The translations under genes were made by a program, and so were the position numbers. This document shows, one piece after another, positions 1 through 48,728 of a stretch of DNA of 48,728 nucleotides. Under the pieces are notes generated by a model, which searched no databases, had not been told where the DNA came from, and saw only the letters and a list, made by a program, of their open reading frames with translations. Positions within the stretch are counted from its first letter, which is position 1, and the number at the start of each line of letters is the position of its first letter. Source of the DNA: Bacteroidota bacterium (GTDB taxonomy: Bacteria; Bacteroidota; Bacteroidia; Bacteroidales; VadinHA17); assembly GCA_011374625.1 (NCBI GenBank), contig DRPN01000030.1, positions 1 through 48,728 on the forward strand, in the 5' to 3' direction.

Positions 1-210
1 CAATACAGGCACCTCATCTCCCTCCTGGTAAAAAATATCCAGCAAAATTCCGGAGGTTTTGGCTTCTTCATCAAAAGCAGCCTTATCAGTTTCATAGGAA
101 AACAGGAGATCTCCTTCTTCCACTTTATCCCCTTTTTCTTTAAACCATTTGGTGATCAAACAGGTTTCAACGCTTTGCCCTTGCCTGGGCATGATGACAG
201 GTTCAGCCAT
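1..210 (-). CDS. 2-oxo acid dehydrogenase E2 (dihydrolipoamide acyltransferase), N-terminal lipoyl domain, partial
   Basis: Only the first 70 codons lie in the window; the gene runs off the left edge. The translation begins MAEPVIMPRQGQSVETC and continues into a biotinyl/lipoyl domain with the lipoylation motif ETDKA (lysine 43). This is the swinging-arm domain of the acyltransferase core of a pyruvate or branched-chain 2-oxo acid dehydrogenase complex in the cytoplasm. Which complex cannot be told from this piece. The start is firm: the family N-terminus begins here and a good Bacteroidetes promoter lies 30-60 bp upstream. The gene is divergent from a GntR regulator, and an inverted repeat overlaps its promoter. 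Confidence 0.9.
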   Translation of the reverse strand, partial: MAEPVIMPRQGQSVETCLITKWFKEKGDKVEEGDLLFSYETDKAAFDEEAKTSGILLDIFYQEGDEVPVL

Positions 211-239
211 TTTTTACATTGTTTATTTAAAGAACGAGA

Positions 240-270
240 CAAATGTATGACATTTTACTTGTAAATACAA
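240..270 (-). promoter_or_regulatory. Promoter of the E2 gene (Bacteroidetes type)
   Basis: On the minus strand, TTG (268-270) is followed after 20 bp by TACATTTG (240-247). This matches the Bacteroidetes -33 (TTTG/TTG) and -7 (TAnnTTTG) elements with standard spacing. Transcription would start about 25 bp before the E2 ATG. Confidence 0.65.
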
Positions 271-272
271 GT
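257..272. promoter_or_regulatory. Candidate GntR operator
   Basis: ACTTGTAAATACAAGT is an inverted repeat with 7-bp arms and a 2-bp centre. It covers the -33 element of the E2 promoter. The TTGTA...TACAA core resembles operators of HutC/TreR-type GntR regulators, and such a regulator is encoded divergently next door. The link to that regulator is inference. Confidence 0.5.
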
Positions 273-403
273 TAATAATAAAAATTTTCAAGAAAAGTTA
301 TTATAATCTAATATACAGTCTTTTACAAAATATAATAAAATATATATATTTACATGTCCGGCGATATATCATAACATGATTTCTTTTTCCCAAAAAAATA
401 AAT

Positions 404-411
404 TATCTTTG
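404..411 (+). promoter_or_regulatory. -7 element upstream of the GntR gene
   Basis: TATCTTTG matches TAnnTTTG exactly and lies 38 bp before the ATG at 450. No clear -33 TTG was seen. Confidence 0.45.
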
Positions 412-449
412 ATCTTTAAATCCGGTTGTTCCGGTCTAATAAACAGGTC

Positions 450-1166
450 ATGAAGGAACACACATCCATGCCTCAATACCGCAGGTTATATGAGATCCTG
501 CGTAAGCATATTGTGGAAGGGGTATATAAGGAGGGAGATCTTTTACCTTCCGAGAATGAACTTTGTGCCACCTATGGATTAACACGTCCTACTGTCCGTC
601 ATGCATTGGACGAATTGGTAAAGGACGGATTTATCAAGAAACAAAAAGGAAAAGGCAGTATTGTTCATCCGTTGCCGAAAGGTATTGGTATTTTATCTAT
701 AGCCGGGACTACTTCGGCATTGGGCAACCGCGATCTGAAAACACGTATCTTGGTAAAACCGGAGATCCGGCCCTGGGATGAGTCATTTTTCTTTCCTCTT
801 CCGGAGCATGTGCGGGAATCGGGATGTATCTATATGGAAAGATTACGTCTGATAGACGGAAAACCTTTGTTTTTTGATATTACCTATTTGCCTAATATCA
901 ACCTGCCCCGTTTTACTTCACGGTCTTTTGAAAACAGGTCGTTGTTTGACACCCTGCGCAGCAATTATCAAATCGAGGTGACCGGTGGTGAACAACGATT
1001 ATGGGCCATTGAAGCCGATGAACAGATCGCCGCGTTTTTGCAGATGCAGCCCGGAGAGCCGGTATTACACCTCGAACGCAAAATAGACACAAACCGGGTA
1101 GGGTTCAGCTTTTTCTCCAGTCTTTATTGCAACACATCCGAACAAGCTTTGTTCGGAGTGTTTTGA
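450..1166 (+). CDS. GntR family transcriptional regulator (HutC/FadR-like fold with UTRA domain)
   Basis: This is a 238-residue protein with an N-terminal winged helix (about residues 8-75, with motifs PSENELCATYGLTRPTVRHAL and a wing ending near GKGSIV) and a C-terminal UTRA ligand domain (about 90-235). It should bind a small effector and release DNA. The ATG at 450 is preferred over the in-frame TTG at 426 because the TTG would lie only about 8 bp from the expected transcription start. It is divergent from the lipoyl E2 gene. An inverted repeat at 257-272 covers that gene's promoter, so local control of the dehydrogenase is plausible. The effector cannot be read from the sequence. Confidence 0.88.
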   Translation: MKEHTSMPQYRRLYEILRKHIVEGVYKEGDLLPSENELCATYGLTRPTVRHALDELVKDGFIKKQKGKGSIVHPLPKGIGILSIAGTTSALGNRDLKTRILVKPEIRPWDESFFFPLPEHVRESGCIYMERLRLIDGKPLFFDITYLPNINLPRFTSRSFENRSLFDTLRSNYQIEVTGGEQRLWAIEADEQIAAFLQMQPGEPVLHLERKIDTNRVGFSFFSSLYCNTSEQALFGVF

Positions 1167-1194
1167 TCCGGGGATATGTTTTTTGCAGTGTTCC

Positions 1195-1560
1195 GGCTCT
1201 TGTTTTGCGAAAAGAGCTGGACAAATGACTTGAGAAAGCCGGGCTTAATCTGAAGTGGAACGATATCAAATAAAATCTCAAGAGTTTACAGAAAGTAACA
1301 ATTGAAAAAGATGTTCAGATAGTGATTCTCATGGCAGAAGCACAGGGAATCTGTTCATCTGTATTTCAGAATGTTGGGATGGTGCTATCTCCTATAATCC
1401 GAAAATTGAAACCCACAACCATGTAGTGCCAAAGATTTGTTTGACCGCGGTATATTTCTGATATATGTATTTTCCAGTTGTAAAAGATAAGTCACAGCTT
1501 CCACCGGCGGCCAAAGCCTTTGGAGGAGATCTCGGCAACAAAGCACGGCAGGGTTATTCA
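1195..1560 (+). pseudogene. Decayed coding remnant, possibly a transposase C-terminus
   Basis: This gap of about 390 bp has no intact gene. One frame reads, with several stops, KAGLNLKWNDIK, then LKSLQKVTIEKDVQI, which looks like protein-coding relics. The Leu-Lys-rich pattern is loosely like the C-terminal tail of IS1634-type transposases, of which a clearer fragment lies at 28159-28410. The assignment is weak, and no terminal repeats were found. Confidence 0.25.
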
Positions 1561-1561
1561 A

Positions 1562-4045
1562 TCAATAAAAAGTAAAAACTTTTTCTTCTCCTTTTTTTAA
1601 ATCTATTAAATGATCTCTTTGTTTATAACGTAAAATACATTTTTCTCCAAGTAAAGATTTAACAACTATTTTCCCGGCCTCATTATTATCCCATTGAATG
1701 GATAAAATAAATCCATTAGCAGCACGCAATCCTTTTATGTATCCTTTTTTCCAACTATCCGGTAATGCAGGTAAAATTTCCACAACAGGATAACTTTGCC
1801 CATCCTTTTCAATAGATTCATGGTCCTGCATCAACATTTCAATAATAGCGTCAGCCCCTCCAAAATTCGCATCAATATTGAAGGGTGGACAAGAAGATAA
1901 CAAATTGGGCAAAAGTCCTGCTTTTTTGCTATTTCCCTCTACAAACAAGTTATTTATTAATTTATAAGCATGATTACCATCTTTCAATCTTGCCCAACAA
2001 GCAGATTTCCATGCCAAAGACCATCCTGTTCCGCCATCTCCCCTTATTTCCAGTGCCCGTCTGGCTGCTTCAAAAAGCTTAGGGGTGGAACTTTTCGTAA
2101 TTTCATTTCCTGGCATCAAAGCATATAAATGGGAGATGTGTCTGTGATGTGGATTTACCTCTTTATACTCTTTATCAAACTCCAATAATTGTCCTTTAGA
2201 TCCAATTTTATATGGTCTTAACTGACTTTTCTGGCGTGCTAATCTCCGAGCAAAATCTTCATCAACATTCAAAATTTTCGAAGCTTTTATACAATGATCA
2301 AACAATTCCTTAATAATCATTATATCCATTGTTGGGCCCTCGCAAAAAGGAGTTGTATAGTCAGCCTTGTCAGGATAATAGGCATTTTCAGGTGACATTC
2401 CGATTGGTGTTGTCAAAAAACCATCAGTTGTTTTCACAAGCCATTCGCTTAAGAATTGAGCAGCTCCTTTCATTACAGGCCAGTTCTCTGCCAGAAAATC
2501 TTTATCTTTGGTATATCTGTAATGTGTCCACAATTGCTGACATAGCCAACCCGCACCAAGAGGCCAGAAAGAACAACAAACATTATCCACGGGCTGGGCA
2601 CTACGCCATATAGTTGTATTGTGATGAGCTACCCATCCATTGCGATGATACATGTTTCTGGCTACCTCACTACCACTTACAGACAACTCACGGATAAAAC
2701 GATGGATAGGTTCAGTACATTCACTCAGATTTGCTGCTTCGGTTGGCCAATAAAACATTTCCGTATTTATATTCAATGTATAACCACTGGCCCAGGGGGG
2801 AATAATTTTATCATTCCACATCCCCTGAAGATTTATAGGCTGAGATCCCGGTCGGGAAATTGCAATGGTCAAATAACGGGCATATTGCAAAAACAATCCA
2901 CATAAAGCAGGATCTTTCCCATTATTAAAGAGTTGAATTCTTTTATCAGTAGGCATTTTACTCTGTTCACTGACAGTCCCAATGGAAATGGACATTCTGT
3001 CAAAAAGTCTTTTATAATCCGTTATATGATTTTTTTTGAGTTCCTCATAGGATGTATTTGCAACATTTTTTAAATCAGTAATTGTCTTAATTGAAGGATC
3101 AACGCCTTCATGGCTTGGACTTTTATCAAATCCGTTAAACCCCGTATGTCCTGTAAAAACCAATAATGCCTTATCTGCTTTGCTAACAACAAGTTTATCC
3201 TGTTTTTTAACAATTTGTCCTCGCACAGGTATAACTATAAGGCGACCCTCATAAGGCATTCCTCTTCCATTTAGTTTATCGCCGTACATTACCACACTTG
3301 TGTTGGGCTTAGGATTTCCTTTTTTGTCAAACAATTCGGGATATTTCCATTGATCTCCCCATTTTTGTATTCGCTTTATTGTACGACGTACCGCCAATGC
3401 AGGAGCCTGACCTTTCATAATTATTGTGTTACTATCTATATAAGAAAATGCCGTAGGATGAGCTCCTTCAAGTCTGACTGAAAAATTAATCGACTTTTTT
3501 TGCTTGGCAGTTATAAACATTACAACTACATGATCAGGGAATGAGGCAAATACCTCTCGGGAATAGGACACGCCCCCAATCTGATAACTGGTTTTGCATA
3601 TAGCATTAGATAAATCAAGTTCTCGCCGGTAATTTTCAGCCTTTTCTCCAGGATCAAAATCAAAATCAATATAAATATCCCCAAAAGGTTGATAACAAGG
3701 TTGACACCTGCCAATCCATTCGTGAGCCACTATTTTGTTAACCTTGTCAAAATGTCCTTCCTTCATGAGCTGTCTGACTTCGTCAAATCTTTTTGTAATA
3801 TCAATCTTAACATCCCTTTGTCCGGGTTCGTCAGAATAAAGAGTACTTTCATTTAACTGTAACCGTTCGTGTTTTATTCCGCCAAACACCATAGCCCCCA
3901 AACGTCCATTTCCAATAGGTAAGGCCTCATCCCAATTCGAAGCAGGATGATCATACCATAATAATAAACGATCATTAGCTTTTTTATTGGTAGAACAAGA
4001 AATAACAAGAACAATAGCGAATAGTGTAACAAGAAATTTTTTCAT
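1562..4045 (-). CDS. GH95 family alpha-L-fucosidase/galactosidase-like lipoprotein
   Basis: This 827-residue secreted glycoside hydrolase starts with a lipoprotein-type signal (hydrophobic stretch then VISCST; Cys near residue 17). The N-terminal domain begins LLLWYDHPASNWDEALPIGN, typical of GH95. Catalytic positions known from the Bifidobacterium AfcA enzyme can be placed: NINTEM (N425, N427), MSPEN (E553, acid) and NIDANFGG (D725). It should remove terminal alpha-1,2-fucose or related alpha-L-galactose from host or plant glycans outside the cell. The frame is open upstream to 4114, but those extra codons lie inside a dispersed repeat, and the signal peptide fixes the start at 4045. No SusC/SusD pair adjoins it. 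Confidence 0.92.
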   Translation of the reverse strand: MKKFLVTLFAIVLVISCSTNKKANDRLLLWYDHPASNWDEALPIGNGRLGAMVFGGIKHERLQLNESTLYSDEPGQRDVKIDITKRFDEVRQLMKEGHFDKVNKIVAHEWIGRCQPCYQPFGDIYIDFDFDPGEKAENYRRELDLSNAICKTSYQIGGVSYSREVFASFPDHVVVMFITAKQKKSINFSVRLEGAHPTAFSYIDSNTIIMKGQAPALAVRRTIKRIQKWGDQWKYPELFDKKGNPKPNTSVVMYGDKLNGRGMPYEGRLIVIPVRGQIVKKQDKLVVSKADKALLVFTGHTGFNGFDKSPSHEGVDPSIKTITDLKNVANTSYEELKKNHITDYKRLFDRMSISIGTVSEQSKMPTDKRIQLFNNGKDPALCGLFLQYARYLTIAISRPGSQPINLQGMWNDKIIPPWASGYTLNINTEMFYWPTEAANLSECTEPIHRFIRELSVSGSEVARNMYHRNGWVAHHNTTIWRSAQPVDNVCCSFWPLGAGWLCQQLWTHYRYTKDKDFLAENWPVMKGAAQFLSEWLVKTTDGFLTTPIGMSPENAYYPDKADYTTPFCEGPTMDIMIIKELFDHCIKASKILNVDEDFARRLARQKSQLRPYKIGSKGQLLEFDKEYKEVNPHHRHISHLYALMPGNEITKSSTPKLFEAARRALEIRGDGGTGWSLAWKSACWARLKDGNHAYKLINNLFVEGNSKKAGLLPNLLSSCPPFNIDANFGGADAIIEMLMQDHESIEKDGQSYPVVEILPALPDSWKKGYIKGLRAANGFILSIQWDNNEAGKIVVKSLLGEKCILRYKQRDHLIDLKKGEEKVFTFY

Positions 4046-4087
4046 TTTCAACTGTTGTTTAAAAATTTTTACTTTATCAATAATAAT

Positions 4088-4172
4088 GAAGAAAAAAAAA
4101 TTTTCTTCATCCATGTAACCGGAACCGGCTATTCACCGTAAAACTGTTCGCAAGCTCGTTGTGTTCGTTTCA
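4088..4172 (+). repeat. Dispersed intergenic repeat, copy A (divergent)
   Basis: It begins with the hairpin GAAGAAAA-N5-TTTTCTTC (4088-4108), followed by a diverged form of the shared core (GTAACCGG, GTAAAACTGTTCG, AGCTCG) and GTTCGTTTCAT. It is the most diverged of four copies; the others are at 6368, 11752 and 24805. All are in the same orientation. Confidence 0.6.
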
Positions 4173-4401
4173 TTTACTTATTACATCGGTTTATCGTACA
4201 TTATATACAAACTTTTTGACTGCAATTTATCTTTTTTTTACATTTCCGGCCCTGTTTATTCTCTATTTATCAACACACTAAACTGATTATCAACAATCAG
4301 GTTACTTTATCAATACATCCCAAATGTGCATGCTTTACACATATGTATTTCCAATTTAGACTAAGAAGAGACCAATAGAAGCACTAAAAATAGGTAAAAT
4401 T
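4173..4401. other. AT-rich intergenic stretch
   Basis: This is the rest of the gap between the GH95 gene and the esterase gene, following repeat copy A. I see no gene in it. Confidence 0.5.
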
Positions 4402-6195
4402 TTATTTTAGCTCTAATTTATTTTCTTTCAGTACCTGTTCTGCCTCCTGAATTATCCTTAAGTGTGCCCATTCTTTCGACTCCCGGCGCAGCATATTTAA
4501 ATTTTTTCTATGCTTTATCATTTCGTTAACATCATATGGCGCCTCCGGATAATCCCATTTATCTGTTCGGAATAATGGCAACGGGATGATTCTTTCATGC
4601 ATAGTATTATTAACAACATTTCCGATGGGATTTCTTGCCCAGGCATACCTGACTTCTTTTGGCTCAGGGACAAGCTTATTGAATATCTCTAATTTCTTTT
4701 TGTCATAAATAATCTCTCCTTTATTATTTTTTCCTAACGCTACATATTTTGCTTCTGCCGGATAAAAATGCCGATCAATTCCCGCTATGGCAAAACCCTC
4801 AAAAGGTCTATCATCAGAAGTTTTTATTTCTTTGCTAAAAGTTATAATAATTTTATCCTTCAGTTTTTCAACATTAGTATATTCAGCAGGTTCCCATCCC
4901 AGGTCAAAACCATACTGAGTTGACATTGCCCAGCGGGCAATTCTTTCTCCTATCTCAACCTTTTTCTGAGGATGATACCAATTTACCTGCTGATCATAGG
5001 CACACACATAACCGACATTATCCATATCTTTATATGCCTTAAACTGACCTTCTCTTATGAAGGGTGCAGCATCAATCATACTCTCCTCAAAATTATCTAA
5101 TGTCTGTGGAGTTCCTCCCGCACTAAATTCAACAATACAAAATGGCATTTTATCATTATTAAAAGCCTTTCGCCAGTCTTTTATCAATAATTTAAAATTT
5201 AAGGCATATAATTTGGGTCGTGCATCAGATAAAGCGTTATTATAACCTTGATGGAATATAACTCCCTTAACAGTTAGGCCGGCGAAAACACTCAACATGC
5301 CATTATAACAGGATCCCGGACGGTTTTGATTCAAAGCCGGGCCGGGATCTGGTTTTACAGGTTTTGGATTTGGTTTTTGGCCCAATTTTTTTCTGCTTGC
5401 AGTACGTTTCTCCCAATTTCTAATCTTTTTTTTAAGATTCTCTTCAGGGTCATAGGCAGCTATCTTATCTTCCCATAACTTTAGGAGTTTCTTGTTTTCT
5501 AAAGTCTCAGATAACGTTTTTGTTGACATCCATGCTTCAACAGTAGTCCCCCCCCTTGATACATCAATTAAACCAATCGGTATTTTAGAAGCCATTTGAA
5601 TACGCCTTCCAAAAATATAACCAAGTCCTGAAAAAGTCTTCACTGTTTCAGGTGAACAAATGAACCAATAACCTTTTTTTTCATAACGGTTATTCCAGCT
5701 ATCATACTCATTTAATGGTTTAAAATCTTTAAGTGGTATATGACTTACTGCTCTTGGTATTGTCATAAGACGAATAAGGGGAAAATTTGCAGATACAACT
5801 TCAGCATCACCATTATATATGCGGGCAAGATCAAACTCCATATTGCTTTGCCCTCCGAGTATCCATACATCACCAACCAGCACATTATTAAAAGTCACCG
5901 AGCTGTTATCTCCAACGACTACAAAATCCTGAGGAACTGCATTTGCAGACATTGGATCAAGGTATATAACCCATTCGCCTTCATCTGAAGTAATCGACGA
6001 TTTTACTTGTCCGGCAAATTTAATCGTTACATTTTCTCCCGGGGCAGCCCATCCCCATATTTTCACCGGTTTATCACGCTGCAAAACCATATTATTACCA
6101 AATATATGGTTAAGACTAATTTGGGAATGAACAGCCATACTCAGCAAGGCTAATCCCAGGATAATAAAAAATTTCTTAGTTTTATTCTTTATCAT
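4402..6195 (-). CDS. Sialate O-acetylesterase family protein (SGNH/SASA)
   Basis: This 597-residue secreted protein has a signal peptide (residues 1-25, ending in VHSQ). The N-terminal Ig-like region contains VLQRDKPVKIWGWAAPGE, and the esterase block GGQSNME carries the nucleophile S117. A late YHP (H408) is the likely catalytic His. The family deacetylates sialic acid or other glycan O-acetyl groups in the periplasm. The usual WYQGESN block III motif is FHQGYNN here, so the conserved Glu is replaced and substrate or activity may differ. The gene is upstream of the GH95 gene on the same strand, but 356 bp with a repeat separate them, so co-transcription is uncertain. Confidence 0.88.
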   Translation of the reverse strand: MIKNKTKKFFIILGLALLSMAVHSQISLNHIFGNNMVLQRDKPVKIWGWAAPGENVTIKFAGQVKSSITSDEGEWVIYLDPMSANAVPQDFVVVGDNSSVTFNNVLVGDVWILGGQSNMEFDLARIYNGDAEVVSANFPLIRLMTIPRAVSHIPLKDFKPLNEYDSWNNRYEKKGYWFICSPETVKTFSGLGYIFGRRIQMASKIPIGLIDVSRGGTTVEAWMSTKTLSETLENKKLLKLWEDKIAAYDPEENLKKKIRNWEKRTASRKKLGQKPNPKPVKPDPGPALNQNRPGSCYNGMLSVFAGLTVKGVIFHQGYNNALSDARPKLYALNFKLLIKDWRKAFNNDKMPFCIVEFSAGGTPQTLDNFEESMIDAAPFIREGQFKAYKDMDNVGYVCAYDQQVNWYHPQKKVEIGERIARWAMSTQYGFDLGWEPAEYTNVEKLKDKIIITFSKEIKTSDDRPFEGFAIAGIDRHFYPAEAKYVALGKNNKGEIIYDKKKLEIFNKLVPEPKEVRYAWARNPIGNVVNNTMHERIIPLPLFRTDKWDYPEAPYDVNEMIKHRKNLNMLRRESKEWAHLRIIQEAEQVLKENKLELK

Positions 6196-6367
6196 TGTAT
6201 TTATTTTTTTAGGTTCATCTGCAAGATGAGTATTTTTCTTCTGAAAAAAAAAAATTAATTTTTAATGGCCAGAAGTACCAAAGGCCTACTTACTGGAAGG
6301 CAGGGATCTCTTTATGAGAACCTGTTTATAAGTTTTTCATGTGTTTTTAAAAATTTTTATTTTCAAT

Positions 6368-6472
6368 GAAGAAAATAAAAATTTTCTTCCCCCGTATAAC
6401 TGGTTACTCACAGTAAAACTTTTCGTAAACTCGCTGTGCCCGGTTCACTCTTAAAAAATTCATGTTCTTTTC
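6368..6472 (+). repeat. Dispersed intergenic repeat, copy B
   Basis: It carries the leading hairpin GAAGAAAA-N6-TTTTCTTC (6368-6389), then CGTATAACTGGTTACTCACA, the core CAGTAAAACT, CTCGCTGTGCCCGGTTCACT, and then runs directly into TTAAAAAATTCATGTTC. That junction shows it lacks the segment present inside copy C. It lies between two divergent genes. Beyond it, the gap 6196-6552 holds no gene. Confidence 0.75.
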
Positions 6473-6552
6473 ATATAAATATACACTATCTGCATGAAAA
6501 AATTTATGTAGGTTTGTAATAATCATTCTTGAATTTTTCATTGTACCCTTTT

Positions 6553-8733
6553 ATGAAAACCGGATTGTTTATCGTTCTACTTCTTTGTTTTAACATTTGT
6601 TTAGGATTTTCCTTAAGAGGTCAACACTCTCCTCCTCATGATACACCAAAGGTTGGTCTGGTATTAAGCGGTGGCGGAGCCAAAGGATTTGCCCATCTGG
6701 GAGCTATGAAAGTGTTACAAAAAGAAGGTATTCCTTTTGATATTATCGGAGGTACCAGCATGGGAGCAATTGTAGGAGGATTGGTTGCATCCGGAATACC
6801 TGTGGACACCCTAATAAATCTTATCAGGAGGCAGGATTGGGGATATTTACTTTCTGATTTCATCAAAAGAGAGTACTTGTCCATTACAGAAAAGAAAGAC
6901 CGGGACCGTTTTATGTTATCCTTTCCGGTTAGTAAAAAGGGAATTACTCTCCCCGCCGGTATTATACGGGGACAACATATTGAGAATCTATTGCACACAT
7001 TGACAGCACCGGTATACGAAATACGTGATTTTAACAAATTACCCATACAGTTTTTGTGTGTGGCTTTGGATATTGATAATAATAAAGAGATTGTTTTTCA
7101 CCATGGTGATCTTGCCGATGCTATGCGTGCCAGTATGTCCATACCCTCTGTTTTTGAACCTATTGTAATAAATGGAAACAGAATGGTTGACGGAGGAGTG
7201 GTAGATAATTTTCCTGTTAGAAATGTGCTGGATGCGGGAGCTGATATCATCATTGGCATAGATGTCGGTCATCAGAAAAAAAATCCTGAATATAAACCCA
7301 ATTTGGTGTCGGTAATGGAAGATGCCGTGTTTTACTATGCCAGTATGGTACGGCAGGAAAGTCTTAAAAAGGTTGATCTTTATATTCATCCCGATCTGAA
7401 AGGACTGGGCATTTCGAATTTTACCGATTTTGATTCGTTGATCGCATATGGAGAAGAAGCCGCTCGGGCAAAATTGCCGGAAATACGTCGCCTGGCAGAT
7501 TCATTATACCGTCTTGGCAGACATGTTCAAAAAAGACATTCTGACAGGCCTGATTCTATTTATGTGAAATCCATTAAAATGGATGGCCTTAAGCAACTCT
7601 CCAAGCGACTGGTTAATTCTTCTTTGAATTTTCATGCCATGCAATGGGTAAAGCCGTCGGATTTGCAAAAGGGTGCAGAAAATTTTTATGCTTCCAACTA
7701 TTTCGAAAAAGTCACCTTTTCCCTTGTACCGGAAGGTGACGGGGCACAGGTAATTTTTCACTTTAGAGAAAAAGAAGGTAACCGGTTCAATGTAGGTTTT
7801 TATTATGATTCTGATTATAAAACCGTTTTTTCGCTCAACACTACGTTCTTGAATATCCCAATAAAAGGGTCAAAATTGTCAATGACGGGAGAACTTGGGA
7901 AAAACCCCGGCCTTGATATAAATTATTTTCTGGATAAAGGAGCAGTGATGGCACCGGGATTTGAAATTTCAGGTAATTTTCTTGAAGCGTATAATTATGA
8001 TGTGGCCAGAAATCGCACAGCCAGCTATACTTATTTTATATCTTACCTTCGTATGTTTCTCCAGTCCAGATTCAACAATTTGGTTTTATTCAGACTTGGA
8101 GGTGAAATGAATCATACCGCTATTCAGCCAAGGATATCAGAGATTAATTTTGGCACAGTCAGAGATAATTTCTGGGGTATTTTTGCCGACATCAACATGG
8201 ATACTCGCAATCGCCCTGTTTTTCCTACTACCGGAGTCAGGCTTAGAGGTGTGGGAAAAGTATCCAGCAATCGCTATTTTCATCCTGTAAATTATTTGAA
8301 CCTTGAGTTTCAGAAACCATTATCATTTTCCAATCATTTTTCGATGGTTAATGAGATATTTGGAGGTATTACTTCCGGTGATTCCATTCCTTTCCAATAT
8401 TTATACTGGATTGGCGGACAGACTGATTTTACGAATTACGGAAATGTTCCTTTTCCGGGATATAAACTTCTTGAAATCAGTAGTAAAAGTTTATTTTTTT
8501 ACCGGATGGACCTGCAATATAAACTCATAAAGAATTTATTTATTGGACTAAACGGGAACATAGGCACCACGGCTACCAATATCCCGGATGTGTTGAATAA
8601 TCGTTATATGATAACGGGAGTTGAAATATCTTTGGGTTACTTAACGCCCATTGGGCCAATAAAAGTCTCTTTGTCAAAAGCAGGAGAAATTAGTGGTGCA
8701 GTCGGTTATTTTCAGATTGGTTTTGCCTTTTAA
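6553..8733 (+). CDS. Patatin-like phospholipase fused to an outer-membrane barrel (PlpD-like)
   Basis: This 726-residue protein has a signal peptide (residues 1-24). The patatin domain has the oxyanion loop SGGGAKGFAHLG, nucleophile motif GGTSMG (S69) and DGG (D213), giving a complete Ser-Asp dyad. After residue about 320 comes a POTRA-like region, then a C-terminal beta barrel of the Omp85/surface-antigen type ending with aromatic GYFQIGFAF. The layout matches type Vd autotransporter or lipid-hydrolase proteins that sit in the outer membrane. The ATG at 6553 begins the signal peptide; the upstream in-frame TTG at 6529 is rejected. It is monocistronic. Confidence 0.92.
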   Translation: MKTGLFIVLLLCFNICLGFSLRGQHSPPHDTPKVGLVLSGGGAKGFAHLGAMKVLQKEGIPFDIIGGTSMGAIVGGLVASGIPVDTLINLIRRQDWGYLLSDFIKREYLSITEKKDRDRFMLSFPVSKKGITLPAGIIRGQHIENLLHTLTAPVYEIRDFNKLPIQFLCVALDIDNNKEIVFHHGDLADAMRASMSIPSVFEPIVINGNRMVDGGVVDNFPVRNVLDAGADIIIGIDVGHQKKNPEYKPNLVSVMEDAVFYYASMVRQESLKKVDLYIHPDLKGLGISNFTDFDSLIAYGEEAARAKLPEIRRLADSLYRLGRHVQKRHSDRPDSIYVKSIKMDGLKQLSKRLVNSSLNFHAMQWVKPSDLQKGAENFYASNYFEKVTFSLVPEGDGAQVIFHFREKEGNRFNVGFYYDSDYKTVFSLNTTFLNIPIKGSKLSMTGELGKNPGLDINYFLDKGAVMAPGFEISGNFLEAYNYDVARNRTASYTYFISYLRMFLQSRFNNLVLFRLGGEMNHTAIQPRISEINFGTVRDNFWGIFADINMDTRNRPVFPTTGVRLRGVGKVSSNRYFHPVNYLNLEFQKPLSFSNHFSMVNEIFGGITSGDSIPFQYLYWIGGQTDFTNYGNVPFPGYKLLEISSKSLFFYRMDLQYKLIKNLFIGLNGNIGTTATNIPDVLNNRYMITGVEISLGYLTPIGPIKVSLSKAGEISGAVGYFQIGFAF

Positions 8734-8855
8734 TAAGAATCCGGAAATATGTTTGTCAGCACGTTTTACCGGCTATATATTTATTATACAATTACATAAA
8801 CTGATTTACAGGTAAAAAAAATATAACTACTAGTAATCAATACACTGAAACGTAT

Positions 8856-8888
8856 TTTTTCTAATTTTGTCACCTTAAATTAGAAAAA
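8856..8888. promoter_or_regulatory. Perfect inverted repeat overlapping the nfnA promoter
   Basis: TTTTTCTAATTT (8856-8867) and AAATTAGAAAAA (8877-8888) are perfect 12-bp arms with a 9-bp centre. The left arm overlaps the -7 box TAATTTTG (8862-8869), and the right arm covers the expected transcription start. It could be an operator or a hairpin at the 5' end of the mRNA. Confidence 0.55.
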
Positions 8889-8923
8889 TTGTATATAAAT
8901 AATCAATACTGAATCAAATAAGA

Positions 8924-9751
8924 ATGAATAAAATTATTGCAAAGGAATTTTTTTCCGAAAATATCTGCAAATTTGTTATTGAAGCACCAGAAATAGCCAA
9001 AAACAGAAAGCCCGGGAATTTCGTCATTATCCGGTTGGATGAAAAAGGGGAACGTATTCCTTTAACCATTGCTTCTTCAGATAAAGATAGGGGTACAATC
9101 ACGTTGGTTGTTCAGCGTGTGGGAGTTACTACGGCAAAGTTGCTGGCTATGGATTCCGGTCAGGCCATTCATGATGTGGTTGGACCGCTGGGTAAAGCCA
9201 CTCATATTGAATATGTAGGTACTGTGCTTTGTGCAGGTGGCGGTGTCGGAATTGCTCCTTTGTTACCTATTGTGGAAGGTTTTAAAAAGACCGGGAATAA
9301 GGTAGTGACAGTCCTTGCCGCACGTACCAAGAATCTGGTGATCCTTGAAGAACAGATGCGTAAGTTTTCCGACGAAGTGATCGTTATGACCGATGATGGA
9401 TCATATGGAAAAAAAGGTCTCGTAACGGCTGGTATGGAAGAAGTCATACAAAGGGAGAAAGTGAATCTTTCAGTAGTCATTGGACCTGCCATCATGATGA
9501 AATTTGCAGCCCTGACAACCAAAAAGTATAATATTCCCACAATTGCCAGTCTGAACACTATCATGGTTGATGGGACAGGTATGTGTGGTGCCTGCCGGGT
9601 TACTGTCGGAGGCAAGACTCGCTTTGTATGCGTCGACGGACCTGAATTTGATGCCCACCAGGTGAATTTTGATGAAATGCTCCAGCGCTTGGGATCATAT
9701 AAAAAAGAAGAAGCTGAAGCATATGAACGGTATTTAAAAACAGTACAATAA
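8924..9751 (+). CDS. nfnA: NfnA-like ferredoxin-NADP reductase subunit (sulfide/dihydroorotate dehydrogenase-like FAD/NAD protein)
   Basis: This 275-residue cytoplasmic flavoprotein has a ferredoxin-reductase FAD domain (about 1-95), an NAD(P) domain with GGGVGIAPLLP (about 105), and a C-terminal [2Fe-2S] site with C221, C224 and C236. D216 is the likely fourth ligand, as reported for Nfn enzymes. It is followed after 1 bp by nfnB, so the pair should form the electron-bifurcating NADH-dependent ferredoxin:NADP+ oxidoreductase. An alternative is a sulfide dehydrogenase-type SudBA pair; sequence alone does not separate these. Confidence 0.88.
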   Translation: MNKIIAKEFFSENICKFVIEAPEIAKNRKPGNFVIIRLDEKGERIPLTIASSDKDRGTITLVVQRVGVTTAKLLAMDSGQAIHDVVGPLGKATHIEYVGTVLCAGGGVGIAPLLPIVEGFKKTGNKVVTVLAARTKNLVILEEQMRKFSDEVIVMTDDGSYGKKGLVTAGMEEVIQREKVNLSVVIGPAIMMKFAALTTKKYNIPTIASLNTIMVDGTGMCGACRVTVGGKTRFVCVDGPEFDAHQVNFDEMLQRLGSYKKEEAEAYERYLKTVQ

Positions 9752-9752
9752 A

Positions 9753-11240
9753 ATGGAAAATATTGTTGAATATCTGAAAGAAGAAAGAAACCAACCCTGG
9801 CGGGACGAACTGCGTAAGTCGATGAAAGCCAAAGAAAGAACTTCTCTTGAGCGGGTTCATATGCCTGAACAAGATCCCGAGGAGCGAAGTCATAATTATC
9901 TGGAAGTCAACCTGGGACTCACAGAAGAACAAGCTCTTGTCGAATCTCGCCGCTGTCTGGACTGTCCCGATCCTACGTGTATCACAGGGTGTCCCGTCGG
10001 GATCAATATCCCTAAATTCATTAAGAAAATAGAAGCAAAGGATTATTTGGGAGCTGCAGTTGTCCTGAAAGAGACCAATGCTCTGCCCGCAGTATGCGGA
10101 CGGGTCTGTCCACAGGAAGTCCAATGTGAAGCCAGTTGTTTCTATACGGTAAAACTGAAAAAGTCCCCCGTTGCCATAGGTAACCTTGAAAGATTTGCAG
10201 CTGACTATGAACGCAACAGTGGGAAAATATCCGTACCGGAGATTTCAAAGTGTAACGGAGTAAAAGTTGCAGTGTTCGGTTCAGGACCTGCCGGCCTGGC
10301 CGCTTCCGGCGATCTTGTAAAATTCGGTTATGATGTTACGGTTTTTGAGGCGCTTCACGAAATCGGTGGCGTACTGAAGTATGGGATCCCTGAATATAGA
10401 CTGCCTAATGAAGTTATTGACGTAGAGATAGAAAGTCTGCGTAAAATGGGTGTTAAATTCCGGACTAATTTTGTAGTAGGGAAAACGGCTTCTATCGATG
10501 ACCTGAGAAATGAAGGTTTTAAAGCTTTCTTTATTGGCAGTGGCGCCGGTCTTCCTCGCTTTATGGGTATACCGGGAGAAAATCATATTGGGGTTTATTC
10601 TGCCAATGAATATCTTACCCGTATCAACCTGATGCATGCGGCAGATGCTAATTATGATACACCTATTTTGCGTGGAAAAGTGGTTGCCGTCATCGGAGGT
10701 GGAAATACGGCCATGGACTCTGTCCGGACAGCCAAGCGTATGGGAGCAGACAGAGCCATTCTCGTTTACCGTCGTTCGGAGAAAGAAATGCCTGCGCGTA
10801 TCGAAGAAATAAAACATGCGAAAGAAGAAGGTATTGAATTTCTTGTCCTACACAATCCTCTTGAATACTTTGCCGATGGGCAAGGTCGCGTAAACAGAAT
10901 GAAGTTACAAAAAATGGAACTGGGCGAACCTGATGCTTCAGGGAGAAGACGTCCCATACCCATCAAAGATTCGGAATTCAGCATTGATGTGGACTTGGTT
11001 ATTGTTGCTGTCGGAGTGTCTCCCAACCCATTAATTCCTAATGCTCTGCCAGATCTGAAAATGTCAAAATGGGGAACTATTGTCGTCGATAAAGATACCA
11101 TGCAATCTTCCATACCAGATCTGTTCGCAGGTGGAGATATTGTACGTGGCGGAGCTACTGTAATCCTTGCCATGGGGGACGGAAGAAAAGCTGCCGCCGG
11201 AATGCATAAATACATACAGGGAAAAGTTAAATCCATATAA
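9753..11240 (+). CDS. nfnB: NfnB-like NADPH-dependent subunit (glutamate synthase small-subunit family)
   Basis: This 495-residue protein has the two N-terminal [4Fe-4S] cysteine sets (CLDCPDPTCITGCP and CGRVCPQEVQCEASC), an FAD Rossmann motif GSGPAGLAA and an NADPH motif GGGNTAMDSVRTAKR. It has the GltD fold, but there is no GltB here and nfnA lies directly upstream. The pair is therefore best read as NfnAB, exchanging electrons between NADPH, NADH and ferredoxin in the cytoplasm. The two genes share one promoter. No strong terminator follows directly; a hairpin lies at 11631. Confidence 0.9.
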   Translation: MENIVEYLKEERNQPWRDELRKSMKAKERTSLERVHMPEQDPEERSHNYLEVNLGLTEEQALVESRRCLDCPDPTCITGCPVGINIPKFIKKIEAKDYLGAAVVLKETNALPAVCGRVCPQEVQCEASCFYTVKLKKSPVAIGNLERFAADYERNSGKISVPEISKCNGVKVAVFGSGPAGLAASGDLVKFGYDVTVFEALHEIGGVLKYGIPEYRLPNEVIDVEIESLRKMGVKFRTNFVVGKTASIDDLRNEGFKAFFIGSGAGLPRFMGIPGENHIGVYSANEYLTRINLMHAADANYDTPILRGKVVAVIGGGNTAMDSVRTAKRMGADRAILVYRRSEKEMPARIEEIKHAKEEGIEFLVLHNPLEYFADGQGRVNRMKLQKMELGEPDASGRRRPIPIKDSEFSIDVDLVIVAVGVSPNPLIPNALPDLKMSKWGTIVVDKDTMQSSIPDLFAGGDIVRGGATVILAMGDGRKAAAGMHKYIQGKVKSI

Positions 11241-11630
11241 ATTTATATCTTGCAAAAAACATTTATGAGTCCAGTTTAACATATTAAATGCAAACAGATT
11301 TGCTTTAAGCAATCACCTGGCTTTCCATTTTCCGTTTCGTTTATATTCCTTCGTATCAGATGATAAAATCACTTTTTTTTGAACCGTTCAATACCTAACG
11401 TGACTTTTTGCTAAGCTCGTCCTCAAAAATAAATAAATGACATTTTTCACAAAACTACGCAACCTTTTCCAGTCATGCTACATCTAAATTTAAAGGTTTG
11501 ACACTTTATTAGCATTAGTACACGTCCAATTACTCTTGATGTTACCAATGTTTGCCGGCTGATTATTAATGGTTGTATGGTTTATATTGAACCGGCAGAA
11601 TTTTAAGACAGTGTATTAGGGTTAGTGGAA
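11241..11630. other. Non-coding stretch after nfnB
   Basis: I see no intact gene. A short open stretch around 11520-11606 (RPITLDVTNVCRLIING...) ends in a stop and looks like a relic or chance; I do not recognise it. Confidence 0.4.
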
Positions 11631-11656
11631 AAGATGCCCCTTCAAAGGGGCATCTT
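11631..11656. terminator. Strong hairpin, possible terminator
   Basis: AAGATGCCCCTT and AAGGGGCATCTT are perfect 12-bp arms around a 2-nt centre. It lies about 390 bp after nfnB and has no long T-tract, so it may be a terminator without a run or a relic of a mobile element end. Confidence 0.5.
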
Positions 11657-11751
11657 AGTATCTAAGAGAAACCCCCAATTCCCGTAAACAAAAACTCTAT
11701 CTGTGATGTTTATTTTGGGTGGAATCATTTAAAAGTTTTTCATCTGATTAA

Positions 11752-11995
11752 AAATTTTCTTCACCCGTGTAACCGGTTACTCACAGTAAAACTGTTCGTG
11801 AGCTCGCTTTGCCCGGTTCACTCTCCCATGAATTTTTTTAATCATTTTCCTTTGTGAATTTTTGAATGAATCTCCCCGCTGTAAGCAGACAGGATATCAT
11901 CATGGGATTGTTAATAATATTTTCGGCGCCGGCGACGAGAAATTTATTTTCTTGTCCGCCTTTTGGCGGATTAAAAAAATTCATGTTCGTTTCAT
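11752..11995 (+). repeat. Dispersed intergenic repeat, copy C with extra segment
   Basis: It has the full core from GTAACCGGTTAC (a 12-bp palindrome) through CAGTAAAACTGTTCGTGAGC to GCCCGGTTCACTCTCCC. A 17-bp arm then follows at 11827-11843 whose exact inverse lies at 11969-11985, before GTTCGTTTCAT. Between the arms sits about 125 bp, including the hairpin TCCGCC-TTTT-GGCGGA (11955-11970). Copy B lacks this inter-arm segment. Confidence 0.7.
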
Positions 11996-12033
11996 CTGTT
12001 TATTTTTATTTTTTAAAGGTCAGATGGAACTTA

Positions 12034-12088
12034 CCATGATAAAATAATTATGCACGTGTGTGTTAAAATCATAATTATTTTATCATGG
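12034..12088. repeat. Perfect 19-bp inverted repeat
   Basis: CCATGATAAAATAATTATG (12034-12052) recurs inverted at 12070-12088 around a 17-bp loop. It lies just beyond the stop codon of the SRPBCC gene, so it may fold at the 3' end of that mRNA. There is no T-tract. Confidence 0.65.
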
Positions 12089-12093
12089 ACGTT

Positions 12094-12618
12094 TCATAAG
12101 TTTGTTTTTTCCATCATTTCCCTGAATCGGTTCATCCCTTTCTTCAATTTCTTTTTTATCATAGGTTTCATCCATGGGAGCATTAACCGGGCAACAGGAT
12201 CATTTCCTGACAGTGTATACGTCACAAGGATCTCAGAATAATTGTCCATTTGAAAAAAGTACATGTCCATATAAATATCGCACTTAGACATTTTAACATC
12301 TATCACCAATCGTTTTTTCCAGTCTACTTTTACGATTTCTTCAACAGCTGACAGCTTAGAATTTCCAACAGTATACGTGAAACGGTATTTACTTCCTTCG
12401 GAAAATGGCAGTCCGTAAATATGTTCTATTTTTTCAAGCCCATCCATCCATTCCGAAAGCCTGACAGGATTGCCCAAAATGACAAAGACCTTGGTAAGTG
12501 ATTGTTTGATACGTGTATTCGTTTTAATTTTGATCTTTGGAGTAACCAATCCGGGAAGGATGAATATCAATGGAAGTAAAACAATTGTGCCAGTAAATAT
12601 TTTCCATTTTCTTTTCAT
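12094..12618 (-). CDS. SRPBCC-like protein with N-terminal membrane anchor
   Basis: This is a protein of about 174 residues if the ATG at 12618 is used; the frame is open to 12660. One hydrophobic segment (WKIFTGTIVLLPLIFILPGL) follows a basic start. The rest matches the SRPBCC/polyketide-cyclase pattern of a helix-grip fold: a VRLSEWMDGLEKIE region, alternating strands, and a long basic C-terminal helix (KPMIKKKLKKGMNRFREM). Ligand and function are unknown. It stands alone among decayed DNA, with a perfect inverted repeat just after its stop. Homology is judged by pattern only. Confidence 0.65.
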   Translation of the reverse strand: MKRKWKIFTGTIVLLPLIFILPGLVTPKIKIKTNTRIKQSLTKVFVILGNPVRLSEWMDGLEKIEHIYGLPFSEGSKYRFTYTVGNSKLSAVEEIVKVDWKKRLVIDVKMSKCDIYMDMYFFQMDNYSEILVTYTLSGNDPVARLMLPWMKPMIKKKLKKGMNRFREMMEKTNL

Positions 12619-12699
12619 CCGGGTCGAATTATTCCAAAACATATTGGTTAAAAATAGCATATTTTATTGAAACAATTGCGACACGGTTTCCTCCTAATG

Positions 12700-13200
12700 T
12701 TTTTTTGATTATTTCCCGGGGTTGGTTGTCTCTTTTGAAGTATACTTTGGGAAAGGTTTATAGACAAACATCTCCTGCAATTGTTAAAGGTGGTTCTCAA
12801 ATTGCTGCAAATGTTCCTCTTTCTGTGCTAACTTCTGTTGTAGTTGCTGTTCATCTTCCATTAGGAGATCTTTTTGTTCATCTCCCATTCACCCAACATA
12901 TAATTCAGGCTGTCAAGTCAAGCAATTTTTTCCGGGTAGACAGATCAATCCCTGTTATTTTTGTTCAGCCAATTGTTCTGGGATATCCATTCCGAATTTT
13001 TTTTCTTCCATAAGTTTTTCTCTTGAAAGCTCAATAGCCACCTTCAGGGCGATCATATTTCCATTTTGCTGTGCATCCCGGAAATAATAACTGGCTTCTT
13101 TTTCAAAAACGGAAATTTCATCGGTAAAAAGCTTGATCCCGGCTTTTTGTATCGTATCCAGTTCATATACAAAGAATGCATCCCTTTTCGTTGAAAGCAG
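12700..13200 (-). pseudogene. Decayed coding remnants (Gln-rich coiled coil and an unrecognised 80-codon piece)
   Basis: On the minus strand, a frame between about 13195 and 12950 reads KRDAFFVYELDTIQKAGIKL and ends AIELSREKLMEEKKFGMD before a stop. Further on, after several stops, it reads a Gln/Glu-rich helix (EDEQQLQQKLAQKEEHLQQF). The pieces look like real protein broken by stops and frameshifts. I do not recognise the family. No intact ORF on the plus strand is convincing. The stretch 13200-13535 shows nothing I can support. Confidence 0.4.
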
Positions 13201-13535
13201 TTATTGTTTGATCTCCTCTATTTGCTATTGTTTATGTCCTTTCTAAGTTGCTGTTGCTATCTGACCGGTCCGTGTATATTCTCCTCATACAAGGGATACT
13301 TTTTTTTCTGGGATTACTATTAATGAAAATAATAGTTATTCCGGAAAAACGGACTATAAGAAGTACTTTTTGTTATACTGCCGATGACGTATGTTTCAAC
13401 TTTTTACATATATTCATTACGGGAGGTGTTTTGACCCCGGGGATAAAAAGTTCCGTGTGGGTTAACAAACACCCCCTCGGATGGAAAATAATCATTTTTA
13501 GGATTACATCAAATTTGGAAGGCATAAAAGACAGA

Positions 13536-14642
13536 TCAGGATGGGTTATATTCCTGCAAATCTATTTCTCCTTTCAAATAAAGATATGCGTAATAAGCCA
13601 ATCCTTCCAGTTCGTCATCTCCGGGATACACATGAACCTCCGAGACTTTTGGCAGTCTTTCCATCAGATACCGCATGAGTGTCCTACTGTTGGCCATTGG
13701 TCCCGTGACCAGGATTGAATCGACAGGTTCGGTAATGGTCATATACATAGCTCCTACTTCTTTGGCCACCTGATAAGCCATGGCTTCGAAGATAAACCTG
13801 GCATTCTCATTCCCTTCTTCAATCATTTTTTCTGCATTGTAACCGCTGTCGGTATTAAGATAAGCCACCATTCCACCTTTGCCACGAACCATTTCAAGCA
13901 TCTCTTCCATGGTATATTTCCCGCTAAAGCAAGCTCTGATTACATCTCCAACAGGCAGGGAACCACTTCCTATAACCGAGAATGGACCATCCCCGTCATA
14001 TCCGTAAGTTGCATCAATAACTTTTCCGTGATTATGCATGCCGACGGTAATACCTCCACCCAAGTTCACCACAATCAGATTCAAGTCTTCATATTTCTTC
14101 CCTATTGACTTGGCATACATCCTGGCCACATATTTCTGATTCAGGGCATGGAAAATGGATTTTCTTTCAAACAAAGGATGGCCGGATACGCGGGCGAGTT
14201 CATCAAATTCATCGACAACAACAGGATCGGCAATATAGGCTTTGGCGTTGGGAAAATATTTCGCCAAGGTATCTGCTATCAGACCTCCCAAGTTTACCAC
14301 ATCTTCCACCTGTTCATTGAACGTTTTCAGGTCTTTTTTCATCTTTTCATTCACCTCATAGATACCCGATTTAACAGGATGGATAAGACCTCCCCTGCCC
14401 ATAACCATCTTGATATCATTGAAGTTGATTTCGTTTTCTTTCAATGCCTGCAATACTGTATCTGTTCTGAATTGTTTCTGATCGATAATGCTGTTAAAGT
14501 GGTCCAGTTCATCCTTTGTATGGCGGATCATTTTGAGAAAGATTGTTTTTTCCAACCTGTAGACAGCGATCTTTGTATAATCCACCCGAGGGTTTACCGT
14601 TATCACCAATATTTTGGAAAGATCAATATCTTTTCTGTTCAT
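13536..14642 (-). CDS. buk: Butyrate kinase family protein
   Basis: This 368-residue ASKHA-fold acyl-phosphate kinase would convert butyryl (or branched-chain acyl) phosphate and ADP to the acid and ATP. Family landmarks include GRGGLIHPVKSGIYEVNEKM, ADPVVVDEFDELARVSGHP, FHALNQK, VVNLGGGITVGMHNHGKVID and DGDGPFSVIGSGSLP. The N-terminal phosphate motif, usually NPGSTSTK, reads NPRVDYTK here, so glycine and serine/threonine contacts are lost. No phosphotransbutyrylase gene is adjacent. A terminator separates it from trpB2 upstream, so it should have its own promoter. Confidence 0.85.
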   Translation of the reverse strand: MNRKDIDLSKILVITVNPRVDYTKIAVYRLEKTIFLKMIRHTKDELDHFNSIIDQKQFRTDTVLQALKENEINFNDIKMVMGRGGLIHPVKSGIYEVNEKMKKDLKTFNEQVEDVVNLGGLIADTLAKYFPNAKAYIADPVVVDEFDELARVSGHPLFERKSIFHALNQKYVARMYAKSIGKKYEDLNLIVVNLGGGITVGMHNHGKVIDATYGYDGDGPFSVIGSGSLPVGDVIRACFSGKYTMEEMLEMVRGKGGMVAYLNTDSGYNAEKMIEEGNENARFIFEAMAYQVAKEVGAMYMTITEPVDSILVTGPMANSRTLMRYLMERLPKVSEVHVYPGDDELEGLAYYAYLYLKGEIDLQEYNPS

Positions 14643-14671
14643 AACTTGTTGTTTTTAACCGTAAAGTTACC

Positions 14672-14710
14672 AAAAAAGCTTTTCCCGTTTATATCCTGTC
14701 CGGGAAAAGC
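14672..14710 (-). terminator. Rho-independent terminator of the trpB2 transcript
   Basis: Arms GCTTTTCCCG (14678-14687) and CGGGAAAAGC (14701-14710) surround a 13-nt loop. On the minus strand the hairpin is followed by a run of six T. It lies between trpB2 and buk. Confidence 0.75.
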
Positions 14711-14733
14711 CTTTATATTTTGCGGATATTTTT

Positions 14734-16113
14734 CTACAACTCAGGAGGTGTAGGAAATTGCATGATTTCTGCTGTATATTTTTCCAGTTCTTCTTCACTA
14801 AGGGCATAATCATGCAAACGGCCGTGGATATAATTGTCATATCCCGTCAGATCCATCAGGCCGTGTCCGCTGAAGTTGAAAACAATAACTTTTTCTTTCC
14901 CTTCTTCTTTAGCTTTCTTGGCTTCTCTGATGCAAGCTGCAATGGCATGACTGGTTTCCGGGGCTGGAATAATTCCTTCCGTCCTTGCAAACAGCATAGC
15001 AGCTTCATAGCATTCAAGTTGATGTAAGGCCATAGGTTTGGCCAGTCCCAGATTGACGGAATGACTGATCAGCGGTGCAACACCGTGATAGCGCAGCCCC
15101 CCGGCGTGTATGGGTGGAGGGATGAAGCCATGTCCCAGGGTATGCATGGCCAGTAAAGGTGTCAGGCCTGCGTTATCGCCAAAATCATAATGATAGGGAG
15201 CCCGGGTCAGGGTCGGACAGGATGTCGGTTCAACAGGGATGATATCTATTTCTGCTCCGTTAATCTTATCCAGCATAAACGGGAAAGAAAGTCCGGCAAA
15301 ATTACTACCACCGCCAACACATCCGATAACCGTATCCACTTTCTTTTCGTTAGCTATCTCAAGTTGTTTTTTTGTTTCCAAGCCTATGATGGTTTGATGC
15401 ATGAGAACATGGTTCAGTACGCTTCCCAAGGAATATTTTGTCTGACCTGACTTGTCTGATACAGCTTCTTCCACAGCTTCACTGATAGCTATTCCCAGGC
15501 TGCCAGGAGTATCGGGATCTTTTTCCAGTACTGCCCTTCCCGCTGCTGTTTCATTGCTGGGGCTGGCTACACAGTTAGCTCCCCAGGTCTGCATCATCAT
15601 TTTCCGTAAAGGTTTCTGGTCAAAACTGATCCTCACCATAAAGACTTTTGCTTCCAAGCCTAGCAGTGAGCAGGCAAAAGCCAAAGCACTACCCCACTGG
15701 CCAGCTCCGGTTTCAGTTGTCAGTTTCTTTACGCCGAATTCCTTGTTATACCAAGCCTGTGCTACAGCCGTATTGGGTTTATGACTCCCGGCCGGCGATA
15801 CGCTCTCATTTTTAAAATAGATGCGTGCCGGTGTGCCCAGGACTTTTTCCAACGCTCTTGCCCGTTGTAGCGGAGATGGTCTCCAACGTACCAGTATCTC
15901 CAGTATTCCTTCAGGAATATCAATCCAACGCTGTGTAGAAACTTCCTGTTCAATCAGGTTCATCGGGAAAATAGCTCCCAACATTTCCGGATTGACAGGC
16001 TTTCCGTCAGGTCCTAGTGGTGGCGGAGGCATCTTGGGCAGATCAGCTGCCAGATTGTACCACTGCCTCGGCATCTCTTTTTCATCCAAAAAAATCTTTA
16101 CTTGCTTTGCCAT
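14734..16113 (-). CDS. trpB2: TrpB2-type tryptophan synthase beta subunit
   Basis: This 459-residue PLP enzyme is longer than classical TrpB and carries the TrpB2 features: an N-terminal extension with [24 protein letters not shown], and the PLP lysine K112 in [20 protein letters not shown] and the CVGGGSNF phosphate loop are also present. It condenses indole with L-serine to tryptophan. No trpA or other trp gene adjoins it, as is usual for stand-alone TrpB2. A leader ORF rich in Trp codons and a terminator lie directly upstream, implying attenuation by tryptophan supply. Use as an indole salvage enzyme is plausible. Confidence 0.93.
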
Positions 16114-16136
16114 CTTTTTAAGTTTAAGTTTATATT

Positions 16137-16166
16137 AAAAAAAAGGCATGTTGTAACCAACATGCC
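16137..16166 (-). terminator. Attenuator terminator upstream of trpB2
   Basis: On the minus strand, GGCATGTTG and CAACATGCC form a perfect 9-bp stem around GTTA, followed by eight T (16144-16137). The last T lies about 23 bp before the trpB2 start codon. Its loop side (TTGGTTACAA) can pair with TGTAACC in the leader ORF (16210-16204), giving a competing antiterminator. Confidence 0.85.
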
Positions 16167-16189
16167 CCGGTTCGATTTTATTCAATTTA

Positions 16190-16264
16190 TTACCAGACAT
16201 ACGGGTTACAGCAAGTAAATTTCATATGCCAGCAACACCAATATGTCCGATTCTTTGTTTTCAT
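16190..16264 (-). CDS. Trp-rich leader peptide of trpB2
   Basis: This 24-codon ORF starts with ATG at 16264 and ends in TAA at 16190. It encodes MKTKNRTYWCCWHM and then a tail ending PYVW, giving Trp at 9, 12 and 24, plus four Cys. Three Trp in 24 residues is far above chance. It lies 23 bp before a terminator that sits between it and trpB2. A ribosome stalled at Trp 9 or 12 leaves codons 19-21 free; these contain TGTAACC, which pairs with the terminator loop. A translating ribosome that reaches the stop would cover that segment. This is the layout of ribosome-mediated attenuation. Confidence 0.8.
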   Translation of the reverse strand: MKTKNRTYWCCWHMKFTCCNPYVW

Positions 16265-16866
16265 CTTTTAAGTTGCTAAAATATAAAAAATTTTAATTCC
16301 AAAAAATATATCGGAAAAAAAGATAAAATTTGATAAGTGATTTTTTTCAAGCAGATATTTTTTGAGAAAATTCTGAATATTAGAAATGTGATTCATCTGA
16401 AGAAGAGTTAGATGCAGTATCATTCTCTGTATAAACATGCAATTACCGGTCTGTTCCGATTTACCCCTGACGAAATCCGTTTCACAGCTATTAACCAAAC
16501 TTTCATGAAAATTCCGGATTATCAAAATACCACTTGCGTATATATACGGTTTTGGATCTTATGTCAATCCTTTTTTCAAAACCTTCCCGGTTATTCAATG
16601 GATAAATAAAAGAGAACAAATCCACGGGTATTCTGAGTCGGGAATGACACCTGAAAGCATCTGCAAAGAACTGTAGAGTACGATACACAAGGAAAAATAT
16701 GGAAGGGAGCCCCACATACATCATGAACCGGTCAATAAAAAAGAGCATGTGGAATTCGTTCTATATTTTCAGAAAAAACTGAAAAACAAAAAACGACTCA
16801 CATATATGTTATTTAATCGATAGTTTAATAAACATTTCCGTAAAATTTACCCAAAGATATCTGAAG
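16265..16866. other. Gap with no intact gene
   Basis: It holds the presumed trpB2 leader promoter (TATTTTAG-like -7 on the minus strand near 16280). It also holds short open pieces on the plus strand (for example EKYGREPHIHHEPVNKKE near 16700) that look like decayed coding DNA. I do not recognise them. Confidence 0.4.
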
Positions 16867-17166
16867 ATGGCGCGTAAGATTTTAGTTGTCAAAATAAAAG
16901 ACACAGGCAACGGCATTCGACCCGACAAGAAAAGGTTTTGATAAGTTCAGACAGATAGAGAAAATACTGATCTGCAAATATGAAGATACTGGTGTAGAGT
17001 TGACCATCGCGAAGTATCTTAAAATACCTGTTATTGCTATCACAACTAAAGCGTACAGAAATATGAAGACAGGGTTTTCAAAACCCGGTTGTGATAAATT
17101 TCTTACGAAATCTGTAGATAGAAATAAGCTTTATGAGACCATCGGAAAATTTCTACCAAATTGTTA
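16867..17166 (+). pseudogene. Remnant of a hybrid histidine kinase
   Basis: Frame 1 gives the ATPase N/G1 box (VKIKDTGNGIRPDKKRF) and then a stop. After a frameshift the next frame continues with the F and G2 region (DKFRQIEK, EDTGVELTIAKYL) and joins abruptly to the end of a receiver domain (IPVIAITTKAYRN, GCDKFLTKSV, KLYETIGKFL). The DTGNGI and TGVELTIAK blocks are the kinase ATP lid and the KS...GCDKFLTK part is the receiver end. The gene has lost its start, its H box and most of the receiver. Confidence 0.75.
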
Positions 17167-17185
17167 AGGATTATTGGCGTATTTT

Positions 17186-17638
17186 TCAGAAAACATCCAA
17201 GACCTTGACCTGTTGTCCGTTGAATTCGTAAGTATCCCCTTTTCTTAACCCCTGAATAACATTAAACAAAGGAACCTTGGGGGAAATAGCGTAATAAGTT
17301 TCATTGCAACAGGTAAATTTCCCCAAGCCTATTGATACAAACATTTTCTGTTTATCGGTTATCACAACAGATCCCACGTCAACATAAGGACGGGATTTCA
17401 TTGAAGTTAGTTTTTCCAGAATCTGTTTGTCCTGCAATGCTTTTTCATATTGAGAAGCCAACAGGTCTCTCTTACTCAACAACTGGGTTCGATACGGATC
17501 ATAAAGATCCCTGGTCTGGTCATCTTCATTGGCACTCTCCTGTATGTCCAAGATGGCCTGCTTGGCTGTCTGAATGACTTTCTCTTGTTTTTCAAGACAA
17601 ATACGTATGATTTCCTCTTTCAGCTTAAGTTTATCCAT
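17186..17638 (-). CDS. GreA-like conserved hypothetical protein
   Basis: This 150-residue cytoplasmic protein has a long charged N-terminal helix pair (about residues 1-75, with LEKQEKVIQTAKQAILDIQE and RDLLASQYEKALQDKQILEKL), then a small beta domain (VDVGSVVITDKQKMFVSIGLG). The layout resembles GreA/GreB-fold proteins: a coiled coil followed by a FKBP-like domain. The exact role is unknown; a transcription or RNA polymerase link is inference from fold only. It is monocistronic and divergent from the threonine aldolase gene. Confidence 0.65.
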   Translation of the reverse strand: MDKLKLKEEIIRICLEKQEKVIQTAKQAILDIQESANEDDQTRDLYDPYRTQLLSKRDLLASQYEKALQDKQILEKLTSMKSRPYVDVGSVVITDKQKMFVSIGLGKFTCCNETYYAISPKVPLFNVIQGLRKGDTYEFNGQQVKVLDVF

Positions 17639-17854
17639 CTCCTTACTTATATTATAAACAAAAATCCCTTACATCCTTTTTTATTACACTCTAAAAACTT
17701 CCTTCGGAAATTTACTGTTTGAATTAAATAATTTCCGGATACTTTTAATCCGCTTGGAAAATATTATTATTTTTCCAAATGCTTATAAAAATAAAAAAAA
17801 TTAATTAAATAGCACAAATAAAATTAAAAATTTATACAAAAATTTTTTTGAACG

Positions 17855-17862
17855 TATTTTTG
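17855..17862 (+). promoter_or_regulatory. -7 element of the threonine aldolase gene
   Basis: TATTTTTG fits TAnnTTTG and lies about 30 bp before the ATG. No clear -33 element was seen. Confidence 0.45.
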
Positions 17863-17892
17863 TGATAATCCGAAATATTTGAAATATATAAT

Positions 17893-18924
17893 ATGAGAAG
17901 ATACAGAGGCTTTGCCAGCGACAACAATGCGCCCGTCCATCCGGATATTTTCAGGGCTATGGAAGAAGCAAACAAAGGTCACGTTATCGGATATGGAGAA
18001 GACCCTTATACTGCACGTGCTACAGAGAAGCTGAGTTTGCTATTCGGTGGGAAGGCACGGGTATATTTTGCATTCACGGGAACAGCAACCAATGTACTGG
18101 GACTTAGCACTGCCATTCATTCATGGGAGTCGGTCATATGTGCTGAAACTTCACATATTTATGAAGATGAATGCGGGGCTCCGGAAAAATTCACCGGAGG
18201 AAAACTGATTCCTGTCGAATCTATTCATGGAAAACTTACAACCGAAAGAATATCGGAGTATTTGTATGGATTCGGGTTCGAACATCACTCCCAACCCCGG
18301 GTCATCTCCATTACACAGCCTACGGAAATGGGAACGGTTTATACCCTTGAGGAGATCAGGGAAATTACCGGCCTTGCCCATAAATATGGCCTGGTTGTAC
18401 ATATGGACGGAGCACGCATTGCCAATGCGGCTGTTTCCCTTAATTGCACCTTTAGTGAAATGGTTACTGATACCGGTGTGGATATCCTTTCTTTCGGAGG
18501 TACCAAAAACGGAATGATGTACGGAGAAGCCGTCGTGATTCTTAATCCGGCTCTTGATAAAGGTTTCAAATATATCAGAAAACAAGGAATGCAACTGGCT
18601 TCAAAAATGAGATATATCGCTGCACAGTTTGAAGCATATTTGAATGATGACCTGTGGCTCAAAAATGCCCGTCATGCAAACAATATGGCTCAATTCCTGG
18701 CAAAAAAAACAAGTTCCATTAAAGGAGTTACCATCGTTGAACCAGTACAGGCAAACGGAATATTTGCCAGAATTCCTGATAAAATAATAAAACCTTTGAA
18801 GGAGGAATTTTTCTTTTATGTGTTGGAAGGAAAAAATCCATTGGTGCGCTGGATGACATCCTGGGATACTACAAAGGAGGATATCCTGGAATTTTCTGCA
18901 CTAATAAAGAAAATGTTGAGATGA
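17893..18924 (+). CDS. ltaE: Low-specificity L-threonine aldolase / beta-eliminating lyase family
   Basis: This 343-residue PLP enzyme of the aminotransferase fold type I carries FTGTATNVLGL, the aspartate motif VHMDGARIANA, and the PLP lysine K205 in FGGTKNGMMYGEA. It would cleave L-threonine or allo-threonine to glycine and acetaldehyde, or run the reverse reaction. It is monocistronic with its own promoter. A related beta-eliminating lyase role cannot be excluded, but length and motifs fit threonine aldolase. Confidence 0.9.
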   Translation: MRRYRGFASDNNAPVHPDIFRAMEEANKGHVIGYGEDPYTARATEKLSLLFGGKARVYFAFTGTATNVLGLSTAIHSWESVICAETSHIYEDECGAPEKFTGGKLIPVESIHGKLTTERISEYLYGFGFEHHSQPRVISITQPTEMGTVYTLEEIREITGLAHKYGLVVHMDGARIANAAVSLNCTFSEMVTDTGVDILSFGGTKNGMMYGEAVVILNPALDKGFKYIRKQGMQLASKMRYIAAQFEAYLNDDLWLKNARHANNMAQFLAKKTSSIKGVTIVEPVQANGIFARIPDKIIKPLKEEFFFYVLEGKNPLVRWMTSWDTTKEDILEFSALIKKMLR

Positions 18925-19358
18925 TATAATGCATTATATAACTGTTGTTTAAAAGTGTTATTGAGATTTGCCTTGAAAAAATTCAGAAACAATATAATTT
19001 TTTCCGGAGCTTCCTGTAATAATCCTTAAAACAATTTTGAAAGTTGAGTTTTAGTTAATTTTCTTCTTTGAGAGATTAAAAAAGTATTAAAAAGATTACG
19101 TGAAAGCTTTGAAAATTAATACCTTCAAGGCATAATCGTAAAACAAATTTTTCATTCTTCACAATATTAAATCTCTGAAGCGATTCTAAGGACAAGTTGG
19201 ATGTTACCCAAAAACTTCCAGAGGTATGCACGATACAATGCTGCTTTCTATGCTGGTTCTCTTTTTTCTGGTATGGTATTTTTCACAAAATGCCCCGGAT
19301 AATCGCAATCTTTGACTGGCACTGGCTATTTTTATGATCAGTCTGAAGTAACAATGAC
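18925..19358. other. Gap with no gene I can support
   Basis: AT-rich DNA. A short frame near 19236-19313 (MLLSMLVLFFLVWYFSQ, stop, then a hydrophobic piece) looks like the relic of a membrane protein. I see no ribosomal or tRNA gene, and no strong hairpin. Confidence 0.4.
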
Positions 19359-19366
19359 TATATTTG
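19359..19366 (+). promoter_or_regulatory. -7 element of the DUF1858-PTPS-folE operon
   Basis: TATATTTG matches the consensus exactly and lies 41 bp before the first ATG of three close genes. Confidence 0.5.
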
Positions 19367-19406
19367 CAAAAAATATTTCTAAAGATTCATTAATATCCGT
19401 ATAATC

Positions 19407-19673
19407 ATGCCTATCACCAAAGATATCGAGATTGAAGAGTTGATAGAGAAAGTTCCGGCTTCCGTTTCGTATCTCAGCAAAAAAGGGATTCGCTGTATCA
19501 TGTGCGGAGAACCCATTTGGGGGACCCTCGAAGAAGCGGCCAGGGAAAAAGAGTTCTCGGACGAAGAAATAGATATCTTCGTCAGCGAGATCAACGAACT
19601 TGAAAAAAAAGTAGAATCTCCCACTCCGGCTGATTTGTCAAAGAAGATAAAGACTTTGGATATTTCCGAATAA
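19407..19673 (+). CDS. DUF1858 domain-containing protein
   Basis: This 88-residue cytoplasmic protein has the DUF1858 pattern: an N-terminal helix-turn-helix-like pair and a CxxC (C30, C33) followed by GEPIWGTLEEAA. The function is unknown; the family often occurs beside redox or metal-dependent enzymes. It is the first gene of a three-gene operon with the PTPS-like and FolE genes, since its stop overlaps the first possible start of the next gene as TAATG. The pairing suggests a role linked to pterin metabolism, which is inference. Confidence 0.8.
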   Translation: MPITKDIEIEELIEKVPASVSYLSKKGIRCIMCGEPIWGTLEEAAREKEFSDEEIDIFVSEINELEKKVESPTPADLSKKIKTLDISE

Positions 19674-19696
19674 TGCATTTACCAAAAAAATACATC

Positions 19697-20095
19697 ATGA
19701 TTTACCTTACCCGCCGGGAACGTTTCAATGCAGACCATCACATGTACCGGGAAGAATGGGGTTACAAAAAGGATTATGAAATTTTCGGAAAATGCTCTAA
19801 CTCCAACTGGCATGGGCACAATTATGAGTTCGTTGTAAACGTCAGGGAGGAACAGGGCCCTCATACCGGATTGTTTATCAACCTGAAAGGGATCAGCCAG
19901 ATCATCCGTGAATACGTTATTGACCGGCTGGATCATAAAAATATCAACCTGGAATTGGATTTTATGCAGGGGAAGATTGCTTCCACCGATAATCTGGCCA
20001 CAGCTATTTGGGACGTATTTGATCCTCATTTCAAATCGTTGGGGATTACCCTGCATCCCATACATATCAAAGAGTCTGAAAACAATATCGTATAA
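19697..20095 (+). CDS. 6-pyruvoyltetrahydropterin synthase-like protein
   Basis: This 132-residue enzyme acts on 7,8-dihydroneopterin triphosphate. Zinc ligands H14, H39 and H41 are visible ([14 protein letters not shown]), as are the catalytic C33 in [12 protein letters not shown] (Asp-His relay) and the ESENN pterin-binding Glu. The FGKC...HGHNY pattern is closer to true PTPS than to QueD. The start is set at 19697 because family proteins begin near LTRRERFNA; an ATG at 19673 overlapping the previous stop is possible. With folE 19 bp downstream, the two give successive steps from GTP to a pyruvoyl- or carboxy-tetrahydropterin. Confidence 0.85.
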
Positions 20096-20114
20096 TATCA
20101 AAAAGATAAATAAA

Positions 20115-20753
20115 ATGGATATATTCAACAACGGAAACACCATAGATCCTGAAAAAGGATATATACGTGTTGATCATTGGAATGATGAGCAAACGGAAAA
20201 ACTGACCTTTCACTACGAGCAGATCCTGAAACTTATCGGGGAAAATACCGTCAGGAAAGGATTACAGAACACTCCTATGCGGGTGGCCAAGGCTATTCAG
20301 TTCCTTACACAGGGATACAATACAGATCCTTCTTCCATTCTCAGGTCGGCCATGTTTGAGGAAGATTATAAGGAAATGGTTATTGTGAAGGATATTGAGG
20401 TCTATTCCCTGTGTGAACACCATATGATACCATTTTTAGGGAAAGCACATGTGGCTTATATCCCCGACCGATATATTACGGGATTGAGCAAAATCGCACG
20501 GGTGGTAGAAGCTTATGCACGAAGGTTGCAGGTACAGGAAAGACTCACAATGCAAATCAGGGATTGCATCCAGGACACCCTGAAACCGCTGGGAGTAGCA
20601 GTAGTCATTGAAGCTCAACATCTTTGTATGATGATGAGAGGGGTGCAGAAACAAAATTCTGTCACAACCACTTCTGCTTTCACCGGCGAATTTCTGCATA
20701 AACAGACCACCCGGGATGAATTTGTACATCTGATCGGCTCCACGTTGCACTAA
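20115..20753 (+). CDS. folE: GTP cyclohydrolase I
   Basis: This 212-residue enzyme converts GTP to 7,8-dihydroneopterin triphosphate, the entry to folate and other pterins. Motifs include [11 protein letters not shown] (zinc Cys and His), [20 protein letters not shown], and HLCMMMRG (zinc Cys), with the C-terminal TRDEFVHLI tail. The frame is open upstream to 19908, but that part overlaps the PTPS-like gene; ATG 20115 begins the conserved region. It is the last gene of the DUF1858-PTPS-folE operon. Confidence 0.95.
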
Positions 20754-20812
20754 TTCCTGCCGCTTATTTCTTCGGCTAAGACGAGGTTATTACGTTTATT
20801 ACGGAACTTTAT

Positions 20813-20820
20813 TACTTTTG
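20813..20820 (+). promoter_or_regulatory. -7 element of fabD
   Basis: TACTTTTG fits TAnnTTTG and lies about 41 bp before the fabD ATG. Confidence 0.45.
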
Positions 20821-20861
20821 CTGTCCGATACGAAAACGAAAACAACAAAAACTCTGAATTT

Positions 20862-21752
20862 ATGACTGCATACGTATTTCCCGGTCAGGGGGCACAGTAT
20901 CCGGGTATGGGCAAGGACCTGTACGAAAAATATCCGGCCGCCAGAGAACTTTTTGAAAAAGCTAATGATATTCTTGGTTTCAGGATCACGGATATCATAT
21001 TCAACGGCAGCGAGGAAGACCTGCGACAAACACGGGTAACCCAACCGGCTATTTTCCTCCATTCCGTTGTGCTGGTTCATCTGCTGGGAGATCATTTTTC
21101 TCCGAGTGCTGTGGCGGGTCATTCTCTGGGCGAATTCTCAGCGCTGGTGGCCAACAGCGCTTTGGCTTTCGAAGACGGTCTGAAACTGGTTCACATGCGG
21201 GCTCTTTCCATGCAGAAAGCTTGTGAACTGATTCCTTCAACCATGGCTGCTATTCTGGGGCTGGATGATAAGATAGTAGAAGAAGTATGCAATCAGATCG
21301 ATGATATTGTGGTTCCGGCCAACTACAATTGTCCCGGGCAAGTGGTTATCTCGGGTACCGAAACCGGTGTTTACCGCGCTATGGAAGAGCTGGCGGAAAA
21401 AGGAGCCAAAAGGACGGTAAAACTTTCAGTGGGCGGAGCTTTTCATTCTCCTTTGATGGAACCGGCACGTAAGGAACTGTTCGAGGCCATTGCCAACACA
21501 TCATTTAATAAGCCATCCTGCCCCATCTACCAGAATGTTACGGCACTGCCTACCACCGACCCAGAAACAATCAGGAATAACCTGATCGAACAGCTCACCT
21601 CTCCCGTACGCTGGACTCAGACGGTACAGAACATGATCAATGATGGGATCACCCGTTTCGTAGAAACAGGCCCGGGAAAAGTGTTGCAGGGGTTGATACG
21701 AAAAATAGACCGTACTGTCGAAACAAGCAGTTTTATCCTGCCTGAGCATTAG
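20862..21752 (+). CDS. fabD: Malonyl-CoA:ACP transacylase
   Basis: This 296-residue enzyme loads malonate onto acyl carrier protein in fatty acid synthesis. It starts MTAYVFPGQGAQYPGMG and has the GHSLG nucleophile motif (S88), RVTQPAIFLHS (catalytic region) and the later GGAFHSPLM histidine motif. It is not next to other fab genes. Its 3' end overlaps the convergent PEP-synthase-like gene by 4 bp. Confidence 0.95.
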   Translation: MTAYVFPGQGAQYPGMGKDLYEKYPAARELFEKANDILGFRITDIIFNGSEEDLRQTRVTQPAIFLHSVVLVHLLGDHFSPSAVAGHSLGEFSALVANSALAFEDGLKLVHMRALSMQKACELIPSTMAAILGLDDKIVEEVCNQIDDIVVPANYNCPGQVVISGTETGVYRAMEELAEKGAKRTVKLSVGGAFHSPLMEPARKELFEAIANTSFNKPSCPIYQNVTALPTTDPETIRNNLIEQLTSPVRWTQTVQNMINDGITRFVETGPGKVLQGLIRKIDRTVETSSFILPEH

Positions 21753-24742
21753 GTTTTCGTAAGAATCTGCTCCACTCCCGGTTTTAGCACCACCCCTGTA
21801 TTTTTCCGGCCGTCTATCTTAATCAGCACAGGATTTTTGAACCGAATATGCCGGATATATTTTGTTTCAAAAACCGCGGGCTGCTTGTCCAGATATTCCA
21901 AATCCAGGTATCCTCTGTTTTCATATGGGTTCACGGTAAAGTATCCCACCCTGAAAGAGGTCAGGTTCTGGAAAAAGTGTGTTCCCTGGCTCGGATCCAC
22001 CCGGTAATTTTCCTGGCCGGCTTCCACGATCAGACGGGCCTGTGCGATCTGTGGCCATTTGACGGGAATTCCCAGCCAGGGATCAGAAGAGCCCCAGCGT
22101 CCCGGTCCGATCAAGATGTAGTTTTTTTCTTCCCTGGTCAACATCCGGTTTCTTTCATCTATCTCTTCTGCGATCTCTTTGCTACGGGCAGAATCAAAAA
22201 CTTCCGGTTTCACATACACAATATCTTGTACATCACGGATCACTCCATTACCCAATGCCGAATCAGAAAATAAAATAAGCTCCTTCTCTTTTATCTTTCC
22301 TATTTCTATTTTCAACTCTTGATCATCAGACACAATGGGTCGTATCTGCAGGAAGTAAAACATTTTGGGTTGTCCGGGAGGCGTTTCCATATCTACGGCA
22401 AATTCAATCTCTATGGGGGTCCCCATCTCGCGTTGTCCAATAGAAAGCAGCTCGCGAAGGATTTCAGCCAAAGGAAACTGTCCGTGATTCAGGATATTGG
22501 AAAAGGTAATCACTTTTTTCCCTTTTTCAAACACACCATCCCTAATCATATGGTTCTCAAAATCATATGTACTCGCTACATATTCAAGGGCGGCATCATC
22601 CGGAGCTTCCCAGATATTTAATTTTTTCAGGTTCACAGCATCATCCGTTGAAGGCACAAAACTACCGATATCCATGTCCAAAGCATAAAAACGGCTTTGG
22701 GTTTCTTTCAGAGCAGTATCCGTAGAGGAAAGCTGTAGGATTCTTTTTGGATATTTAGGTGAAAGACGCAACGATTTTTCACCATCCACAACCAGTTTTC
22801 CGAGGCCGAAAGCCACATTGGCGATTCCATCTTTCGCTTTCTCGGGTGATATTGGATAAAAATTAATGGAACGAGCCACCCCGGAAAATGTTGGATAAAA
22901 CAGATTTCCGTGCGGACGTCCACATACTTCCTGCAAGATGATTCCCATTTTTTCTTCATCGATCAAATTGGAGGTAGCATTCATGTATGCCTTGCTGTTC
23001 CTAAAATATACGGAGGCATATACCTGTTTTATTGCCATACTCATAGCTTCCAGCACCTTTTCCTTATCTCCCGTAATAGGAATCATATAGGTTGAATATA
23101 TCCCTGCAAATGGCTGATATTGTGAATCTTCCAGTTTACTTGACGAACGGACGGCTATAGGGTTCCGAGCAATTGCAAGAAAAGCTTTCAGATCCTTCTG
23201 TATATAATCCGGCAGGCGGGCATCAATAAACTTCTTCAGGATCACCTCATCCTCTGCATCGGAAAGCGCGATTTCATAAAGACCGTTGGATTCCATAAAC
23301 TCATCAAAAATATCCGTCGCAATCACCACTGTCCGTGGAATTGTGATCTGAACCCCATCGAATTTACTAAACAACCGATTATTTTTTATTATGGTATTTA
23401 CAAATGCAAGTCCACGGGCCTTTCCCCCTATAGAACCTTCTCCTTTGCGTGAAAAGATTACATACTCATCATAGGTTTCCGGGTTGAATTTGGCAATAAC
23501 TCCCCTCCCCTTTCCACGGCGATAACTGGAGATTGCCACATAAAGGAACTTCCGCAGATCATCCATTGTATCGAAATCCTCAGGACGAAGGTATTTGAAC
23601 AATTGGGCCAGCGGGAACAACGCACGTGCATTTAACCATTTGGAAAAATGATTCTTCCCGGTATGATATTTCATGGATTTGTCGGGGATGGTCATCAATT
23701 TCTGCTGAAACCTCTGCAGATCGACAGCCCTGTCAATTTCTTCCCCTGTATCAGGATCACGAAAGATAAAAGGACCGAATGCAAAATTATCCATAATGAA
23801 CTGTTTCAGCTCACCAGGCAAGGTCTTGGAATATTTGTGGATAAAACCGGCTTCCAGCTTCCGGGCTTTCTCCGCCAGTTCCTTATCGGAAGATTGCAGC
23901 AAGAAAGGCATATGCTTGTCAAATGCCCTCACATAGTCCAGTAACTTAAAACCGGCATCGGCATCTTTAACACCATGATTTTTAAAACTGACATCTGAAA
24001 TAACTCCCAGAGTATTGTATTTGTATTTATCAAAAAGAGCATTGGCTTCTTCAAGATTGGTAGCCAACAGGATTTTGGGCCGTCCCCTCATGCGCAACAT
24101 TTTCTGATGTTCATTCAGGCCTTCCTTCTGAAATTCTTTGGACTGACGAAGTATAATACGGTAAAGATTTGGCAGATATGATGAGGTATATCGGATGGAA
24201 TCTTCAACAAAAAGGATAGCCTGAACTCCTGTTTTCAGGATATCGTCATCAGCATTCATTCTGTCCTCAATCAGTTTTATGATAGCTAACAGGATATCGG
24301 CATTGCCCAGCCAGCTGAAAACATAATCGATGGCAGAGAGATCTTCCTCCGCAATTTTTTTCGAAACCTCCCTTGTAAAATAGGTAAGCACTACGATAGG
24401 GATATCCGGCTTAATATTTTTCATCTCCCGGGCCAGGGTAAAGGCATCCTTACTTCCCACCCTGAGAGCGGAAATAATCAAATCTATGGGTTCTTCTTTA
24501 AGTATAGAGAATGCCTTTTTGGGTGTGTCCGCCTGAATAACCATAGGAGGATATCGCAGATTCAGAGAGACATACTCATTGAAGATCTGCTCTTCAACAC
24601 GCCCATCTTCTTCCAGGATAAAAGCATCATAATGACTGCAAACCAGCAATACCCGGTGAATACGTTTCTGCATCAGGTTACTGAAAGAAGTATCCGTAAA
24701 ATCATAATTAAGCTTATCCCAGTTCAGTCTGTTTATTTCCAT
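21749..24742 (-). CDS. Receiver-domain protein with PEP synthase/PPDK N-terminal ATP-grasp domain
   Basis: This is a protein of about 997 residues with the start at MEINRLNWDK. Residues about 25-160 form a receiver-like domain that lacks a clear phospho-Asp (LIISALRV). Residues about 180-330 form a second, intact-looking receiver (VEDS, VISDVSF, HKYS). Residues about 430-760 match the PPDK_N ATP-binding domain (GKARGLAFVN, AVRSSSKLEDSQYQPFAGIYST). The C-terminal phospho-His and PEP-binding domains of true PEP synthase are absent; a unique tail has GPGRWGSSDPWLGIPVKW. Bacteroidetes carry such proteins, but the substrate is unknown. Confidence 0.8.
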   Translation of the reverse strand: MEINRLNWDKLNYDFTDTSFSNLMQKRIHRVLLVCSHYDAFILEEDGRVEEQIFNEYVSLNLRYPPMVIQADTPKKAFSILKEEPIDLIISALRVGSKDAFTLAREMKNIKPDIPIVVLTYFTREVSKKIAEEDLSAIDYVFSWLGNADILLAIIKLIEDRMNADDDILKTGVQAILFVEDSIRYTSSYLPNLYRIILRQSKEFQKEGLNEHQKMLRMRGRPKILLATNLEEANALFDKYKYNTLGVISDVSFKNHGVKDADAGFKLLDYVRAFDKHMPFLLQSSDKELAEKARKLEAGFIHKYSKTLPGELKQFIMDNFAFGPFIFRDPDTGEEIDRAVDLQRFQQKLMTIPDKSMKYHTGKNHFSKWLNARALFPLAQLFKYLRPEDFDTMDDLRKFLYVAISSYRRGKGRGVIAKFNPETYDEYVIFSRKGEGSIGGKARGLAFVNTIIKNNRLFSKFDGVQITIPRTVVIATDIFDEFMESNGLYEIALSDAEDEVILKKFIDARLPDYIQKDLKAFLAIARNPIAVRSSSKLEDSQYQPFAGIYSTYMIPITGDKEKVLEAMSMAIKQVYASVYFRNSKAYMNATSNLIDEEKMGIILQEVCGRPHGNLFYPTFSGVARSINFYPISPEKAKDGIANVAFGLGKLVVDGEKSLRLSPKYPKRILQLSSTDTALKETQSRFYALDMDIGSFVPSTDDAVNLKKLNIWEAPDDAALEYVASTYDFENHMIRDGVFEKGKKVITFSNILNHGQFPLAEILRELLSIGQREMGTPIEIEFAVDMETPPGQPKMFYFLQIRPIVSDDQELKIEIGKIKEKELILFSDSALGNGVIRDVQDIVYVKPEVFDSARSKEIAEEIDERNRMLTREEKNYILIGPGRWGSSDPWLGIPVKWPQIAQARLIVEAGQENYRVDPSQGTHFFQNLTSFRVGYFTVNPYENRGYLDLEYLDKQPAVFETKYIRHIRFKNPVLIKIDGRKNTGVVLKPGVEQILTKT

Positions 24743-24804
24743 GTGTTTAAAATCAGGTAATGATATCATTAATATCCATTGTTCAGAAATTTTATTTTAT
24801 TAAT

Positions 24805-24895
24805 CCGGTTACTCACAGTATAACTGTTCGTGAGCTCGCTGTGCCTGGTTCGCTCTCCCATGAATTTTTTTAATCATTTTTGTTTGTGAATTTCA
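24805..24895 (+). repeat. Dispersed intergenic repeat, copy D
   Basis: It carries the core CCGGTTACTCACAGTATAACT, TTCGTGAGCTCGCTGTGCC, then CTCTCCCATGAATTTTTTTA and TTTGTGAATTT. It matches copy C closely up to and including the left 17-bp arm, but lacks the right arm. Confidence 0.75.
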
Positions 24896-24944
24896 TAAGT
24901 AAAGATAAAGCTTTCATAACAAAAAGCAGGAAGATAAGAGGCAA

Positions 24945-24978
24945 AAAAATCCCAACATTTGCCAATGCCGGGATTTTT
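24945..24978 (-). terminator. Terminator of the kor operon
   Basis: AAAAATCCC (24945-24953) and GGGATTTTT (24970-24978) form the stem, with an inner CATT/AATG pair. On the minus strand it ends in a T-run. It lies 25 bp after the korB stop. Confidence 0.7.
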
Positions 24979-25002
24979 GATTTATTAATTTCAGGAAGTA
25001 AT

Positions 25003-26037
25003 TTATTTCACCTCCCAGGTATTTCCACTGGTTAACAGGTCGTCCATTTTTTTAATCGAGGAAGATTCCTTCACTTTGGCGATCTGGGCATGCACCGCCA
25101 TGTCATAGGTAGGGGCTGCCACATTCCGGATAATCCCCAGGGCAACGGGATAATTTGGCCATTGCATGTTGACCAGCATCATGTGTAGCCCGGGATTGTT
25201 TTCCGTACTGTTATGTACAAGTATATCTTTTTCGGTGATTCCGTTTTCACCGATCTTTACCACTTTAAGTTTCATATGTTCCCGGTCGAGGATCAATCCT
25301 TTGTCCCGTTCTTTTCCGAAGATCATCGGTTCTCCGTTGCGGAGGATAATTTGCCGGTCTTCTTTATGTTCACGATCTGTAATATCGGCATAAGCCCCGT
25401 TATTATAGATCACACAATTCTGCAGAATCTCCACCACAGACGCCCCTTCGTGCCGGGCAGCTTCAATAAATATCTCCGTAGAGAGTTTAATGTTTCCGTC
25501 TAAGGTCCGGGCAAAAAAATTACCTTTGGCCCCAATGACAAGTTCGCCAGGATTAAAAGGAGGCTCGACCGTCCCGTACGGAGAAGTCTTGGTAATCTGG
25601 CCTTTTACGGAGGTAGGAGAATATTGTCCTTTGGTCAATCCGTAAATCCTATTATTAAACAAGAGAATATTTATGTCCACATTCCTTCTGACGGCATGTA
25701 TAAGGTGATTCCCTCCGATAGCCAGGGAATCCCCGTCACCGGTGATGGTCCAGACCGAAAGGTTCGGATTGGCTACTTTAACGCCTGTCGAAATAGAGAC
25801 TGCACGTCCATGGATCCCATGAAAACCATAAGTTGCCATATAATACGGAAATCTCGAAGAACAACCTATACCGGAAATAGCGACATATTTTTCCTTTTTT
25901 ATTCCCAGTTGGCTCATGGCCCGTTGGACACTGTTCAAAATGGCATGATCGCCACAACCAGGACACCATCTAACTTCCTGATCACTCTTAAAATCTTTGG
26001 GTGTATATACCACCTCTTGCGATATTTCTTTAGACAT
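25003..26037 (-). CDS. korB: 2-oxoglutarate:ferredoxin oxidoreductase, beta subunit
   Basis: This 344-residue thiamine-diphosphate subunit has WCPGCGDHAIL (4Fe-4S cysteines), SGIGCSSRFPYY and the ThDP/Mg motif GDGDSLAIGGNH with the later NN. It acts with KorA to convert 2-oxoglutarate, CoA and oxidised ferredoxin to succinyl-CoA, CO2 and reduced ferredoxin. It is the second gene of an operon; its start lies 3 bp after the korA stop. Use with pyruvate or branched 2-oxoacids is less likely on the fused alpha subunit and motif set. Confidence 0.92.
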   Translation of the reverse strand: MSKEISQEVVYTPKDFKSDQEVRWCPGCGDHAILNSVQRAMSQLGIKKEKYVAISGIGCSSRFPYYMATYGFHGIHGRAVSISTGVKVANPNLSVWTITGDGDSLAIGGNHLIHAVRRNVDINILLFNNRIYGLTKGQYSPTSVKGQITKTSPYGTVEPPFNPGELVIGAKGNFFARTLDGNIKLSTEIFIEAARHEGASVVEILQNCVIYNNGAYADITDREHKEDRQIILRNGEPMIFGKERDKGLILDREHMKLKVVKIGENGITEKDILVHNSTENNPGLHMMLVNMQWPNYPVALGIIRNVAAPTYDMAVHAQIAKVKESSSIKKMDDLLTSGNTWEVK

Positions 26038-26040
26038 ATC

Positions 26041-27885
26041 TTATCCCTCCAGTAAATTATTGACAGCTTCCTTGATTTCTGCGAGAGTGAAAGGTAAGCC
26101 TTGAACTTTATTTAATTGATGATAATCAAATTGTGGATAATTCATCCTGAGATAATTGGCAAACTGGCCCATATTCAATTCGCATACCAGTATCTTTTTA
26201 TATTTCCCAAAGACGTCCGTTACATTCCCCGGCAGGGGATTTATATAGTTAAAATGAGCCAGTCCGACCTTTTTCCCGTCTTTATCCAATTCTTCCTGTG
26301 CTGATTTCAGATGTCCATATGTACTTCCCCAGCCTACCAGTAATACATCGCCTTCCTGTTCGCCTTCAGCTTCCAGTTCGGGAATATTCTTAACAATCTG
26401 TTTTATCTTTTCAGCTCTGATATTGGTCATCATCTGGTGGTTCACCGGATCATAAGAAACATTTCCTGTAATCTCATCTTTCTCGAGTCCACCTATACGG
26501 TGTTCCAGTCCCGGCGTTCCGGGTATAGCCCACCCACGTGCCAGTGTTTCCGGATCCCTCTTATAAGGTTGGTAATCATCTGCTCCTTCGGGAACTTTCC
26601 GGGTTTTTATCTCTGGCATTTCACTCATTTTTGGAATCCTCCAAGGTTCAGAGCCATTCGCCAAAAAACCATCTGTCATAAGGACTACAGGCGTCATATG
26701 CTCCAGTGCGATCCGCGCAGCCTCAAAAGCATAATAAAAACAATTGGCCGGTGTGCTGGCAGCTATCACAGCTACGGGACTTTCTCCACTGCGGCCAAAG
26801 AGTACCTGCATCAGGTCAGACTGTTCCGTTTTTGTAGGAAGGCCGGTAGATGGCCCACCTCGCTGAACATCCACTACCACCAGGGGAAGCTCTGTGATCA
26901 CTGCCAAACCCAAGGCTTCAGATTTCAGTGCCAGTCCCGGACCGGAAGTGGTTGTAGCTGCCAACAATCCGGCAAAACTGGCACCGATAGAAGTAGTAAT
27001 CCCGGCAATCTCATCTTCGGCCTGGACCGTAATAACGCCCAGATTCTTCCGCAAGGCCAGCTCTTCAAGAATACCGGTAGCCGGTGTTATAGGATAAGAA
27101 CCAACAAATAGCTGTAATCCTGCTTTTTCAGCAGCAGCAATAAACCCCCAGGCTGTAGCCGTATTCCCGTTTATGTTTCTGTAAGTCCCCTTTTCAATCT
27201 CTGCCGGTTTGACAATATAGGTAGTATGCAGAGCTTCAATAGTCTCAGCATAATAATAACCTGCTTTTAGAACACGTTCATTGGCTTCAATGATCTCAGG
27301 TTTCTTTTTGAATTTACTTTTGAAAAAGTCTTTCGTATACTTCAGGGGACGGTTAAAAACCCAATATATCATACCCAGGGCAAACATATTCTTACTACGA
27401 AGCACGCTTTTCATATCCAACCCCATATCCTCCAGTGCACGCTTTGTCAGAGATGTTATGGGAGCTTGTATCACATTATAATCTTCCAGCTTTTCTTCCC
27501 TGATCGGATCTTCTTTATATCCCGCTTTATTAATGTTCTTAGAGGTAAAGTTATCCACATCAATGATGATCATAGCATCGGGTTTCAGCCAGCGAGCGTT
27601 GGCTTTCAGGGCTGCCGGGTTCATGGCCACCAACACATCCGTCAAGTCACCCGGGGTTTTTATGCGTGAATGTCCGAAGTGAACCTGAAAGCCTGAAACA
27701 CCTCCCACAGTCCCCTGTGGAGCACGTATCTCAGCCGGATAATCAGGGAAAGTAGCAATATCATTGCCAAGCAATGCTGCTGTATTGGAAAACAAAGTCC
27801 CCGTTAACTGCATCCCATCACCGGAGTCCCCCGAAAACCGAATGACGACATCCTCTAGTTCAATAGGCTTATCTTTATTTTTCAT
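26041..27885 (-). CDS. korA: 2-oxoglutarate:ferredoxin oxidoreductase, fused gamma-alpha subunit
   Basis: This 614-residue protein has an N-terminal gamma domain (GDSGDGMQLTGTLFSN, PDYPAEIRAPQGT) fused to the alpha domain (GSYPITPATGILEELA, TTTSGPGLALKSEALGLA, QRGGPSTGLPTKTEQSDL). This is the KorA layout, where gamma and alpha are one chain. It provides substrate and CoA binding for the ferredoxin-linked 2-oxoacid oxidation. With the isocitrate dehydrogenase in this window it fits a reductive or branched TCA path. A promoter lies about 95 bp upstream. Confidence 0.93.
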   Translation of the reverse strand: MKNKDKPIELEDVVIRFSGDSGDGMQLTGTLFSNTAALLGNDIATFPDYPAEIRAPQGTVGGVSGFQVHFGHSRIKTPGDLTDVLVAMNPAALKANARWLKPDAMIIIDVDNFTSKNINKAGYKEDPIREEKLEDYNVIQAPITSLTKRALEDMGLDMKSVLRSKNMFALGMIYWVFNRPLKYTKDFFKSKFKKKPEIIEANERVLKAGYYYAETIEALHTTYIVKPAEIEKGTYRNINGNTATAWGFIAAAEKAGLQLFVGSYPITPATGILEELALRKNLGVITVQAEDEIAGITTSIGASFAGLLAATTTSGPGLALKSEALGLAVITELPLVVVDVQRGGPSTGLPTKTEQSDLMQVLFGRSGESPVAVIAASTPANCFYYAFEAARIALEHMTPVVLMTDGFLANGSEPWRIPKMSEMPEIKTRKVPEGADDYQPYKRDPETLARGWAIPGTPGLEHRIGGLEKDEITGNVSYDPVNHQMMTNIRAEKIKQIVKNIPELEAEGEQEGDVLLVGWGSTYGHLKSAQEELDKDGKKVGLAHFNYINPLPGNVTDVFGKYKKILVCELNMGQFANYLRMNYPQFDYHQLNKVQGLPFTLAEIKEAVNNLLEG

Positions 27886-27980
27886 GAATACTTATTTTAC
27901 TTAGTATCTATATGTTAAATGCATATAAAAACCTACTGGCCTTATATGCATTCGTTCAAACACTTTCTTTTAATTCTGTA

Positions 27981-27988
27981 CAAAATTA
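27981..27988 (-). promoter_or_regulatory. -7 element upstream of korA
   Basis: The minus-strand TAATTTTG matches TAnnTTTG, about 95 bp before the korA start. Confidence 0.4.
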
Positions 27989-28158
27989 AGTATTTTTACT
28001 ATGGCATCTCTGTTTATTTTATGTTTTTTAATAGTTTTTATATCTTTTTTAATTTAAGGGGCTTATATTAACTGAAAAGTAATCCATATTTCAGCTAATA
28101 TAAACCAAGTATTATGAATTGAAAAATTCAACCAGGCGAATAAAAATACATATTATTA

Positions 28159-28410
28159 GAGGAAATTAAGAAAGAAAAACCGGTGGTTACGATGTATGCA
28201 GAAATCACCACAAATGAAAACCTCTCGATATTAAAGCATAAAGGTTATGATTATGTATGTGTCAGTCGTTTAAAACCAAAGGGGTATTTGGAGATATAGC
28301 TAAAAACACTTTTCATAGAAGATAATACAGGAAATAAAATTGAAATAGAAAAGGCGTCTGTAGATGTTAGTGAAGATACTTTTTTACGGGTAAAAAGCAA
28401 AAAAACCTGA
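28159..28410 (+). pseudogene. IS1634-type transposase fragment
   Basis: One frame with one internal stop reads EEIKKEKPVVTMYAEITTNE, then LKHKGYDYVCVSRLKPKGY and, after the stop, FIEDNTGNKIEIEKASVD and FLRVKSKK. The order (acidic/aromatic DAGI-like region, the KGYDYVCVSR block, the later LRVKS) is that of IS1634-family transposases known from Bacteroidetes. Start, end and terminal repeats are missing. The rest of the gap 27886-28512 holds no gene. Confidence 0.6.
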
Positions 28411-28512
28411 TGGAATTCGCCATAGATAAAAACTTACCCGAGAAGTGGAAGCCAGCTTATGGATATAAAAATAACGAATTTTTTAAACTGAAAATTTATA
28501 CAATTCATAATT

Positions 28513-28902
28513 CTAAATACACATTATGCGGATGAACCTTTTTCTAAGGTTGAAAAACAAAGATAATAACAAAGCTATTAAGAATGCTATCAAAGTGGCT
28601 CTATCGACTAAAGTGGCCGGAAAATCAGCATGAAACAGCCGTTGTACCAGATAGCGCATATACGAATTGGGCAGATTGGTTTTTCCCAGATGCCCGAGAA
28701 TGCGAAAATGCCAGTCGGTCAGGGGGCAATATCCCGGACCATAGAATATTCCCAGCAGGGTCCAGGAGGCGCCTGTCAGACCCAGCGTAATCAGATTGGC
28801 CAGACGGGTCTTTTTCCAGATCCAGCCGAACAGGTTAAACACCACCAGGGATGAATGAAATACCATGAAGAAGAGATCCAGAGACTGATAGATTATATGC
28901 AT
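28513..28902 (-). CDS. DUF2784 family membrane protein
   Basis: This 129-residue protein has about four membrane helices and the DUF2784 signature YCPLTDWHF near the middle. The function is unknown. It follows the MDR-type reductase on the same strand with an 81-bp gap and could share its transcript. Confidence 0.75.
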   Translation of the reverse strand: MHIIYQSLDLFFMVFHSSLVVFNLFGWIWKKTRLANLITLGLTGASWTLLGIFYGPGYCPLTDWHFRILGHLGKTNLPNSYMRYLVQRLFHADFPATLVDRATLIAFLIALLLSLFFNLRKRFIRIMCI

Positions 28903-28983
28903 AACAGGGTCCTCTGTTCGATGAAGGAGAAAGCTTCGTTATGGCAAAGTCAGTACTTACATTCCTTCTGTTAGTAAATTTTC

Positions 28984-30003
28984 TTATGGCCAATGTAAAA
29001 CGATCTTGCCGATGGATTGACGGCTTTCTAAGAATTCGTGGGCCTCGGCAATCTGAGCGGCCCGGTACTCCTTTCCCACCACCGGTTTCAGCTTACCCTC
29101 ATTGGTTAACCGTACCACTTCATGAAGCGCATGCTGCAAAATTTCCGGTTTATGATCGGCTATTTTCAACATATTCACCCCAAGTACACCCTTCGAGTTC
29201 ATGATCAGTCCGACGGGATGTAAAAATCCAAAACCAAAAAGCAGTTTTACAGAAGATACCGGACCTTTTCTGTGGTTTAGCTGGTCGGAGGCCCCGTACC
29301 CGACGATCCTGCCCCCATAATCCAGGATTCTTTTGCTCTTTTTAAAGTTTTTTCCTCCTACCGGGTCGAAAATTACATCCGGTTTTTTTCCGTTAAGTAT
29401 TTCCGGCACTGTTTTTTCAAAATCATCTTTCCGGTAATTGACAGCAAATTCCACCCCTGATTCTTTCAGGAAGCGAATTTTTTTATCCGAACCGGCGGTA
29501 CCGATCACCTTGCATCCTCGCAGGTGAGCCAGCTGAGTCAGAGCGATGCCAACGCCTCCTGCCGCCGCGTGGATCAACACCACCTCTCCTGCCTTAACAT
29601 TGGCCAGATCATACGCGGCATGCCAGGCAGTGCAATATTGAGTGGCCAGAGCAACCCCCACGCCGTTGTCCATATCTTCGGGAATGGTTGCTACGGCACG
29701 TGCATCTGTTTTTACTTTTTCGGCATATCCTCCGAAACGGGTGAATGCTACCACCCGCTCTCCCGGTTTGAACAAGAGCGATTTACTTTTTTCGATCTTT
29801 CCTACCACTTCATAACCTGGCACAAAAGGAAGTTTCGGAGCTTCTCCGTACAATCCCCTGCGTGCCATCACGTCTGCAAAATTCAGTCCGAAGGATTCCA
29901 CGTTGATAAGCACTTCCCCCTCTGCAATTTCCGGGATCAACGTCTCATTGATCTGAAATGCATCACCGGCTTTTCCGTATTGTACGAGCTTTATGGCTTT
30001 CAT
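28984..30003 (-). CDS. Zinc-independent MDR-family NADPH:quinone reductase-like protein
   Basis: This 339-residue protein uses ATG 30003 (MKAIKLVQYG); the frame is open to 30021. It has the quinone-oxidoreductase N-terminus (SFGLNFADVMARRGLYG), FVPGYEVVGKIE and the NADPH loop HAAAGGVGIALTQLA. It lacks the structural zinc cysteines, so it belongs to the VAT1/quinone reductase branch. It lies 21 bp after cstA in the same orientation, so the two are probably co-transcribed. The substrate is unknown. Confidence 0.85.
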   Translation of the reverse strand: MKAIKLVQYGKAGDAFQINETLIPEIAEGEVLINVESFGLNFADVMARRGLYGEAPKLPFVPGYEVVGKIEKSKSLLFKPGERVVAFTRFGGYAEKVKTDARAVATIPEDMDNGVGVALATQYCTAWHAAYDLANVKAGEVVLIHAAAGGVGIALTQLAHLRGCKVIGTAGSDKKIRFLKESGVEFAVNYRKDDFEKTVPEILNGKKPDVIFDPVGGKNFKKSKRILDYGGRIVGYGASDQLNHRKGPVSSVKLLFGFGFLHPVGLIMNSKGVLGVNMLKIADHKPEILQHALHEVVRLTNEGKLKPVVGKEYRAAQIAEAHEFLESRQSIGKIVLHWP

Positions 30004-30024
30004 GGTATTGAAATATTTCAAAGA

Positions 30025-31791
30025 TCAATTGGCCATTACCCCGGACACTGTTTTTCCCCGCCATCTTTTTATCAGGGATACTACAGAAGCCGTAAGCAAC
30101 CATCCTGTCAGCAAGAGGATAATTGCCGATATCACCGAAAGCAGGATATCATTCTGTCGTATAAAACGGATCAGGTTATCGATCATAGACCACAAGGTGA
30201 ACATCAGCACAAACAGCATAGGTATCCCGGTAAGCCAGAAATTTTTCTTTTTGATGATAAGATAAACGGTTACCACAGCCAGGGCCAGTGCAGCCAGCAA
30301 CTGATTCAGAGAGCCGAAGAGAGGCCACAGGATCAGAGCTCCTTTGGCGGCAGGTTTGGAGAAAGCCAGCAAGGCTGCCAGGGCCACCACCAAAAAAGTT
30401 GCTACATAACGGTTATTAAAAGGCTTGACGATTTTGCCTTCCCGGTTGGTTAGGATTTCCTGCAAGGAAAGACGCTGGATACGTACGGCCGAATCGAGGG
30501 TAGTGCCGGCGAAGCTGACAATAAATACGGCTATGATGGCCTGACCCACATTCTCAGGGATTCCGTAACTCTCCATCAGGTTGGAAGCACCCACAACAAA
30601 AGCAGACAATTTTGCCCCGAGGCCGGAGGCAGTTACCCAGGAAGAATAATGTTCATTGTAAGCTGCTATTCCGGTAAGAATATGACCATTTTCCTTCATC
30701 CCCATGCCCATGCCTGCAGCCACAGACATCAACACGAGAAACGCCAGAACACTCTCGAACAACATACCGCCGTATCCCACAAAAAGGGTGTCTTCTTCCT
30801 TATCCACCTGTTTTACGGTAGTCCCTGAGGCAGCCAGGGAATGAAATCCGGATATGGCACCACAGGCAATTGTAATAAACATGATCGGCATCAGATGCGG
30901 AATATCCGTTCCCGGTTGGCGGATAGCCGGATTAACAGCCGGAGCAGTAATGACAGGATGTGCTACCACCACTCCCAGAAACAGCAGGAACATGGCAATG
31001 ATCAGTTGATAGGTGTTGATAAAATCACGTGGTTGTAACAGCTTGTGCACCGGGACGGTAGAAGCAAAAAAGACATAGATCAGCAGAATGGCTACCCAGG
31101 TTACAATGGCCAGGTTGCGGGCCTGGGCCGGGTCAGCAATCCAATGCTGGTAAATGGGGGTCAGTCCAAGCGGCAGCCAGGCCCCGATAAGAACGGTAAC
31201 ATACAACAGAGCGACAGCAATCAACGACCACCCCAGATCATTTTTCCCCCGGTTGATCTGCCACCCTAACCATATGGCAATCGGGATCTGCATCCACACC
31301 GGAAAGACGGCAGAGGGGTACATCTCAAACAAAATTCCCACAATCATAGCAAAGATGGAGATTACGACCCATAATAAAAACTGCATGATAAACTGGAAAG
31401 CATAGCGGGTGGAAGGGCTGATAATATCTCCTGTCAGCTCCCCCAGGGTTTTTCCTTTATGACGGGCAGAGATTACCAGAGAAGAAAAATCATGTACTCC
31501 TCCCATAAAGATAGAACCGAGGAAAATCCAGAGCAACACAGGCACCCATCCCCAGATCACTCCGATGGCGGGTCCTACAATAGGACCCAAACCGGCAATG
31601 GTGGCAAAATGATGACCGAAAATGATGTGTTTTTTGGTGGGCACGTAATCTACCCCATCCTCCAGTTCATGGGAAGGCATGGGATTCTTGTTGGCCAGAC
31701 CGAAAAGCTTACGTCCCAGGAATTTCCCATAGGTATGATAGGCAATAAGATAACCGCTAAAGGCGATAAGAGCAAGCACTAATGAATTCAT
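30025..31791 (-). CDS. cstA: CstA family pyruvate/peptide transporter
   Basis: This 588-residue inner-membrane protein has many hydrophobic segments and the CstA signature blocks GPIVGPAIGVIWGWVPVLLW, MGGVHDFSSLVISARHKG, SGFHSLAASGTT and GTTLDSAVRIQRL. E. coli relatives import pyruvate (BtsT) or peptides (CstA). It heads the cstA-MDR-DUF2784 group and is divergent from the Zn-ribbon gene. A -7 box TACCTTTG lies 55-60 bp upstream. Confidence 0.93.
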   Translation of the reverse strand: MNSLVLALIAFSGYLIAYHTYGKFLGRKLFGLANKNPMPSHELEDGVDYVPTKKHIIFGHHFATIAGLGPIVGPAIGVIWGWVPVLLWIFLGSIFMGGVHDFSSLVISARHKGKTLGELTGDIISPSTRYAFQFIMQFLLWVVISIFAMIVGILFEMYPSAVFPVWMQIPIAIWLGWQINRGKNDLGWSLIAVALLYVTVLIGAWLPLGLTPIYQHWIADPAQARNLAIVTWVAILLIYVFFASTVPVHKLLQPRDFINTYQLIIAMFLLFLGVVVAHPVITAPAVNPAIRQPGTDIPHLMPIMFITIACGAISGFHSLAASGTTVKQVDKEEDTLFVGYGGMLFESVLAFLVLMSVAAGMGMGMKENGHILTGIAAYNEHYSSWVTASGLGAKLSAFVVGASNLMESYGIPENVGQAIIAVFIVSFAGTTLDSAVRIQRLSLQEILTNREGKIVKPFNNRYVATFLVVALAALLAFSKPAAKGALILWPLFGSLNQLLAALALAVVTVYLIIKKKNFWLTGIPMLFVLMFTLWSMIDNLIRFIRQNDILLSVISAIILLLTGWLLTASVVSLIKRWRGKTVSGVMAN

Positions 31792-31844
31792 TTCCTAACG
31801 ATTTTAATTGTCCGAAAAACAAATTCCAAAATCCCGAAAGTAAA

Positions 31845-31852
31845 CAAAGGTA
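31845..31852 (-). promoter_or_regulatory. -7 element of cstA
   Basis: The minus-strand TACCTTTG matches TAnnTTTG, about 55 bp before the cstA start. Confidence 0.45.
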
Positions 31853-32054
31853 AAAAAAGATAAAGAAAATGGTGAAATTTGCTCACTGACATTTATAAAA
31901 ATTGCAGGTGAGATATTAATAAGCTTCCCCGTCTGCCTGCATGCCCTACCCCTCCCCTACCAAAAAGATAAACAAATTAGTTTTCTGATGATATGGATGA
32001 TTGAAACTTGTCAACTGAATGATATTATGACCATTGTACTAAGATTATAAATAA

Positions 32055-32082
32055 CTTCCTACGTAGGTACCTACGTAGGAAG
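32055..32082. promoter_or_regulatory. Perfect 28-bp palindrome
   Basis: The half-site CTTCCTACGTAGGT repeats inverted about a centre at 32068/32069. It contains CCTACGTAGG twice in tandem. It lies in the cstA/Zn-ribbon divergent gap, just upstream of a TATCTTTA -7-like box at 32105. No transcription unit needs to end here, so an operator is likelier than a terminator. The rest of the gap holds no gene. Confidence 0.55.
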
Positions 32083-32130
32083 ATTCTTTTTTCATTGATT
32101 TTATTATCTTTAAGGCAAAATCACCGAGAC

Positions 32131-32493
32131 ATGGAAACACGCTATTGTCTGGAATGTGGCGAACCTATCCATGGTCGTTCGGACAAGAAATTCTGTTCCG
32201 ATCAGTGCCGCACAACGTATCACAACCGCTTGCATGCCGAGTCGAATCAGTACATTCGCCGGATCAATGCCATTCTGAAAAAAAACCGGTCTATCCTGGC
32301 TCAACTGAATCCCGGCGGAAAAGCCAAAGTTTCAAAAAACAAGCTTCTTTCGCTCGGTTTCAATTTTAATTACCATACCAATATCTACGACACCAAAACC
32401 GGGAATCGTTATTATTTTTGTTATGACATGGGCTATTTATCCATTGCCAATAATATGTTTTTCCTGGTGCACAGGCAGGAGTATATTGGATAG
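32131..32493 (+). CDS. Zinc-ribbon protein (DUF2116-like)
   Basis: This 120-residue protein has an N-terminal treble-clef/zinc ribbon with C6, C9, C22 and C26 (ECGEPIHGRSDKKFCSDQC), followed by a helix and a small beta region of unknown type. The ATG at 32131 starts directly before the ribbon; the frame is open to 32095 but without support. It probably binds nucleic acid or protein; the role is unknown. It is monocistronic, with a strong palindrome upstream. Confidence 0.78.
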   Translation: METRYCLECGEPIHGRSDKKFCSDQCRTTYHNRLHAESNQYIRRINAILKKNRSILAQLNPGGKAKVSKNKLLSLGFNFNYHTNIYDTKTGNRYYFCYDMGYLSIANNMFFLVHRQEYIG

Positions 32494-32526
32494 ATGGTTA
32501 AGGGTCCTGAGTTGAGGAGATGGAAT

Positions 32527-33540
32527 TTATTTCAAGATCACCAGGGTTGCTCCGTAACCGTATTCTTTGAATGAAGCATCCTGGTAGCGGATCTTCCGCT
32601 GATCCAGCCGTTTTCGGATTTCATGTTTCAGTTTTCCGTTGCCTAGACCATGAATAAATACCATTTTTTTCTGTTTATTTCGCATGGCTCCTTCCAGTGC
32701 AATTTCAAACCGGGCCAGTTGTGCTTCCAGGATTTCTCCATTGGACATGCGGGAAGGATTTTCCAAAAAAGTCTCTGCATGCAGATCTACTTCTTCGATA
32801 GGTTCGTTACCGGCAATCTTCGGACGTAACATCATACGTCTCCCTGACAAGTCTCCTTTTTCCTTAAGGATTTTTTCTTTTTGATGTTTGTCCACTGTTA
32901 TTTTTTCAGAGGGAAGAGACTGTCGAACCAATGGGATCAGCCAGGCTTTTTCGTCGAAATAGGGATTATCTTTGAATTCCCGGGCTCTGGGTATGGCATT
33001 TATCCCAAAAGGAAACTGTCTGTCCACAGTGGGGCGGACTATGAAAAAGGGTGTTCCGAACAGAATGCATTGAATAAACAGAGTAGTGGTAGCTTCAGGA
33101 AGCAATTCAGCCAGCAGAAGTTTTGTATTGTCTTCAAGCAGACCTTTTTCAAGCATGCGGGCTGCATTTTCACCGTTCAGCGTACTGAAGGTGAACCAGA
33201 GAGAATAATCACTGTCGTTTATAAGATAGAAAGCAAATTTTTCGTTGCGTTGTAAGACACCGAGAAAAATCCGGGGTTCCTCCCTTCCGACAGGCTCACT
33301 CTTTTCCTCCTCAACCGGGGCAGCCATTTCTTTTTCTTCAATTGGTTCTTCTGTTTTCTCCTCCTCAAACAGGGTCGTCATGTTATCTATTCCCGTAAGC
33401 ATCAGGTCATCCGATTCGACAGGGCGCTCAAAACCATCCGTGGTTTTTACAATAACATACCCGTTCTTATCAATCCTTACTACCACTCCCTGTTCGGGTT
33501 CATCTTTAAATTTTACCTTATCTCCGGGTCTGAATGTCAT
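32527..33540 (-). CDS. DUF2027/Smr domain protein
   Basis: This 337-residue cytoplasmic protein has an N-terminal beta-barrel-like region (GDKVKFKDEPEQGVVVRIDK), an acidic linker (about 55-85), a DUF2027 middle and a C-terminal Smr domain with VDLHAE and FIHGLGNGKLKHEIRKRL. Smr domains are nucleic-acid endonucleases or binders related to the MutS2 tail. It is divergent from queA; their -7 boxes lie side by side at 33558-33575. Confidence 0.88.
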   Translation of the reverse strand: MTFRPGDKVKFKDEPEQGVVVRIDKNGYVIVKTTDGFERPVESDDLMLTGIDNMTTLFEEEKTEEPIEEKEMAAPVEEEKSEPVGREEPRIFLGVLQRNEKFAFYLINDSDYSLWFTFSTLNGENAARMLEKGLLEDNTKLLLAELLPEATTTLFIQCILFGTPFFIVRPTVDRQFPFGINAIPRAREFKDNPYFDEKAWLIPLVRQSLPSEKITVDKHQKEKILKEKGDLSGRRMMLRPKIAGNEPIEEVDLHAETFLENPSRMSNGEILEAQLARFEIALEGAMRNKQKKMVFIHGLGNGKLKHEIRKRLDQRKIRYQDASFKEYGYGATLVILK

Positions 33541-33557
33541 GCGTATAAATTTTCCTG

Positions 33558-33565
33558 CAAAAATA
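33558..33565 (-). promoter_or_regulatory. -7 element of the DUF2027-Smr gene
   Basis: The minus-strand TATTTTTG matches TAnnTTTG and lies 18 bp before the ATG. Confidence 0.45.
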
Positions 33566-33567
33566 TG

Positions 33568-33575
33568 TAAATTTG
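33568..33575 (+). promoter_or_regulatory. -7 element of queA
   Basis: TAAATTTG lies about 130 bp before the queA ATG. It implies a long 5' leader, in which I found no preQ1 riboswitch. Confidence 0.4.
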
Positions 33576-33702
33576 CGCGCTTTGGAAAACAAGAATTAGC
33601 AGTCTTCGATTGCGAAATTGATTGAATTAGCTGGGTACCAACGAAATTTGCAGACAGAACAGCAACATTTTAACAGAAGTCAATGGCAAATACAGAATCA
33701 AG

Positions 33703-34911
33703 ATGATCCCAGATATTAATCCAGAAGATTATTCGTACGACCTTCCTGAAGAGAAGATAGCCAAATATCCCCTGCCCCATCGTGACCAGGCAAAACTACT
33801 GGTATATGAAAAAGGGGAAATTCAAACTTCATTTTTTTATGATCTGGACAAATTTTTAAGGAAAGGCGATATACTCGTAGTAAATAACACCAAAGTGATA
33901 CGGGCCCGTTTGATTTTCCATAAGCCGACAGGTGCGAGGATTGAGATATTTTGTCTGGAGCCTGTGGCCCCCTCTGACTATGAACAGGTTTTCAGCAGCC
34001 GGGAACCGGTTATTTGGGAATGCCTGATCGGCCACGCAAAAAAATGGAAAAGAGGTCCTTTGGAAATGGATATTTCTGTTGGAGAAAACAAAATCCGTTT
34101 GGTGGCAGAACGAACCGGAACCAAAGAAGATGCTTCCCGGGTAAGGTTTTCCTGGAGTGATTCTTCCTTTTCTTTCGGTGATTTGCTGGAGGCGGCCGGG
34201 GCAGTACCTATTCCGCCTTATCTCAAAAGGGAAGCCACCCCTGCCGACACGAAAGAATACCAGACGGTCTATGCTCTTCGGAAAGGATCAGTGGCAGCTC
34301 CTACTGCCGGACTGCATTTCACACCGGAAATGATGAAAAAGATACGGGAAGCACATCCGGTTCTGGAGCTGACCCTGCACGTAGGTGTGGGTACCTTCAG
34401 GCCAATCCAGACCGGCAGTATCGAAGCACACAGTATGCACACCGAACACTATACCGTATCACGTTCTTTTCTGGAACAGTTTTCAACAACCCGGGGAAGA
34501 GTCCTTGCCGTGGGGACCACATCCGTAAGAACGCTTGAGAGCCTGTATTGGCTGGCTGTAAAGATTTTAAAGCATAAACACCCGGAACGCATGACTTTAT
34601 TCACCGATCAATGGGATCCTTATATGCTTCAAACAGAGCTTTCCTCCGGTGACGCAATAAACATATTGTTGGAGTATATGGATAAGAACCACCTGGAGAT
34701 GTTACAGGGTTCTACCCGGTTGATGATTGTTCCGGGCTATCGTTTTCGTTTTCTCGACGGGCTGATAACCAATTTTCATCTGCCTAAGAGTACCCTGTTA
34801 TTACTGGTAGCCGCTTTTACCGGTGATGACTGGAAAAAAATTTACCGGTATGCGCTGGATAATGATTTCCGTTTTCTGAGTTACGGAGATGCTTCCCTGC
34901 TGCTTCCCTAG
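33703..34911 (+). CDS. queA: S-adenosylmethionine:tRNA ribosyltransferase-isomerase
   Basis: This 402-residue enzyme makes epoxyqueuosine in tRNA. Blocks include YDLPEEKIAKYPLPHRDQAK, VVNNTKVIRARL, APTAGLHFT, VGVGTFRPI and TNFHLPKSTLLLLVAAF. It is longer than the E. coli protein by roughly 45 residues, which is common in Bacteroidetes. It is followed by a convergent, truncated DUF4956 gene. Confidence 0.95.
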   Translation: MIPDINPEDYSYDLPEEKIAKYPLPHRDQAKLLVYEKGEIQTSFFYDLDKFLRKGDILVVNNTKVIRARLIFHKPTGARIEIFCLEPVAPSDYEQVFSSREPVIWECLIGHAKKWKRGPLEMDISVGENKIRLVAERTGTKEDASRVRFSWSDSSFSFGDLLEAAGAVPIPPYLKREATPADTKEYQTVYALRKGSVAAPTAGLHFTPEMMKKIREAHPVLELTLHVGVGTFRPIQTGSIEAHSMHTEHYTVSRSFLEQFSTTRGRVLAVGTTSVRTLESLYWLAVKILKHKHPERMTLFTDQWDPYMLQTELSSGDAINILLEYMDKNHLEMLQGSTRLMIVPGYRFRFLDGLITNFHLPKSTLLLLVAAFTGDDWKKIYRYALDNDFRFLSYGDASLLLP

Positions 34912-34940
34912 CCTCCGTTATCTGTTATTGCATCTTCTTC

Positions 34941-35294
34941 TTACCGATAGGGGAATTGTTCGTGATGGGAATAAAAGATCCGGATATGTGCCATACGGAA
35001 ACGCAGGATGCCAAAAAGAGCAAATATACCCAGGGCAACTCCCACCGACAAGTCCTTTACATTGATCAGCGTGTAGATCATCAGAAACAGAATCACACTG
35101 ATCAGCATGTAATTAAAATAGTATTCTTTTCGACGGGAAACAGGAAAATATATCTTTCTGACCAGGATAAAAACGATCAGGGTATTATAAGAAAAACGGA
35201 TGATCAGTTCCAGAAAATCATGGGTATTAATCAATTTGATACCTAACAGACGAACAGCATCATCAGCCTGTAACAACAGGGTAGAGAGTATCAC
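34941..35294 (-). CDS. DUF4956 family protein, apparently truncated
   Basis: This 117-residue protein matches the start of DUF4956: membrane helices, YFPVSRRKEYYFNY and then NVKDLSVGVALGIFALFGILR. In the family this is followed by RYRTEPIPIKEMTYLF and about 100 more residues, but here it ends at FYSHHEQFPYR. Just past the frame, TNNSPIGKKKM can be read in another frame, so a frameshift plus a deletion at the queA end is likely. Probably non-functional. Confidence 0.65.
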   Translation of the reverse strand: MILSTLLLQADDAVRLLGIKLINTHDFLELIIRFSYNTLIVFILVRKIYFPVSRRKEYYFNYMLISVILFLMIYTLINVKDLSVGVALGIFALFGILRFRMAHIRIFYSHHEQFPYR

Positions 35295-35522
35295 AATGCA
35301 TTTTGTTTAAGGTTAACAACAATGGTTTGAAACGGTTATATTTTAATTTGGGGATACGGCAAGGCTATTCCGGTGCAGTATTTACTGAAACCCGAAGGAA
35401 ATATCCTGTTTTACGAGGAGGGATGTAATTACCGAATGGTTTTTTCTTCCCGGATGTTATATATTTCCAGTATGCCAACTTTCAATACCATCGACAGCTT
35501 TATCATTTTATTTTGTATATTT

Positions 35523-35591
35523 TCCCCGGATGACTGGGAATGTCCGCTTTGTGGGGTAGGCAAAGAAGTTTTCGAACCGGTGGAAAATTAA
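35523..35591 (+). pseudogene. Rubredoxin C-terminal fragment
   Basis: The last 22 codons of an open frame read [20 protein letters not shown], the second CxxCG half of a rubredoxin. The frame upstream (from 35373) has no first CxxC and does not look like rubredoxin. The gene has lost its front half and cannot bind iron with four Cys. The rest of the gap 35295-35651 holds no gene. Confidence 0.65.
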
Positions 35592-35651
35592 GATAGTAAA
35601 AAGTGTCTGTAATTAAATAAGTTTAAAAGCTTCTCTTCCAAGTTAAGTTAG

Positions 35652-37124
35652 TTAACTTCCGGATACAGGTATTTTTTTCAGGATATCCACGAGCAATTGC
35701 CAAAACCTGTAGGTGCTTTCAATATCAAGTTTTTCTTGCGGGGTATGGGCTCCGCGTATGGTAGGACCGAAAGAGATCATGTCCATATCCGGATATTTTT
35801 CCAGAAACAGACCGCATTCCAGTCCTGCATGAATCGCTTTCACTGCCGGGTCTTCATGAAAAAGTTCGCGATAGGCTTTTTCGGTAATATTTAAAATGAG
35901 CGATTCAGGGTTGGGAGTCCAGCCCGGGTATTCATCTCCGAAAGTGATCTCGGCACCTGCCAGCCGGAATATGCTGGCCACCGTTTCGGCCATAACCTTT
36001 TTTTCCGATTCCAGAGAGCTACGCTGGCTGGTATTCACCTCGATCTTACCGGCATCAACTCGTACCAGTGCAAGATTGGTGGAAGTCTGCACCAGTCCGG
36101 GGATGGTCTTACTCCAGCTAAATACCCCGTGCCAGCATCCGTACAGGGAAAGCAGCAGCTGCTCTTGTTTTCCGGCAGGGATTATATCGGCAGGTTTTTT
36201 CGTTTCATGTAACCCGATCTTCATTTCCGGGTCGGTATGCTTATATTCCTCTCTGACCGTATCACGAAATACCTCAAACGATGCAATCAAATCTTCCTTT
36301 CTGCTTTCGTGGATGGTAAACACGGCTTCTGCTTCCGGAGGTATGGCATTACGCAGGGTACCCCCGGTAAGACAGGAAAGGTGTATATTATATTCCTGCG
36401 TGGCGGACCACAAAAAACGAGCTGCCAGCTTGATGGCATTGGCATGTCCTTTGTCTATCTCATCCCCTGAATGACCTCCCGAAAGGCCCTTGATGTCAAG
36501 ACGGTAAGGTATGGCATTTTCAGGTACCGGCTCATGAAAAACATGAAAGACAGCAGAGGTATCCTGACCTCCTGCACAGCCGATAAACAACTCACCTTCG
36601 TCTTCCGAATCCAGGTTGATCAGTATTTTTCCTTTCAGCCATCCCTTGGGCAGGTTTTTAGCGCCGGTCATCCCTGATTCTTCATCTACGGTGAAGAGAG
36701 CTTCCAGTGGACCATACTGAATATCTTCCGCATCCAGTACCGCCAGGGCTGCTGCTACTCCTATACCATCATCGGCACCCAGGGTCGTTCCTTTGGTCTT
36801 TACCCAATTGCCTTCCACATAAGCAGGGATGGGATCTTTCCCGAAATCAAAGTCCAGCGAAGGCTCTTTGGCCGGGACCATATCCATGTGACTTTGCAAT
36901 ACTACAGGGATCCTGTCTTCATACCCGGGAGTAGCAGGTTTTCGTATCAATACATTCCCGACTCCGTCCACCAGGGTTTCCAGGTTCCGTTCTCTCCCGA
37001 ACTGCACCAGATACTCCCTGATTTTATCTTCTCTCTCTGAGGGTCTCGGTATTTTCAGTATTTCATCAAAATACTTCCAGACCGGAATAGGATATTTATT
37101 TTGTAATTCACTAACACTTATCAT
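35652..37124 (-). CDS. pepD: Aminoacyl-histidine dipeptidase (cytosol non-specific dipeptidase, M20)
   Basis: This 490-residue metallopeptidase has LQSHMDMVPAKEP (metal His-Asp), TTLGADDGIGVAAALA (bridging Asp), TVDEESGMTGA (catalytic Glu) and the late HAGLECGLF. It hydrolyses a broad range of dipeptides in the cytoplasm. It is divergent from the isocitrate dehydrogenase gene; a TACATTTG box (37161-37168, minus) serves as its likely -7 element. Confidence 0.93.
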   Translation of the reverse strand: MISVSELQNKYPIPVWKYFDEILKIPRPSEREDKIREYLVQFGRERNLETLVDGVGNVLIRKPATPGYEDRIPVVLQSHMDMVPAKEPSLDFDFGKDPIPAYVEGNWVKTKGTTLGADDGIGVAAALAVLDAEDIQYGPLEALFTVDEESGMTGAKNLPKGWLKGKILINLDSEDEGELFIGCAGGQDTSAVFHVFHEPVPENAIPYRLDIKGLSGGHSGDEIDKGHANAIKLAARFLWSATQEYNIHLSCLTGGTLRNAIPPEAEAVFTIHESRKEDLIASFEVFRDTVREEYKHTDPEMKIGLHETKKPADIIPAGKQEQLLLSLYGCWHGVFSWSKTIPGLVQTSTNLALVRVDAGKIEVNTSQRSSLESEKKVMAETVASIFRLAGAEITFGDEYPGWTPNPESLILNITEKAYRELFHEDPAVKAIHAGLECGLFLEKYPDMDMISFGPTIRGAHTPQEKLDIESTYRFWQLLVDILKKIPVSGS

Positions 37125-37160
37125 TTTATTGTATTAAGACATATTATCCGTAGAAAAACA

Positions 37161-37168
37161 CAAATGTA
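37161..37168 (-). promoter_or_regulatory. -7 element of pepD
   Basis: The minus-strand TACATTTG matches TAnnTTTG, about 37 bp before the pepD ATG. Confidence 0.45.
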
Positions 37169-37269
37169 AGTAATTCTTAAATTTTTGAATATATGTTTAG
37201 AAACAGTATTTCATGATACTTTTTCTTACTATTTTTATCTTTCCGTTAACCATAAAACCATGATTTATT

Positions 37270-38463
37270 ATGCCAGGACACACAATCGTTACCATGCCCG
37301 GCGACGGTATCGGCCGGATTGTTTTGAATGAAAGCCTGCGGGTATTGGATGCCGCCGGTTTTAGCGCAGAATATGTGCATGCGGATATAGGTTGGGAATT
37401 CTGGAAAAAAGAAGGAAATCCCTTGCCACAGCGTACGGTAGACCTTATCCGCAAGTATAAAACCGGATTATTCGGAGCCATCACTTCCAAACCCAAAGAA
37501 GAAGCAGCCAACGAACTCAATCCGGAATTGCGTGATAAGGGCTATGTTTATTCCAGTCCCATTGTAGGGTTGCGTCAGCTTTTTAACCTTGACGTCTCCA
37601 TACGTCCCTGCAAAACGTATAAAGGGAATCCTTTAAACTTTATTCGTCGCGGAAAAAACGGGGCTATTGAAGAGCCGGAGGTGGATGTGGTCATTTTCCG
37701 GCAGAATACCGAGGGGCTTTACTCGGGGGTGGAATGGACCAACCCGCCCGACAAGGTGTATGAAGCGTTTCTTACCCATCCCAGATTCAAGAAGAATTTC
37801 GGGCAGGTCCCCCGTGAAGAATTATCCATATCAACGCGTATATATACATACAAGGCCACACGCCGCATTCTGGAGGCTGCCTTCCGGTATGCCCGGAATA
37901 ACGGATACCGTTCCGTCACATTAGCTGAAAAGCCCAATGTGATCCGCGAAACCTCCGGCATGATGTACCGGCTGGCCAGGGAAATACAGGCGGGGCAGTA
38001 TCCTGACATAGAACTGTGGAATACCAATATAGATGCCCAGATGATGTGGCTTACAAAAAACCCCGAGCATTACGGGGTGATCGTGGCAGGCAATATGTTC
38101 GGAGACATTGTCTCGGATGGTTTTGCCGGATTAATTGGCGGGCTTGGTTTTGCCTGCAGTGCCCAGTTCAATGACGAAGGGATCGGCATCTTCGAACCCA
38201 CGCATGGCTCGGCTCCCAAATATGCAGGGTATCCTGTTTCTATCGTCAATCCCATCGCCATGATTGAGTCGGCTTGTATGATGCTGGATTTTCTCGGAGA
38301 GAAAGAGACCGCTACACGTATCCGTAAAGCCATTGCCACGGTAATCGCCGAGGGGAAAGTGCGTACTTACGACATGCTGAAACTTTCCGGGAGCCCTGCC
38401 GTGATTAACCGGGGAGCTGCTTCCACACAGCAGATGACCGATGCGATCATTGAGAAGTTATAA
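37270..38463 (+). CDS. Isocitrate/isopropylmalate dehydrogenase family, probable isocitrate dehydrogenase
   Basis: This 397-residue enzyme has MPGDGIGRIVLNESLRVLDA, TEGLYSGVEW, metal-site MFGDIVSD and the coenzyme loop EPTHGSAPKYAG. The NADP-preferring lysine/tyrosine motif is not evident, so NAD use is plausible. It makes 2-oxoglutarate, the substrate of KorAB in this window. An isopropylmalate role is less likely because leu genes are absent. It forms an operon with the HD protein 33 bp downstream. Confidence 0.85.
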   Translation: MPGHTIVTMPGDGIGRIVLNESLRVLDAAGFSAEYVHADIGWEFWKKEGNPLPQRTVDLIRKYKTGLFGAITSKPKEEAANELNPELRDKGYVYSSPIVGLRQLFNLDVSIRPCKTYKGNPLNFIRRGKNGAIEEPEVDVVIFRQNTEGLYSGVEWTNPPDKVYEAFLTHPRFKKNFGQVPREELSISTRIYTYKATRRILEAAFRYARNNGYRSVTLAEKPNVIRETSGMMYRLAREIQAGQYPDIELWNTNIDAQMMWLTKNPEHYGVIVAGNMFGDIVSDGFAGLIGGLGFACSAQFNDEGIGIFEPTHGSAPKYAGYPVSIVNPIAMIESACMMLDFLGEKETATRIRKAIATVIAEGKVRTYDMLKLSGSPAVINRGAASTQQMTDAIIEKL

Positions 38464-38496
38464 TGAGTGGAAACAAGAAACAGATAATTACAAATC

Positions 38497-39048
38497 ATGA
38501 AGCCTGAAGATGTAGTTTATAAGTTGTGGCCGGAACTGGAGTGGATCAGTGACGAAACATTGCGGGAGAAGACGGCGGAGGTATGGCGCCGGGCCTTGTC
38601 ACGCAGTGTGCTTACTCCGGAAGATCTTTACAGAATCCCTTTTACCCTGTTGGCCGGACCTGATCTGAAGGTCAGTTTCATGGACCATAAAAGATGTGTG
38701 GTACATATTGCCCGCGAGAGTGGCGCGAAAATGAATGAATTTTTCGGAGAAGACCTGCCTGTAAACATGGATGTTTTAATCTCCGGTGCCATTCTCGCCG
38801 ACGTGGGAAAACTGCTGGAATATGAACTGGATGAAAAGGGAAGAGCCATACAGGGCAGCTACGGCAGGTATCTGCGGCATCCTTTTTCGGGTGTTTCACT
38901 TGCAGAAGAATGCGGGATCCCGCCGGAGGTGTGCCATATCATTGCTGCCCATGCCGCCGAAGGAGATCTGGTGAAGAGATCTACAGAAGCTTATGTCGTA
39001 CATCATGCAGATTTTATGACGTTTCTGCCCTTTAAAAACAAGAGTTGA
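38497..39048 (+). CDS. HD-domain protein with altered HD motif
   Basis: This 183-residue protein has an HD-type arrangement: a first metal His region (CVVHIAR), then ILADVGKLLEYE where the usual HD is AD, later RHPFSG and AAHAAEG, and a final HHADFM. The first His of the paired HD is replaced by Ala, so full phosphohydrolase activity is uncertain. Substrate unknown. It follows the isocitrate dehydrogenase gene by 33 bp. Confidence 0.75.
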   Translation: MKPEDVVYKLWPELEWISDETLREKTAEVWRRALSRSVLTPEDLYRIPFTLLAGPDLKVSFMDHKRCVVHIARESGAKMNEFFGEDLPVNMDVLISGAILADVGKLLEYELDEKGRAIQGSYGRYLRHPFSGVSLAEECGIPPEVCHIIAAHAAEGDLVKRSTEAYVVHHADFMTFLPFKNKS

Positions 39049-39302
39049 AGAAAATATGGTCATGCGCTCACTGTGTTCGCTGTCATGCAATGGATATTTG
39101 TTCGCTTTGCGAACGTAATTAGGTCTTCACTTCGTTCAGATCGAAATTAGTCACTTCATAACGAAATTTTTTATCACGCTCATCAATATCGCATGCGAAG
39201 CCAACTAATTTTCATCTATTTTGCAGCATTCGGCTGCTAATTTCGCAGAGATGAACCATGGAAGCATCGTCGGTCCCGGCAACCTGAAGATTTTCGGCTT
39301 TA
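39049..39302. repeat. Short palindromic repeat region
   Basis: The gap holds several short inverted elements, such as TTCGCTTTGCGAA near 39100 and GCAGCATTCGGCTGC near 39224, and two imperfect direct copies of a GAAGTGA...CTAATT unit on the minus strand. No gene is seen. It is not a copy of the four-member repeat elsewhere in the window. Confidence 0.4.
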
Positions 39303-40649
39303 TCAGCGGGATGATCCTGACCCGCTGAATTTTATCCAGTCTATTTCAAGAAGATCATCTCCTGTAACAATGAAAGTGAGCCATAAGGCATGTAAGCCTT
39401 TCACTGCTTCAACATGACAGTGGTACTCGTGCCAGCCATTATCTTTCTCTCTTGCCGGAATATTTAATGTTCCCAACTTTTTTCCCCAGGGCTCTCCCGT
39501 GGCAATAAAGATCTTTGCTCTTCTTTTCCCGGGCTTCACCCGCGCAGTGAAAGTCCTGCAATCCTTATTGAAATCAAAGTACTTATAAGCCACCTGATCA
39601 CCGTTACGGATACCTCCAAGCTCTTCTTTCCCTTCAGCTGAAGACGTTATTCTCACGTTTCCCCGCATCAGGCAGGCTCTTTCCGCCTCAATGCGACTGC
39701 AGGGATTCAGCGGCGGACCGACTCCCTGGGAAGTCATTTCCACCTCATTGATGGAGCCGTCTTCATTAAAATGAATGGGTTCGACACATATCTTGCGCAT
39801 CATTTTACTGTCATGCGTCGATCTGTGGTAAAAAACATACCATTGTCCTTTGTACTCCACCAGCGAACCATGGTTATTCCAGTTGCCCGGATCGCAATGG
39901 TCATTGTCAATGATCACTCCCCGATAAGTGAATGGGCCCATGGGGGAACGGCTCGTAGCATATCCCAGGCAGGTGGGCATCCCGGCACGTTCAATATCCG
40001 CATAAATAAAATAATAGATACCTTTTCGCTTGATCATATACCCTCCCTCATGGAAATGATGCTCTTCTTCCGTCAAAAGATCTTCCACAATCGTTGTGGT
40101 GTCAATTCCGGTCATGTCGGGTTTTAGCTTTGCGATCTTCGCATGGAACTGCCCCCAGATATAATATCCCTGGCCATCGTCATCGATAAACACACAGGGA
40201 TCAATTTCCTCGATGCCTCCTGCCTCAATTTTCTGTCCGTGCAGAAAAGGTCCCACGGGAGTATCAGCATAGGCTACGCCTTCGGCAGCCTCAGGGTTCG
40301 GCTGACAGTAATAAAGATAATACTTTCCGTCTTTGCAGGCACAGTCGGGAGCAAAGAGCAGATCATCGTTATACGAGACTTGATCTTGATCTCCGGGGCC
40401 TGCAGAGGCAAAGATATCCTTGACTATCTCCCAGTGAATCATATCGGAGGTTACAAGCACATGATATTTCCGGGAACAATAATAACGGGCACTCTCATCC
40501 ACCGAGCCGTAAACATACAACTTCCCGTTTCTCCACACATGAGCCGAGGGGTCAGCCATATATATCCTTTCCGGCACAATGGGATTCTGTGCCTGCATGA
40601 CAAAGACGAACGACACTCCCGTGAAAAGAAGAAATATCTTGCGGTTCAT
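39303..40649 (-). CDS. GH43 family glycosidase with CBM6-like domain
   Basis: This 448-residue secreted protein has a signal peptide (residues 1-20). The five-bladed GH43 domain has D33 (ADPS), D150 (EIDPCVF) and E201 (HFHEGG), the expected base, pKa-modulating and acid residues. The C-terminal 130 residues resemble CBM6, with a beta jelly roll starting at SRIEAERACLM and ending LLEIDWIKFSG. Likely arabinofuranosidase or xylosidase activity on plant polysaccharide. It follows the S9 peptidase gene by 20 bp and is probably co-transcribed. Confidence 0.92.
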   Translation of the reverse strand: MNRKIFLLFTGVSFVFVMQAQNPIVPERIYMADPSAHVWRNGKLYVYGSVDESARYYCSRKYHVLVTSDMIHWEIVKDIFASAGPGDQDQVSYNDDLLFAPDCACKDGKYYLYYCQPNPEAAEGVAYADTPVGPFLHGQKIEAGGIEEIDPCVFIDDDGQGYYIWGQFHAKIAKLKPDMTGIDTTTIVEDLLTEEEHHFHEGGYMIKRKGIYYFIYADIERAGMPTCLGYATSRSPMGPFTYRGVIIDNDHCDPGNWNNHGSLVEYKGQWYVFYHRSTHDSKMMRKICVEPIHFNEDGSINEVEMTSQGVGPPLNPCSRIEAERACLMRGNVRITSSAEGKEELGGIRNGDQVAYKYFDFNKDCRTFTARVKPGKRRAKIFIATGEPWGKKLGTLNIPAREKDNGWHEYHCHVEAVKGLHALWLTFIVTGDDLLEIDWIKFSGSGSSR

Positions 40650-40669
40650 GAATAAAAGATTGATGTTTA

Positions 40670-43540
40670 TTACTTCTCCGGCACCAGTTCATACCCGTCT
40701 GTCTTTCCCTTTTCCACCGCCGGGATACCTTTAATCATCCATACAGGAGCCGGTTTGTCCTTCAGGTAATGATCGTAGAACTGCATCACACGGATGGAGA
40801 GATCTTTTTCATCGGCACGCCGGGTCAGGTTGTGGTCTTCATTATTGTATTCCAATAGCCAGACCGGTTTGTTCAGTCGTCGCAAAGCCACGAAAAATTC
40901 TATACCCTGATACCATGGAACGGCTCCGTCCTTGTCGTTGTGCATGATTAACAACGGTGTATGTATTTTCGGTACAAAGAAAATAGGAGAATTCTCAATG
41001 AAAAGCAATGGTTTTTCCCACAAAGTTCCTCCGATACGGCTCTGTGTTTGCTCATATTGGAACATACGGCTCATACCTGTGCCCCACCGGATCCCTCCGT
41101 AAGCCGAAGTCATGTTTGACACCGGAGCTCCCGAAAAAGCACACCTGAACATGTCGGTCTGCGTCACCAGATAAGCGATCTGATACCCTCCCCAGCTCTG
41201 ACCATTCATAGCCATACGGTCTCTGTCGATAAAAGGATACCTTTCCACCATCGCCTGCGTACCACTGACCACCGCTTTATAAACACTCTGACCTGGGTAT
41301 CCGGTCTCATAAGTAATGTCAGGCACAAAGATCAGGTAGCCATTGCTGATATACATGGTACGGTTGATGATCGAGCGGCTGGGGGCAGGAACCCAATGCC
41401 GGTGCAAACCGTCCGAACTACGTTCATAGAAATAAACGATCATAGGGTATTTTCTCTTCGGATCAAAGTCCTCCGGCTTGTATAAAAGACCCTGCAATTT
41501 TTCTCCGTTAAAGGCCCTCCATTGCACCAACTCTACAGACCCCCACAGATAATCTTTCTGCTGGGGGTTGGTCAGGGAAATCTTCCGGGCTTTCTGCAGC
41601 TTCATGTTGCCGGTCCACAGCTCCGGATACTCCTGAAATGTTTCTTTCCGCCAAAATAGTTCATCGGCCTTTTCCGGCTTCATCAGGGATGAATACTGAC
41701 AATCATCCAGCACCAGTTTTTTCGGATCGGCCGCTTTTCCGGCAGAAAGGATATAATATCCTGATTTTTTATTAAACAGATGAAAGGCCTGCAGGTACAG
41801 TTTCTCATCCGGTCCGATGGTCTCCTTTTTCCGATTGAGTTTTTGCCAACGGAAACGGATCTGTTTTTGCCGGCCGTATCCATGCGTCAAACACACCGGT
41901 TTCTCTATCCCGGAAGGATCCACTTGCCATAGATCATACATGTCGTAAAGGATAAAATACCGGTCATGGTCATACCACGCTCCCAACCCATAGGGATGGG
42001 GATCACTGGGAGTATCATGGCGCTCATTGTAAAAAGCCACCGGAAGACTACCGGTCAAATTTATTTCTTTGCCCGTATTGAGATCTTTCGAATACCAGCA
42101 ACTGTCAGCCGTCTGATACCACACCAGGTAGTTCCCTTCCGGAGATAAGGACACCGAGGAAGGAGCTTTGGTCAGCAACTTCTCTTTTACACCCGTTGTC
42201 AGGTTTATCCGGTAAATATCCTGATATCTGTTTGCCTCCCAGGAAATCTGCTTGCGATACGGCAGGTTGGAACGCCCCAGCCCCCAGGGTGCATTACCCT
42301 TCAATGCTACCGACACTTCCGGAACCTTCTTATCCCCCAGTTGCACAAATTTGTTATCCCCCGGGTACCACAAGGCCAACCAGGTCCTTTTCTTCTCTCT
42401 CTCTGCCTGCAGTTTCTGCATAGGCTGCAGATAAGGATCCTTCCAGTTCCAAATATCCACATGATATTTTTCCTCTTCCAGCAAAGTATCCTTAGGCTCT
42501 GGTTTCGGTTTGGGAGCCGTCCCCAAAAAGAGTCGTGAACCGTCTTCCGAAAACCAGGGCTGCCTGTTAATGCTCACACTCCAGCCGTCAGGCATGCCCT
42601 TCGTTAATGTATCTACTACCACTAAGGCCGAATCCTGTCCCGCATGCCAGTAATAAAGATCATATATCTTCGCATCTCCCGTATCGGCCGAATGGAGAAA
42701 CGCCAGCTGATCTCCCTGTTTATCAAGGACTAACTTATCCGAATGAACGGCTTTCCCTTCCCTTTTCAATACCGGACGCTCCTGCCCTGTTTCCGTATTG
42801 AACACATATACAGCAGACTGTTCCAGAGAGTCTTTCTTTTCCATGATAAAGGCAATCCTCTTTCCGCTATTGGAGATCGTCTGGCCGGTTACATTATGAT
42901 ATGTCAGAAACTTGTCCTTCAAAGGATTCGTCACCACCAGATCCGTCCCTTTGGCTTTCTTTATCTCCTTCACCTGTTTATCATACTCCTTTTTTTTCTC
43001 CTGATAAGATTTTTTTGTTTCTTCGGATAAGTTTCTGCCAGCAGTATCCGGTTTCTCAGGACACACCTTTTCTCTTCGGTACCAGAACCATTCGCCGTTT
43101 TCATCTGGCATACCAAAAGAGCGGACCTTTGCAACCCTGATCAATGATTTGTCCTTCAGCAAGACGATCCCCAGAGAATCTTTTGGCATATCCTCCATTT
43201 TCTTTTTATCCCTTTTGGCTTTCCTCACGACCTTGTATTGGGGTTTGATCTTAAATACCAGATAATCCGAGGCAGGAGAGAAACGGGCTCCTGAACCTCT
43301 CGGAAAAGAATCAAGGCTGTGTTTTTTCACATCATACAGATAGAGCCAACCGTCTCCCCGTTGCGGATTGATTTCATAGCTTGCCCACCGGCCGTCACGC
43401 GAAAGCGTGATCCCTTTAATGCTCTTCCACGAATCATAAACATCATGGGTCAGGGGTTTCTTGCCGGATGTCTGTCCGAAAAGATCCAGAACCAATAAAC
43501 TCAAGAGAGCCGGAAATAAAAATATTTTTAAGGATTTCAT
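40670..43540 (-). CDS. S9 family prolyl oligopeptidase-type peptidase
   Basis: This is a secreted protein of about 956 residues (start at MKSLKIFLF; the frame extends to 43564). After a signal peptide (ending LDLFGQ) comes an N-terminal beta-propeller, then the alpha/beta hydrolase domain. The triad is visible as GQSWGGYQ (Ser), DKDGAVPW (Asp) and NNEDHNL (His). It would cleave peptides in the periplasm. It is upstream of the GH43 gene and separated from the tricorn-like gene by a terminator. Confidence 0.93.
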   Translation of the reverse strand: MKSLKIFLFPALLSLLVLDLFGQTSGKKPLTHDVYDSWKSIKGITLSRDGRWASYEINPQRGDGWLYLYDVKKHSLDSFPRGSGARFSPASDYLVFKIKPQYKVVRKAKRDKKKMEDMPKDSLGIVLLKDKSLIRVAKVRSFGMPDENGEWFWYRREKVCPEKPDTAGRNLSEETKKSYQEKKKEYDKQVKEIKKAKGTDLVVTNPLKDKFLTYHNVTGQTISNSGKRIAFIMEKKDSLEQSAVYVFNTETGQERPVLKREGKAVHSDKLVLDKQGDQLAFLHSADTGDAKIYDLYYWHAGQDSALVVVDTLTKGMPDGWSVSINRQPWFSEDGSRLFLGTAPKPKPEPKDTLLEEEKYHVDIWNWKDPYLQPMQKLQAEREKKRTWLALWYPGDNKFVQLGDKKVPEVSVALKGNAPWGLGRSNLPYRKQISWEANRYQDIYRINLTTGVKEKLLTKAPSSVSLSPEGNYLVWYQTADSCWYSKDLNTGKEINLTGSLPVAFYNERHDTPSDPHPYGLGAWYDHDRYFILYDMYDLWQVDPSGIEKPVCLTHGYGRQKQIRFRWQKLNRKKETIGPDEKLYLQAFHLFNKKSGYYILSAGKAADPKKLVLDDCQYSSLMKPEKADELFWRKETFQEYPELWTGNMKLQKARKISLTNPQQKDYLWGSVELVQWRAFNGEKLQGLLYKPEDFDPKRKYPMIVYFYERSSDGLHRHWVPAPSRSIINRTMYISNGYLIFVPDITYETGYPGQSVYKAVVSGTQAMVERYPFIDRDRMAMNGQSWGGYQIAYLVTQTDMFRCAFSGAPVSNMTSAYGGIRWGTGMSRMFQYEQTQSRIGGTLWEKPLLFIENSPIFFVPKIHTPLLIMHNDKDGAVPWYQGIEFFVALRRLNKPVWLLEYNNEDHNLTRRADEKDLSIRVMQFYDHYLKDKPAPVWMIKGIPAVEKGKTDGYELVPEK

Positions 43541-43856
43541 AGAAAGTAGATTAAAAATTTTCATAAAAATATAAAAAATATGTAGGCCTGAAATAAAACA
43601 ATTAACCTCTAACTTTTCTTTTTTTACGTAATGAATTTTATAAAGAACTATATATCAAATATTTATAAAAACATACATATTACGTATATACGTATTATTA
43701 CAAAGTTTCAGAAATCGGATATATGTTATTGTCATTCAAAAATATATATTGCCATATTACATATTTCTAGGAAAAGTTAGAATTTAAAGTTTTTCAAACT
43801 TCAAATTTAGAAAGGATGCACTTTACACACTTTTTGGGATAGTATCCATTAATAAT
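43541..43856. other. AT-rich gap before the terminator
   Basis: No gene seen. It should hold the promoter of the S9-GH43 unit; a TATTTTTT-like -7 lies near 43570 on the minus strand. Confidence 0.35.
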
Positions 43857-43870
43857 TATCTACGTAGATA
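43857..43870. repeat. Palindrome related to the 32055 palindrome
   Basis: TATCTACGTAGATA is a perfect 14-bp palindrome. Its core CTACGTAG is shared with the two units of the 28-bp palindrome at 32055-32082. Confidence 0.5.
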
Positions 43871-43884
43871 CAGTTCACCACTCT

Positions 43885-43922
43885 AAAAAGCAGGGACGCA
43901 AAATATTGTGTCCCTGCTTTTT
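43885..43922 (-). terminator. Bidirectional terminator between tricorn-like and S9 genes
   Basis: AAAAAGCAGGGAC (43885-43897) and GTCCCTGCTTTTT (43910-43922) form a perfect 13-bp stem with a 12-nt loop and T-runs on both strands. It ends the tricorn-like gene transcript. Confidence 0.85.
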
Positions 43923-44003
43923 ACCTGCTTACCTCTGTAGCCTTTTATCACTACAACTTTTGCGAGGATATTGGCGACGGAGAAGAAATTCTTCTTTGTT
44001 CTC

Positions 44004-47000
44004 TTACTTTCCGCTCTTATCCGGAAACGGCGGTATAGGAGGAATTTTGTATTTGAAGTTCTTCACTTCTTCCCTGATTACCTCGATAGCTTTGTTCAAC
44101 TGGTCGTCGATCCCTTCATACTCCCTGACAGGATCATTTTCGATATATATATCCGGTTCGACCCCATGACCTTCGATAATCCAGCCACTGCCATCGGCTG
44201 CAAAAGGAGCATAAGAGGGTGTGATCAACGACCCACCGTCAATAAGTGGAATAGAACCACTATAGCCAACGACGCCTCCCCAGGAACGGGTCCCTATCAA
44301 TTTACCGAGTTTATGATATTTAAAACGATAAGGAAAGAGATCCCCGTCCGAAGCGGAATACTTATCCAACAAGGCAACCTTTGGACCAATAAAAGTCCCG
44401 ACAGGATTTACATTACCTTTTTTCTCGCCTGTATGCATAGTCACATAAGTGATGGTACGCAGCAGTCGTTCCATAATCATAGGTGACACATTTCCCCCAC
44501 CATTGCCACGCACATCTATGATCAGGCCTTTCTTAAGTAGCTGCGGATAATAATGTTTCACGAATTCATTCAGACCATCAGGCCCCATATCCGGTATATG
44601 GATATACCCCACCTCTCCGTTGGTAGCTTCGCTGACCTTTCTTATATTGTTTTCCACCCACTCGTAATAGTACAGAGCAGATTCATCAGCTACAGGTACG
44701 ACCAACACTTTCCGGCTTCCTGCCATGTCTGGTTTACTGTTCACCGTCAATTCCACGGTTTTACCGGCTTTTCCGACCAACAGATCAAAGATATTATTCA
44801 CTTTATTTACGGGGTGTCCATCCACGGCCAGGATATAGTCTCCTTCTTTTACGTTCACTCCCAGTTCAGTCAGGGGGGAACGCAGGGTTTTACTCCAGTT
44901 GGCCCCCTTCAGGATATGATCCACCCGGAAGTATCCGTTTTCCATTCGTGAGAATCTCGCTCCCAGCAAACCCATTTGGATCCGTTCCGGCATAGGACGT
45001 TCTCCGTTGATGACATATGAATGGCCAATACTCAACTCTCCAACCATTTCTCCGATGATATAGGTCAGATCGGAACGATGGTTCACATAAGGCACCAGCA
45101 CTGCATATTTATCACGGATTGCTTTCCAGTCCAGACCGTGCATATTGGAAGCATAGAAAAAGTCACGCATCTGCCTCCAGCTTTCCTCAAACATCTGCTG
45201 CCATTCCCGATGGTGATCCACCAACACTTTCATATTGGAAAGATCCACAGGCTTATCCAGTTGTATCTTTGAAGAAGGTAAGGCAATTACCTGATATTTA
45301 TTTCCCTGACGCACCAACATTTTCTTATGATTAGACGAGATAACATAACTAAATATGCTTGACGATAACTCCGTCTCCTTTTTCTTTTTCAGGTCATACA
45401 TTCTAAAGGTCCTCCCTCCGCCCATAGATGAAGAACGTACATAGTACACCTTGTTGTCCACACAGGCTATGTTAAAATAATTGGATGCTTTCACAGGCAA
45501 CCCAATAACCCTGTCCTGAATCCCTTCCAGGTCTATCACTACTTGTTTCGCATTTTCCTTTTCTTCTTTGCTGAGTTCTTTCTTTCCCTTTTTTTCTTTT
45601 CCTTTTTTTTCAGATGCAGATGTTGTCTTTTCTCCTGAAACTTTCACCACATCATTTTCAGGAGCAAAAGGCGAGGGGGTATTCTTGGCCAGAGCGATCA
45701 GATAGATCCGGTTCATATCCTCATATGCATAATCCCATTCCACCTGGCTATACAAAGGATGAAAATCCCTGGCTGAAGAAAATACGATATATTTTCCATC
45801 ACTGCTAAAAGAAGGATTGTTAGAATTATACCAGGCATCCGTCAGCTCATAGGATTTCTGTGAATCCAGGCTGTAAAGCCGGATCTTCGTCATTCCCTTT
45901 TCCGCTTTGGTATAAGTGATCCATTTACTGTCGGGCGACCAGTCATAGCTGAACCACGGAGCCTCATCCGATTGGTCCACCTGCACCATCTTCTTTGTGT
46001 CAATATCTATATAATTCAGGGTCTGCCTTTTATCATTAAAAAGGATTTTCTTGCTGTCGGGCGACCAGGTCAGATCGAAAATGTAAGTTTTCAGTCCGGA
46101 AGTGATCTGTACAGGGTCTTCGGAACCATCCTGCTTTTGGATATAGATTTGAAACTCTCCGCTGAGGTCCGAGATATAAGCAATGTAATTCCCGTCGGGC
46201 GACCAGTAGGCATCCCGGTCATTGGCATTAGACGATTCTGTATAATTTACGGTAATGCCATGTTCCGCCGGCACGGAAAAAACATCTCCACGAGCCCCGA
46301 AAAGGATGCGTTTTCCATCCGGGGAAAGATCCATGGAGGAAATCTTTTTTGAAGCATCTTCCCATTGTGCCCGGCTCCATTTCGCATCATTGGCTATTTG
46401 CACATGGATCTGGGTAATATTATTTGTATGTATATTAAATTTATACAGGTAACCGCCCCGCTCATACACAATATAATCTTTTCCGAATCCTGGAAATTTG
46501 ATGTCATAATCTGTAAAATTGGTCAGCTTTTTCTCCTGTCTGGTTGTAAGATCATAGGAAAAGAGGTTCATGGTCCGATCCCGGTCCGACAGAAAATAGA
46601 TCTTATCTCCCATCCACATCGGAATTATATCCTGGTTTATATTATTCGTAATCTTTTCCACCTTTTTTGTTTCTAAATCCACAATCCGGATATCATCGGC
46701 CATTCCCCCCTTGTAATATTTCCAGGTACGAAACTCCCTAAACACCCAGTTAAAAGCAAGTTTTTTACCGTCAGGAGAGTATGAACAGAAACCTCCTTTT
46801 GATATGGGTACTTCTTTTGAAAGTCCTCCTTCGACAGGCACAAGAAACAACTGTCCCACAAAAGAGTTGAAAGAATATCTCCGGGAACGGTAGATAATAT
46901 ATTTGCTGTCGGGGGTCCATCCCATCACGATATTGTTGGGTCCCATACGGTCGCCTATATCATCACGCCCCAGGGTGGCCGTATAAGTCAAACGCTTGGG

Positions 47001-47297
47001 TACTCCGCCGGTGGAAGGGATTAAAAAAACTTCCGTATTACCGTCATACTGACCGGTAAAAGCAATATATTTTCCATCCGGGGAAAAATGCGGAAAAGAC
47101 TCATATCCCTTGTTGGTAGTTATCTGTCTGGCCACGCCTCCTTCGGCACTGACCAGATACAGATCGCCGGCATAAACAAATACAACCTGATTACCGTGAA
47201 TATCAGGAAAGCGCAGTAACCGTGCTTCATCGGCACGAACCTGAAGCTGCAGACACAATAGGCCTGCAAAAACAAACCAAAATATTTTTTTAAACAT
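44004..47297 (-). CDS. Tricorn-type protease (S41 with beta-propellers and PDZ)
   Basis: This is a protein of about 1097 residues starting at MFKKIFWFVF, with a signal peptide ending near QVRADEA. Two WD/PD40-type propellers are visible as repeats of SPDGKYIAF-like units (about 40-560). An acid-basic KEKKGKK linker (about 575-600), a PDZ domain (about 760-850) and a C-terminal S41 domain with GHSYV (His), GGGNVSP and SASDGD (catalytic Ser) follow. Secreted Bacteroidetes tricorn proteins trim peptides. A promoter and an inverted repeat lie just upstream. Confidence 0.93.
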   Translation of the reverse strand: MFKKIFWFVFAGLLCLQLQVRADEARLLRFPDIHGNQVVFVYAGDLYLVSAEGGVARQITTNKGYESFPHFSPDGKYIAFTGQYDGNTEVFLIPSTGGVPKRLTYTATLGRDDIGDRMGPNNIVMGWTPDSKYIIYRSRRYSFNSFVGQLFLVPVEGGLSKEVPISKGGFCSYSPDGKKLAFNWVFREFRTWKYYKGGMADDIRIVDLETKKVEKITNNINQDIIPMWMGDKIYFLSDRDRTMNLFSYDLTTRQEKKLTNFTDYDIKFPGFGKDYIVYERGGYLYKFNIHTNNITQIHVQIANDAKWSRAQWEDASKKISSMDLSPDGKRILFGARGDVFSVPAEHGITVNYTESSNANDRDAYWSPDGNYIAYISDLSGEFQIYIQKQDGSEDPVQITSGLKTYIFDLTWSPDSKKILFNDKRQTLNYIDIDTKKMVQVDQSDEAPWFSYDWSPDSKWITYTKAEKGMTKIRLYSLDSQKSYELTDAWYNSNNPSFSSDGKYIVFSSARDFHPLYSQVEWDYAYEDMNRIYLIALAKNTPSPFAPENDVVKVSGEKTTSASEKKGKEKKGKKELSKEEKENAKQVVIDLEGIQDRVIGLPVKASNYFNIACVDNKVYYVRSSSMGGGRTFRMYDLKKKKETELSSSIFSYVISSNHKKMLVRQGNKYQVIALPSSKIQLDKPVDLSNMKVLVDHHREWQQMFEESWRQMRDFFYASNMHGLDWKAIRDKYAVLVPYVNHRSDLTYIIGEMVGELSIGHSYVINGERPMPERIQMGLLGARFSRMENGYFRVDHILKGANWSKTLRSPLTELGVNVKEGDYILAVDGHPVNKVNNIFDLLVGKAGKTVELTVNSKPDMAGSRKVLVVPVADESALYYYEWVENNIRKVSEATNGEVGYIHIPDMGPDGLNEFVKHYYPQLLKKGLIIDVRGNGGGNVSPMIMERLLRTITYVTMHTGEKKGNVNPVGTFIGPKVALLDKYSASDGDLFPYRFKYHKLGKLIGTRSWGGVVGYSGSIPLIDGGSLITPSYAPFAADGSGWIIEGHGVEPDIYIENDPVREYEGIDDQLNKAIEVIREEVKNFKYKIPPIPPFPDKSGK

Positions 47298-47340
47298 GTC
47301 TTTACAAATTAAGTAAAACATAATAATACTTCGTTACATG

Positions 47341-47362
47341 CAAAAATATACAAAGTTGTATA
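47341..47362 (-). promoter_or_regulatory. Promoter of the tricorn-like gene with overlapping inverted repeat
   Basis: The minus-strand TATTTTTG (47341-47348) is a good -7 box. TATACAA-AG-TTGTATA (47347-47362) is an inverted repeat with perfect 7-bp arms that overlaps it by 2 bp, a candidate operator. Confidence 0.45.
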
Positions 47363-47446
47363 CCCTTAACATGCTAGAAAACACTCCGGAAATTTTTTCC
47401 TGGATTGTTTTCTTCCGGGATATTGTACAAACCGGAAATGTTTCTT

Positions 47447-47815
47447 TTATTCTTCAAGCAGTTCCTTAACCGCCCGAACAATCTCATCTTTCTTAAAAGG
47501 TTTTGGAAATATTTTTTCCGCACCCAGCAGTTTTGCCGAATGAAGATATTCCCGGGAATCAACCCTTCCTCCTCCTGAGATAGCAATTACTTTCAGATCG
47601 GGATTCTCTCCTTTCAGGTTCATGATCGTCTCCAGTCCTTCTTTTTCGGGCATTACAATATCCGTAATGATCAGGTTAGCTCCGTTTCTATGATACAGCT
47701 CAATGCCTTCCACACCGTTGGTAGCCATATCCACCTCATACCCTTCTTTTTCCAGCATTTTCTTTAGCATCAGCAGGATATAAGGTTCATCGTCAATAAC
47801 AATTATTCGCTGCAT
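47447..47815 (-). CDS. Response regulator, receiver domain only
   Basis: This 122-residue protein is a single CheY-like receiver: D8 and D9 (VIDDEP), phospho-site D52 (ITDIVMP), the conserved Ser (AISGGG) and the late lysine (FPKPF). It has no output domain, so it would act by protein contact. The ATG at 47815 lies 4 bp after the stop of the kinase gene, indicating one operon with it. Confidence 0.88.
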   Translation of the reverse strand: MQRIIVIDDEPYILLMLKKMLEKEGYEVDMATNGVEGIELYHRNGANLIITDIVMPEKEGLETIMNLKGENPDLKVIAISGGGRVDSREYLHSAKLLGAEKIFPKPFKKDEIVRAVKELLEE

Positions 47816-47819
47816 AGGT

Positions 47820-48728
47820 TTAATTATTTTTTTCCTTTTCATCAAGCACTTTCCGTATTACCTTACTGAATTCACTAATTTTCAGAGGCTTTAACAATAG
47901 TTCATCGATTTTGTAATCTTCAATAATTTTCTCATTAATAGATTCTTTGGCACCGGTAATAATGATTACCTTCAGTTTGGGGTTAAGTTGTCTGAACTTA
48001 GCAGCCAGATTGGTTCCCAAGAGTCCGGGCATCACCTGATCGGTAACCAGCAAATCATATTCACCTGGATGTTCCTTAAACTCCTGAAAGGCCTTATACC
48101 CATCCGTTCTGATCGTAACGGAATAACCCAGGCTTTCCAGCATCTTTTTTCCTATAAAGGTAACCTCTTCTTCATCATCTACAAACATAATATGCTCCAT
48201 ACCCGTTTTCAAGAACTCTTCGGATATTTCAATTTCCTTGGCATCACTAAACCGGGGCAGGTATATTTCAAAAATTGTTCCTTTTCCGGGAGCACTATCC
48301 ACTGTAATAACGCCTCTGTAACTGTTAATGATCCCATGTACCACCGCCAGGCCGAGTCCGGAACCCACTCCCACTTCTTTTTTCGTAAAAAAAGGTTCAA
48401 ATATTCGTTGCATGGTTTGTTTGTCCATTCCTATTCCAGTGTCCCCAACAGTAATATTGGCATATACACCGGGGTTGATATTGTTAAATTTTTTCACCTT
48501 GGCAGCATCCAGTTCAACCTCTTTAAGGCCAATAAAAAGATCGCCTCCTTCAGGCGTCATGGCATGAGCGGCATTTGTGCAGAGGTTCATAAGCACCTGG
48601 TGTATCTGGGTAGCATCAACCAGAACCGTCCCACAACCAGCAGACAGATCTGTTGTGATCTTAATATTTTTTGGTACCGAGGCCCGTACCAGGTTTAGTA
48701 CCTCTTCAATAATTTTCTTCAGATCGGA
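47820..48728 (-). CDS. Hybrid histidine kinase, C-terminal part (gene starts outside the window)
   Basis: The last 302 codons of a kinase are present; the frame is open to the window edge. It holds the ATPase N box (HQVLMNLCTNAAHAM), G1 (DTGIGMDKQ), F (FEPFFTKKEVG), G2 (GSGLGLAVVHGI) and then a receiver with VDDEEE, phospho-Asp in LLVTDQVMPG and the lysine in LLKPL. It is a hybrid kinase followed by a stand-alone receiver, a phosphorelay layout. The sensor part is not visible. Confidence 0.9.
   Translation of the reverse strand, partial: SDLKKIIEEVLNLVRASVPKNIKITTDLSAGCGTVLVDATQIHQVLMNLCTNAAHAMTPEGGDLFIGLKEVELDAAKVKKFNNINPGVYANITVGDTGIGMDKQTMQRIFEPFFTKKEVGVGSGLGLAVVHGIINSYRGVITVDSAPGKGTIFEIYLPRFSDAKEIEISEEFLKTGMEHIMFVDDEEEVTFIGKKMLESLGYSVTIRTDGYKAFQEFKEHPGEYDLLVTDQVMPGLLGTNLAAKFRQLNPKLKVIIITGAKESINEKIIEDYKIDELLLKPLKISEFSKVIRKVLDEKEKNN

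Follow-up and report, generated by a model that had tools for sequence, protein, structure and literature searches.

Whether a trpB2 gene that stands alone can be under the kind of tryptophan control described for trp operons is the question raised by one locus of a Bacteroidota genome. In E. coli trpL and the other proteobacterial trp attenuators, a leader ORF with Trp codons is combined with 1:2, 2:3, and 3:4 stems. Here we analyzed a stretch of 48,728 nt (the window), for which an initial annotation had proposed classical trp attenuation of a stand-alone trpB2. We consider it highly probable that trpB2 of the window forms a single-gene unit preceded by a transcription attenuator of the trpL type, which acts through the ribosome. 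The evidence is sequence-based, and much of it comes from metagenome-assembled genomes. The proposal is supported by the conservation of the leader and by covarying stems, but it had to be amended with regard to the length of the antiterminator, the 1:2 hairpin, the position of Trp codon 24, and the Cys codons 10 and 11.

The trpB2 gene, its leader, and the competing stems

The gene behind the terminator had been called trpB2, and the identification holds, as its product scores 642.8 bits against NCBIfam TIGR01415 (curated cut-off 518.85) and 710.8 bits against PRK12391. The Lys, Glu, and Ser that we take to be catalytic residues of TrpB are kept where the protein aligns with the GAHK, ETGAG, and SGRG motifs of canonical TrpB. 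Because a terminator-like stem-loop follows the gene (Table 1), trpB2 looks monocistronic. A butyrate kinase gene (13536-14642, minus strand) lies downstream, past this stem-loop. According to one study, the role of orphan TrpB2 proteins is disputed, a serine deaminase function having been proposed and later found to be weak, and no second conserved gene neighborhood was detected for them (PMC1854888).

Table 1 Features of the trpB2 locus in the window
Feature	Position	Strand	Basis
Candidate -7 promoter element TATATTTTAG, weak	16276-16285	minus	degenerate form of the Bacteroidota TAnnTTTG; read from sequence
Leader ORF MKTKNRTYWCCWHMKFTCCNPYVW and stop codon, 24 codons	16264-16190	minus	read from sequence; similar leaders in relatives
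Regulatory Trp codon 9	16240-16238	minus	read from sequence
Regulatory Trp codon 12	16231-16229	minus	read from sequence
Trp codon 24, within the 1:2 stem	16195-16193	minus	read from sequence
1:2 hairpin, rival of the antiterminator	16249-16193	minus	minimum free energy -22.5 kcal/mol; first Trp codon in the 5' arm
Region 2, antiterminator 5' arm TGTAACCCGTATG	16210-16198	minus	counterpart in relatives covaries with region 3
Region 3, antiterminator 3' arm CATGTTGGTTACA	16164-16152	minus	overlaps terminator 5' arm and loop; counterpart in relatives covaries with region 2
Intrinsic terminator 3:4 and eight T	16168-16137	minus	folding; counterpart in relatives covaries
trpB2 (459 aa), tryptophan synthase beta chain 2 of the TIGR01415 type	16113-14734	minus	NCBIfam; PDB 6hul, 4qys, 6hte
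Terminator-like stem-loop 3' of trpB2	~14713-14668 (approximate ends)	minus	folding

The 24-codon ORF with Trp at codons 9, 12, and 24 was found on the minus strand where the initial annotation had placed it. Only two of its Trp codons are well placed, fewer than in close relatives, and its Cys codons 10 and 11 occupy positions that are Trp in relatives (WWCW in L003, WWWW in L007 and L094). Trp 24 lies just beyond region 2, within the 1:2 stem, so that a ribosome stalled there would cover region 2 and favor termination.

The hairpin and its eight T (16144-16137) are also present ahead of trpB2, with a helix (16168-16143) of 10-11 pairs when G-U is allowed, where 9 bp had been noted. Folding energies are -16.8 kcal/mol (z -4.7) for the 40 nt around the terminator and -41.7 kcal/mol (z -4.9) for the 129-nt leader, with none of 200 shuffles equally stable. 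The pairing of TGTAACC (16210-16204) with GGTTACA (16158-16152) that had been proposed as the antiterminator does exist, but 7 bp is too short, since the helix extends to 12 of 13 positions of regions 2 and 3, two of them G-U; slightly longer stretches form a duplex of -20.0 kcal/mol. The protecting 1:2 hairpin, which includes region 2, is a part of the switch that the earlier proposal did not contain. The locus thereby has the elements by which ribosome-mediated attenuators are recognized: a short leader ORF with neighboring codons for the end-product amino acid, a terminator between leader and gene, an antiterminator exclusive with this terminator, and a 1:2 hairpin whose 5' arm contains or adjoins the regulatory codons.

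Leaders of related trpB2 genes

The trpB2 loci compared were the best 80 of 229 from named genome contigs and those of the GTDB family of the window (117 genomes, 96 of them with TrpB2 at E <= 1e-150); 163 loci were scanned after removal of 7 duplicates, their phylum being taken from record titles or from kinship to the window. The detector called short ORFs in which two TGG fall within a stretch of 8 codons, located 10-120 nt before an intrinsic terminator and at most 240 nt from trpB2. Such a Trp leader with terminator precedes trpB2 in 93 of the 110 Bacteroidota loci and in none of the 53 loci of other phyla. The expectation that the upstream regions of orthologous trpB2 genes would show a Trp ORF, a hairpin, and covarying stems was thus borne out within Bacteroidota.

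The 17 Bacteroidota misses are of several kinds. One locus ends 63 nt upstream (L154), two have a Trp ORF and a hairpin below threshold (L030, L083), L080 has a terminator but just one Trp codon, and in L098, L100, and L102 the leader, which carries WWW, lies more than 240 nt upstream and is found by the covariance model R1 described below. L151 and L161 (genomes G059 and G069) retain the terminator only, which looks like a decayed attenuator. No credible leader was seen in the remaining eight Bacteroidota loci (L034, L039, L087, L099, L101, L117, L125, L171).

Paired TGG codons before trpB2 occur beyond chance. Among 96 Bacteroidota loci for which the only conditions were a terminator and no less than 200 nt of upstream sequence, 92 have a TGG pair within four codons, compared with 2.4 in dinucleotide shuffles, and the codons next in excess reach 10 loci out of 96.

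Covariation was counted in alignment A1 of 69 distant leaders, the group of the window itself (alignment A2, 13 leaders) standing outside these counts. As the A1 leaders were chosen for a TGG pair and a terminator, these two features are not independent evidence there. The antiterminator is paired in 92.7% of the A1 cells, with double changes at 5 of 10 pairs, and one pair occurs as A-U, U-A, and C-G. Its covariation score is 0.134 compared with 0.069 in shuffles (0 of 500, a count that is not a probability because the leaders are related) and at most 0.037 when slid. The counterparts of the terminator (98.5% paired, double changes at 5 of 10 pairs) and of the 1:2 helix (93.8%, 3 of 7 pairs) behave similarly. 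In addition, region 2 pairs better with its own region 3 than with that of other loci (mean -20.0 vs -15.1 kcal/mol, permutation p 5e-5) in 17 leaders hand-picked for diversity from 28 scored, which are related and so not independent; in two of the 17, L090 and L058, region 2 does no better with its own region 3.

Model R1 was built from A1 and includes no sequence of the genus of the window. With an E limit of 0.1, its sole match in the window is the trpB2 leader (16134-16273, E 9.4e-6). Under this limit, the 88 sources searched yielded 18 matches, of which one is on the reverse strand (L035) and none falls in the 53 non-Bacteroidota loci. A number of Bacteroidota leaders escape R1, among them the WRWRWW group (L019, L025, L026) and L007 of the genus of the window.

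Mode of action and alternative readings

Based on these elements, control by stalling at Trp codons would work as follows. When charged tRNA-Trp is plentiful, the ribosome would reach the stop codon and cover region 2, the 3:4 hairpin would form, and transcription would stop ahead of trpB2. Under a shortage of charged tRNA-Trp, stalling at Trp 9 or Trp 12 would place the ribosome within or next to region 1 and block the 1:2 hairpin; the free region 2 could then pair with the emerging region 3, and RNA polymerase would continue into trpB2. We infer stalling and read-through in this lineage and assume the coupling of ribosome and polymerase. If the ribosome stalls at codon 9 or 12, the RNA still exposed on its 3' side has the terminator as its minimum free energy structure (-21.2 and -20.6 kcal/mol, respectively), and the antiterminator (-17.2 kcal/mol) is the minimum only until the terminator 3' arm is made. 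As the equilibrium fold with a stalled ribosome favors the terminator, the model needs co-transcriptional folding.

It is possible, although we consider it unlikely, that the terminated leader is mainly trans-acting, a short RNA or peptide acting on other genes as has been described for the trpL products of Sinorhizobium meliloti. Conservation of the leader RNA is indeed strong in the distant group, and the S. meliloti peptide peTrpL provides a precedent (PMC7298713). However, the peptide varies outside the Trp cluster and its stop codon moves, so that the conserved part is what attenuation needs; moreover, a trans-acting leader product would be compatible with attenuation rather than exclusive of it.

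The chance that the Trp-rich micro-ORF and an unrelated terminator merely precede an unregulated, constitutive unit appears very small. L151 and L161 do retain a terminator without the Trp ORF, but the mutually exclusive stems covary, the codon excess is specific to TGG, and the combination is missing from all 53 loci outside Bacteroidota. Slimmer still is the case for a leader that senses another signal, for example cysteine, four Cys being present among the 24 codons, with WCCW and CC in the window leader. Relatives carry Trp at the WCCW positions (WWCW, WWWW), no Cys codon is among the eight most in excess, a list that TGG leads by a wide margin, so we rejected cysteine as the signal on these grounds. 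Finally, a T-box, a TRAP site, or a riboswitch in place of ribosome stalling would also be able to act at the terminator, but the Trp codons lie in frame in a conserved ORF and Rfam families of T-boxes or riboswitches match neither the window stretch (E up to 5) nor the loci of nine relatives (gathering scores), making this the least credible reading.

The trp leader is itself an Rfam family. Up to an E of 5, its Rfam 15 covariance model has no match in the window stretch, where the comparison with Rfam returned three weak matches below cut-offs (two snoRNAs and one enterobacterial sRNA), and no Rfam family reached its gathering score in the loci of nine relatives. The leader is therefore a covarying RNA element without an Rfam match in the window stretch or in these nine loci.

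Compared with known systems, the attenuator of the window shares with E. coli trpL a leader ORF with neighboring Trp codons, three stems, and a terminator before the first gene; the two differ in the Rfam trp-leader match, lacking here, and in the downstream gene, which is trpE there and a stand-alone trpB2 here. The Corynebacterium diphtheriae trpB2A operon likewise has a candidate Trp attenuator before a second trpB (PMC1262725), but this is an operon with trpA in an actinobacterium, and its trpB2 may or may not be of the TIGR01415/COG1350 type. Closer in phylogeny, leader-peptide attenuation, the same type of control, was inferred for amino-acid operons of Flavobacterium psychrophilum, a member of the same phylum, in an article that does not mention the word tryptophan (PMC9723704). 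The control mechanism is known; for a stand-alone TrpB2, we found no description of it within the open-access literature, the nearest being that of C. diphtheriae trpB2A.

Predicted attenuators of tryptophan genes in the family and the phylum

The genome of the window also has a complete trpEGDCFBA operon, its genes being named by position and sequence, and TrpE, TrpC, TrpB, and TrpA by profile as well. In a search of this whole genome, R1 gave two matches at E <= 0.01, the window leader (E 4.8e-5) and the trpE leader (E 5.3e-4). The trpE attenuator (L118, ~6989-7103 of contig C5 of G000) encodes the leader peptide MNRNYTCWWWWLNGNRLLP, with WWWW, followed by the terminator GGGCTTATCGTTTACGGTAAGCCC and a T run; an antiterminator can also be read from its sequence. 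Like that of trpB2, it combines a Trp leader, an antiterminator, and a terminator and is matched, weakly, by R1, but it has other stem sequences and the full operon downstream. Across the family, in which TrpE was found in 50 genomes, 28 of the best-scoring 30 trpE loci have a Trp leader with terminator. Since R1 matches and Trp leaders are present at both genes, the two genes trpB2 and trpE seem to make up a small regulon under Trp attenuation.

R1 has a match at E <= 0.01 in 92 of the 117 family genomes. Two candidate further targets, G029:C152 and G023:C101, were rejected as ordinary terminators with no Trp leader seen, and a match of 32.3 bits in G068:C34 runs to the contig end; the remaining family matches were only compared by eye with the trpB2 and trpE positions. 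Altogether, the attenuator is present in 87 of the 96 family genomes with TrpB2, 82 of them by the detector (78 plus four, L275-L278) and five by R1, with Trp codons checked in G017, G019, and G009 and R1 alone in G073 and G085. It was not detected in the other nine (G001, G043, G007, G016, G048, G059, G060, G068, G069), of which G001 lacks sequence at the N-terminus and G043 at a contig end.

In an even sample of the phylum (395 genomes, TrpB2 in 123), 66 loci were examined: the best 30, two of them with less than 100 nt upstream, and 36 picked to cover further families. A Trp leader with terminator was found in 14 of the 66 (11 of 30 and 3 of 36), L264 being doubtful. The other 13 loci (L209-L212, L214-L217, L219, L228, L229, L262, L267) have Trp-rich leaders such as NWWWWRNISLLS, some with WWWW, quite different terminators, and unrelated stems, for example AAGCCGTGGATGGTAG. 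Their predicted antiterminator duplexes range from -14 to -24 kcal/mol, values that have no shuffle control. These candidate attenuators of other families are perhaps convergent or deeply diverged. Attenuation of trpB2 thus seems present in several families and absent from most of the loci examined, and universal attenuation of TrpB2 genes was rejected on the same count of 14 of 66. In family f28 (L213, L218, L220), trpB2 starts directly behind an upstream ORF, as seen for L213, and so may be part of an operon.

The spacing of promoter boxes sets many of the trpB2 leaders apart. The leader ATG or GTG is preceded at a distance of 4-6 nt by a perfect TAnnTTTG in 66 of the 69 distant leaders, all but L133, L164, and L165, and the distance is exactly 5 nt in 62 (for example L108, L119, and L112 of A1). 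Because the Bacteroidota -7 box is located at -12 to -5 (PMC9723704), transcripts of the distant leaders are predicted to begin about 1 nt before the start codon, that is, to be leaderless. The start codon itself is inferred, as a second ATG in the same frame is present downstream in some leaders. In 27 family trpE leaders with a visible box, the spacing is wider, 17-20 nt for 21 leaders, with L206 at 7 nt and of ambiguous start. No perfect TAnnTTTG occurs near the window leader, where a degenerate box is located ~11 nt upstream of the ATG, and this leader is not predicted to be of the leaderless kind. Leaderless mRNAs are rare in the phylum, at 5.5% in F. psychrophilum (PMC9723704), and about 3.7% of the 5' UTRs of Bacteroides thetaiotaomicron are under 10 nt. 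Leaderless attenuator leaders in Bacteroidota are thus a prediction from box spacing. Mycobacteria have leaderless Cys-codon attenuators, in which a leader ORF is likewise carried on a leaderless transcript, as predicted for the distant relatives; they differ in the amino acid, Cys, and in the phylum, and the window leader is not predicted to share this feature.

From a biological perspective, the conservation of a Trp attenuator provides genomic evidence that TrpB2 is handled by the cell as a gene of tryptophan supply. The other trp genes are less widespread, with TrpE in 50 of the 117 family genomes, TrpA in 49, and canonical TrpB and IGPS in 47 each. TrpB2 occurs in 56 of the 65 good genomes (completeness of 90% or more, contamination not above 5%), and 27 of the 56 lack both TrpE and TrpA. 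These 27 belong to three genera (15, 11, and 1), and one of them, G077, has canonical TrpB and IGPS, so that TrpB2 occurs without detected TrpE, TrpA, TrpB1, or IGPS in 26 of the 65. The attenuator is kept in 25 of these 26, the exception being G068. As trp genes are clustered, one lost contig could hide TrpE, TrpA, TrpB1, and IGPS together; the summed incompleteness over the 56 genomes predicts ~2.4 hidden clusters vs the 26 seen.

TrpB2 without other trp genes but with an attenuator fits indole salvage. The TrpB2 of B. thetaiotaomicron (BT_RS23500), which is of the same enzyme type as that of the window, helps E. coli without trpA in a cross-feeding assay, an effect that the authors credit to indole (PMC11535334); the comparison with the window covers the enzyme role only. 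The likely role of TrpB2 is to make tryptophan from indole under tryptophan shortage, beside the trp operon in the genome of the window and, in many relatives, where no other TrpB was found, on its own. A more specific scenario, which we regard as evenly balanced between right and wrong, is an indole recapture gated by Trp starvation. Here the attenuated trpB2 would be the only TrpB found after loss of the trp operon, usually beside a tryptophanase-family lyase, and would convert released or outside indole to Trp only when tRNA-Trp is short, from a leader that, unlike the trpE leaders, would be leaderless in much of the family. The genomes that keep an attenuated trpB2 where a trp operon was not found make indole salvage directly testable.

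A tryptophanase-family gene was found with NF009709, a profile that may also catch tyrosine phenol-lyase, in 94 of the 117 family genomes and in 24 of the 27 TrpB2 genomes without TrpE and TrpA. The full-length matches fall into two score classes, at ~660 bits and more and at ~620 bits and less, which possibly correspond to tryptophanase and tyrosine phenol-lyase.
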